From Alphaproteobacteria bacterium (lineage in GTDB: Bacteria > Pseudomonadota > Alphaproteobacteria > GCA-2731375), in NCBI GenBank assembly GCA_016869175.1, contig VGEV01000011.1:1-44372 (forward strand): 44,372 nt of DNA, written 5' to 3'. This document shows, piece after piece, positions 1 to 44,372 of this stretch. The notes beneath the pieces are model-generated. The model searched no databases. It was not told the origin of the DNA and worked only from the letters and a program-made list of their open reading frames with translations. Position numbers and translations under genes: made by a program. Position 1 is the first letter of the stretch; each line of letters starts with the position of its first letter.

Positions 1-51
1 GGCGATCTTCGCCTTGAATGCCGCATCAAACTTCCGTCTTGTCTTCGCCAT
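1..51 (-). CDS. IS3-family transposase OrfA, N-terminal fragment cut by window edge
   Basis: Only 17 codons are present before the sequence runs out. The pattern of K/R-rich residues followed by FDAAFKAKIA is typical of the first helix of the OrfA DNA-binding subunit in IS3 elements, where OrfA and OrfB are usually joined by a -1 frameshift. A purine-rich Shine-Dalgarno lies about 5 bases upstream of the ATG. Nothing can be said about catalytic activity, because the DDE domain would be in OrfB outside the window. Confidence 0.7.
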   Translation of the reverse strand, partial: MAKTRRKFDAAFKAKIA

Positions 52-122
52 CGCTCCCTCCGTCACAATGACGGATCAGAACGCGGCTCCACTCAAGCCC
101 CTGGTCCCAAAACCGGGGTCCA
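1..122 (-). mobile_element. Left end of an IS3-family insertion sequence (partial)
   Basis: The minus strand carries a ribosome-binding sequence (GGAGGGAG) just before an ATG at 49-51. The next 17 codons, running off the window edge, read MAKTRRKFDAAFKAKIA. This is the characteristic basic N-terminus of the small helix-turn-helix OrfA of IS3-family transposases. The 70 bases between this start and the SPFH gene fit the terminal inverted repeat and leader of such an element. The tip is probably near 119-123, where the minus strand reads TGGACCCCGG. The body of the element lies outside the window, so its group and completeness cannot be judged. The outer end is placed by inference: recognisable host coding sequence resumes at about 129. 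Confidence 0.7.
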
Positions 123-128
123 CTTCTC

Positions 129-821
129 TACCAAGTCGTCGACGCCGCGCGCGCAGCCTATGAGGTGAACAACCTGGAAGGCGCCATCGTCAACCTGACC
201 ATGACCAACATCCGCACGGTGATGGGCTCGATGGACCTGGACGAACTGTTGTCCAAGCGCGACGAAATCAACCATCGCCTGCTGCGCGTGGTGGACGAGG
301 CGACCTCGCCCTGGGGCATCAAGGTGACCCGCATCGAGATCAAGGACATCGCCCCGCCGCGCGACCTGGTCGACAGCATGGCGCGGCAGATGAAGGCCGA
401 GCGCGACAAGCGCGCCTCCATCCTGGAGGCCGAGGGGGCGCGGCAGGCCGCCATCCTGCGAGCCGAGGGCGAGAAGCAGGCCGCTATCCTGGAGGCCGAG
501 GGCCGGCGCGAGGCGGCTTTCCGCGACGCCGAAGCGCGCGAACGCGAGGCCGAGGCGGAAGCTAAGGCCACCCACATGGTCTCCGATGCCATCGCCAAGG
601 GCAACGTGCAGGCGATCAACTATTTCGTGGCGCAGCGCTATGTCGATGCGCTGGGCCGGTTCGCGACCTCGCCCAACCAGAAGATCCTGATGCTGCCGGT
701 GGAGGCGGCAAACGTGATCGGCGCCTTGGGCGGCATCGCCGAGATCGCCCGCGAGGCGCTGGGCGGCGATGCGGCGCGCGGCCGGCCGGCGACCGCCACC
801 CGGCCGCCCAACGCCGGCTGA
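129..821 (+). pseudogene. SPFH/stomatin-like (QmcA-type slipin) protein, 5' end lost at IS junction
   Basis: SPFH proteins are membrane-anchored scaffolds that oligomerise and usually pair with an NfeD protein. From about 129 the frame reads [13 protein letters not shown], then [22 protein letters not shown], the well-conserved second half of an SPFH domain. A long Ala/Glu/Arg-rich coiled coil follows (about residues 75-135 of the fragment) with repeats of the form AAILxAEGxx, and then a C-terminal segment typical of the paraslipin/QmcA type. Family members have about 300-330 residues and begin with a transmembrane anchor. Here the anchor and roughly the first 90 residues are missing, replaced by IS sequence. 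The only usable start is a GTG at 165, and the upstream frame closes at 69-71. It is probably non-functional unless the join is an assembly break. nfeD follows 9 bp later. Confidence 0.8.
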
Positions 822-830
822 GGCAGCGCC

Positions 831-1286
831 TTGGGCTTGCTCGCCACCTGGCTGTCGGCGCTCAGCTTCTGGGGCTGGTGGATCATCGCGGCCCTGCTGA
901 TGGCGCTGGAGATGTTCTTCCCCGGCGCCATCTTCCTGTGGATTGGCGTCGCCGCCGGAGTGGTCGGCCTGTTGCTGCTGCTCATGCCGGAGCTGAGCCC
1001 GCAATGGCAGTGGGCGCTGTTCGCGCTGTTGTCGGTGGTGAGCGTGATCGGCGCCAAGCGCTTCTGGCATGGCCGCGCGGTCGAAGGCGACCGGCCGACG
1101 TTGAACCGCCGGGGCGAGCAATATGTCGGCCGCCACTTCACCCTGGAACACGCCATCGTCAACGGCTTCGGCCGGCTGCACGTGGACGACAGCATGTGGA
1201 AGATCGCCGGCCCCGACCTGCCGGCCGGCACGCCCGTTCGCATTGCCGGCACCGATGGCACCACGCTGAAGGTCGAGCGCGCCTGA
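831..1286 (+). CDS. NfeD family membrane protein
   Basis: This 151-residue short-form NfeD protein starts at TTG 831, nine bases after the SPFH stop. The first 75 residues hold two to three hydrophobic segments: a WWIIAALLMALEMFFPGAIFLWIG stretch interrupted by one Pro-Gly turn, then two more. A soluble C-terminal beta-barrel (OB-like) domain of about 65 residues follows, starting near GRAVEGDRPTLNRRG. NfeD proteins are obligate neighbours of SPFH proteins and are thought to help them assemble in the membrane. The gene itself looks intact. Because its partner has lost its 5' end and probably the shared promoter, expression may now depend on the IS or on readthrough. It faces gcvPB tail-to-tail with 12 bp between the stops. 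Confidence 0.85.
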   Translation: MGLLATWLSALSFWGWWIIAALLMALEMFFPGAIFLWIGVAAGVVGLLLLLMPELSPQWQWALFALLSVVSVIGAKRFWHGRAVEGDRPTLNRRGEQYVGRHFTLEHAIVNGFGRLHVDDSMWKIAGPDLPAGTPVRIAGTDGTTLKVERA

Positions 1287-1298
1287 GGCCGGCGGGGT

Positions 1299-2852
1299 CT
1301 ATTCGGCGGCGCGCGGCCGGTCGGGCGGCCGCCAGCGCAGCACCGGCTTGCGCGCGGCCGCCGTCTCGTCGAGCCGTCGGCGCGGCGCCAGATGCGGCGC
1401 GCCGGTGAAACGCTCGGCGCGGCCGGCCGTGGCCTCCGCCGCCAGGTGCCTGAGCGCGGCGATGAACTCCTCCAGGCTGTCCAGCGATTCGGTCTCGGTC
1501 GGCTCGATCAGCAGCGCGCCATGCACCACCAGCGGAAAATACATGGTCATGGGGTGGAAGCCCTCGTCGATCAGGGCCTTGGCGAAGTCGAGCGTGGTCA
1601 CGCCCGTGCCTTTCAGAAAACGGTCGTCGAACAGGCATTCGTGCATGCACGGGCCGGGGAAGCTGGGGCTCAGCACGTCGCCGACGCGCGCCAACACGTA
1701 ATTCGCGGTCAGCACCGCGTCCTCGGCCACTTGCTTCAGACCGTCGCCGCCATGGCTCAGCATGTAGGCGAGCGCCCGGATGAACATGCCCATCTGGCCG
1801 TGGAACGCCTTCATGCGGCCGAAACTTGCCGCGGCCTCGCCCTCGCGCCGCTCGACCAGGCGCAGGCGCTCGCCCTCGCGCAGCAGGAACGGCAGCGGCG
1901 CGTAGGGCGCCAATGCCGCCGCCAGCATGACCGGGCCGCTGCCCGGCCCGCCGCCGCCATGCGGCGTCGAGAAGGTCTTGTGCAGGTTGAGGTGCATGCA
2001 GTCGATGCCGAGGTCGCCCGGCCGCACCCGGCCGACCAGCGCGTTGAAATTGGCGCCGTCGCAATAAACGAAGGCCCCGGCCGCATGCACGGCGGCCGCC
2101 GCCTCGGCGATCTCGTCCTCGAATAGGCCGCAGGTATTGGGATTGGTCAGCATCATCGCCGCCACGTCCGGGCCCAGCCGGGCCTTCAACGCCTGCAAAT
2201 CGACGCGGCCGCGCGCATTGGCCGGCACCGCTTCCACCCGATAGCCGGCCATCGCCGCCGTCGCCGGATTGGTGCCGTGCGCGGAATCGGCCACCAGCAC
2301 GACCTGCCGCTGATCGCCGCCGGCGCGCAGCGCCGCGCGGATGCACAGCAGGCCGCACAGCTCGCCCTGCGCGCCGGCGGCGGGCGTCAGCGCCACGCCC
2401 GGCATGCCGCAGAGGGTGGTCAGCCAATGCGTCAGCTCGTGCATCAGCCGCAACGCGCCTTGCGTCGTCTCCTCGGGCTGCAACGGGTGCAGGTCGGCGA
2501 AGCCCGGTAGCCGCGCCAGCTTCTCGTTCAGCCGCGGGTTATGCTTCATCGTGCACGAGCCCAACGGATAGAGCCCGAGGTCGATGGCATAGTTGCGCCG
2601 CGACAGCCGGACGTAATGGCGCACCACCTGCGGTTCGGCCAGGCCGGGCAGGCCAATCGGCCGCCGGCGCGCCAGCCCGCCCAGGCGCGGCGTCACCGGG
2701 GGCGGCTCCGGCAGGTCGACGCCGCTGCGGCCCTCGGCATCCAGTTCGAAGATCAGCGCCTCCTCGCGGTCCAGGCCGCGATGGCCGGTGGCGGTGACGA
2801 CAGGGCTGGCCGGCGCGCTAGCGGCGCGGGCAAGATCGCTTGAATGGCTCAT
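1299..2852 (-). CDS. gcvPB: Glycine dehydrogenase (decarboxylating) subunit 2
   Basis: This is the C-terminal half of the split P protein of the glycine cleavage system, 517 residues. It carries the pyridoxal-phosphate lysine that decarboxylates glycine and passes the aminomethyl group to lipoylated GcvH in the cytoplasm. The motif [17 protein letters not shown] is present, and the lysine is residue 292. Other family landmarks are the [13 protein letters not shown] stretch near residue 95 and the [10 protein letters not shown] segment. I place the start at ATG 2852, which overlaps the gcvPA stop as ATGA. The frame stays open to 2960, but that extension lies inside gcvPA and resembles nothing. 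It is the last gene of the T-H-PA-PB operon. Confidence 0.95.
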
Positions 2853-4195
2853 CGCAAGGCCTCCTTCAGGCCGTCGACCAGGGCTGTCATGTCGGCCGCC
2901 GTCGTGCATTCGCTGGCGCAAACCAGCAGCAGGTCGGCGAGATCGGCGCGTTCGGGCCAAAGCCGGCTGCCCGGCACGCCCGCCAGCACGCCCCGCCCGG
3001 CCAGGGCCGCGACCAGCGGGGCGGCCGGCCGGCCGAGCCTGAGCGTGAACTCGTTGAAGAAGCTGTCATTCGCCAGCCGCACGCCGGGCAGACCCGCCAG
3101 GCGGTCGGCCAACTGCACCGCTTTCGCGTGATTGAGTTCGGCCAAGCGCCGCAGGCCCGCTTCGCCCAGCAGCGAAAGGTGGATGGTGAAGGCCAGCGCC
3201 ATCAGCCCGGAATTGGTGCAGATATTGGAGGTGGCCTTCTCGCGGCGGATATGCTGTTCGCGGGTCGACAGCGTCAGCACGTAGCCGCGCCGGCCGTCGG
3301 CATCGACCGTCTCGCCGCAAAGCCGCCCCGGCATCTGGCGCACGAAACGCTCGCGGGTCGCGAACAGGCCGAGATGCGGGCCGCCGAAATTGAGCCCTCC
3401 GCCCAGCCCCTGGCCTTCGGCCGCGACGATGTCGGCGCCCATCTCGCCGGGCGAACGCACGAGCCCCAGCGACACCGGCTCGTTCACCACCGCCACCAGC
3501 AGCGCGCCCCTTGCCTGGGCAGCACCGGCCAGCGGCTCAAGGTCGTGCAGGCGGCCGAAAACATCCGGGTTCTGCACCACGAGGCAGGCGGTGTCGCCGT
3601 CCAGGGAGGCGACAAGGTCTTGCCCGCCGTCCGCGTCCGCCGGCAAGGCGGTGGCGCGGAAGCCGGCGAAATCGGTCAGCGTCGCCACCGTGTCGCGGTA
3701 ATGCGGATGCAGGCCGCCCGAGAGCACGGCCTTGTGCCGTCGGGTCAGCCGGGCTGCCATCAGCACGGCCTCGGACGTGGCCGTGGCGCCGTCATAGAGC
3801 GAGGCATTCGCCACCTCCATGCCGGTCAGCAAGGCCACCTGGGTCTGGAATTCGAACAGGTATTGCAGCGTGCCCTGGCTGATCTCCGGCTGGTAGGGCG
3901 TGTAGGACGTCAGGAATTCCGAGCGCTGGATCAGGTGATCGACCGCCGCCGGCACATGGTGGCGATAGGCGCCCGCGCCAAGGAAGAAGGCGGCGCGGCC
4001 GGCGCCCAGGTTGCAGGCCGCCAACTCGGCCAGGTGGCGCTCCACCTCGATCTCGCCCTGGTGCGCCGGCAGCGGCAGGGCCTCGCGCCGGCGCGCGGCA
4101 GCCGGCACGCCGTCATAGAGCGCATCGATCGAAGGCACGCCAATTGCGCGCAGCATATGCGCGCGGTCCCGAGGCGTCAGCGGCAAGTAGCGCAT
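2849..4195 (-). CDS. gcvPA: Glycine dehydrogenase (decarboxylating) subunit 1
   Basis: This is the N-terminal half of the split P protein, 448 residues. With GcvPB it forms the heterotetrameric glycine decarboxylase. The start [15 protein letters not shown] and segments such as [30 protein letters not shown] and [13 protein letters not shown] are typical of the subunit. The frame is open upstream to 4540 but that part overlaps gcvH. The ATG at 4195 shares one base with the gcvH stop (TAATG), which indicates translational coupling. In E. coli P is a single chain. The split form is common in Gram-positives, archaea and several alphaproteobacterial orders. Confidence 0.95.
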
Positions 4196-4572
4196 TATTG
4201 CAGCCCCTCGACGAAGCGTTGGTATTCGGCGTCGCTCATCAACGCGGCAAACTCGCGCGGATCGGCCAGCCTCAGTCTGAAGAACCAGGCGTCGCCCATG
4301 GCGGCGGCGTTGACCTTGGCCGGCTCGTCGACGATGGCCGCGTTGGTCGCCACCACCTCGCCGCCGACCGGCGCATAGATCTCGGCTGCCGCCTTGACCG
4401 ACTCGACGACCGCCGTCTGCTCGCCCTTGGCGACCTTGCGGCCAATCTCGGGCAGTTCCACGAACACCACATCGCCCAGTTGCTGCTGCGCGTAATCGGT
4501 GATGCCACAGGTGCCGACAGTGCCATCCAGGCGAATCCATTCGTGGTCCTTGGTGAACCGGGTCTCGCTCAT
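4195..4572 (-). CDS. gcvH: Glycine cleavage system H protein
   Basis: This 125-residue lipoyl carrier protein shuttles the aminomethyl intermediate from P to T and then to the lipoamide dehydrogenase (L protein). The lipoylation site is in the VESVKAA motif at Lys60, followed by the [14 protein letters not shown] hairpin of the lipoyl domain. I chose ATG 4572 ([12 protein letters not shown]), the standard H-protein N-terminus. The longer frame up to 4713 runs into gcvT. It lies 22 bp after the gcvT stop. No gene for the L protein is in the window, so it is presumably shared with the 2-oxoacid dehydrogenases elsewhere. Confidence 0.96.
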
Positions 4573-4594
4573 GCGGGCGTCCTTCTCTGGGCGG

Positions 4595-5710
4595 TCAATC
4601 GCGGTGATAGCGGTGGGCGACGAAGGGCAGGCGGGCGACGGCCGCAGGCAGCGTCTTGCCGCGGACTTCGAGGCCGAGCGGCGTGCCAGGCATGGCCAGC
4701 CCCGCCGGTACATATCCCATGGCGATCGGTCGGTCGGCGCTGGGGCCGAAGCCGCCGCTGCTTACCCGGCCGACGGCATTGCCTTCGGCATCCAGGATGA
4801 CCGCGCCCTCGCGCACCGGCTGGCGGCCCTGCGGCAGCAGGCCGACGCGCCGACGCGCCGGGCCGTGCGCCAGTTCGGCACCGATCCGCGCGGCACCGGG
4901 AAAGCCGCCCTGCTGGCGCCGGCGCTTGCCGATCGACCAGGCCAGGCCCGCTTCCGCCGGGCTCGTCGTCCGATCGATGTCGTGGCCGTAGAGACAGAGG
5001 CCAGCTTCCAGGCGCAGCGTATCGCGCGCGCCGAGGCCGATCGGCTTGACTTCCGCCTGCGACAGAAGTCGGCGCGCCAGGTCGCTCGCGCTCTCGCCCG
5101 GCAGCGAAATCTCGTAACCGTCCTCGCCGGTATAGCCCGACCGGCTGACCCAGCACTCGATGCCGGCGAGCTTGACGGCGTCGGCGGCCATGAATGCCAA
5201 GCGCTCGACCCCCGGCGCCAGCCGCGCCAGCACGGCCGCCGCGGCCGGCCCCTGCAGCGCCAGCAGCGCCCGGTCGGATAACAGCTCGACCCGAACGGCC
5301 GGTTCCAATGCCGCCTTCAGATGCGCGACGTCCGCCGCCTTGCAGCCGGCATTGACCACGAGCAACAGATCGCCCTCGCGTCGCGTCACCATCAAGTCGT
5401 CCAGGATGCCGCCGCCAGCCTCGGTGAACTGCGTATAGCGTTGACGGTTGCCCGCCAGGCCCACGATGTCGCCCGGCACCAGACGTTCCAGCGCGATGTC
5501 GGCACCGGCCCCCAGCAGCCGGACCTGACCCATGTGCGAGACGTCGAACAAGCCGGCCCGATCGCGGGTGTGGCGATGCTCGAAGAGGATGCCGGTCGGA
5601 TACTGCACCGGCATGGCATGGCCGGCGAACGGTACCATCCGGGCGCCAAGTTCAAGATGCAGGTTGTAGAGCGGTGTCCTAAGGGCGTTAGCCAGGGCGT
5701 CTTCGGTCAT
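4595..5710 (-). CDS. gcvT: Glycine cleavage system T protein (aminomethyltransferase)
   Basis: GcvT takes the aminomethyl group from GcvH, releases ammonia and makes 5,10-methylene-tetrahydrofolate. The 371-residue product starts at ATG 5710 (MTEDALANALRTPLYNLH). It shows the GLFDVSHMGQVRLLG segment near residue 50, the conserved SRSGYTGEDGYEI block with its folate-binding residues, and a C-terminal beta-barrel containing GRVSSGGFGPS. The frame is open for a further 400 bases upstream, but that part is the riboswitch leader and is not coding. A GGAG ribosome-binding sequence sits 5-6 bases before the ATG and partly overlaps a segment that can pair with the second glycine aptamer. Confidence 0.95.
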   Translation of the reverse strand: MTEDALANALRTPLYNLHLELGARMVPFAGHAMPVQYPTGILFEHRHTRDRAGLFDVSHMGQVRLLGAGADIALERLVPGDIVGLAGNRQRYTQFTEAGGGILDDLMVTRREGDLLLVVNAGCKAADVAHLKAALEPAVRVELLSDRALLALQGPAAAAVLARLAPGVERLAFMAADAVKLAGIECWVSRSGYTGEDGYEISLPGESASDLARRLLSQAEVKPIGLGARDTLRLEAGLCLYGHDIDRTTSPAEAGLAWSIGKRRRQQGGFPGAARIGAELAHGPARRRVGLLPQGRQPVREGAVILDAEGNAVGRVSSGGFGPSADRPIAMGYVPAGLAMPGTPLGLEVRGKTLPAAVARLPFVAHRYHRD

Positions 5711-5717
5711 GCGAACT

Positions 5718-5776
5718 CCAAGGACAGCGCCGCCGGACCGGGATCGTTCCCGCTCCGTCACCCCGTCTGTCCTTGG
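5718..5776 (-). promoter_or_regulatory. Putative riboswitch expression platform: 10-nt inverted repeat ending at the gcvT Shine-Dalgarno
   Basis: In the mRNA sense (minus strand), CCAAGGACAG at 5776-5767 is exactly complementary to CTGTCCTTGG at 5727-5718, with 39 bases between the arms. The first arm is the conserved 3' end of aptamer 2 (the GGACAG element). The second arm runs into GGAG, the only Shine-Dalgarno before the gcvT ATG at 5710. When glycine closes the aptamer, its 3' strand would be held in P1 and the ribosome site freed. Without glycine the two arms could pair and mask it. The complementarity is visible; the ON-switch mechanism is my inference and matches the usual logic of gcv glycine riboswitches. 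Confidence 0.6.
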
Positions 5777-5985
5777 CACCTGAGACAATCGCCGTGCCAG
5801 ATCGCTCGCCTGGCCCGACTTACGCCCTTCGGTGGAGCCACCCCAGAAGGGCGCCCGCTTTCCAGAGTTCCATCCCCCCGCGGTCCTCTTGCCTGAGAGT
5901 TTCCGGGGTCGTTGCTCCTTCGGCGCCGGCCGCCGCGTCGCCCCGTTCTCGAGGTCACGCGCGCCGGTCTCTTCCGCGGGGATCG
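5762..5985 (-). ncRNA. Tandem glycine riboswitch upstream of gcvT
   Basis: Both aptamers of the classic cooperative glycine riboswitch can be read on the minus strand. Aptamer 1 (about 5982-5876) has a perfect P1 helix formed by CCCCGCGG and CCGCGGGG. It contains GGAAGAGAC, GAAGGAGCAA, then AAACTCTCAGGCA and GAGGACCGC. Aptamer 2 (about 5874-5762) has ACTCTGGAAAG, CCACCGAAGGGCGTAAG, a TCTGGCA element and TCTCAGGTGCC followed by GGACAG. These are the signature segments of the family. The linker is only a few bases. It controls the gcvT-gcvH-gcvPA-gcvPB operon, so catabolism is induced when glycine is abundant. The 44-54 bases after it hold the putative expression platform. Confidence 0.95.
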
Positions 5986-6003
5986 ACTGGCTATGTGGCG
6001 ACG

Positions 6004-6031
6004 ACAATAGAGCGGCCGGTGGCCCTGTCAA
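6004..6031 (-). promoter_or_regulatory. Sigma-70-type promoter of the gcv operon
   Basis: On the minus strand a consensus -35 box TTGACA (6031-6026) is followed after 16 bp by TATTGT (6009-6004). Transcription would start near 5997, about 10-15 bases before the first base of riboswitch aptamer 1, which is the expected arrangement. The other side of this divergent region belongs to argE, for which I see no comparably clear promoter. Confidence 0.65.
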
Positions 6032-6071
6032 CGCATGACGGCTAAAGTCGGGGCGGGGACGGGGGTTGTCG

Positions 6072-7241
6072 ATGCCGGAGAGCTTCACGCCGCGCCGCAT
6101 GCTGGATCGCCTGGTGGCGTTCGACACGACCAGCCGCGATTCAAATCTGCAGCTGATCGAGTTCGTGCGCGGCTATCTCGGCGACTACGGAATCGAGACG
6201 ACGCTGATCCCCGACGAGACCGGCAAGAAGGCCAACCTGTTCGCTACCCTGGGGCCGGCTCGCGATGACGGCATCGTGCTGTCGGGCCATACCGACGTGG
6301 TGCCGGTCGATGGCCAACCGTGGTCGAGCGACCCCTTCCGGACGGCCGAACGCGACGGCAAGCTCTATGGCCGCGGCACCTGCGACATGAAGGGCTTCAT
6401 CGCCACCTGCTTGGCGCTTGTGCCGGAGTTTCTTGCACGCCGCTTGCCGGCGCCGCTGCATTTCGCTTTCTCCTATGATGAGGAGGTCGGCTGCATCGGC
6501 GTGCACGGCATCGTCGCGCATCTGAAGACGCTGGGCTTCCGGCCGAAGGCAGTGATCGTCGGAGAACCGACGGAAATGCGCGTCGTCAACGCGCACAAGG
6601 GCATGTGCGGCATCGACACGCTGATCACCGGCCTGGAGGCGCATTCCAGCCAGCAACACAAGGGGGTGAACGCCATCGTCCAGGCGGGCCGTCTGATCGC
6701 CTATCTCGCCGAACTGCAGGAACGCTTGAAGCGGGAGGGTCCGCACGACCACCGCTTCGATCCGCCCTATACCACCATCGACATTGGCGTGGTCGAGGGC
6801 GGCACGGCCCGCAACATCATTCCGCGCGAAGCCAAGCTGCGCTGGGGCTACCGCGCGTTGCCGGGCAGCGACGACGGCAGCATTCTGGCCGGCTTCCAGC
6901 GCTATGCCGAGGACAGGCTGCTGCCGGAAATGCACCGGGTGGACAAGGCGGCCAGCATTGAGAGCCGGATGGTCGTGAACGCGGCCGGCCTGGCGCCGCG
7001 CGAGGATTCGCCAGCGCAAACGCTCGCGATGTCGCTGGCGGGCGCCAACCAGACCGAGGCGGCGGCCTACTGCACCGAGGCCGGCACGTTCCAGGCCGCG
7101 GGCATCCCCACCATCGTCTGCGGTCCCGGCAACATCCGCGAGGCGCACAAGCCCGACGAGTATCTGGAGCTCTCGCAGCTCGACCTCTGCGCCGATTTCC
7201 TGCGCCGGCTGGCCGATCGCCTGGCCGCCGGGCAGGCGTGA
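6072..7241 (+). CDS. argE: Acetylornithine deacetylase (M20 family)
   Basis: ArgE removes the acetyl group from N-acetylornithine to give ornithine in arginine synthesis; it is a cytoplasmic zinc/cobalt enzyme. The 389-residue protein shows the M20 metal-site motifs in order: SGHTDVVPVDG near residue 75, GRGTCDMKG near 105, SYDEEVGCIG near 135 and VVGEPTEM near 165. A dimerisation domain follows (AHSSQQHKGVNAI). ATG 6072 is preferred because GGGGG lies 6 bases upstream; a TTG at 6066 is an alternative. It is divergent from the gcv operon. M20 enzymes cross-annotate easily (DapE, ArgE, hydantoin-type amidases), but length and motifs fit the alphaproteobacterial ArgE group. Confidence 0.85.
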   Translation: MPESFTPRRMLDRLVAFDTTSRDSNLQLIEFVRGYLGDYGIETTLIPDETGKKANLFATLGPARDDGIVLSGHTDVVPVDGQPWSSDPFRTAERDGKLYGRGTCDMKGFIATCLALVPEFLARRLPAPLHFAFSYDEEVGCIGVHGIVAHLKTLGFRPKAVIVGEPTEMRVVNAHKGMCGIDTLITGLEAHSSQQHKGVNAIVQAGRLIAYLAELQERLKREGPHDHRFDPPYTTIDIGVVEGGTARNIIPREAKLRWGYRALPGSDDGSILAGFQRYAEDRLLPEMHRVDKAASIESRMVVNAAGLAPREDSPAQTLAMSLAGANQTEAAAYCTEAGTFQAAGIPTIVCGPGNIREAHKPDEYLELSQLDLCADFLRRLADRLAAGQA

Positions 7242-7269
7242 GCCGACTGTTTGCCGGAAGGGCCGAGAC

Positions 7270-8051
7270 GTGCGGCGCATCTTGCTGCTGATCGATGGCG
7301 AAGCCGGCTGCCGCCCGATGCTTGCCCAGGCGCTGCGCGTCGGCGAAGTGACCGGCGCCAGCCTGACCGTCGCGCATCCCGCGGTCCCGGCGCCCGGTGC
7401 CATGCTGGACGAGGTGCCGGTCGTGATCGACCGGCCGGCCGATGACAAGGCGTGGGCGGCGTTCCAGGCCGTGTGCGGCGGGCGCGGCGACGCGCGCTAC
7501 CTCGCCTACCGGGCGGGCGGCGGCGACATCGTGGCCACGCTCGGTCCCGGCTACGACCTGATCCTGCTGGAACGCCTGAAGCGCGAAACGGGCGCGGAGG
7601 CAGATCTGTTGAACGCGGCGCTGTTCGAGACCGGCCGGCCTGTGCTGCTGCTGCCAACGACAATGCTGGCCCTGCCGTTCGCTAGGCCGGTGCTGGCTTG
7701 GAACGGCACCGCGATGAATGCCCGCGCCATCCGGTCGGCGCTGCCGCTGCTTCGGCCGACCGGCAACGCCGTGCTGCTGGTCGGCAGCGGCGCCGGCAAG
7801 GCCAATCCGGAACCGTTGCTGGAATATCTGCAAGCGGCGGGAGTGACGGCCGAGGTTCGCTCCTATGCTTCCGAGCGGTTGACCGCGCGCGGCCGCGGCC
7901 GCGCCCTGATCGCCGCCGCGCGTGCGCTGGAGTCCGATCTGCTGGTGACGGGGGCGTTCGGCGCGCGCGCTTCGGGCAGCCGTTTGGCCTGGGCCGTGCC
8001 ACGCGCAAGCTGGTTACCGCCGCGCCGATGCCGCTCTTGCTGCAGAATTAG
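7270..8051 (+). pseudogene. Universal stress protein, broken by an extra GC dinucleotide
   Basis: GTG 7270 (with GGAAGGG upstream) opens a frame that reads like a two-domain UspA-type protein: a beta-strand MRRILLLIDG, then later PVLAWNGTAMNARAIRSALPLL and SDLLVTGAFG. At the (GC)5 tract at 7961-7970 the frame is lost and runs through meaningless sequence to 8148. In the alternative frame the bases immediately after the tract encode FGQPFGLGRATRKLV and TAAPMPLLLQN, the expected Usp C-terminus, ending at 8051. Removing one GC unit restores 260 codons and a correctly spaced GAFG-14 residues pattern. So either the gene is a recent pseudogene, the tract is variable, or the read is wrong. The function would be a nucleotide-binding stress protein downstream of argE. 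Confidence 0.8.
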
Positions 8052-8160
8052 CGCGGTGTCCGATCCGATCGATCGGCGCCGACCGCGCCGCACTCATGGG
8101 TGTGGGGCAATGGCTTCCGGCGACACCGAACCTGCCGGTTCGCTTTGAGCGGAAATTGCC

Positions 8161-9498
8161 CTAACGCCGCAGCGTCGCCGGTGCGGCCGTCGGCGGGGTT
8201 GGAGACGGCTCGCTGCCGAGCGGCAGTTGCCAGCGCGCGCTGTCGAACTCGCCACAATGCGGACAACGCGCCGCCCACTGCGCCGCTTGCCAGCCACAGG
8301 CGCGGCATTGCCAGACCGCCGTCGGCGGGGCGTCGGCGGCCTTGATGTGCCAGGCATCGGCCGCCGCGCGGTCGTGTTCGCCCTTGCCCTTGATCTCGGC
8401 CATCATCTGACAGAACCTTCGGCTCTGCCCGGCTCCCGCCGCGCGCTCGAGGTGCTGGCGGGCCGTCGTCAGATCGCCCGCTTCCAGTGCCGCATCGGCC
8501 ACCAGGAGGTGGCTCTCGACATGGCCGGGATTGAACCCGGCGAGCTGTCGAGCCGCTTCCAGCCGGGACTTGGGCTGCGGTTGGGCGGTGGCAAGGAATG
8601 CGGCGGCCAGTTCGGGGTGCGGTACCTTGACCCAGGCTTGACCCAGCAATTGGCGCGCCTGCTTGACGTCGCCCGCCGCCGCCAGCAGGCGGCCTGCCAG
8701 GGCGGCCGCTGGCTCCAGGTCAGGGGCCAGCGCGACCGCGCGCCGGGCGAGCTGGATCGCCCGGCTCTCCTCGCCCCGGGCGTCGCTGGCGACCGCGGCG
8801 CAGTGCAGCAGCACCGCCTGCCGACGCGTTGCCTCCGCCTCGCCGATCGCCCGCAGGTTGCGCGCGCGCTGTAGGCTGGCCTCGGCCGCCGACCATTCGC
8901 CGGCGGCGATTTCCTGGCGCAGCAGTTCGCTCGCGGACCACGGAGAATTCGGGCGCAACGACTGCGCGCGTCGCGCCTGCGCCAAGGCTTCGGCGGCATC
9001 GCCGTCGCGGTCGGCCAGCATGTAGAGGCCGCGCGCGCCCAGGAACGCGGTTTCCGGCCGCTCCGCCAGCGCGGCGAAATGCCTGCGCGCGGCATCGAAA
9101 TTATTGGCCACCTGGGCCGCCTGCGCCGCCAACAGCAACGCAAGCGGATCGTTCGGCACCAGGCGCCCCGCCTTGGCGGCGAGCTTGCCGGCGGTGGCGG
9201 CCTCGCCGGCAGCGCTGGCGCTCAGGCCCTCGGTCAGCGCCACGATGGCCCGTCGGCGCCGTGTTTCGCCACGCAGGCGACGGAATGCGAATGGCCAACC
9301 GGCCAGCCAGCGCAGGCCTTCGACCGCCGACAGCAGGATCAAGAAGCCGAGCCCAAGCAGCACCGCCAACACCGGCACCGAGGATTCCACCCGGTAGCCA
9401 AGCCACGTGACCGCGACGCTCCCCGGACGTTCCACCAGCCAGACCGCGGCCGATGCCAAGACCGCCAGCGAGAGGAACAGCGCCAGCGCACGCCGCAT
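8161..9498 (-). CDS. hemY: HemY-type TPR membrane protein of the heme operon
   Basis: This 445-residue protein has two N-terminal membrane segments (about residues 3-20 and 38-60). A long helical region of tetratricopeptide-like repeats follows, and the C-terminus has a zinc-ribbon pattern CRACGW...CPHCGEFDS (near residues 400-425). The protein is encoded at the end of hemCD operons in many proteobacteria and is called HemY. It is not the protoporphyrinogen oxidase of Bacillus, and its exact role in heme synthesis or membrane organisation is unsettled. The start at ATG 9498 overlaps the preceding stop by one base (TGATG), so the two are probably translated together. It is convergent with the broken stress-protein gene. 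Confidence 0.85.
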   Translation of the reverse strand: MRRALALFLSLAVLASAAVWLVERPGSVAVTWLGYRVESSVPVLAVLLGLGFLILLSAVEGLRWLAGWPFAFRRLRGETRRRRAIVALTEGLSASAAGEAATAGKLAAKAGRLVPNDPLALLLAAQAAQVANNFDAARRHFAALAERPETAFLGARGLYMLADRDGDAAEALAQARRAQSLRPNSPWSASELLRQEIAAGEWSAAEASLQRARNLRAIGEAEATRRQAVLLHCAAVASDARGEESRAIQLARRAVALAPDLEPAAALAGRLLAAAGDVKQARQLLGQAWVKVPHPELAAAFLATAQPQPKSRLEAARQLAGFNPGHVESHLLVADAALEAGDLTTARQHLERAAGAGQSRRFCQMMAEIKGKGEHDRAAADAWHIKAADAPPTAVWQCRACGWQAAQWAARCPHCGEFDSARWQLPLGSEPSPTPPTAAPATLRR

Positions 9499-10667
9499 CA
9501 GGGGCTCGCGACGCCGACCAGCGCGCGTTCGGTCAGCAAGGCCAGCTGACGCTCCAACAGCAGCCGGCGCTCGGCGCGTTCGCGCCAACGCGCCATGGCC
9601 TCCGCCGGTTTCCCCCGCAGGCCCGCCAGCGCCTCGAGGGCGCCCGCCAGATCGGCTGAAGCGAGCCGCGCCTCGGTCCGCGCCAAGACCGCGTCAGGGG
9701 TGTCGTCCGCCGTCTCACCCAACCGCCGGATCGTGATCAGGCCCGACAGTCGGTCGAGTGCGCGCTCGCGCCAGCCGGCCTCCGCCGACGGTTCGGCACG
9801 CATCGCGCGCTCGGCGGCGCCAGGAAACTCCGCGTGCAGGTCGCGCAAGCTCGGCACGCCCGTTTCCGCCAAGGCCGCCAGCGGCCGCACCGCCGACGGC
9901 CATTCGGCCTCGTCGCCCGCGGCCGCGGCAAGTGCCCGCAACTCGGTGACGAACGGCCGGCCGGTCTGCGAGGTCTCGCGCAATCCGGCCAGGGCCAGAA
10001 CCACGCCGAGGCGCCGGGTCGCGTCCTGGCTGGCCGTGCGTTCCCGGGCAAGCTCGTCCAGCCGGGCCGCTAGCCGCGCCAATTCCTGCTGCCACGGCGT
10101 CTCCCGCGCCAGACGCGCCACCGCCGCCTGCTGCTGGCCTAGCGCCTCCTCCAAACGCAGCAAGCGCTGCGCCTGCTCCCCCGCCAGCTGGTCGCCCTCG
10201 GTGCGACGCTGGCCGGCTTCGGCCGCTGCCGTTTCCAGTCGCGCTAGGCGTGTTGGCAAATCGGCAGGCAACGCAGTGGTTCCGGGTCTCGCCTCCAACG
10301 CGGTCAGCCGTTCGCGCAATTCGCTCAGGTTTGGCACGCTTGGCGGCGGCCGCGCCTCCAGGCGCGCCAGCTTCTCGGCGATCTCGGCCACCCGTGGCTC
10401 GACCGCCTCGAGCCGCTGGCCGGGCGCCCGCTCGGACGGCGAAAGGCCAGAGCCGAACACCGATTGGGCCAACTCGCTCGCCGTTCGGCGCAGGCTGTCG
10501 GAAATCAGGAACGCGGCAACCAAACCGGCAACCGCAACCGACAGCGCGAGCCAGGGCGCGGCGAAGCGCGCGCGACGCTGGCCCGGCGGCTTGTTCGCCA
10601 GGGCTTCGGCCGCCGCGGCTTCGACCGCCCGCGGCGTCGGCGCTTCGCGCTCCGATTCAACCGTCAT
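9498..10667 (-). CDS. Mitofilin/Mic60-like membrane protein between hemD and hemY
   Basis: This 389-residue protein has a basic N-terminus, a single transmembrane helix (about residues 38-58, WLALSVAVAGLVAAFLIS), a long coiled coil (about residues 80-210, rich in LARLEAR-type heptads) and a helical C-terminal domain. The layout matches COG4223. Alphaproteobacteria keep this family in the hem operon, and it is related to mitochondrial Mic60, which shapes inner-membrane folds. It starts at ATG 10667 and overlaps the hemD stop by 11 bases. Assignment rests on architecture and on the conserved hemC-hemD-X-hemY order. The sequence is low in conserved motifs, as is usual for this family. Confidence 0.8.
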   Translation of the reverse strand: MTVESEREAPTPRAVEAAAAEALANKPPGQRRARFAAPWLALSVAVAGLVAAFLISDSLRRTASELAQSVFGSGLSPSERAPGQRLEAVEPRVAEIAEKLARLEARPPPSVPNLSELRERLTALEARPGTTALPADLPTRLARLETAAAEAGQRRTEGDQLAGEQAQRLLRLEEALGQQQAAVARLARETPWQQELARLAARLDELARERTASQDATRRLGVVLALAGLRETSQTGRPFVTELRALAAAAGDEAEWPSAVRPLAALAETGVPSLRDLHAEFPGAAERAMRAEPSAEAGWRERALDRLSGLITIRRLGETADDTPDAVLARTEARLASADLAGALEALAGLRGKPAEAMARWRERAERRLLLERQLALLTERALVGVASP

Positions 10668-11361
10668 CCAATAATTCTACCATGGCCGTTTCGCTGGGTT
10701 CAGTCGCAACCCTCAGGCCATGCCAGCTTGCCGCCGCAGCCGCTTCGGCCGTTGCATCGCTGATGCAGCAGGCAACCAGCCGGGCGAGCGTCGACAGCAG
10801 GCCGGCGGCGCGGACGAGATCGACGAAAATGCCGGCACTGCGAGGCGAGAAAAACAGTGCCGCGTCGAGCGTGCCGTCGCGCAATTGCCCCTGGCAGGCC
10901 GCGCTCAGCGCTTGTGCCGCTTGCGCCCGGTAGGCGACGACGCGTGCGACGCGGAACCCCTGTCGACGGAGCCCGTCCGCCAGGTTGCCGGTCAGATCGC
11001 GTCCCGACAGGTAGAGCAGGGGCCCCTGCGATGGATCCAGTTGCCGCAGCGCCAGGCGGGCCAAGGCCTCAACGTCGCCGGCGGCGCTGACAACATTTGA
11101 GCAGCCGGCGTCGCGCGCAGCCGCGGCCGTGGCGTCGCCCACCGTCAGGACCGGCAGCGTCCGCAAGTCCGGTCGCCGGGCAAGCGCCCGGCCCGCGTGC
11201 CGGCTGGTCAGCAACACCGCCTGAAAGCGGTCTGCAAGTTCCGGCAGTTCTAGCGGAGCGATGCGAAGCACGGGCTCCAGGCTGACGACATGGCCCAGTG
11301 CCGCGAGGCGAACGGCCAGCCTCGCCGCCTCGTCCGCCGGTCGCGTCAGCAGCAGGCGCAA
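10657..11361 (-). CDS. hemD: Uroporphyrinogen-III synthase
   Basis: HemD cyclises hydroxymethylbilane with inversion of ring D to give uroporphyrinogen III, the branch point to heme and corrinoids. The 234-residue frame starts LRLLLTRPADEAARLAVRLAALGH, the usual HemD N-terminus. It continues with VLLTSRHAGRAL, a GDATAAAAR segment, LYLSGRDLTGNLADGLRRQGF and FFSPRSAGIFVDLV, in the family's typical order. HemD is poorly conserved, so position behind hemC is important evidence. I use TTG 11361 with GAGG upstream, ten bases after the hemC stop. An ATG at 11418 in the same frame would overlap hemC by 47 bases and add residues that do not look like HemD. Confidence 0.85.
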   Translation of the reverse strand: MRLLLTRPADEAARLAVRLAALGHVVSLEPVLRIAPLELPELADRFQAVLLTSRHAGRALARRPDLRTLPVLTVGDATAAAARDAGCSNVVSAAGDVEALARLALRQLDPSQGPLLYLSGRDLTGNLADGLRRQGFRVARVVAYRAQAAQALSAACQGQLRDGTLDAALFFSPRSAGIFVDLVRAAGLLSTLARLVACCISDATAEAAAAASWHGLRVATEPSETAMVELLDDG

Positions 11362-11371
11362 GCCGCCCGCC

Positions 11372-12298
11372 TCATCGGAAGAAGTCCGGACCGCCCAGCC
11401 GGCGCAGTTCCCGGCCAAGGTCGCGGCCCAGCGCCGCCGCCTCGTCGGCGCTCCCCCGCCGTTCGGCGCGGTGCACCTGGCGGCCGTCTGGCGTCAGGAT
11501 CTCGCCCCGAAGATGGCAGCCCGTCCCGTCGAGTTCGGCCAGCGCCGCGATGGGCGTGCGACACGAGCCGTCCAGCACCGCCAGCATCGCCCGTTCGGCG
11601 GCGATGCGCGCGGCGGTGGTGGCGCAGTTCAACGGCGCCAGAAACGCCGCCAGCCTGTCGTCGTCGGCTCGGCGCTCGATGCCGATGGCGCCCTGCGCCA
11701 CCGCCGGCAGCATCGTCTCGGCCGGCAACACGGCGGTGATGCAGGCGGCCAGCCCCAGCCGGTTCAGCCCGGCCACCGCCAACAACGTGGCGTCGACCTG
11801 GCCCTCGGCCAGCTTGCGCAGCCGAGTATCGACGTTGCCGCGGAAGTCGACCAATGTCAGGTCCGGCCGACGATGACGCAGTTGCGCCTGCCGACGCAGC
11901 GACGAGCTGCCGACGCGGGCTCCCGCCGGCAGCGCCGCCAAGCCCGCGAAGCGCGGCGACAGGAAGGCATCGCGCGGATCCTCGCGCGGCAACAGGCAGT
12001 CGATCGACAATCCCGCCGGCAGCACCGTCGGCACGTCCTTCATCGAATGCACGGCCAGGTCGATCTCGCCGGCCAGCAAGGCTTCCTCGATTTCCTTGGT
12101 GAACAGACCCTTGCCACCCAACGCCGAGAGCGGTTGGTCCTGGATACGGTCGCCGCTGGTGCGGATGACGACCAGGGGAACAGCTTCCTCCTCGAGCCCG
12201 GCATGCGCCGCCAGCAGTCGCGTGCGCACCGCCAAGGCCTGCGCCAGCGCCAGCGGACTGCCGCGCGTGCCGAGCCGCAATGGGGGAATGTCGACCAT
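11372..12298 (-). CDS. hemC: Hydroxymethylbilane synthase (porphobilinogen deaminase)
   Basis: HemC joins four porphobilinogen units into hydroxymethylbilane. The protein has 308 residues from ATG 12298. It shows the N-terminal [14 protein letters not shown] motif, the central [11 protein letters not shown] block that binds substrate carboxylates, and [13 protein letters not shown], in which Cys246 anchors the dipyrromethane cofactor. A TTG nine bases earlier (12307) could also serve as start. The gene is divergent from tsaD with about 60 bp between them, and heads the hemC-hemD-mitofilin-hemY operon. Heme made here feeds the cytochrome c system further right. Confidence 0.93.
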
Positions 12299-12360
12299 GC
12301 GCGGCAATCTATCGGATGCGGGCGGCTTGTGAAGCGGGCGCCGGGATGCTAGGCGGCTTC

Positions 12361-13455
12361 ATGCGACATGTGCTCGGCATCGAGACGAGCTGCGATGAGA
12401 CCGCGGTTGCTGTCGTGGCGGCGGATGGCAGCATTCTTGCCAACTTGGTGCTGAGCCAACTGGACGAGCACCGTCCCTATGGCGGGGTGGTGCCGGAGAT
12501 CGCGGCACGGGCACATGTGGAGCATCTCGACGGCCTGCTGGGGCGCGCTGTCGAGACGGCCGGCCTGCCGCTCGGCCGCCTCGACGCCATCGCCGCCACC
12601 GCCGGTCCGGGACTGATCGGCGGACTGATGGTCGGGCTGGTGACCGCCAAGGCGCTTGCGCTTGCTCTCGACCGGCCGCTCATCGCGGTCAATCACCTGG
12701 AAGCGCATGCGCTGAGCGTGCGACTGACGCACGGCCTGCCGTTTCCCTATCTCCTGCTGCTGCTATCGGGCGGACATTGCCAATTCCAGATTGTCGAGGG
12801 CGTGGGCCGCTATCGCCGACTTGGCACCACCATCGACGACGCCGTGGGCGAGGCGTTCGACAAGGTGGCGAAACTGCTGGGACTGGGCTATCCCGGCGGG
12901 CCCGCGCTGGAGCGAGCAGCGGCCGCCGGCGATGCGCGGGCCGTGCCGTTGCCGCGACCGATGCTGGGCCGGCCCGGTTGCGATTTCTCCTTCGCCGGCC
13001 TGAAAACAGCCGCGGCACGCGCGGCGACGGCCGAGCCGGCGCCCAACGCCGTCGATCTGGCGGCCGGCTTCCAGGCGGCGGTCGCCGACATTCTGGCCGA
13101 CCGCGCAAAGAACGCCATAAAGCTGGCGCACGTGCGCTTGCCCGATCTGAAGCACCTGGTGCTGGCCGGCGGCGTGGCGGCGAACCAGACCGTGCGCCGG
13201 CGCCTTGACGCGACGGCGCGGGAATGCGGGCTGGAACTTGTCGTACCGCCGGCGGCGCTATGCACCGACAACGCCGCCATGGTTGCCTGGGCCGGCCTGG
13301 AACGGCTGGCGCTGGGTCTGGTCGATCCGCTCGACGTGCCCGCCCGGGCCCGCTGGCCGCTCGATCCCAAGGCGGCGCCCGCGCCCTTCGCGGGGGGTCA
13401 AGGCGTGAGCCTTGCCGGGCCCCACCGCCGGCCGCACAATTGGCGCCAAGCATGA
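12361..13455 (+). CDS. tsaD: tRNA N6-threonylcarbamoyladenosine transferase subunit TsaD
   Basis: TsaD transfers threonylcarbamoyl from the adenylate made by TsaC to A37 of ANN-decoding tRNAs, working with TsaB and TsaE. The 364-residue protein opens with [15 protein letters not shown] and has the iron-binding ARAHVEHLD motif near residue 50. The [14 protein letters not shown] block follows near 110, then LLSGGHCQ and [13 protein letters not shown] near the end, all hallmarks of the Kae1/TsaD ASKHA fold. ATG 12361 follows AGGCGG at short spacing; an ATG at 12346 is possible. The stop overlaps gpsA as ATGA. Confidence 0.95.
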
Positions 13456-14441
13456 CAACGGTTTCGGTCATCGGCGGTGGCGCGTGGGGCACCGCGCTGG
13501 CGGCGGTGCTGGCCACCGGCGGGCGCTCGGTCCGGTTGTGGGCGCGCGAAACGGAAGTGGTCGCGGCGATCAACCGGGATGCCGAGAACAGGCCGTTCTT
13601 GCCGGGCATCAAGTTGCCGCCTTCGGTGCACGCGGTCGGCGAACTGGCCGAGGCGGCGGCCGATCTTGTCTTCCTGGTGATGCCGGCGCAGCATTTGCGG
13701 CGGGTCGCCGGCGACTTGGCGCCGGCGCTGCCGTCCGGCACCCCCGTCGTGCTCTGCGCCAAGGGCATGGAGACGGAGAGCGGCCTGCTGTTGAGCCAGG
13801 TCTTGAGCGACGTGCTGCCGGCCGCGCCCGTGGCCGTGCTGTCCGGTCCGACGTTCGCGGCCGAGGTGGCGCGTGGCCTGCCGACCGCCGTCACCGTCGC
13901 CGCCGCCGACCGGGCGCTGGCGGAGCGCGTGGCGGCACGGGTGGGGCAGCCGCACTTCCGGCCCTATCTTTCCCAGGACGTGGTCGGCGTGCAGATCGGC
14001 GGCGCCCTCAAGAACATCATCGCCATCGCCTGCGGCATCGTCGAGGGCAAGGGCCTGGGCGACAATGCGCGCGCGGCGCTGCTGACCCGGGGCCTGGCCG
14101 AGATCATCCGCTTCGGCCTGGCGCTGGGCGGCCGGCGCGAGACCTTCATGGGCCTGTCGGGCCTGGGCGACCTGTCGCTCACCTGCAACTCGGATGCGTC
14201 GCGCAACATGTCGCTCGGCATCGAACTGGGCCGCGGCCGGCCGATCGAGGCGATCATGGCCGAACGGCGCAGCGTGGCGGAAGGCGTGAAGACCGCCTCC
14301 GCCGTGGTGCTGGCCGCCCGCCAGCGTGACATCGACGTGCCGATCTGCACGGCGGTGGATGGCATCTGCAACCACTGGGCCGATATCGACGCCAGCATCG
14401 GCAACCTGCTGGGCCGGCCCATCAAGGACGAGAACGGCTGA
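13452..14441 (+). CDS. gpsA: NAD(P)-dependent glycerol-3-phosphate dehydrogenase
   Basis: GpsA reduces dihydroxyacetone phosphate to sn-glycerol-3-phosphate for phospholipid synthesis. The 329-residue chain begins [18 protein letters not shown] (Rossmann fold) and continues with [30 protein letters not shown] and the catalytic segment [21 protein letters not shown], whose Lys is the active-site base. [14 protein letters not shown] follows, also typical. It overlaps tsaD by four bases and is three bases ahead of the EVE-domain gene. The tsaD-gpsA pairing is widespread in alphaproteobacteria. Confidence 0.96.
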
Positions 14442-14444
14442 GCG

Positions 14445-14861
14445 ATGGCATTTTGGCTTGTCAAGAGCGAACCGGAGACCTGGTCATGGCAGGCGCAAGT
14501 GAACCGCGGCGCGGCCGGCGAGCCGTGGGACGGCGTGCGCAACCACCAGGCCAACAACAACCTAAAGGCGATGGCGGTTGGCGACCGCGCGTTCTTCTAC
14601 CATTCGGGCGAGGAACGGCGGATCGTCGGCATCGTCGAGGTGATCAAGCCGTGGTGGCCCGACCCCAAGGATGAAACCGGCAAGTTCGGCATGGTGCGGG
14701 TCAAGGCGGTGGCAAAGCTCCCGACGCCGGTGACGCTGGCGGCGATCAAGGCCGAACCGGATCTCGCGGATCTGCTGCTGGTGCGCCACAGCCGGCTGTC
14801 GGTCATGCCGGTCGCCGAGCCGCAATGGCGCCTCATTTGCCGCATGGGCAGCATGGCGTGA
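14445..14861 (+). CDS. EVE domain-containing protein
   Basis: This 138-residue protein is a single EVE domain, a PUA-like fold thought to bind modified bases in RNA or DNA. Landmarks are the N-terminal FWLVKSEPETWSW, then WDGVRNHQANNNLKAM, FFYHSGEERRIVGIVEV and a C-terminal RLSVMPVAEPQWRLIC. Family proteins are usually 135-160 residues, so this one looks complete. It is three bases after gpsA and is probably co-transcribed with tsaD, which may hint at an RNA-related role, though the biochemical function is not established. Confidence 0.93.
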   Translation: MAFWLVKSEPETWSWQAQVNRGAAGEPWDGVRNHQANNNLKAMAVGDRAFFYHSGEERRIVGIVEVIKPWWPDPKDETGKFGMVRVKAVAKLPTPVTLAAIKAEPDLADLLLVRHSRLSVMPVAEPQWRLICRMGSMA

Positions 14862-16096
14862 GGGCATCGGCGCCGGCAGGCCACGGCTGGCGCGCCGTCG
14901 TCATCATCGTCACGGCGATGACGCTGGTGCAGGCGATCGCGGCGCTGGCGGTGTTGTCGCTGCCGGCCGTCGCGCCCGAGGTGGCGCGCGCCTTCGAACT
15001 CAGCCCGTCGCTGATCGGTTACCAGGTGAGTGTGATCTACCTGGGCGGCATGCTGACGTCGCTGTTCGGCGGCCAGGTGGCGCGGCGGCTGGGCGGCATC
15101 GGCGCCAGCCAGCTGGCCATGGGCCTGGCGGCGGCGGGTGGCCTGATTGCCTGTCTGCCGTCGCTGGCGTTCCTGGCGCTCGGCTCCTTCGTCATCGGCC
15201 TGTGCTACGGCCTGACCAATCCGGCGGCCTCGCAATTGCTGGCCAAGGTGGCCTCGGCCCGCAACCGCAACCTGATCTTCTCCATCAAGCAGACCGGCGT
15301 GCCACTGGGCGGCGTGGTGGCGGGCCTCGTGGCGCCGCGCTTGGCTTTGGAGTTCGGCTGGCAAGCGGCGCTGGCCTTCGCTGTGGTGCTGGCGCTGACG
15401 CTGGCGTGCGCCCTGCTGGGCCTGCGCCGACGCTGGGACGATGACCGCGAGCCGCGTGCCCGGCTGCGCAGCGTCGGCCTGGGCAGTGCCGGCCTGGTCT
15501 GGCGGCTGCCGGCCTTGCGTGCGCTGTCCGGCTTCACGACCTGCTACGCCGCGCTGCAGCTTTGCGTGATGACCTATGTAGTGACGCTGCTGGTGAGCGA
15601 GGCGCGCATGCCGCTGATCAAGGCGGGCGTGGCGCTGGCCGTGGTGCAGACCGCGGGCGTCACGGGGCGCATCTTTTGGGGCTGGTTCGCCGACCGTTGG
15701 CACAGCGGCGGGGTGGCGCTGCTGCTGATCGCCGGTTTCGCGGTCGCCGCCGCCGGCGCCTTGACGCAGCTATCGCCCGCCTGGCCGGATCTGGCGGTCT
15801 ATGCCGTGCTGGCGGTTCTGGGCGCCACGGGCATCGGCTGGAACGGCGTCGCCATGGGCGAGGTCATGCGGCTCAGTCCGCCGGGCACGGTTTCCATGGC
15901 GACGGGCGGCATCTTGTTCTTTTCTTTTGCCGGCGTCCTGGTGGGGCCGGCCGGCTTCTCGCTGGCCTATCAGGCGACAGGCTCCTATGCCCTGACCTTC
16001 GGCGGGCTTGCCCTGCTGGGCTTGGCCGGCGCGCTGTGCGTTGTCGCCATGCGGCGGCTCGAACGCGCCGCTCAGCCCTTGCGCACCACGATGTGA
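14858..16096 (+). CDS. MFS transporter
   Basis: This 412-residue inner-membrane protein has about 12 hydrophobic segments in two halves of six, separated by a charged loop near residue 195 (RRRWDDDREPRAR). A loop 2-3-like GGQVARRLGG motif near residue 75 and PLGGVVAGL after helix 4 are typical of major facilitators of the CynX/oxalate-formate-like type. The substrate is not predictable. I use GTG 14858, which overlaps the EVE stop as GTGA. ATG 14825 in the same frame would overlap it by 37 bases. Its 3' end overlaps the tail of the opposite-strand methyltransferase remnant by 25 bases. Confidence 0.8.
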   Translation: MRASAPAGHGWRAVVIIVTAMTLVQAIAALAVLSLPAVAPEVARAFELSPSLIGYQVSVIYLGGMLTSLFGGQVARRLGGIGASQLAMGLAAAGGLIACLPSLAFLALGSFVIGLCYGLTNPAASQLLAKVASARNRNLIFSIKQTGVPLGGVVAGLVAPRLALEFGWQAALAFAVVLALTLACALLGLRRRWDDDREPRARLRSVGLGSAGLVWRLPALRALSGFTTCYAALQLCVMTYVVTLLVSEARMPLIKAGVALAVVQTAGVTGRIFWGWFADRWHSGGVALLLIAGFAVAAAGALTQLSPAWPDLAVYAVLAVLGATGIGWNGVAMGEVMRLSPPGTVSMATGGILFFSFAGVLVGPAGFSLAYQATGSYALTFGGLALLGLAGALCVVAMRRLERAAQPLRTTM

Positions 16097-16679
16097 AAGA
16101 CGTGCCAGTGCTTCGGCTTGCCGCGGGGCGTGACGCTGTCCTCCTCGACCTCCTCGAAATGTTCGAGCGAGAGACCCGTCAGCAGATCGTCGAGTTCGCC
16201 GCGCGCGAGGTGGGTCATGCCCGGGTCGCCGGCCCAGCCGTCGCGTTCGCCATAGAACTGGCCGGCAAAGCGGCCGCCTGGCCGCAGCGAGGCGACAATG
16301 CGCAGTCATAGACCGGCAAAGGCCCGGCGCGGCACCAAGGGCAGGCTGAAGCTGGCATTGACCAGGTCGCAGGCAGGCCATTCGGCGGTCTCGAACGGCC
16401 GACCTGGGTTCGCAGACGCGCCCCGGGCGGCAGGTCGGCGCGCCGGCTCAATTCCTCGATCGCCGCCGGCTCGGAATCGATCGCCAGCACCGACCAGCCG
16501 CGCTTGAGCAGTTCGATCGCGTCGCGCCCGTTGCCGCAGCCGAGATCGACCGCGAACCGTTCGGCCGGCTCGCGCCCGTCGCGGGCAAAGGCATCGAGCG
16601 CCGCCAGCAGCGTTTGCCGGGCTGGCCGGCCGGCGGTCTTGTCGTAATAGCGCCGCCAGCGTCCGCTTGCCTCGCTCAA
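16072..16679 (-). pseudogene. SAM-dependent methyltransferase with a frameshift and an internal stop
   Basis: Reading from TTG 16679, codons encode SEASGRWRRYYDKTAGRPA and FAVDLGCGNGRDAIELL, the class I methyltransferase SAM-binding motif, then GWSVLAIDSEPAAIEEL. Near 16396, about codon 94, one base appears to be missing. The next frame continues naturally with FETAEWPACDLVNASFSLPL and FAGL, then a TGA at 16308-16306 where relatives would have a tryptophan codon (TGG). After that codon the same frame resumes as LRIVASLRPGGRFAGQFYGE and runs on to KHWHVFHIVVRKG, ending at 16074-16072. With one base restored the locus is 203 codons. Two independent lesions suggest real decay or local sequence errors. 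It overlaps the upstream ligase stop as TTGA, so it was once the last gene of that operon. Confidence 0.8.
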
Positions 16680-18286
16680 CGACGGTCCTTCTTGCCGGGG
16701 CGGAAATCCAGGGCGCCCGGCAGCGTGCGCGGATCGACATCGCGGCCCAAGATCTCGTGCTTCTGCACCTTCTGCGTCGAGGTGGTGGGCAGGCGGTCGA
16801 GGAACAGGATCCAGCCCGGCGCCTTGTAATAGGCCAGCCGCTCGCTGCACCATTGAAAGATCCGCTCGGCGGTCGCCCTTTCCCTGGCGATGCCGGCCTT
16901 GGGGACGATGCAGGCCATCACCTCCTCCTGCCGGAACTCGTCCTTGACCGCGAGTACCGCGGCCTGCGCCACGTCGGGCGAGGCCTGCAGCACGCCTTCC
17001 ACTTCCGCGGCGGCGATGTTCTCGCCCGAGCGGCGCACGATGTTCTTCTTGCGGTCGACGAAATGCAGCACGCCGTCGGCGTCTTGCGTGCAGGCATCGC
17101 CGGTATGGAACCAACCGCCCTGCCAGGCCTCCTCCGTCGCTTCCGGGTTCTTCAGATAGTCGAGGAAGAATCCGCGCCGGGGCTCGGCGCCGCGCCGGCG
17201 GATCTGCAGTTCGCCGGGCGCGCCGAACGGCACGGGCTGTTCATTGTCGTCGACGATCCGCGCTTCCATGTCGGGCACGATGCGGCCGAAGGCGCGCGTG
17301 CCGACCTTGCGCGGCTCCTCGCCGGCAAAGCAGGGCACGCCGCATTCCGTCATGCCCCAGAGCTCGATGAACGGCATGCCGAAGCGTTCCTCGGCGGCGG
17401 CGTGCTGTTCGGGATCGATGCCGCCGCCCAGCGCGAACCGCATCCTGTGCTGCCGTTCCTGCGGCGAAGGCGGCAGGTTCAGCAGCGCCGGCGGCATGAT
17501 GCCCAGATAGTGGCAGAGCGTGGCCCGACACTCGATGCAGTCCCGCCACCAGCGGCTGGCATGGAAGCGGTCGGGCACGATCACGCATCCGGCCACGGCC
17601 AGCATGCCGGGGGTGGAAATGGCCAGTGCATTGGCATGAAACAAGGGCAGCGGATTGATCGCGCGGTCGCGACGATCATCGAGGCGCATGTGCCCGCTCG
17701 CCTTGGCATACCAGCGCTCGGAATTGAGGAAGTATTCGTTGGGCAAGCGGCAGCCCTTCGGCCGACCGGTGGTGCCGGAAGTGTAGAGCAGCGCCGCCTC
17801 GCTGGTCTGCTCCGGCGCGCCTGGCAGAGCCGGCCCGCGCGGTCCGGGCAGGCGGCCCGCCAGCGCATAGACGTCGAACACCGGGATCGGCCGCGGTAGC
17901 GCCCGACAGACCTCGGTCAATTCCGCCAGCCGCTCCGGCACCGAGACCGCCAGATCGGCTTCGGAATGATCAATCACATAGCTGAGCTCGTCGGTGCGGT
18001 AATAGGGGTTGAGCGGCACCAGCACCGCGCCCAGCCGGTTGAGCGCGAAGAAATGCAAGAGCATCTCAGGCCGGTTCTCCAGCAGGGCCGCCACGCGGTG
18101 GCCGTGACCATAACCGGCGGCCCGATAGAGCCGCTCGATCTCGTCCACGCGTGTCGCGATCTCGGCATAGCTCCACTCGGCGCCCTCGGGCAAATAGCTG
18201 CGGCCGGCGAGCGGCGGGATGCAGATGAAGGGCCCCTTGGGATTGCGGCCAACCGCCGCCTCGAACAGATCGACCAGACGTTGCAT
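16676..18286 (-). CDS. AMP-dependent acyl-CoA synthetase/ligase
   Basis: This 536-residue ANL-superfamily enzyme activates a carboxylic acid with ATP and transfers it to CoA. It shows LLYTSGTTGRPKGCRL (P-loop, near residue 165), PLPLFHANAL near 215, ELWGMTECGVP near 315 and GGWFHTGDACTQDADG near 400. The hinge DRKKNIVRRSGENIA comes next and a C-terminal lysine lies in TSTQKVQKHEI. Overall layout resembles the crotonobetaine/carnitine-CoA ligase and long-chain branch more than Acs. The acid substrate cannot be read. It follows the creatininase-family gene by 9 bp and overlaps the methyltransferase remnant, so all three form one operon. Confidence 0.85.
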   Translation of the reverse strand: MQRLVDLFEAAVGRNPKGPFICIPPLAGRSYLPEGAEWSYAEIATRVDEIERLYRAAGYGHGHRVAALLENRPEMLLHFFALNRLGAVLVPLNPYYRTDELSYVIDHSEADLAVSVPERLAELTEVCRALPRPIPVFDVYALAGRLPGPRGPALPGAPEQTSEAALLYTSGTTGRPKGCRLPNEYFLNSERWYAKASGHMRLDDRRDRAINPLPLFHANALAISTPGMLAVAGCVIVPDRFHASRWWRDCIECRATLCHYLGIMPPALLNLPPSPQERQHRMRFALGGGIDPEQHAAAEERFGMPFIELWGMTECGVPCFAGEEPRKVGTRAFGRIVPDMEARIVDDNEQPVPFGAPGELQIRRRGAEPRRGFFLDYLKNPEATEEAWQGGWFHTGDACTQDADGVLHFVDRKKNIVRRSGENIAAAEVEGVLQASPDVAQAAVLAVKDEFRQEEVMACIVPKAGIARERATAERIFQWCSERLAYYKAPGWILFLDRLPTTSTQKVQKHEILGRDVDPRTLPGALDFRPGKKDRR

Positions 18287-18295
18287 GGTGGCGTC

Positions 18296-19048
18296 TCAGC
18301 GCGGTTCGGCGACGAATTTGCGGTAGTCCTCGGCGATTTCGGCGATGCCGCAGTCGTAGATGCGCTTGCCGGCCTGCGGGTTGGCAAGATAGCTGTGCGC
18401 GCCAATCCGGCCGTCCGGGAACTTGCGCCGATAGTCGTCGGCGTTGGCCCAGGGGCCGCGATGGGGCGAGGGCGGGCCCATGTCCGGGGCCTGCTTGATG
18501 GCGTCGGGAAACAGATGCTGCGTCACCGAAACCTCCGAACAGGTGGCGTGGCTGCCGTCCTGATCGGCGAACAGCTCCTTGATGAGGGCGTTGACCTTAG
18601 GCCCGTCCCACCAGTTGCGCAGCCGGCAGAGCACGCCCGGCCGGTTGCCGCCCTTGGCCAGGCTTTCGTCGGCATAGAGTTCCTGGAAGGCGGCATTGAT
18701 GGTGGCGATGTTGCCGCCATGGCCGTTGACGAAGAAGAATTTCTCGAAGCCGTGATGCGCCAAGCTGGCCACCCATTCCTTGATCACCAGGATGAGCGTC
18801 GTGGGCTTCAGCGTCATGGAGCCGGTGAAAGCCATGTGGTGCTGCGCCATGCCGACGTTGATGGTGGGCGCCACCATGGCACCGGCCAGTTCGCCGGCGC
18901 CCTTGGCGAAATATTCCCCGCATAGGGCATCGGTGCCGATCAGGCCGTTCGGCCCGTGCTGTTCGGTTGAACCGATCGGCACGATGACGGCATTGGAGGT
19001 CGCGAGGTAGCGTTCCACCTCGGCCCAGGTCTGCATCTGCAGCAGCAT
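18296..19048 (-). CDS. Creatininase family amidohydrolase
   Basis: This 250-residue metal-dependent hydrolase of the creatininase fold has the motifs VIVPIGSTEQHGPNGLIGTDAL near residue 20 and FFFVNGHGGNIATI near residue 105, supplying His, Glu and Asp ligands for a two-metal site. True creatininase opens cyclic creatinine. Relatives act on other cyclic or formylated amides or on peptides (for example MftE and the Fapy hydrolases), so the substrate is open. I use ATG 19048, with AGGGA about 8 bases upstream. The frame extends to 19147 without recognisable sequence. It heads an operon with an acyl-CoA ligase and a broken methyltransferase and is divergent from acs. Confidence 0.88.
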   Translation of the reverse strand: MLLQMQTWAEVERYLATSNAVIVPIGSTEQHGPNGLIGTDALCGEYFAKGAGELAGAMVAPTINVGMAQHHMAFTGSMTLKPTTLILVIKEWVASLAHHGFEKFFFVNGHGGNIATINAAFQELYADESLAKGGNRPGVLCRLRNWWDGPKVNALIKELFADQDGSHATCSEVSVTQHLFPDAIKQAPDMGPPSPHRGPWANADDYRRKFPDGRIGAHSYLANPQAGKRIYDCGIAEIAEDYRKFVAEPR

Positions 19049-19109
19049 GCGGATGTCCCTCAAGCAAACCGGTAACCGGCACGATAGATAGCACAGGCGC
19101 GGATTGCCT

Positions 19110-19138
19110 TGTCGCGCCAAGGGGGGCTGGCCATAATC
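19110..19138 (+). promoter_or_regulatory. Candidate promoter of acs
   Basis: TTGTCG at 19110-19115 and CATAAT at 19133-19138 are separated by 17 bp, within the 133-bp divergent region between the creatininase gene and acs. Each box has two mismatches to the consensus. The start would be near 19145, leaving a leader of about 37 bases before the acs ATG. This is a pattern match only. Confidence 0.3.
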
Positions 19139-19181
19139 CCGGTCCAAGTCAGGAACGGCCGCACCAAGCGGGGGGAAGGGA

Positions 19182-21122
<1,941 letters not shown>

Positions 21123-21129
21123 GACGGCG

Positions 21130-21864
21130 ATGGCGCGCGGCGTGTTCCTGGCCGGCGCGGCCGGCGCGGTCGGCCGGCGTCTGGTGCCGCAGCTGCTGGG
21201 GGCGGGTTTCCAGGTCACCGGCAGCACCCGCCAACCGGCCAAGGCGGAATGGCTGCGCGGCGCTGGCGCCGCGCCGGTGCTGGTCGATGTGTTCGACCAG
21301 GCGGCCTTGCACAGGGCCGTGGCGGCGGCGCGGCCGGAAGTGGTGATCCATCAGTTGACCGACTTGCCGCCGGCGCTCGACCCGGCCCGCATGGCCGACG
21401 CGGTTGCCGGCAACGCGCGGCTGCGCGAGGCCGGCACTGCCAATCTGGTGGCAGCGGCCTTGGCGGCCGGTGCGCGCCGGTTCATCGCGCAGAGCATTCT
21501 CTGGGCCTATGCCAGCGGGCCCGAGCCGCATGCCGAGGACGATCCGCTCGATCGCGGCGCCGAAGGCCGCCGGGGCGTCACCGTCAAGGGTGTCGTGGCG
21601 CTCGAACAGGCGGTGCTGAGCGCCCAGCCCATGCAGGGCATTGTGCTGCGTTATGGCGCGTTCTGGGGGCCCGGCACCGGCTTCGAGGCACCCAGCGGCA
21701 CCTATCCCTTGCATGTGGATGCGGCGGCGCAGGCCGCCCTGCTGGCAATCGACCGCGGCCGACCGGGCCTCTACAACGTGGTGGAAGACGGCGGCTATGC
21801 CAGCGCCGCCAAGGCGGCACGCGAACTCGGCTGGTCCCCCGGCTTCCGTCTGGGCGAGGCGTGA
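21130..21864 (+). CDS. NAD(P)-binding epimerase/dehydratase-like protein lacking the usual active-site tyrosine
   Basis: This 244-residue extended-SDR-like protein starts with VFLAGAAGAVGRRLVPQLL (GxxGxxG nucleotide motif). It has the DVFDQAAL, VVIHQLTD and FIAQSILWAYASGP segments, then VLRYGAFWGPGTG as in epimerases. At the place where the family has YxxxK the sequence is GVTVK, so the catalytic tyrosine is absent. The C-terminus is short compared with the usual 290-320 residues. It may be a reductase of a divergent subfamily or a non-catalytic nucleotide-binding protein. It lies 7 bp behind acs and is probably co-transcribed. It converges on trkH with 7 bp between stops. Confidence 0.75.
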   Translation: MARGVFLAGAAGAVGRRLVPQLLGAGFQVTGSTRQPAKAEWLRGAGAAPVLVDVFDQAALHRAVAAARPEVVIHQLTDLPPALDPARMADAVAGNARLREAGTANLVAAALAAGARRFIAQSILWAYASGPEPHAEDDPLDRGAEGRRGVTVKGVVALEQAVLSAQPMQGIVLRYGAFWGPGTGFEAPSGTYPLHVDAAAQAALLAIDRGRPGLYNVVEDGGYASAAKAARELGWSPGFRLGEA

Positions 21865-21871
21865 GCGCCGA

Positions 21872-23347
21872 TCAGGCGCGCCAGAAGTTGCGGGTGAACA
21901 GCACCAGCACGACGAATAGCTCCAGCCGGCCCAGCAACATGCCGACCGACAGCAGCCACTTGGCGCTGTCCGGCAACGGCGCGAAATTGCCGGCCGGCCC
22001 GATGATTGGCCCGATGCCCGGTCCGACATTGCCGATGGCCGAGGCCGAGCCGGAGACCGCCGTCGCAAAATCCAGCCCCGCCAGCATCAGCAGCACGGCC
22101 AATACGGCAACGCTGAGAACGTAAAGAAACAGAAAAGCCATCACCGCGTCCATCACCGCGTCCGGCACCGGTCGCCGGTTGAAGGTGACGCGGCCGACGC
22201 CGTGCCGGCGCACCAGCCGTTTCAGCTCGGCGCGCAGCACCGCGTGCAGCATCTGGTAGCGCCAGATCTTGACGCCGCCGGCGGTCGAGCCGGTGCAGCC
22301 GCCGACGAAGTTGAGGAACAGCGCGGCGACGATGGGAAAGCTGCCCCAGGCCGTGTAGTCGGCATTGGCGAAGCCGGTGGTGGAGGCGAGCGCCACTACC
22401 ATGAACACGGCGTTGCGCAGGCTCTCGTGCGCGCCTTGACCGACCGCCAGCCAGAACCAAAGGGCGATCGCCAGGCTGGCGACTGCCAGGAAAGCGAAGA
22501 ACGCCCGCACCTGCTGATCGCGATACAGCCTTTCCGATCGGCCTTGCGCCACCCGCAGGAGCAGCACGAAGGGGAGGCTACCAATTGCCATTTGCACGAT
22601 GGCGATCCATTCGATGACAGCAGACTGAAAATGGCCGATGGAGGCGTCCGAGGTCGAGAAGCCGCCAGTCGAGAGCGCCGACAGCGCATGGCAGAACGCC
22701 TCGAACAGGCTCATGCCGGCAAGCCAGAAGGCGAGCGTGCCGATGGTGACCAACAGCAGGTAGACCTTGGCGATGCCGGCGCTGATGGCGGTGGCGCTGG
22801 GCAGCGCCTTCTCCGACTTGTCGGACGACTCCAGACGGAACAGCTGCATGCCGCCGACTCCGAGCATCGGCAACACGGCGACCGCCAGCACGATGATGCC
22901 GAGCCCGCCCAGGCCGTGCAGTAGGGCGCGCCAGAGCAGGATGCCGGGCGGCGCCTGATCCAAGCCGACGATGACGGTCGAGCCTGTGGTGGTCAGGCCC
23001 GACATCGCCTCGAAATAGCAGTCGGTATAGCTGAGGTCGAGGTCGGAAAAGGCGAACGGCAGGGCGCCAAAGGCTGGGAGCAGCAGCCACGAAAGGACCG
23101 TCAGGGCGAAGCCCTGGCGCAGCGTGATCTCGGCGATGTCTGCGCGGTTGCCAAGGGCGAGCGCGCCGCCGACGAAAGCGGTGGCGAATGCCGATGCGGC
23201 GAAGACCCGCCAATCCGGCTCGTCGCTCGCATAGTCGAAGATCGCCGGGAACAGCATGACGATGGCGAGCAGCAGCAGCAGGACGCCCAGCACATGCAGC
23301 ACGGGCCGCAGCAGATCCGCCACCGGCGCGAAGCCCGTCGGCGACAT
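21872..23347 (-). CDS. trkH: TrkH-family potassium uptake protein
   Basis: This 491-residue potassium channel-like membrane subunit has four M1-P-M2 repeats. The pore-loop signatures are visible in order: SGLTTTGSTVI, SALSTGGFSTSDAS, ALASTTGFANADY and SASAIGNVGPGIGP. GGCTGSTAGGVKIWR before the last repeat is a standard TrkH feature. The start at ATG 23347 (MSPTGFAP) precedes the first hydrophobic helix; the open frame to 23599 overlaps apaG. TrkH normally needs the NAD/ATP-sensing ring protein TrkA, which is not in the window. It follows apaG by 11 bp. Confidence 0.93.
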   Translation of the reverse strand: MSPTGFAPVADLLRPVLHVLGVLLLLLAIVMLFPAIFDYASDEPDWRVFAASAFATAFVGGALALGNRADIAEITLRQGFALTVLSWLLLPAFGALPFAFSDLDLSYTDCYFEAMSGLTTTGSTVIVGLDQAPPGILLWRALLHGLGGLGIIVLAVAVLPMLGVGGMQLFRLESSDKSEKALPSATAISAGIAKVYLLLVTIGTLAFWLAGMSLFEAFCHALSALSTGGFSTSDASIGHFQSAVIEWIAIVQMAIGSLPFVLLLRVAQGRSERLYRDQQVRAFFAFLAVASLAIALWFWLAVGQGAHESLRNAVFMVVALASTTGFANADYTAWGSFPIVAALFLNFVGGCTGSTAGGVKIWRYQMLHAVLRAELKRLVRRHGVGRVTFNRRPVPDAVMDAVMAFLFLYVLSVAVLAVLLMLAGLDFATAVSGSASAIGNVGPGIGPIIGPAGNFAPLPDSAKWLLSVGMLLGRLELFVVLVLFTRNFWRA

Positions 23348-23358
23348 GGGGCCGGCAC

Positions 23359-23775
23359 TCAGTTGACGCGGCGGCTCTCGTGCGGGCTGTCCAACGAGAA
23401 GGCGGGGATGCGCACGTCGAACATCTGGCCGTCCTCGCCCTGCATCTGGTAGGTGCCGACCATGATGCCGGACGGCGTCGGCAGCGGACAGCCGCTGGTA
23501 TATTCGAAAGCGGTGCCCGGCTTCAGCACCGGCTGTTCGCCGACTACGCCGGGTCCGCGCACTTCCTGCAGGCGGCCGAGACCGTCGGTGATGCGCCAAT
23601 GGCGCGTCTTCAGTTGCACGGTGCGCGGACTGCGGTTCTCGATGCGGACCCGGTAGGCCCAGACATAGTGATTCTGCGCCGGCGAGGACTGCTCCTCCAG
23701 AAAACTCGGCTCAACCGATATCCGAATGCCGAGCGTCGTTTCGCTGTAGACGTCATCGCCATCGCTGCTGTTCAC
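23359..23775 (-). CDS. apaG: Co2+/Mg2+ efflux protein ApaG
   Basis: The 138-residue protein is a single ApaG (DUF525) fibronectin-like domain. Segments [54 protein letters not shown] and [22 protein letters not shown] are the family's core. The physiological role is uncertain; mutants in enteric bacteria affect cobalt resistance and magnesium efflux. It starts at GTG 23775, with GAGGAAAGG about 8 bases upstream. It is immediately upstream of trkH, so an ion-homeostasis pair is plausible. Confidence 0.93.
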
Positions 23776-23861
23776 GGCCGGTGCCTTTCCTCGACAACGG
23801 GGGCCCGCGTGCGGCCACTATCCCGCCGGCATCGGCGGCTGTCCAGATGGCGGGGTTCGCT

Positions 23862-24344
23862 TCAGGCGGCGGCGCGCCGGCGCAGCAGATAGCGCTGCTG
23901 GCCTTCCAGCACGGTCTCGCCGCGCTGATTGGCGACATGGCTGGCGAAGGTCAGCACGCCGGTCGTGCGCTGCACCCTGGCCTCGCTCAGCGTCAGGCTG
24001 GGATAGAGCGTGTCGCCGGCATGGACCGGCCGCACGAAGCGCGCGGACTGTTCGAGGAAACCGAGCAGCGCCTCGCCCATCTGGTGTGCCAGGATGCCGG
24101 CGCCGGCGCAGGTCTGGATCGCCACCTGGAAACCATGCGCCAACAGGCCAGGGTGGCCCTTGGCCCGGCAATACTCGACATCGTAATGGATCGGGTGGTT
24201 GTCGCCCGAGGCAAGCTGGAAGGCGGCGAACAGCGCCTCGGTCATCGTCCGCGAGGGCAGGTTGAAGCGCTCGCCCACGCGGAAGTCCTCGAAATACCGT
24301 GCCGTCGCCACCAGATGGGCCAACGGATCCAGGCCGGCGCTCAC
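23862..24344 (-). CDS. MaoC-like dehydratase
   Basis: This 160-residue single hotdog domain of the MaoC/(R)-hydratase type begins at GTG 24344 and overlaps the CoA-transferase stop as GTGA. The hydratase motif is visible as FQLASGDNHPIHYDVEYCRAKG (Asp-x5-His pattern) followed by LLAHGFQVAIQTC. Such enzymes add water to enoyl-CoA thioesters. Tight coupling to a class III CoA transferase suggests that the two act on the same acyl-CoA. The acid is not identifiable, and no other pathway enzymes flank the pair. Confidence 0.85.
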   Translation of the reverse strand: MSAGLDPLAHLVATARYFEDFRVGERFNLPSRTMTEALFAAFQLASGDNHPIHYDVEYCRAKGHPGLLAHGFQVAIQTCAGAGILAHQMGEALLGFLEQSARFVRPVHAGDTLYPSLTLSEARVQRTTGVLTFASHVANQRGETVLEGQQRYLLRRRAAA

Positions 24345-25555
24345 TCCGCGGCCCGGGCGGTTTCGTTGTCTGGCAGGCGCACGATGCCGTCGGCCGCGAG
24401 CCGGGCGATCTCGCCGTCGCTGAGGCCGAGTTCGGCCAGAATCTCGCGGCCCTGCTCGCCCAGCCGCGGCGCGCGCGCCCGCGGCTCGTCGCCGCGCGCC
24501 GGCGGCAGCCCGGGAATCCGCGCGTGCGGCACCGGGCCCAGGCCCGGCTGTTCGACGGACACCCAACCCTCGGTTGCCTTGACGTGGGCATCGGCCAGCC
24601 AGTCGCCGAAATCGAAGATCCGCTCGCACAGCGTCTTCTCCGCCTGGAAGCGGGCCAGCCAGTCGTCGGTCCCGCGCTGGACGATGGCTTGACGCAGGAT
24701 GGCGAACAGCGCGGTCGCGTTCTCGGCTCGCGCCTGGAAACTGCCGAAGCGCGGATCGTCGGCCAGCGCCGGCTGGCCGATGGCGCGGGCGATGCCGGGA
24801 AACTCGCTCTCGCGGACCAGGGTGACCGCGATCCAGCCATCGGCCGTGCGGAAGCTGCCGGCCGGCACGTTGGGGGCCTTGGGCTGGCCGCCTTCGAGGT
24901 GAAATTCCAGGCTCTTGGGCGCCAGCAGTGCGGAAAACGACTGCGCCAGCGGAATGTCCAGATGGCGAGCCGTCCCGCCGCCGTGGCGCAGCCGGCCCAG
25001 CAGCGCGTTCTGAACGGCCTGAAAGGCATAGAGCCCGGTCACCGCGTCCACCACAAACATGCCGACGCGATGCGGAATGGCGTCGGCGCCCAGGTTGATC
25101 GACATGAGGCCGGTATAGGCTTGCGCCACGGTGTCGGTCAGGGCGCGTTCGGCATAGGGGCCGGTCTGACCGAAGCCGCTGACCGAGACGTAGAGGATGG
25201 CCGGATTGATCGCCGCCACTTGCGCAAAGCCGATGCCAAGCCGCTGTGCCACGCCCGGCCGGTTGCTCTCCAGCATGATGTCGGACTGGCGCGCAAGTCG
25301 CAGCACGATGTCTCGCCCGGACGGTTGGCGCAGGTCGAGCGCCAAGCTGCGCTTGCCGCGGTTGTAGACGACCGACAGCACGTTCTGGCGGCCGGGGTAG
25401 CCGGTCCCCAGCGCCCGCCCCCAGTCGCCCTCCGGCGGTTCCACCTTGATCACCTGCGCGCCCGATTGCGCCAACAACAGGCCGCAATGCGGGCCCGCGA
25501 CGCCTTGCGTCAGATCGAGAACCCTGAGTCCGGCTAAGGGCAGCTGGTTGTCCAT
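24341..25555 (-). CDS. CaiB/BaiF family (class III) CoA transferase
   Basis: This 404-residue enzyme of the formyl-CoA/carnitine-CoA transferase family moves CoA between carboxylic acids through an aspartyl-CoA anhydride. It shows LAGLRVLDLTQGVAGPHCG at the N-terminus, QVIKVEPPEGDWGR, NRGKRSLALDLRQPSG and LYVSVSGFGQTGPYAERALTDTVAQAY. In the last, the Asp is in the position of the catalytic residue. A conserved FRTADGWIAV segment follows. The length is standard for the family. It is the first gene of a two-gene unit with the MaoC dehydratase, and 43 bp separate it from the radical SAM gene. Confidence 0.88.
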   Translation of the reverse strand: MDNQLPLAGLRVLDLTQGVAGPHCGLLLAQSGAQVIKVEPPEGDWGRALGTGYPGRQNVLSVVYNRGKRSLALDLRQPSGRDIVLRLARQSDIMLESNRPGVAQRLGIGFAQVAAINPAILYVSVSGFGQTGPYAERALTDTVAQAYTGLMSINLGADAIPHRVGMFVVDAVTGLYAFQAVQNALLGRLRHGGGTARHLDIPLAQSFSALLAPKSLEFHLEGGQPKAPNVPAGSFRTADGWIAVTLVRESEFPGIARAIGQPALADDPRFGSFQARAENATALFAILRQAIVQRGTDDWLARFQAEKTLCERIFDFGDWLADAHVKATEGWVSVEQPGLGPVPHARIPGLPPARGDEPRARAPRLGEQGREILAELGLSDGEIARLAADGIVRLPDNETARAAE

Positions 25556-25598
25556 GTCGGCATCATAGGCAGCCCGATTGGCCGCCGCAAAGGCGCCC

Positions 25599-26549
25599 TC
25601 AGGCGCTGCAACTGGCGCCGCCCAGCACGCAGAAGCGCGCGCAATGGGGATGATTGAGCGGCACCTGTCGGGCGGCCGCGGTCAGGCTGGCGCCCAATTC
25701 GAACGCCGGGTCGTAGGGCAGCAAGGTGCAGGGCAGCACGCTTGCCCGGTCGGCGCCCTTGCGCCTGACCACCATGCGCGAACTAGCGCACATCACGCTG
25801 TCGGGCGACTTGTTCAGGATGCCCCAGCAGGCTTCGGTGATCTCCGGGACATCGCGGCCGGCGTCCATCTCGGGGAACAGCACCAGCTGAACGGGGTCGC
25901 AGGCATCGAGCGGCAGGCCCAGGTCGTGGAACAGACGGCCGTAGCCGGCGCGCAACTGCGCCTCGCCTTCACGCCAAGCCAGCCGGCCGGCGACCGCGAC
26001 GCGTAAGCCGCTGGCAGCCAGCCAGCGCAAGCCAGCGAGCGCGGGCGCCCAGCTCCTGGGTCCGCGCAACAGCTCGTGCAGGCGCGGGCTGTAGTGATCG
26101 AGCGAGACGCGAAAGGTGAGCTGGCCGCCATGGGATGCCGCCAGCGGCGCCAGCGCCGCCTTGAAGCGTTGCATCGGCCGCATGGCATTGGTCAGCACCA
26201 GGCAATCCAGGCCGCGCGCCAGCGCTGCCCCGAGCATGCCGAGCAGATCCGGATTCATGAACGGCTCGCCGCCGGTGAAACCGGCGAGGCGGGCGCCCTG
26301 GCCGACCGCCTGGTCGAGGAAATCCTCGACCTCGGCCAGCTGCAAATACACCAGCCGGTCGTTGCGCGGGCTCGATTCGATATAGCAGCCCTGGCAGGCG
26401 ATGTTGCAGAGCGTGCCGGTGTTGAACCAGATCGTGTGCAAGGCCGCGAGGGCCACTTTCGCGCGCGGCTCGCCGCGGGCGGTGCGCTCGGCGTCGCGGA
26501 ACTTCGCCGGGTCCAAACTGGCAAGCGTCACGTCCGCCATTTCACGCAT
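25599..26549 (-). CDS. Radical SAM protein with a cysteine-rich C-terminus
   Basis: This protein of about 316 residues contains the iron-sulfur motif CNIACQGC (near residue 50), then the SAM-contact GFTGGEPFMNPD (near 90) and a TIM-barrel-like region with VLTNAMRPM and FRVSLDHYS. The last 80 residues carry several spaced cysteines (CWGIL, MCASSR, LPC, HCARFC, GGASCSA), reminiscent of a SPASM/twitch auxiliary cluster. I do not recognise the substrate or pathway. ATG 26549 or ATG 26540 could be the start; the frame is open to 26672. It is the first gene on the minus strand left of the tRNA-Gly. Confidence 0.8.
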   Translation of the reverse strand: MREMADVTLASLDPAKFRDAERTARGEPRAKVALAALHTIWFNTGTLCNIACQGCYIESSPRNDRLVYLQLAEVEDFLDQAVGQGARLAGFTGGEPFMNPDLLGMLGAALARGLDCLVLTNAMRPMQRFKAALAPLAASHGGQLTFRVSLDHYSPRLHELLRGPRSWAPALAGLRWLAASGLRVAVAGRLAWREGEAQLRAGYGRLFHDLGLPLDACDPVQLVLFPEMDAGRDVPEITEACWGILNKSPDSVMCASSRMVVRRKGADRASVLPCTLLPYDPAFELGASLTAAARQVPLNHPHCARFCVLGGASCSA

Positions 26550-26706
26550 GCAGGGACCGTTGGAACCGCGTGGCCATACCGCAACGGCGGCACCGGCCGC
26601 CGTCTGGCCCGGGGCAAGGTGTGGCGATCGGCTGGCGTTGTCAATGCGCGCGCGGCCGACCGACTTCACCAAGTCGTGACGGCGTGCTAACGATTGGCCC
26701 GGCTGG

Positions 26707-26780
26707 GCGGGTGTAGCTCAATGGCAGAGCAGAAGCTTCCCAAGCTTACGACGAGGGTTCGATTCCCTTCACCCGCTCCA
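26707..26780 (+). tRNA. tRNA-Gly (anticodon CCC)
   Basis: The 74-base cloverleaf is complete. The 7-bp acceptor stem pairs GCGGGTG with CACCCGC, and CCA is encoded. The D arm is GCTC/GAGC, the anticodon loop is TTCCCAA with anticodon CCC at 26740-26742, and the T arm pairs GAGGG with CCCTT around TTCGATT. The outermost anticodon-stem pair (G27-A43) is a mismatch, while the other four pairs are sound. It reads GGG codons. A weak promoter-like pair (TTCACC, 17 bp, TAACGA) lies at 26665-26693. Confidence 0.96.
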
Positions 26781-26895
26781 ATGCCAGCTGGCCGGCGCGA
26801 CGCGGCGACTTGCCGCCGCCCGGCGGCCAAGCCGGCCAGGGCCAGCGCCAACCGGCGGAGGCGGACCGGCCCCGGCACGACACGAAGCTGGCCAG

Positions 26896-28761
26896 TCAGC
26901 CGCCCAGGCTGGCGGCGGGCCTAGAACCAGCCGGTTGGGTGTCGTCGCGGGACGAGGATCGCGTTCGGCTGGCGCCTATCGCGACCGATTGCGAAGATCG
27001 CTCCGGCCGGTTCGCCGCCGGCAATCCGCCGCTGCCGGGAAGCAAGAGCCGGCTCGCCGGCAGCAGGATGCGGGCGGTCGTGCCATGGCCCTTGACGCTG
27101 TCGATGCTGAGCGTGCCGCCATGCAGCCGGACCAGCGCCTCGGTGATGGGCAGGCCCAGCCCGGTGCCGGCCTGGGCGCGGTGCTGCACGTTGCCCCGCA
27201 CCTGTCCGAATGGCGTGAGCGCGGTCACCAGTTCCGCCGCGCTCATGCCGAAGCCGGTGTTGCTGACCGCGATCTCCAGGGAGCCATTGCGCTGGCTGGT
27301 GCTGAGCGATACCGCGCCCTGCGGCAGGGTGAACTTGATCGCGTTGGACAGCAGGTTGAGCACGGCCTCGCGCAGGCGCAGCTCGTCCGCCACCAGCCGG
27401 ATATCGGGATCGCAGGGCGCCGCCGAGAGGCGGACATTGGCCGACCGGGCCTGCGGCAGCACGAGTTGAAGACACGTCTCAATCACCGCCGAGAGCGAGA
27501 CCTCGGTCTCCTCGAGTTCCAGGCGGCCGGCCTCGATCTTCGACATGTCGAGCACGCCGCCCACCAGCGCCGTCAGATGCTGGCCGGCCTGATGGATGTC
27601 CTCGATATACTCCGCCTGGCGCGCCGACAGCAGGCCGAAATGCCCGCCGCGCAAGGCGTCGGCGAAGCCGACGATGGCGTTGAGCGGCGTGCGCAATTCG
27701 TGGCTCTTGTTGGCCAGGAAGGCGGACTTGGCGGTCGTGGCCGCCGTGGCCTTGCGGTTGGCGGTGGCCAGGGCTTCGACCAGGCCTTCGGCCTTGCGGC
27801 TCTGCCGCCATAGCAACCAGCCGACTCCGCCGACCGCCACGACCGACAGCAGCGCGCTCAGCAGCACGATTGACGCACGCTGCCGCCAGACCGCCAGGAC
27901 GCTTCGTTCCGTGGCGGCGACGACGACCAACAGGGGATAGTCGGGCAGCCGGCGGAAGGCCTTCAGGTGCGGCTCGCCGGCGAACGGGCTAGCCGATTGC
28001 GGCGGAATGCCTTCGGCAGCGTCTTCGGCGTTGCCGCCTTTCGCATCGCCCCAGGTCCAGGAGTCCCCCAACTCGCCCGTCGCGGGCGGATGGCGTGCCA
28101 GCAGGCGACCGTCCTCGCGCAGCAGAACGGCCCAGTAGCCGTTGTCCGCGGGCAGGGCGGCGAAGAAGTCCTCAAAATATTCTGGCACGACCGAGGCCAG
28201 CGCCACACCGGCGAAGCGGCCGTCGGAGGCTTCGATGCGCCGGCTCATGCCGATCAGCCAGAGATTGTTGAGCCGGCTGCGCACCGGCGAGCCGATGAAC
28301 AGGCCGCCGTCGGCATGGTCGCGTTGCGCCAGGAAGTAGTCGCGGTCGTCGACCTGCAGTCGGCGCGGCGGCTCGGCGGCGGAATCGACGATCGCCCGGC
28401 CTTGCGCGTCGATGATCAGAAGCGCGCGGATCTGCGGCGCTTCGCTCGCCCGCTTGCGCAGGATGCCGTGCATCTCCCGACGCCGGGCGGCGTCGGAGAG
28501 GCCAAGCGTCTCTGCCCGTTCGGCCGCCGCTTCCAGGGCCAGGTCCACCGCCTGGATGGCCCGCGCCGCATGCCGGGCGTGCAGTTCGGCGACGGCATCG
28601 AGATGGTTGTGGGCGTATTCGAGCGCATCCTGCCGCAACAAGGCGATCACCAGGGTGGCGATGCCGCCGATGGCCAGCATCAGCGCCACGCCGGCCGCCA
28701 GCAACGCGTTGCTGGTATGCCGCGCGGGGCGTGCCGTGCCCGGCCTCGCCGATTGCGCCAT
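26896..28761 (-). CDS. Membrane-bound sensor histidine kinase (orphan) with altered G1 box
   Basis: This 621-residue hybrid-free sensor kinase has a first membrane helix at about residues 20-42. A periplasmic domain of dCache type follows (about 43-295, containing QVDDRDYFLAQRDH and FIGSPVRS), then a second helix (about 305-325). The HisKA dimerisation domain has FLANKSHELRTPLNAIVGF with phospho-acceptor His354, and the ATPase domain has the N box LLSNAIKF and G2 box GTGLGLPIT. The G1 box reads SNTGFGM, so the usual Asp is Asn501. The tail of about 40 residues is polar and low in complexity. No response regulator gene lies nearby. The ATG at 28761 is chosen; the much longer open frame upstream is antisense to the AEC gene and not coding. 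Confidence 0.88.
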   Translation of the reverse strand: MAQSARPGTARPARHTSNALLAAGVALMLAIGGIATLVIALLRQDALEYAHNHLDAVAELHARHAARAIQAVDLALEAAAERAETLGLSDAARRREMHGILRKRASEAPQIRALLIIDAQGRAIVDSAAEPPRRLQVDDRDYFLAQRDHADGGLFIGSPVRSRLNNLWLIGMSRRIEASDGRFAGVALASVVPEYFEDFFAALPADNGYWAVLLREDGRLLARHPPATGELGDSWTWGDAKGGNAEDAAEGIPPQSASPFAGEPHLKAFRRLPDYPLLVVVAATERSVLAVWRQRASIVLLSALLSVVAVGGVGWLLWRQSRKAEGLVEALATANRKATAATTAKSAFLANKSHELRTPLNAIVGFADALRGGHFGLLSARQAEYIEDIHQAGQHLTALVGGVLDMSKIEAGRLELEETEVSLSAVIETCLQLVLPQARSANVRLSAAPCDPDIRLVADELRLREAVLNLLSNAIKFTLPQGAVSLSTSQRNGSLEIAVSNTGFGMSAAELVTALTPFGQVRGNVQHRAQAGTGLGLPITEALVRLHGGTLSIDSVKGHGTTARILLPASRLLLPGSGGLPAANRPERSSQSVAIGASRTRSSSRDDTQPAGSRPAASLGG

Positions 28762-28866
28762 GGCCGTTTCTTGCTCCTGAAAGCTTGCAACAATGGCGGA
28801 GCATCGGTTAACGGGGGTTTGCCGGGTGGGGCGCGGCGTCCCGGGCGCCGGGACGGGAGCGGTCTG

Positions 28867-29796
28867 TTGGCAGCGTTGACGGACGTCGTCCTGCCGATCT
28901 TTGGGGTCGTGCTGCTCGGCTATTTCGCCGGCTGGCGGGGCCTGCTGGGCGCGCAAGGGGTGGTGGCGCTCAACGGCTTCGTCTTCTACTTCTCGTTTCC
29001 GGTCATGCTGTTCGGCGCCCTGGCTAAGAGCCCGGTTTCGGTGCTGTTGAACGGGCCGTTCGCCGGCGCCTATTTGGGCGGCGTGTTCTTGACCTTCGCG
29101 CTGGCCTGGGCGTTTGGCCACTACCTCCTGCGCCGGAGCCGGCTCGAAGCGGTGGCGCAAGCCGCCAACGCGAGCTGCGGCAACACGGGCTATGTCGGCA
29201 TCCCGCTGTTGGCGGCTGCCTATGGCGAAGCCGGTGTTCTGCCGGGGAGCGTCGCGGCCATCCTGACCGCTGCGGTGACGATCATGGGGCTGGTCGTCGC
29301 CTTCGAACTGGCGGTCGGCAAGGGCGCCGGATTCCGGGCCTGGCGGCGGGTGGCCAAGGCGCTGGCCCTCAACCCACTCATGTTGGCCAGCATCGCCGGC
29401 ATCGCCTGGTCGCTCGCCGGCTGGGCGATGCCGGTGCCGCTGGCCGCCTTCGTCGGCCTGCTCGGCACCGCCGCGCCGCCCGGCGCCCTGTTCGCGATCG
29501 GCCTTTTTCTCGGCACCCAGCCGTTCCGGCTGTCGCTCGATGAAATTGGCTGGCAGGTCGCCTGCAAGCTGTGCTTGCAGCCGGCCATCACCCTTGCCCT
29601 TGCTTTGCTGCTGTTTCCGATGGACCCCTTGTGGACCGCGGCGGCCGTGATTTCGGCCGCGTTGCCAGGGGCCGCGACCCCGTTTCTGCTGGCGCAGCAA
29701 TATGGCGCCTATGTGCAGCCGACCTCGACCGCGATTCTGGTCTCGACGGTGTTCTCGGTCGCCACCCTGGCGGCGCTGCTGACGGTCTTCCGTTAG
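28867..29796 (+). CDS. AEC family transporter (auxin efflux carrier-like permease)
   Basis: This 309-residue protein has about ten hydrophobic helices arranged as two five-helix halves. It starts ALTDVVLPIFGVVLLGYFAGWRG and contains NASCGNTGYVGIPL, the conserved Asn/Gly/Pro crossing segment of this family, with a matching LPGAATPFLLAQQYG in the second half. Family members export or import small carboxylates such as malate. I use TTG 28867, preceded by GGGAG at 7 bases. No ATG is available near the first helix. It is divergent from the sensor kinase with 105 bp between, so the kinase may regulate it, but that is only a positional guess. Confidence 0.85.
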   Translation: MAALTDVVLPIFGVVLLGYFAGWRGLLGAQGVVALNGFVFYFSFPVMLFGALAKSPVSVLLNGPFAGAYLGGVFLTFALAWAFGHYLLRRSRLEAVAQAANASCGNTGYVGIPLLAAAYGEAGVLPGSVAAILTAAVTIMGLVVAFELAVGKGAGFRAWRRVAKALALNPLMLASIAGIAWSLAGWAMPVPLAAFVGLLGTAAPPGALFAIGLFLGTQPFRLSLDEIGWQVACKLCLQPAITLALALLLFPMDPLWTAAAVISAALPGAATPFLLAQQYGAYVQPTSTAILVSTVFSVATLAALLTVFR

Positions 29797-30845
29797 CGGA
29801 AGCGCGGCATCACCTGTTCGGCGAACAGCCGCATCGAGGCTTCCGCGTCGGCCACCGCGATGGTGTTGAAATTGACCTGCATCGAGGCAACCTCGAAGCC
29901 GCCGACCTGCCGGTGATAGCCTGCGATCCGGTCCACCAGGGCCGCCGGCTCGCCGACCCAGGCGGCGCCCTTTTCCCGCTGGCTCTCGAAACTTTCCGCT
30001 TTCAGACCGGCGATGATCCGGTCGTAGCCGGGATAGTCGGCCGAGCGGGTGCCCCCGAGCCAATGTCCTGCGGCATCGACCAGTGACGCGAGATAGCGGT
30101 TGAGCGGCTCGCGCGCCACCGCCGCCGCGCGCGCCGGGTCGCGGTCACAAAACATGTGGAAGGCCAGCATGACCCGGCCGCGGCCGGGATGGCCGGCCTG
30201 CCCCCAGGCCTCGCGGTACAGGCCGATCAGGTCCGCCATCTGCCCGCCCGCCATGGGGATCGCCATGATCGCGTGGCCTTGCCGGCCGGCCCGCCGGAAG
30301 CTGTCCGCGGTGGCCAAGGCGGCGATCCAGAAGGGCGGCCGCGGTCGCTGGGTCGGGCGGGGCAGGGACGTGACCTCACGAAAGCTATGAAAACGTCCCG
30401 TTCGCGTCACCTGTTCCTCGGTCAGCAGCGCCGCCACCTGCTCGACGCCTTCGTCGAACCGGGCGCGGCTTTCCTCCAGGCTCACGCCGAATTGCGCGAA
30501 TTCGTGCGGCAGGAAGGCGCGGGCAAAGCCAACTTCCAGCCGGCCGCCGGAGATGGCATCCAGCATGCCGATCTCGCCGGCCAGCTTCAGCGGATGGTTG
30601 AAGGCCGGCAGCACCGCCCCGGTGATCAGGCGCGCCTTGGCGGTGCGCATGGCGGCGGCGGCCAGGAAGACGATCGGATTGGGACTGTAGCCGCCATAGG
30701 GATGGAAATAGTGCTCGACCGTGCGCACGCTGCCATAGCCCAGCCGGTCGCACAGCGCGGTCAGATGCAGCGCTTCGCGCCAATAGCTCTCGGCCGACTT
30801 CTCGGCCGGGCCGACGTCGGGGAAAAACTGCAGGCCAAACTCCAT
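29793..30845 (-). CDS. LLM class flavin-dependent oxidoreductase (luciferase-like)
   Basis: This 350-residue luciferase-like (beta/alpha)8 protein, probably FMN- or F420-using, begins MEFGLQFFPDVG. It contains SVRTVEHYFHPYGGYSPNP (the common EHH-type region near residue 45), SGGRLEVGFARAF near 105 and a C-terminal MQVNFNTI strand. The substrate is unknown; relatives are alkanal monooxygenase-like enzymes. ATG 30845 matches the domain edge but lacks a clear ribosome-binding site. In-frame GTG codons at 30884 and 30893 have GAGGGG nearby and may be the true start. Its stop overlaps the convergent AEC stop by four bases. Confidence 0.83.
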   Translation of the reverse strand: MEFGLQFFPDVGPAEKSAESYWREALHLTALCDRLGYGSVRTVEHYFHPYGGYSPNPIVFLAAAAMRTAKARLITGAVLPAFNHPLKLAGEIGMLDAISGGRLEVGFARAFLPHEFAQFGVSLEESRARFDEGVEQVAALLTEEQVTRTGRFHSFREVTSLPRPTQRPRPPFWIAALATADSFRRAGRQGHAIMAIPMAGGQMADLIGLYREAWGQAGHPGRGRVMLAFHMFCDRDPARAAAVAREPLNRYLASLVDAAGHWLGGTRSADYPGYDRIIAGLKAESFESQREKGAAWVGEPAALVDRIAGYHRQVGGFEVASMQVNFNTIAVADAEASMRLFAEQVMPRFR

Positions 30846-30914
30846 GACCGGCCCGGCGCCGGCAGCCCGCGGTGACGTCGACACCTCTTTCACCCCTCGC
30901 CCGCAATACGCCGA

Positions 30915-31964
30915 TCAGGTAGCCCGGATTCGGAAGCAGCGCTTGTCGGCGATGTAGTCCCGATTGCCAATCTGATCGGGCGGCAATCCGCGAAGCACCG
31001 CCTGCACGTCTTCGATCACCTCTTGACGACGACGATAATACTGGTGCCGAGCATGCTCGATCGGGCGGGTGTCGTCGACCCAACGGCAGTCGATCAGCGA
31101 GATCTTGTGCGGCAGGTTGCTGAGCGTGCGCGGTCCCGTGCTGCCGAGCCGATCGGGATTTGTCTTGGTCCGGTCGCTGATGACCAGCGCCTGGTCGCTC
31201 GCCGAGTAATAGACGTGCACGGCTTCGGCCAATTCCGGCAAGCGGGCAAGCTTGTGGTCGAGTTCCAGTGCGTCGTTGTCCTCGTCGGCCGCCATCAGGA
31301 AAATATTCTGGAAGATCCGCGGCAGCACCTTGCCGGGGCCCTGCGAAATGGCGGCCTGCAACGCATGGCGCAGCGCATAATTGCCCATGCTGTGCGCCAC
31401 CAGATGAAGTCCCCGTCGGCAGAACCGGCGGGGTCCGAGCTCACCAAAATAGCTGAGCAGTTTGAGGAAGGCGCGGGCGATGGCGATGCCCGACCCCTTG
31501 GCGTCGTCGCGATCGCGATAATACGACAGCAGGGGAATCATCGTTCCATCGGCCGGCCAGCAGAACACGATGGCCTCGAGCGGCTTGCCGACCTGAGCAT
31601 AGCGGTGCTTCAGCTCGGCGGCCCGTTCCAGCGCGGTCCGGAAATCGGCGGCGTAGCCATGGATCAGCACGATCAAGTCCGCCGCGCCATGTCGCATCGT
31701 TTGGCGCAGTTCATCGAAGATCTCGCGACTGCCGAGCTTCGGCTTGCGGCGCGGCGTGCCGTCCTCGGCCGCGATGGCCTCGGGCGCGAGATAGACCGAA
31801 CGGACGCGGTATTCCGCGGTCGGCTCGGCGGGCGGCGCGACCTCGGCACTACCAAGCCGCAGGTAATGCGGGCCTTTCTGGTGGAAGTCGTCGCCGAAGG
31901 CGGGCTGTTCGTCGCTGCCGGTCTCGTTCCGGTTGGTGAGGTAGTACACCTTGATCGTCGTCAT
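30915..31964 (-). CDS. Alpha/beta hydrolase (DUF900-like)
   Basis: This 349-residue cytoplasmic protein has a core LIVLIHGYAADFRTALERAAEL (strand plus oxyanion loop), a nucleophile elbow HLVAHSMGNYALRHAL (Ser in a xHSMG motif) and a later MAADEDNDAL segment that may provide the acid. It resembles the DUF900 group of lipase-like hydrolases. The first 100 residues lack recognised motifs. ATG 31964 (MTTIKVYYLTNRN) has a GGAAAAG upstream; the frame continues to 31997. The physiological substrate is unknown. It is divergent from ccmA. Confidence 0.75.
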   Translation of the reverse strand: MTTIKVYYLTNRNETGSDEQPAFGDDFHQKGPHYLRLGSAEVAPPAEPTAEYRVRSVYLAPEAIAAEDGTPRRKPKLGSREIFDELRQTMRHGAADLIVLIHGYAADFRTALERAAELKHRYAQVGKPLEAIVFCWPADGTMIPLLSYYRDRDDAKGSGIAIARAFLKLLSYFGELGPRRFCRRGLHLVAHSMGNYALRHALQAAISQGPGKVLPRIFQNIFLMAADEDNDALELDHKLARLPELAEAVHVYYSASDQALVISDRTKTNPDRLGSTGPRTLSNLPHKISLIDCRWVDDTRPIEHARHQYYRRRQEVIEDVQAVLRGLPPDQIGNRDYIADKRCFRIRAT

Positions 31965-32074
31965 GGCTTTTCCACGGCCGAGATCGTGCCGGCCCACCCA
32001 ACAGGCGGACGGGCCCCGCGGCGCCCCGCGACCGTCAGCATGCGCAACGATCTACTTTGCGCTATCGCTTGGCG

Positions 32075-32683
32075 ATGGCAAGCGCCCTGGAATTGATTGA
32101 CTTGGCCTGTGCGCGCGGCGAGCGGGTGCTGTTTCGCGGTCTGAACTTGCGCCTTGAGGCGGGGGAGGGCCTGTTGCTGCGGGGGCCGAACGGCGCCGGC
32201 AAGTCCAGCTTGCTGCGCATCCTGGCCGGATTGCTGCCACCGCTGGCCGGGCGGGTGGCTTGGCCGCGGATCGGCGACCGCGGCCGCGGCCTCGTCTATC
32301 TCGGCCATCTGGACGGGATCAAGGCGGCTTTGAGCGTGCGGGAGAACTTGGCGCAGTGGTCGGCCGTGCGCGGCCAGGCGGCGGGCGACGCCCAGGAGGC
32401 GCTGGCGGCCTTCGGCATCGCGGGCCTGGCCGATCTGCCGGCGCGCTTCCTATCGGCCGGACAGCGCAAGCGGGCGGCACTGGCCAGGCTGGCGCTGGCG
32501 CCGGCGCCGCTGTGGCTGCTCGACGAACCGGCCAGCGCGCTGGACGCGGATGGCGTAGCCCTGCTGCTCGACGCGGCGGCCAAGGCACGCGGCCAAGGCG
32601 GCATCGTGGTGGCGGCCAGCCATGGCGATTTCGCCTTGGACAACGCCCGGGTGCTGCGTCTGGGCGAAAGTCAACTGTCGTGA
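32075..32683 (+). CDS. ccmA: Heme exporter ATP-binding protein CcmA
   Basis: CcmA is the ATPase of the CcmAB(CD) complex that releases heme-loaded CcmE during cytochrome c maturation. The 202-residue protein has Walker A GPNGAGKSS (near residue 37), signature LSAGQRKRAALARL (near 130), Walker B LWLLDEPASALD and the H-loop ASHGDF. ATG 32075 (MASALELIDLACARGER) is used; a TTG at 32057 is in frame. It opens a long operon that appears to run to ccmI, and overlaps ccmB as GTGA. Confidence 0.94.
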   Translation: MASALELIDLACARGERVLFRGLNLRLEAGEGLLLRGPNGAGKSSLLRILAGLLPPLAGRVAWPRIGDRGRGLVYLGHLDGIKAALSVRENLAQWSAVRGQAAGDAQEALAAFGIAGLADLPARFLSAGQRKRAALARLALAPAPLWLLDEPASALDADGVALLLDAAAKARGQGGIVVAASHGDFALDNARVLRLGESQLS

Positions 32684-33345
32684 CCGGCTTCTTGGCGGTG
32701 CTGCGGCGCGACCTGCTGCTGGCGCGGCGGCACGGCAGCGGCGGCGCCCTGGTCCTGGCGTTCTTCGTCATCGCCGCCGCGCTGTTCCCGTTGGGCGTCG
32801 GGCCAGAGCCCGGCGTGCTGGCGCGGATCGCTGGCGGCGTCGTGTGGATCTGCGGTTTGCTGGCGGTGCTGCTGTCGCTCGACCGTCTGTTCCAGGCCGA
32901 CCACGAGGATGGCAGCCTGGAACAGCTCGCGCTGGCGGGGCCGTCGCTCTGGGTGATCGTGCTCGCCAAGGTGGCCGCGCACTGGCTGTCGATCGGCCTG
33001 CCGTTGGTGCTGCTGGCGCCGCTGCTGGGCCTGCTGCTGCAATTGCCGCTGGAGGCGCTGCCGGTCCTGACGCTGTCGATGCTGCTGGGCACGCCGAGCT
33101 TGTGCCTGATCGGCGGCATCGGAGCCGCCCTCACGGTCGGCATCCGGCGCGGCGGCGTGCTGCTGTCGTTGTTGGTGCTGCCGCTTTATGTGCCGCCGCT
33201 GATCTTCGGGGTGGCGGCGGTGGAGGCCGTGGTGACGGGGCTCGGGGCGCGGCCGCACCTGCTGCTGCTGGCAGCGCAGGCCCTGGCGGCCTTGGCCCTC
33301 GCCCCGTGGGCGACGGCAGCGGCCTTGCGGCTTGCCCTGGAATAG
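32680..33345 (+). CDS. ccmB: Heme exporter membrane subunit CcmB
   Basis: This 221-residue inner-membrane protein has six predicted helices and is the permease half of CcmAB. It begins at GTG 32680 (VTGFLAVLRRDLLLARRHG), the normal CcmB N-terminus with a conserved RRDL segment. It contains FQADHEDGSLEQL near residue 70, strongly characteristic of CcmB, and later LGTPSLCLIGGIGAALTVG. The frame open further upstream lies within ccmA and is not coding. A 45-bp gap separates it from ccmC. Confidence 0.94.
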   Translation: MTGFLAVLRRDLLLARRHGSGGALVLAFFVIAAALFPLGVGPEPGVLARIAGGVVWICGLLAVLLSLDRLFQADHEDGSLEQLALAGPSLWVIVLAKVAAHWLSIGLPLVLLAPLLGLLLQLPLEALPVLTLSMLLGTPSLCLIGGIGAALTVGIRRGGVLLSLLVLPLYVPPLIFGVAAVEAVVTGLGARPHLLLLAAQALAALALAPWATAAALRLALE

Positions 33346-33390
33346 CCGGGCCGCTTCAAACCGCGCCCGGCATGCGCTAGGAAGGATCTC

Positions 33391-34161
33391 ATGCACCGTT
33401 TCGCCAACCCGGCGCGCTTCGCGCGGCTGTCGGCCAGGGCCCTGCCCTGGGCCTGGGCGGTGGCCGGCCTGGCGCTCGGCTCGGGCCTGGTCGGCGGCTT
33501 GCTGCTGGCCCCGGCCGACTATCAGCAGGGCGACAGCGTGCGCATCATGTTCGTGCATGTGCCGTCCGCCTGGATGGCAATGTTCGTCTATGCCTTCATG
33601 GCGGCGGCCAGCGCGGTCGGCTTGATCTGGAGACACGCGCTGGCCGATATCGCGGCCAAGGCGGCGGCGCCGCTGGGCGCCGGCTTTACCTTCGCGGCCC
33701 TGGCCACCGGCTCGCTGTGGGGCCAGCCGATGTGGGGCACCTGGTGGGTGTGGGACGCGCGGCTGACCTCCGTGCTGGTCTTGTTCTTTCTCTATCTTGG
33801 CTACATCGCGCTGTGGCAGGCCATCGAGGATCCGGGCAAGGCGGCGCGCGCGGCGGCGATACTGGCGCTGGTCGGCGTGGTCAACCTGCCGATCATCAAG
33901 TTCTCGGTCGATTGGTGGAACACGCTGCATCAGCCGGCCAGCGTGCTGCGCCTTGCCGGCCCCACCATTCACAGCAGCATGCTGTGGCCGCTGTTGCTGA
34001 TGGCCGTGGGCTTCAAGGCCTATTTCGTGGCGGTGCTGCTGCTGCGCATGCACGCCGAACTCAACTGGCGACGGATTCGTGCGCTTCGCCTCACGGCTGG
34101 CGAGAGCACGGACTCGAGCCACGGCTTCGCGACTTTACCGGCCGAGCGCGCCTCCCTATAA
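33391..34161 (+). CDS. ccmC: Heme exporter/heme-handling protein CcmC
   Basis: CcmC presents heme to CcmE on the periplasmic side. The 256-residue polytopic protein has six helices, the WWD-type motif WGQPMWGTWWVWDARLTS (near residue 118) and two external histidine segments, FVHVPSAWMAMF (near 55) and NTLHQPASV (near 180), which coordinate heme. ATG 33391 follows AGGA. The polar C-terminal tail of about 25 residues is longer than in some homologues but not unusual. Confidence 0.95.
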   Translation: MHRFANPARFARLSARALPWAWAVAGLALGSGLVGGLLLAPADYQQGDSVRIMFVHVPSAWMAMFVYAFMAAASAVGLIWRHALADIAAKAAAPLGAGFTFAALATGSLWGQPMWGTWWVWDARLTSVLVLFFLYLGYIALWQAIEDPGKAARAAAILALVGVVNLPIIKFSVDWWNTLHQPASVLRLAGPTIHSSMLWPLLLMAVGFKAYFVAVLLLRMHAELNWRRIRALRLTAGESTDSSHGFATLPAERASL

Positions 34162-34194
34162 ACCTTCCCCGGGGGTGGGGCAGGCAGGGTGGCA

Positions 34195-34389
34195 ATGCCG
34201 GAAGGCCTGCGCGAGTTCTTGGCGATGGGCGGTTACTGGCCCTATGTCTGGCCGTCTTTCGCCATTGCCTTGGGCATCATGCTGTGGCTGCTGCTGGCGA
34301 GCCTTGGCGAGGCGCGGCGCAGCCAGCGTCTGCTGGCCGAGCTGAGGGCGCTGCGCAGCGAGCCGGGCGAGGGCGGCGATGCGACCTAA
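34195..34389 (+). CDS. ccmD: Heme exporter protein CcmD
   Basis: This small 64-residue protein has one membrane helix (about residues 14-38, from [14 protein letters not shown] to LWLLLASLG) followed by a charged tail [16 protein letters not shown]. CcmD holds CcmE-heme in the CcmABC complex and promotes its release. [12 protein letters not shown] matches the conserved short motif of the family. ATG 34195 follows AGGG at 5 bases; GTG 34189 is possible. It overlaps ccmE by 11 bases. Confidence 0.88.
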
Positions 34390-34828
34390 GCGGCGGCGGC
34401 TGTGGGCAGTGGTGGCGGGTCTCGGTGCGTTGGGCGCGGCGGCCGCACTGGTCTTGGCGGCCTTCGAAGACAACATCGTCTTCTTCCGCAGCCCGAGCGA
34501 GGTGGCGAGCAACAGCCTGCCGACCGAGCGCCGCTTCCGCCTGGGCGGCCTGGTCGAGACCGGCAGCCTGCGCAAGGCGGGCGATGGCGTGACGGTCACC
34601 TTCCGGGTGACCGACTTGGCGCATGCCGTGCCGGTCAGCTATCGCGGCTTGCTGCCCGACCTCTTTCGCGAGGGCCAGGGCGTGGTGGCCGAGGGCCAGC
34701 TGGACGCCAACGGGATATTCCAGGCGAGCCAGATCCTGGCGAAGCACGACGAGACCTACATGCCGCGCGAGGTGGCCGAGGCGCTGCGCAAGGGCGGGCA
34801 TTGGAAAGGGGAAGGGGAGGGGCAATGA
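34379..34828 (+). CDS. ccmE: Cytochrome c-type biogenesis heme chaperone CcmE
   Basis: CcmE binds heme covalently through a histidine and delivers it to CcmF. The 149-residue protein has an N-terminal signal anchor (about residues 9-28) and a beta-barrel containing [12 protein letters not shown] and [19 protein letters not shown]. The heme site [10 protein letters not shown] has His123 and Tyr127 (the HxxxY motif). The stop overlaps the following dehydrogenase gene as ATGA, an unexpected partner at this point in a ccm cluster. Confidence 0.95.
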
Positions 34829-35772
34829 GCGAGGCGCGCGCGGAAGTGGTGCAGATCGCGCCGATGCCGTCGCCAACCGGCGAACGGTTGGCCGAACGGT
34901 TCACCGTGCACCGATACTGGGAGGCGGCGAATGCCGAAGCGTTCCTGGCCGGTCCTGGCGGACAGGCGCCAGCGATCGCCACGCTCGGCAACGTCACCAT
35001 TGAAAAGGCGCTGATTCCGGGAATGCCGAAGCTCAGGATCGTTTCCTGCTATGGCGTCGGCGTCGACGGGGTGGATCTGGCGGCGGCCAAGGCCAAGGGC
35101 GTGATCGTCACCAATACCCCCGACGTGCTGACCGACTGCGTCGCCGACCTGGGCATCTCGCTGCTGCTGATGATCTCGCGCCGGCTGGTGGAAGCCGACC
35201 GCTATGTGCGATCCGGCCAATGGCTCAAGGCCGAATTCAAGCTGACCGCCGCGCCGCGCGGCAAGACCCTGGGGATCGTCGGCCTTGGCCGAATCGGCCT
35301 TGCGGTCGCCAGGCGCGCCGAGGCGTTCGGCATGAAGATCGCCTATCACAACCGCGGCAAGCGCGCGGAGGTCGCCTATCCCTATTACGCCACCGCGGCC
35401 GCCCTGGCGGCGGCCAGCGACTATCTGCTGTTGACCTGCCCGGGCGGTGCCGCCACGCGCCACCTGGTTGACGCCAAGGTGCTGGAGGCGCTGGGGCCGA
35501 AGGGCTATCTCATCAACGTGGCGCGCGGCTCGGTGGTGGACGAGGCGGCGCTGGTCGAAGCGCTGCAGCACCGCCGGATCGCCGGCGCGGGCCTGGACGT
35601 GTTCGCCGACGAGCCGCGCGCCCCTGCCGCGCTGTTCGCTCTCGACAACGTGGTGCTGACCCCGCACATCGCCAGCGCCACCCTCGAAACCCGCACCGCC
35701 ATGGGCGATCTCATGATCGAGAATCTCAGGCGGTATTTCGATGGCGAACAGGTCTTGACGCGGGTGGCCTGA
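34825..35772 (+). CDS. D-isomer-specific 2-hydroxyacid dehydrogenase (GhrB/hydroxypyruvate-reductase-like)
   Basis: This 315-residue cytoplasmic NAD(P)-dependent enzyme reduces 2-oxoacids such as glyoxylate or hydroxypyruvate, or oxidises the matching D-hydroxyacid. The substrate loop [12 protein letters not shown] is at about residue 75 and the Rossmann motif [16 protein letters not shown] at about 150. The catalytic triad appears as Arg234 in [10 protein letters not shown], Glu263 in DEPRAP and His281 in TPHIAS. The start overlaps ccmE by four bases, with AAGGGGAGGGG upstream. It and the next gene sit inside the ccm cluster. Relatives in the same family include SlcC-type sulfolactate and phosphoglycerate dehydrogenases, so the substrate is unsettled. 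Confidence 0.88.
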
Positions 35773-35775
35773 GCG

Positions 35776-36879
35776 GTGGCCGAAAGCCTGGACCGTTTTC
35801 CGGCCGCGCAGGTCGGCCGCCAGATCGGCGCCGTCTTCCGCGCCTGGGGCATGAGCGAGGCGCTGATCGGGGCGTCGGTCGAGATCATGGTGGAAACCGA
35901 TCTGCGCGGCATCGATTCGCATGGCATCGCGATGCTGCCGCCCTATGCCCAGTTCCGGGCCGAGGGCAAGCTGAACATGACGCCGGACGTGCGCGTCGTG
36001 CTCGACGGTCCAGCCACGGCCGTGCTGGACGGCGACAGCGGACTGGGCCATGCCGCCTCGCTGCAGGCGGTCGAGCTCGCCATCGGCAAGGCGCGAAGCC
36101 TGGGCCTGGGCGCGGTCGCGGTGCGCAACTCGATGCATTTCGGAGCCGCCGGCGCCTATGCCTTGCGCATCGCGCAAGCCGGTCTGGTCGGCCTTGCCAC
36201 CACCAATGCTAGCAGCCGCTCGCTGGTGCCGACGCGTGCCCGCGACAAGCTGTTCGGGACCAACCCGCTGGCCTTCGCCGCGCCGGCGGCGAACAACCGG
36301 CCGTTCGTGTTGGACATGGCCACCACCACCGTCGCGGTCGGCAAGGTGAAGCTCGCCTGGCTGAACGGCAAGCCGATGCCCAGCGGCTGGGTGGTCGACG
36401 AGAATGGCGCAGCGGAGACCGATGGCGCGAAGGCCTTCGGCCAGCAGCAGCGGTTCAGCGAGCGGCACGGCCTGACGCCGCTGGGCGGCCTGGCGGACAT
36501 GGCCAGCCACAAAGGCTACGGCTTGGCGGCGATGGTGGAGATCTTGTCGGCCATTCTGCCGGGCGCATCGTTCATCGGCCTGCGCGGCCGCAAGGCCAAT
36601 CCGCCCATGGGCAACGATATCGGCCACTTCTTCCTGGCGATCGACCCCAAGGCATTCCGTACCGACGACGGCTTCGGTACGGAAATGGATGCGATGATCG
36701 ACCAGCTCCACGCTCTGCCGGCGGCCGATCCGGCGCTGCCCGTACTGGTGCCGGGCGACCCGGAGGAGGCGGCCAGGGCCGAGCGGCTCAGGCTCGGCAT
36801 TCCGCTGCCCGCCATCCTGCTGGAGCAATTGCGCGAACTCTGCCGCGCCGCCAACGCCGAATTTGTGCTGGAGGCTTGA
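35776..36879 (+). CDS. Ldh family (malate/L-lactate/sulfolactate-type) NAD(P)-dependent oxidoreductase
   Basis: This 367-residue protein of the LDH2/MDH2 fold is structurally unrelated to ordinary lactate dehydrogenase. Landmarks are VETDLRGIDSHGIAMLPPY near residue 37 (with the catalytic His), VRNSMHFGAAGAYALR near 118, FGTNPLAFAAPA near 163, VLDMATTTVAVGKVKLA near 178 and DMASHKGYGLAAMVEIL near 235. Known members act on malate, lactate, ureidoglycolate, 2,3-diketogulonate or (R)-sulfolactate. It starts at GTG 35776, three bases after the previous stop, and is followed four bases later by ccmF. Confidence 0.88.
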   Translation: MAESLDRFPAAQVGRQIGAVFRAWGMSEALIGASVEIMVETDLRGIDSHGIAMLPPYAQFRAEGKLNMTPDVRVVLDGPATAVLDGDSGLGHAASLQAVELAIGKARSLGLGAVAVRNSMHFGAAGAYALRIAQAGLVGLATTNASSRSLVPTRARDKLFGTNPLAFAAPAANNRPFVLDMATTTVAVGKVKLAWLNGKPMPSGWVVDENGAAETDGAKAFGQQQRFSERHGLTPLGGLADMASHKGYGLAAMVEILSAILPGASFIGLRGRKANPPMGNDIGHFFLAIDPKAFRTDDGFGTEMDAMIDQLHALPAADPALPVLVPGDPEEAARAERLRLGIPLPAILLEQLRELCRAANAEFVLEA

Positions 36880-36883
36880 ACGA

Positions 36884-38875
36884 ATGTGGGTCGAGGTCGG
36901 GCATTTCGCCTTCGCCATGGCATTGGTGGTGGCCCTGGTGCAGGGCACGCTGCCGTTGCTGGGCGCGCATCGCGGCGACGCAGGCTTGATCGCGCTGGCC
37001 CGGCCGGCCGCCGTCCTCCAGCTCGTGCTCGTCGCGGTTGCCTTCGCCGGCCTGACGCAGGCCTACGTGACTTCCGATTTCTCGGTGTTGAACGTCGTCA
37101 ACAACTCGCATTCGGCCAAGCCGATGCTCTACAAGATCAGCGGCGTGTGGGGCAATCACGAGGGGTCGCTGGTCCTCTGGGTGCTGATCCTGGCGCTGTT
37201 CGGCGCCGGCGTCGCGCTGTTCGGTCGCAACCTGCCGCCCGCCTTCCGCGCCCGCGTGCTGGCGGTGCAGGCGCTGATCGCCGTCGGCTTCCTGGCATTC
37301 AGCCTGTTCACCTCCAACCCGTTCCTGCGGGCGTTGCCACCGCCGGCCGACGGCAACGGCCTCAATCCGCTGCTGCAGGATCCCGGCCTCGCCTTCCATC
37401 CGCCGTTCCTCTATCTCGGCTATGTCGGCTTCTCGATCGCCTATTCCTTTGCCGTGGCGGCGTTGCTGGAGGGCCGTGTCGATGCCGCCTGGGCGCGCTG
37501 GGTCAGGCCGTGGACGCTGGCGGCCTGGTGCGCGCTCACCGTCGGCATCGCGCTCGGCAGCTGGTGGGCCTATTACGAGCTCGGCTGGGGTGGCTGGTGG
37601 TTTTGGGATCCGGTCGAGAACGCCTCGTTCATGCCCTGGCTCTCCGGCACCGCGCTGCTGCATTCGGCGATCGTGGTGGAGAAGCGCGATACGCTGAAAA
37701 GCTGGACCATCCTGCTTGCCATATTGACCTTCTCGCTCAGCCTGCTCGGCACCTTCTTGGTGCGTTCGGGCGTATTGACCTCGGTGCACGCCTTCGCGAC
37801 CGATCCGACGCGCGGCGTCTTCATCCTGGCCTTCTTTGTCTTGGTCGTGGCGGGTTCGCTGGCGCTTTACGCCTGGCGTGCGCCGGCGCTGAAGCCGGGC
37901 GGGTTGTTCCAGCCGGTGAGCCGCGAAGGCGCGCTGGTGCTCAACAACCTGCTGCTGGCGACGGCCTGCGGCACGGTGTTCCTGGGCACGCTCTATCCGC
38001 TCTTCCTCGACGCGCTGACCGGCGACAAGGTGTCGGTCGGTCCGCCGTTCTTCAATCTCACGTTCGGGCCGCTGATGGTGCCGCTGATCGCCGCCATGGC
38101 GGTCGGCCCGATGCTGTCCTGGAAGCGCGCCGACTTGGCGGGCGCGCTTGCCCGGTTGAAATTCGCCTTCGCGGCCGCGCTGCTGGCGACGCTCGCGGCG
38201 GCGGCGCTCGCCCATCGCGGGCCTTGGCTTGCCATTCCGTTGCTCGGGCTCGGCGTCTGGGCGATCACCGGCAGCCTGGTCGAGCTGGCGGAGCGGCTGA
38301 AATTGTTCCGCGCTCCGCTCTCCGACAGCCTGTCGCGCGCCGGCCACCTGCCGCGCGCCGCCTGGGGCATGAGCCTGGCGCATGCCGGCATGGGGGTCAT
38401 GCTGTTGGGCGTGGTCGGCGCCAGTGCCTGGCAGCAGGAACAGCTGCAGGTGATGAGACCGGGCCAGCAGGCGACCCTTGCCGGATACAGCTTCACGTTT
38501 CGCGGCGCGCGACCGGTCCAGGGCCCCAATTACAGCGCCATCGAGGGCAGCTTCCAAGTGACGCGGGACGGCCGGGAGGTTGGGCTGCTGGTGTCCCAGA
38601 GCCGAACGTTCCGCAACCCGCCGATGCAGACCAGCGAGGCGGCGATCCGACCGCGCCCAAGCGGCGATCTTTACGCGGTGATCGGCGAGCCGGCGGGCGA
38701 CGGCGGCTATGCGACGCGGCTCTATCACAAGCCCCTGGTGCACTGGATCTGGGGCGGCGCAATGATCATGGTGCTGGGCGGCCTGCTGTCGCTGTCCGAC
38801 CGCCGGCTGCGGGTTGGCTCGCCGGTTCGGCGCCGGGCGCCGGCCGGCGTGGCGTTGGCCGGCGCCGGGGATTAG
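36884..38875 (+). CDS. ccmF: Cytochrome c heme lyase subunit CcmF
   Basis: CcmF receives heme from CcmE and, with CcmH and CcmI, attaches it to the CXXCH motif of apocytochromes in the periplasm. The 663-residue protein is highly hydrophobic, with about 15 helices. It shows SDFSVLNVVNNSHSAKPMLYK near residue 70, SGVWGNHEGSLVLWVL, the WWD motif ELGWGGWWFWDPVENASFMP near 235 and SLLGTFLVRSGVLTSVHAFA near 290. ATG 36884 starts MWVEVGHFAFAMAL; the frame upstream overlaps the Ldh-type gene. Confidence 0.96.
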   Translation: MWVEVGHFAFAMALVVALVQGTLPLLGAHRGDAGLIALARPAAVLQLVLVAVAFAGLTQAYVTSDFSVLNVVNNSHSAKPMLYKISGVWGNHEGSLVLWVLILALFGAGVALFGRNLPPAFRARVLAVQALIAVGFLAFSLFTSNPFLRALPPPADGNGLNPLLQDPGLAFHPPFLYLGYVGFSIAYSFAVAALLEGRVDAAWARWVRPWTLAAWCALTVGIALGSWWAYYELGWGGWWFWDPVENASFMPWLSGTALLHSAIVVEKRDTLKSWTILLAILTFSLSLLGTFLVRSGVLTSVHAFATDPTRGVFILAFFVLVVAGSLALYAWRAPALKPGGLFQPVSREGALVLNNLLLATACGTVFLGTLYPLFLDALTGDKVSVGPPFFNLTFGPLMVPLIAAMAVGPMLSWKRADLAGALARLKFAFAAALLATLAAAALAHRGPWLAIPLLGLGVWAITGSLVELAERLKLFRAPLSDSLSRAGHLPRAAWGMSLAHAGMGVMLLGVVGASAWQQEQLQVMRPGQQATLAGYSFTFRGARPVQGPNYSAIEGSFQVTRDGREVGLLVSQSRTFRNPPMQTSEAAIRPRPSGDLYAVIGEPAGDGGYATRLYHKPLVHWIWGGAMIMVLGGLLSLSDRRLRVGSPVRRRAPAGVALAGAGD

Positions 38876-38879
38876 CGGC

Positions 38880-39473
38880 ATGAGCAATGTGAGCCGGTCC
38901 GCTGCCGCCGCCGGTTGGCTGCGCCTGCGTTGCATCCTTTGGGCGCTGGTGCCGCTCGTCCTGTTCGCGGCGGTCGGCGGCTTTCTCTATCAGGGCCTCT
39001 ATCTCAAGCCGCGCGAGCTGCCGTCCGCCCTGCTCGGCAGGCCGGCTCCGGCGTTCGACCTGCCGCCGCTGCCGGGCAAGCAGCAGTTCCGGCATGCCGA
39101 CCTCAAGGGCGAGGTCTCGCTGGTCAACATCTTCGCCTCCTGGTGCGCCGCCTGCCGGGTCGAGCATCCGCTGCTGATGCGCCTGGCGGAAGACAAGGTG
39201 CTGCCGGTGTACGGCTTCAATTACAAGGACGACAGCGAAGCGGCGCTCGGTTGGCTGAAGCGTTTCGGCGATCCCTATGGGCGCATCGCGGTCGACCGCA
39301 CCGGCCGCACCGGCATCGACTGGGGGGTCTATGGCGTGCCGGAAAGCTTCCTCGTCGACCGCGAGGGGCGCATCGTCTGCAAGCATATCGGCCCGGTCAT
39401 GGAGCGCGACCTGGCGGAGAAGCTGCGGCCGGCGATTGCCGCGGCGCGCGCCGGGCAGCCGGTCAAGTGCTGA
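38880..39473 (+). CDS. ccmG: Thiol:disulfide interchange protein CcmG (DsbE)
   Basis: This 197-residue membrane-anchored periplasmic thioredoxin keeps apocytochrome or CcmH cysteines reduced. It has an N-terminal helix (about residues 20-42), then PAPAFDLPPLPG, the active site FASWCAACRVEHP with Cys89 and Cys92, and the cis-proline segment GVPESFLVDREG. YGFNYKDDSEAALGWL matches the acidic CcmG-specific region. It is 4 bp after ccmF, and its stop overlaps ccmH. Confidence 0.94.
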   Translation: MSNVSRSAAAAGWLRLRCILWALVPLVLFAAVGGFLYQGLYLKPRELPSALLGRPAPAFDLPPLPGKQQFRHADLKGEVSLVNIFASWCAACRVEHPLLMRLAEDKVLPVYGFNYKDDSEAALGWLKRFGDPYGRIAVDRTGRTGIDWGVYGVPESFLVDREGRIVCKHIGPVMERDLAEKLRPAIAAARAGQPVKC

Positions 39474-39940
39474 TGCGCTGGCTTGCCATCCTGTTGCAGC
39501 TGCTCGTTCTGGTTGGTCCGGCGGCGGCGTTCGAGGTGGACCGACCGCTGGCCGATCCCGCGCAGGAAGCCCGTGCCAAGAGCCTGCAGAAAGAACTGCG
39601 CTGCTTGGTCTGCCAGAACCAGTCGATCGACGACAGCAACGCGCCGCTGGCCCGCGACCTGCGGCTGCTGCTGCGCGAACGCATTGCCGCCGGCGACAGC
39701 GACGCGGCCGCACTTGACTACATGGTGCAGCGCTATGGCGACTGGGTGCTGCTAAAGCCGCCGTTCAAGGCGGGCACCTATGCCTTATGGCTGGGTCCGC
39801 CGATGCTGGTGCTGGGCGCGGCGTTGGGCGTTCGGCTGTGGCTGCGCCGGCGCTCCGGCGCCGAACCGATCGACACACCCCTATCAGCGGACGAGCGGCG
39901 GCGGTTGCAGGCCTTGCTGGCGGGCCGGGACGACCGCTGA
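39473..39940 (+). CDS. ccmH: Cytochrome c-type biogenesis protein CcmH
   Basis: This 155-residue protein has a signal peptide (about residues 1-19, ending PAAAF) and a three-helix periplasmic domain with the redox motif LRCLVCQNQSIDDSNA (Cys44 and Cys47). LRLLLRERIAAGDSDAAAL and YMVQRYGDWVLLKPP follow, then a C-terminal membrane helix (about 102-122). It forms the thiol-reducing arm of the heme lyase with CcmF and CcmI. The motif has Leu where many homologues have Pro (RCPVCQ). The start shares one base with the ccmG stop. Confidence 0.95.
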   Translation: MRWLAILLQLLVLVGPAAAFEVDRPLADPAQEARAKSLQKELRCLVCQNQSIDDSNAPLARDLRLLLRERIAAGDSDAAALDYMVQRYGDWVLLKPPFKAGTYALWLGPPMLVLGAALGVRLWLRRRSGAEPIDTPLSADERRRLQALLAGRDDR

Positions 39941-41346
39941 TGCTTTGGCTCGCGATCGCGGCGATCATCGCCATCTGCCTCCTGGCGTTGCTCTGGCCGC
40001 TGCTGCGCGCCCGTCCGGCCCAGGCGTCTCGGCTGGACTACGATCTGGCGATCCACTTGGCCCAGTTGGCGGAACTGGAGGCGGACCGGCAGCGCGGGTT
40101 GTTGAGCGAAGAGGCCGCCGTCAACGCGCGCAGCGAGATCGAGCGGCGGATGTTGCGCGCGGCCGAACGCGCGGCGCCGGCCGAGCGTCCACGCGCGAGT
40201 TGGGCACTGGTCACCGCTGGCGGCTTGGCCATCGCGCTGCCGTTCGCCGCGGCGCTGCTCTATGCATGGCTTGGTCAGCCGTACGAGCGGGACCGGCCGC
40301 TGGCTTCGCGGGGCGATCTGCCGGTCCAGGCGGAACAGGCCGCTGGCGGCGACCTTGATGACGCGACGGCGGCGCTGGAGGAACGGCTCAAACGGCAGCC
40401 GGACGACCGCCAGGGCTGGCAATTGCTCGGACAGGGCCGCTGGCAGCAGGGCCGCTTCGCCGATGCGGCCGAGGCCTACGCACGCGCGGCCGCCCTTGGT
40501 CCGGTCGATGTCAACGTGCAGATGGCGCTGGGCGAGGCGCTGACCTTCGCGGCGCAGGGCACGGTCACGCCGGCCGCGCGCACGGCCTTTGCCAAGGCCC
40601 TGCAGGTCGATGCCCGCAATCCTGGCGCCCGCTACTATCTGGCGCTGGCGGACTTGCAGGCGGGCCGTCGGTCCGAGGCTTACCAGGCATGGCTGGCGCT
40701 GGCCCGCGACACCGCCGCGGACGCACCCTGGCTGCCGGCATTGCGGCGCCGGTTGATCGAGACCGGCAACGCGCTGGGCCGCGGCACGATGGCGGAACTG
40801 CCCGAGCATTTCCGCGCCGAACCGGCACAGCCGGCGCAGGCCGCCACGGCGCCGGGTCCCAGCCGCGAGGACGTGCAGGCCGCGATGCAGATGGCGCCGG
40901 AGGATCGCCAGCAATTCATCCGTTCCATGGTGGAGCGGCTGGCCGAGCGGCTGCGTCAGCAACCGGACGATTTCGAAGGCTGGATGCGGCTTGGCCGGGC
41001 GCACGCGGTACTGGGCGAGACGGCGCAGTCCGAGGAAGCCTACGAGCGCGCCGCCGGCCTGCAATCGAACGACGTCGCGCGGGCGACCCGCGTGGCCGAG
41101 GCGCTGATCGCGGCGACGCCGCCAGAGGCGCCGCCCACCGACCGGGCCGTGGAAGCCTATCGGCGCCTGTTGGCGCTGTCGCCGGAACATCCCGAAGCGC
41201 TGTGGTATGCCGGGATAGGCGACCTGCGGCTTGGCAACGTGGTGGCCGCCAGCGAGAAATGGCGCCGTCTGCTGACCCAGCTCGACCCCAACGGCGCCGA
41301 CCACGCCGCAATCAAGCAACAGATCGAGGCGCTGACCCGGCGCTGA
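39940..41346 (+). CDS. ccmI: C-type cytochrome biogenesis protein CcmI
   Basis: This 468-residue bipartite protein has a first helix (about residues 1-20), a cytoplasmic leucine-rich loop with LDYDLAIHLAQLAELEADRQRGLLSEEAA, a second helix (about 90-108) and a large periplasmic TPR domain. TPR units are visible at WQLLGQGRWQQGRFADAAEAY and WMRLGRAHAVLGETAQSEEAY. CcmI holds the C-termini of apocytochromes for the heme lyase. It shares one base with the ccmH stop and ends the ccm cluster. The azt unit begins about 70 bp later. Confidence 0.93.
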   Translation: MLWLAIAAIIAICLLALLWPLLRARPAQASRLDYDLAIHLAQLAELEADRQRGLLSEEAAVNARSEIERRMLRAAERAAPAERPRASWALVTAGGLAIALPFAAALLYAWLGQPYERDRPLASRGDLPVQAEQAAGGDLDDATAALEERLKRQPDDRQGWQLLGQGRWQQGRFADAAEAYARAAALGPVDVNVQMALGEALTFAAQGTVTPAARTAFAKALQVDARNPGARYYLALADLQAGRRSEAYQAWLALARDTAADAPWLPALRRRLIETGNALGRGTMAELPEHFRAEPAQPAQAATAPGPSREDVQAAMQMAPEDRQQFIRSMVERLAERLRQQPDDFEGWMRLGRAHAVLGETAQSEEAYERAAGLQSNDVARATRVAEALIAATPPEAPPTDRAVEAYRRLLALSPEHPEALWYAGIGDLRLGNVVAASEKWRRLLTQLDPNGADHAAIKQQIEALTRR

Positions 41347-41375
41347 GATCGTCGTGTCGCCGGACGCAACCTTAG

Positions 41376-41396
41376 GATATGTTATAATCTTCCAGG
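41376..41396 (+). promoter_or_regulatory. Extended -10 promoter with a Zur-like half-site, upstream of the azt unit
   Basis: In a GC-rich setting, GATATGTTATAATC at 41376-41389 stands out. It contains a perfect TATAAT at 41383-41388 preceded by TGT, i.e. an extended -10 element, which would start transcription near 41395. ATGTTATA is also the half-site typical of Zur operators, and the downstream arm is only weakly symmetric. Zinc-repressed control of an Azt zinc importer would make sense, but the operator call is inference. Confidence 0.45.
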
Positions 41397-41416
41397 TGTC
41401 GGGATGAGGGCGGAGC

Positions 41417-41515
41417 ATGTTGTCGGCTGCGGGCATGTGGCAGCGTGTGGCGGGCGCCGGGGCGGCCGCGCTCGGCCTTTGGCTGATCGTCGTCTGGCTG
41501 CTGTCGAGCGTTTGA
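41417..41515 (+). CDS. Small hydrophobic peptide (32 aa) heading the azt operon
   Basis: ATG 41417 with a purine-rich GAGGGCGGAG immediately upstream encodes 32 residues. The first half is MLSAAGMWQRVAGAG, and the second half, AAALGLWLIVVWLLSSV, is a single membrane helix. The stop at 41513-41515 overlaps the AGGAGG ribosome-binding site of aztA, giving an 10-base gap to its ATG, a layout typical of coupled genes. It lies just downstream of the extended -10 promoter. I do not recognise a family. It could be a small subunit or regulator of the transporter, or a leader peptide. Confidence 0.5.
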   Translation: MLSAAGMWQRVAGAGAAALGLWLIVVWLLSSV

Positions 41516-41525
41516 GGAGGCTGGC

Positions 41526-42269
41526 ATGCCGCCCGCCCTGGTGCTCGACAACCTGACCGTCGCCTACGACCGCCATTCGGCGGTGCACCACCTGAGCGGC
41601 CGGTTCGAACCGGGGTCGCTGACCGCGCTGGTCGGGCCGAACGGAGCGGGCAAGAGTACCCTGCTCAAGGCGCTGACCGGGGAGTTGCGCGCGGCCGAGG
41701 GGCGCATCGACCTGGGCGGTCTGAAGCCCGGCGATCTCGCCTATCTGCCGCAGCATTCGGCCCTCGACCGCACCTTCCCCATCGATGTGCTGGAGATGGT
41801 GCTGCTGGGCCTGTGGGGGCGTGTCGGTCCATTCGGCCGCGTGACAATGGCGATGCGCGAGGAGGGGCGACGCGCCCTCTCGGCGGTCAAGCTTGCGGGC
41901 TTCGAGCGACGGTCGATCGCCAGCCTGTCGGTCGGCCAGTTGCAGCGCGCGCTGTTCGCCCGCGTGCTGCTGCAGGACGCGCCCATCATCTTGTTGGACG
42001 AACCGTTCAACGCCATCGACGCCAGGACGACAGCCGATCTCGTGCAGCAGATCTACCGCTGGCATGGCGAGCGCCGCACGGTGGTTGCCGCGCTGCACGA
42101 CCTGGGCCAGGTGCGCGAGCATTTCCCGCAAACGTTGTTGCTGGCGCGGCGCTGCGTCGATTGGGGGCCGACCGCCAGGGTGCTGACCGCCGAAAATCAG
42201 TTCCGCGCGCGCGGCATGGCCGAGAACTGGGCAGCCTCGGCGGCGATATGCCGGTCGGCGGTCGCCTGA
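41526..42269 (+). CDS. aztA: Zinc ABC transporter ATP-binding protein AztA
   Basis: This 247-residue ATPase belongs to a metal-ion ABC importer. It has Walker A VGPNGAGKSTLLKAL (near residue 38), Q-loop YLPQHSALDRTFPIDVLEMV, signature LSVGQLQRALFARVLLQD and Walker B IILLDEPFNAIDART. The switch histidine lies in AALHDLGQVREHFP. The DRTFPI and HFPQTLLLAR stretches resemble AztA of the Paracoccus-type AztABCD system more than ZnuC. The permease and binding-protein genes follow with overlapping stops and starts. Manganese as substrate cannot be excluded from sequence. Confidence 0.85.
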   Translation: MPPALVLDNLTVAYDRHSAVHHLSGRFEPGSLTALVGPNGAGKSTLLKALTGELRAAEGRIDLGGLKPGDLAYLPQHSALDRTFPIDVLEMVLLGLWGRVGPFGRVTMAMREEGRRALSAVKLAGFERRSIASLSVGQLQRALFARVLLQDAPIILLDEPFNAIDARTTADLVQQIYRWHGERRTVVAALHDLGQVREHFPQTLLLARRCVDWGPTARVLTAENQFRARGMAENWAASAAICRSAVA

Positions 42270-43141
42270 TGGCGCTTTACGAGCTGTTGCTGCAACCGTT
42301 CGCCGAGTTCGCCTTCATGCGGCGCGCGCTGGTGGCCAGCCTGGCCTTGGCGTTCGGCTGCGGGCCGGTTGGCGTGCTGCTGGTGCTCAGGCGCATGAGC
42401 CTGGTCGGCGATGCGATGAGCCATGCCATCCTGCCGGGGGCCGCCGTCGGCTTTCTGATGGCGGGCTTGTCGCTGGGCTGGATGAGCGTGGGCGGGCTGT
42501 TGGCGGGCCTCGCGGTGGCGCTGGGCTCGGGCCTGCTGTCGCGGGCCACCGTGCTGCCCGAGGATGCCAGCTTCGCCGCCTTCTATGCCGTGGCGTTGGC
42601 GGCGGGCGTGCTGCTGGTGTCGTGGAAAGGCAGCAATGTCGATCTCATGCACGTGCTGTTTGGCAGCGTCCTGGCCGTGGACGACGACGCCCTGCTGCTG
42701 ATCGCCGCCGTCGCCACGCTGACCTTGCTGCTGGGCGCGGCGATCTATCGACCGCTGGTGACGGAATGTTTCGACCCTGGCTTCCTGCGCCAGGTGGGCG
42801 GCCGCGGCGGCTTCTACCACATGGCCTTCATGGCGCTGGTGGTGCTGAACCTGGTGGCCGCCTTCCAGGCACTGGGGACTTTGATGGCGGTCGGCCTGAT
42901 GATGCTGCCGGCGGTGTCCGCGCGGCTCTGGGCAACACGCCTCTGGAGCCTGATGGCGCTGAGCGTCGCCTTCGGCATCGCCGCCGGCTATGGCGGCTTG
43001 GTGCTGTCCTTTCATGTCGACGTGCCGAGCGGTCCGGCCATCGTGCTGGCGGCGGGCGCGCTCTATGTCTCGTCGCTGTTGCTGGGGCGTGAGGGGCTGC
43101 TGCGGCGGCACCTCGCGCGGTTCCGCCATCTCGAAGCGTGA
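42269..43141 (+). CDS. aztB: Zinc ABC transporter permease AztB
   Basis: This 290-residue membrane protein has eight or nine helices of the ABC-3 metal permease family. Landmarks are RRALVASLALAFGCGPVGVLLVLRR at the N-terminus, LVGDAMSHAILPGAAVGF (the cytoplasmic coupling region, near residue 45), FGSVLAVDDDALLLI near 130 and LMAVGLMMLPAVSARLWA near 210. ATG 42269 shares one base with the aztA stop. The large open frame upstream lies in aztA and is not used. The stop overlaps a GTG that could start aztC early. Confidence 0.88.
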   Translation: MALYELLLQPFAEFAFMRRALVASLALAFGCGPVGVLLVLRRMSLVGDAMSHAILPGAAVGFLMAGLSLGWMSVGGLLAGLAVALGSGLLSRATVLPEDASFAAFYAVALAAGVLLVSWKGSNVDLMHVLFGSVLAVDDDALLLIAAVATLTLLLGAAIYRPLVTECFDPGFLRQVGGRGGFYHMAFMALVVLNLVAAFQALGTLMAVGLMMLPAVSARLWATRLWSLMALSVAFGIAAGYGGLVLSFHVDVPSGPAIVLAAGALYVSSLLLGREGLLRRHLARFRHLEA

Positions 43142-43152
43142 GGAGGGCGAGG

Positions 43153-44073
43153 ATGCGCCGTTCGATGTTGGTGCTTGGCTTGCTGCTGCTGTTTCCGACG
43201 CTGGCCCTGGCGCAAGATCCGGTGCGCAAGCTGAAGGTAGTGGCCTCGTTCAGCATCCTGGCCGACATGGCGCGCGAAGTGGGCGGCGAGGCGGTGACGG
43301 TCGACAGCATCGTCGGCCCGGACCAGGACATGCACGTCTATGAGCCGGCTCCGGCCGATGCCCGACGTCTTGCGGATGCCGGACTGGTGCTGGTGCTGGG
43401 TTTGGGCTTCGACCGCGGCGTCCAGCAATTGGCCAAGTCGGCGGGCTTTCGTGGCGAGTTGGTGCCGGTCAGCGCCGGCATCCCGACGCGCAAGGAGCAC
43501 GACCATGGCCACGGCAAGGCGCAAGGCCACGCGCATGGCGCCTTCGATCCGCATGTCTGGCAGGACCCGGAACGGGCGCGTGCCATGGTGCGCAATATCG
43601 AGGCAGCCCTCGCCAAGCGCGACCCGGCGCGGGCTGCGCTCTATCGGGCCAACGCCGAACGCTATGACGCGGAGCTGTGGCGCCTGCGGGACTGGGCGTC
43701 GGCCGAAGTCGCGAGCGTGCCCAAGGACCAGCGCAAGGTCGTCACCAGCCACGAATCCTTCGGCTATCTGGGCGAACGGTTTGGCATCCGGTTCGAGGCG
43801 CCGCAAAGCTTCGGCACCGACAGCGAACCATCGGCCAAGGCGGTCGCCCGGCTCATCCAGCAACTCAAGCGCGATCGGACGCGGGCGATCTTCCTGGAGA
43901 ACATCGCCAATCCGCGCACGCTGGAACGGATAGCGCAGGAGGCCGGCGTGCGGATCGGCGGCCGGCTCTACTCGGACGCGCTTTCGGCGCCGGACGGACC
44001 GGCGCCCACCTATCTCGCGATGATGCGGCACAATATCGGCCAGCTCGTCGCCGCGCTGCGCCCGGCAAGTTGA
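43153..44073 (+). CDS. aztC: Zinc ABC transporter substrate-binding protein AztC
   Basis: This 306-residue periplasmic binding protein of cluster A-I begins at ATG 43153 with AGGAGG 6 bases upstream; GTG 43138 is an alternative. A signal peptide (about residues 1-20, ending LALAQ) precedes VVASFSILADMAREVGG. Metal ligands expected for AztC/ZnuA proteins are His61 (DMHVYEP), His134 (FDPHVWQD), His200 (TSHESFGYLG) and Asp275 (YSDALS). The histidine-rich loop EHDHGHGKAQGHAHG lies before the second ligand. VENI-type ENIANPRTLERIAQEAG is present. No aztD gene follows in the window. Confidence 0.88.
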   Translation: MRRSMLVLGLLLLFPTLALAQDPVRKLKVVASFSILADMAREVGGEAVTVDSIVGPDQDMHVYEPAPADARRLADAGLVLVLGLGFDRGVQQLAKSAGFRGELVPVSAGIPTRKEHDHGHGKAQGHAHGAFDPHVWQDPERARAMVRNIEAALAKRDPARAALYRANAERYDAELWRLRDWASAEVASVPKDQRKVVTSHESFGYLGERFGIRFEAPQSFGTDSEPSAKAVARLIQQLKRDRTRAIFLENIANPRTLERIAQEAGVRIGGRLYSDALSAPDGPAPTYLAMMRHNIGQLVAALRPAS

Positions 44074-44120
44074 CGGCCGGGCCGCGGGGCGAGGTCCGCT
44101 CGGTCATCTGCGCCTTTTGG

Positions 44121-44173
44121 TTGTATTACTAGTAATGTGTTCGTATTGTTAGATGTGGGTGCGGACTATAGTC
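44121..44173. promoter_or_regulatory. AT-rich intergenic stretch with two perfect palindromes
   Basis: The region 44074-44244 has no gene I can support. Within it, 44110-44175 is unusually AT-rich for this genome and contains two perfect palindromes, ATTACTAGTAAT (44125-44136) and GACTATAGTC (44164-44173). The latter includes a -10-like TATAGT at 44167. TTGTTA at 44146-44151 could act as a -35 at a short 15-bp spacing. It looks like a promoter/operator region for the gene starting to its right. No stem followed by a T-run is seen that would terminate azt. Confidence 0.35.
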
Positions 44174-44244
44174 AGCGCGACTGCGGCGGTTCTTCGACGT
44201 TATTGACCCAGCATCCACCGGATGACTGGCTTTTGGGGGCAAGA

Positions 44245-44372
44245 TTGACGCCTAGAGTGCGCATTGGCAAGCCCGAGCCCCGCCGCGGGCGGCCAGATGG
44301 CCCGGATGCGGGTAAAATCGGCGCGTCGGGTCGCGGAAGCTACGATATTGTTCTCGCCAAGACGCACCTCTG
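44245..44372 (+). CDS. Possible start of a regulator gene, cut by the window edge
   Basis: From TTG 44245 a frame stays open to the end of the window (42 codons). It encodes a basic N-terminus with RIGKPEPRRGRPDGPDAG and then GSYDIVLAKTHL. The RRGRP tail followed by the first helix is reminiscent of TetR-type repressors, whose DNA-binding domain would come next, but no diagnostic motif is included. GGGGG lies about 6 bases upstream; GTG 44257 is another start. Other frames here are open too, so the call is tentative. Confidence 0.35.
   Translation, partial: MTPRVRIGKPEPRRGRPDGPDAGKIGASGRGSYDIVLAKTHL

Follow-up and report, generated by a model that had tools for sequence, protein, structure and literature searches.

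Does the gap in front of the zinc importer genes at the end of this alphaproteobacterial contig encode a protein, and if so, what does the protein do for the transporter? The stretch of DNA analysed here (the window; 44,372 nucleotides) ends in an operon for an AztA-AztB-AztC-like zinc importer, whose genes are adjacent or overlapping, and a small ORF occupies the gap after the preceding ORF, which ends at 41346, and before aztA, which starts at 41526. The original prediction was that this ORF encodes a short membrane peptide that leads an azt operon. From the comparison of sequences, we consider it highly probable that the peptide serves Azt/Zni-type zinc (ABC-3) importers as a fourth subunit, embedded in the membrane.

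The small ORF and its operon

The operon combines an ATPase, an ABC-3 permease and a ZnuA-type binding protein (Table 1), which is the composition of an Azt/Zni-type importer. The label azt calls for caution: the three proteins are homologous to AztA, AztB and AztC but score below the NCBIfam equivalog cut-offs for AztABCD in the strict sense, and the classical AztABCD clade is without the peptide. No AztD match was found at the locus of the window (L003), although both this locus and the window stop at or soon after aztC and aztD could lie beyond. The start of aztC was our choice; the ORF list has a GTG at 43138. In the other 14 genomes from the same family as the window (G001-G014), aztA gave no match at E ≤ 1e-30, so the lineage of the window may have acquired the operon or be the only one to have retained it. 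The region 5' of the small ORF (38814-41346) resembles, by eye, a cytochrome c maturation cluster with thioredoxin-like, CcmH-like and TPR/CcmI-like genes.

Table 1. Features in and around the small ORF, with positions in the window.
Feature	Positions	Strand	Evidence
Zur-like half box GATATGTTATAATC, overlapping TATAAT	41376..41398	+	Zur-consensus scan, score 15
Shine-Dalgarno of the small ORF, GAGG, ATG 7 nt further	41406..41409	+	read by eye
Small ORF, predicted single-helix membrane protein, 32 aa	41417..41515	+	ORF, family profile, selection, covariation with AztB
Shine-Dalgarno of aztA, GAGGAGG, overlapping the small-ORF stop	41514..41520	+	read by eye
AztA-like ATP-binding subunit	41526..42269	+	Pfam ABC_tran 2.1e-25; NCBIfam AztA 1.2e-60, 204.3 bits (cut-off 220)
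AztB-like ABC-3 permease	42269..43141	+	Pfam ABC-3 9.9e-53; NCBIfam AztB 265.3 bits (cut-off 280)
AztC/ZnuA-like periplasmic zinc-binding protein	43153..44073	+	Pfam ZnuA 1.1e-82; NCBIfam AztC 275.4 bits (cut-off 350)

The signals that had been claimed for the small ORF were all found. It has a ribosome-binding site and a clean start and stop (ATG 41417, TGA 41513-41515), its stop overlaps the ribosome site of aztA, which lies 5 nt before the aztA ATG, and its product, MLSAAGMWQRVAGAGAAALGLWLIVVWLLSSV, is predicted to form a single strongly hydrophobic helix (highest 17-residue mean hydropathy, 2.22) with R10, W22, V25 and W27 as key residues. The claim of a likely promoter directly upstream was borne out in part: a TATAAT resembling a -10 element is present at 41383-41388, but a sigma-70 scan of 41100-41700 gave no promoter at the scan threshold. 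The Zur-like half box is the top Zur-consensus window upstream, and its score is at the 99th percentile of shuffled sequences, not above. Of the 204 loci scanned, 74 have Zur-like boxes above that percentile ahead of the peptide core, at a median distance of 105 nt. The region has no RNA family match in Rfam, and no second copy of it was found in the genome of the window (3.97 Mb), barring one near match of 36 bases. Two other explanations of the ORF were rejected: it is not a 5' extension of AztA because the frames differ, and it is not a chance ORF because homologues are conserved at the same place and selection acts in this frame only.

A peptide family in front of aztA

Homologues were collected with a family profile. 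The stretches upstream of 125 loci with aztA hits were scanned, 105 fitted a loose pattern, and 99 distinct peptides, excluding that of the window, were used as seed. The profile was run over all six frames of every locus, duplicates were removed, which left 240 distinct loci, and at least 15 bits was taken as presence. By this measure 207 of the 240 loci have the peptide immediately before aztA. Peptides just 5' of aztA scored up to 53.6 bits; apart from L012 and L142, the best segment elsewhere reached 10.0 bits, against which the window peptide, although unseeded, scored 21.3 bits. The 33 negative loci comprise 19 from one AztA clade, three from a ZnuC-type outgroup (L019-L021), one at a contig end (L043), eight with divergent peptides that were recognised by eye (L007, L112, L145, L209, L215, L217, L261 and L264), L012, in which a gene is inserted between the peptide and aztA, and L142. 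The last is a plasmid locus of Bradyrhizobium sp. 155 (L142:5521-6663), in which the stand-alone peptide is absent and the helix is the membrane anchor of an NxxGxxAF/DUF7453 protein, encoded after the binding protein of an Azt-like operon.

In a draw across the phylum (L176-L202), none of whose loci was in the seed, the peptide was present in 27/27 loci. The family extends over alpha-, beta- and gammaproteobacteria and one Desulfocapsa MAG, and its named hosts include Variovorax, Rhizobium, Agrobacterium, Pseudomonas, Herbaspirillum and Kushneria. The peptide stop and the aztA start overlap by 4 nt in 113 of the 207 peptide loci, and a metal-transporter locus of N. gonorrhoeae (L271, about 2280-2502) also has a family member with a 4-nt overlap with the ATPase gene. 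Over the 60 codons that precede the conserved Arg, 47 of the 207 members have at least five His residues (for example, L025, L103, L112 and L118), a count that is an upper bound because the true start of some members is uncertain. Such His-rich N-terminal extensions would lie in the cytoplasm.

A second profile, built from an alignment of 82 rows (A1), was searched in all six frames against a class-wide draw of 385 whole genomes. At E ≤ 1e-3 there were 80 matches, 77 of them just upstream of aztA (61 judged by coordinates, at most 350 nt before a listed aztA, and 16 by fetched loci). The remaining three were two at contig ends and one with the inserted gene (G029, the L012 locus). The first unlinked match had an E of 0.0015 and was inside a 432-residue frame; the window peptide was matched at 4.4e-6. 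In the same draw 62 genomes had aztA at E ≤ 1e-70, and 52 of these also had a peptide match at E ≤ 1e-3. The proposed link to the transporter is thus upheld by a near-exclusive association with aztA, as well as by the covariation with AztB described below; regulating or stabilising the transporter, as originally suggested, would be one way for the peptide to act.

The conservation is that of a protein. In alignment A1 an Arg before the helix is invariant, and a Leu, two Trp and an Ala are conserved in at least 90% of the rows. The window peptide carries this signature as R10, L21-W22 and W27, the second Trp following Leu-Trp by five residues, and has Leu at position 28, where most members have Ala. 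In the peptide frame pN/pS was 0.335 (pS 0.357, pN 0.120; 40 independent pairs, including the misaligned L211/L213), against 1.34 and 1.71 when these bases were read in the two alternative frames; the value for aztA was 0.134. Since pN/pS is low in the peptide frame only, it is the protein, beyond the RNA, that is conserved. The check suggested with the original prediction, namely conservation of the short ORF in relatives with synonymous-biased changes, was therefore positive, as frame, position, helix and residues are all kept.

Seven members, including that of the window, had no match near the cut-off in Pfam and NCBIfam, and no PDB chain matched the peptide profile. A tblastn search of plasmids with one Pseudomonas member found no match at E 10, possibly due to the low-complexity filter. 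The gene was thought to be unannotated and skipped by gene callers, but some records (Skermanella, Thioclava) list it as 'hypothetical protein'. We found no description of an azt-leading peptide in the accessible parts of the open-licence literature, including PMC7029138, PMC10393844, PMC8660799 and PMC3260306. Judged by its sequences, the family is widespread, real and undescribed.

Covariation with AztB and the predicted position in the permease

Mean-field DCA was carried out with a purpose-written script on the 194 loci that supplied both a peptide and a complete permease (effective number, 110). The top peptide-AztB pair was peptide residue 25 (profile column 27) with AztB residue 146, at a score of 4.34. 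The next peptide-AztB pair scored 1.84, six shuffled pairings gave at most 1.50, and the best pair within AztB reached 2.45; the best peptide-AztA pair scored 1.33. When the 36 rows with Ile-Gly were removed, the score of the top pair fell to 1.98, but the pair was still first. The residue combinations were Val-Ala (117), Ile-Gly (36), Phe-Cys (10), Ala-Val (5) and a few others. The volumes at the two sites are inversely correlated (rho -0.44, 188 rows), although Phe-Cys does not fit simple size compensation. On the tree both sites change on 11 of 386 branches, while the totals for the single sites are 24 and 25, and this joint change ranks first among 30 x 289 pairs. We use the rank and not the p value because the latter is inflated for joint changes, other, faster columns also reaching about 1e-6 to 1e-7.

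A second pair lies one turn away. AztB residue 150 is Ser or Thr in 190/190 rows with Trp at peptide position 22 and in 0/4 rows without it, and the Trp and the Ser/Thr were lost jointly on four branches. No other column among the 289 in AztB gives all four outliers residues that are unseen in the Trp rows. Ser/Thr at position 150 also occurs in none of the 19 peptide-less rows. Among the held-out loci the rule was obeyed by 9/9 divergent or fused members, which were aligned by eye, and by 8/10 others; the two exceptions among these 19 loci were Neisseria L271 (Trp with Gly) and L279 (Ala with Ser). The window has W22 with T150, and the fused anchor of L142 keeps the Trp and the Val while its AztB keeps Ser150 and Ala146. 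The peptide most likely docks on AztB helix 139-158, the evidence for this being covariation, which is distinct from a measured contact.

In an AlphaFold2 model of AztB (mean pLDDT 87.6), nine helices were found (15-40, 46-65, 69-93, 98-120, 139-158, 180-202, 204-219, 225-250 and 254-272), five of them before the presumed coupling loop. We infer from its position that the RPLVTECFDPGF stretch after helix 139-158 is this loop. Because helix 139-158 precedes the coupling loop, it would run from the periplasm to the cytoplasm. In the peptide family the N flank carries on average 1.89 Lys/Arg and the C tail 0.16, a bias that predicts a cytoplasmic N-terminus and a periplasmic C-terminus and hence an orientation antiparallel to helix 139-158. 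The charges and the covariation are two independent lines that agree in this respect, as residues 22 and 25 of the peptide and 150 and 146 of AztB would all lie near the periplasmic ends. The fusion of the L142 helix to a predicted periplasmic domain also fits a periplasmic C-terminus.

These observations suggest the following mechanism. The peptide would be the first product of the operon, its translation probably coupled to that of aztA, and would insert so that its N-terminus is cytoplasmic and its C-terminus periplasmic. It would then pack antiparallel on helix 139-158 of AztB, with W22 lying on Ser/Thr150 and V25 on A146, close to the periplasm. This AztB helix is predicted to lead from the periplasm to the loop that couples with the ATPase. 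By completing or bracing the permease, the peptide likely acts in assembly, in stability or in the gating of the helix by which the coupling loop is driven.

A more specific form of this mechanism is possible, and we put it forward tentatively: the peptide may represent the first transmembrane helix of a BtuC-type permease with ten helices, encoded as a separate gene. Permeases of the MntC type have nine helices and those of the BtuC type ten (PMC8487065), and in BhuU the coupling helix lies between the sixth and seventh helices (PMC5136619). AztB has five helices before its coupling loop as compared with six in BhuU, which would place the missing helix in the first half. The absent helix would run from cytoplasm to periplasm, as predicted for the peptide, and the peptide covaries with the helix-six equivalent of AztB. 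AztB is homologous to PsaBC (7kyp, 7kyo) and ZnuBC (9oko), with hmmsearch values of 4.6e-55 and 2.7e-31, and comparison with PsaBC gave a VIA Z of 24.6 and an rmsd of 4.9 over 218 residues; the VIA ranges give first and last residues only and do not settle which helix is missing. A split importer would consist of two peptides, two AztB and two AztA, and the peptide would have been lost once in the AztABCD line.

Probable loss of the peptide, alternative roles and related systems

In a quick maximum-likelihood tree of AztA (239 rows), the 19 peptide-less rows (L131, L133-L139, L141, L143, L235, L243, L245-L248, L250, L251 and L254) form one clade (SH-aLRT 98) that is nested within peptide-bearing rows. 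AztD was found in 12 of the 19; the other seven were without it in the sequence covered. On this tree, the distribution reads as a single loss of the peptide, in the line with the Paracoccus AztABCD systems. AztB of this clade is distinctive at positions 18, 26, 68, 150 and 229, and at 138 and 160, the ends of helix 139-158; position 26 has the bulkier Met, Leu or Val in place of the Ala or Cys found elsewhere. These clade-wide differences are only suggestive because they represent one event. An occupancy comparison of AztB found no extra N-terminal helix standing in for the peptide in this clade. To our knowledge E. coli ZnuBC also works without such a peptide, which, together with the AztABCD clade and the ZnuC-type loci L019-L021, indicates that the peptide is not needed by every transporter of this kind.

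The same distribution could mean that the peptide is an anchor or dock that holds AztC or AztD-like proteins, as periplasmic partners, close to the permease and that AztD replaced it in the AztABCD clade. The confinement of the peptide-less rows to one clade rich in AztD is in keeping with a dock, as is L142, whose helix forms part of a protein with a predicted periplasmic NxxGxxAF/DUF7453 domain and still obeys both pairings. We nevertheless regard this as unlikely, since the periplasmic tail of most members is a few residues long, and since three loci (L087, L094 and L095) have both the peptide and a distant AztD-like match (26-32% identity), so that peptide and AztD are not strictly exclusive. 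The loss of the peptide and the presence of AztD may even be unrelated, as one clade amounts to one event.

The His-rich members raise the question of whether the peptide handles zinc on its own, the cytoplasmic tail receiving or sensing zinc and the helix being an anchor. This seems improbable to us: most members, including that of the window, are without a His-rich tail, the conserved part is the helix, and the helix covaries with AztB and not detectably with AztA. We see even less chance that the ORF is a regulatory leader, translated only to couple or attenuate aztA translation, with an idle product. Its first place in the operon and the overlap of its stop with the aztA start or Shine-Dalgarno sequence would suit a leader, and the blank in Rfam does not exclude one. 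However, the protein sequence keeps its Arg, Leu-Trp and Trp-Ala, pN/pS is low, the covariation with AztB is residue-specific, and the peptide persists despite the inserted gene of L012 and in fusion with another protein in L142. A membrane-embedded subunit of the importer is the reading that we prefer.

Small single-helix subunits such as KdpF, AcrZ, MgtS, CydX and CcmD are encoded with, or act on, large membrane complexes and ride on their surface. The azt-leading peptide resembles them in type, and no sequence relation is claimed; membership of the KdpF or CydX families was rejected, as judged from family libraries only. None of the five, as far as we know, belongs to an ABC-3 metal permease. 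LucB, a conserved small transmembrane protein in a lipid ABC importer of Mycobacterium tuberculosis, was proposed to be a regulator (PMC10710835); it differs from the peptide in transporter class and organism, and the likeness is by description only.

Among known zinc importers, ZniCBA of Rhizobium leguminosarum (PMC12183173) and Klebsiella pneumoniae (PMC10797113) shares the ATPase-permease-binding protein order and zinc-regulated zinc import. It is described as a three-gene system, and the sections of these two reports that we consulted mention no small ORF. The Zur motif of R. leguminosarum lies 153 bp upstream of zniC, and the part of the promoter that is needed lies between 258 and 88 bp (PMC12183173). 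A motif at this distance leaves room for a small ORF such as that seen in the Rhizobium relatives L060, L067 and L069. AztABCD of Paracoccus denitrificans (PMC5387054, PMC7731109) shares homologues of AztA, AztB and AztC, whereas four Paracoccaceae loci (L131, L134, L138 and L139) and the Klebsiella plasmid locus L133, all five with AztD, are without the peptide. The Cupriavidus 'ZniCBA' (PMC11647595, PMC11647585, PMC9045368) was set aside because it is described as an RND efflux pump and not a zinc importer.

The literature that we consulted treats Azt/Zni importers as three- or four-gene systems. If the peptide is indeed a subunit, the complexes used to reconstitute such permeases or to solve their structures may be incomplete, and constructs that start at the ATPase gene omit it. 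The analysis yields a docking prediction at the residue level on an ABC-3 permease, with peptide residues 22 and 25 facing AztB residues 150 and 146. Many proteobacteria take up zinc through Azt/Zni-type importers, as a main or a backup route. If the peptide proves to be a split-off helix, this may explain why ABC-3 permeases seem to be one helix short.
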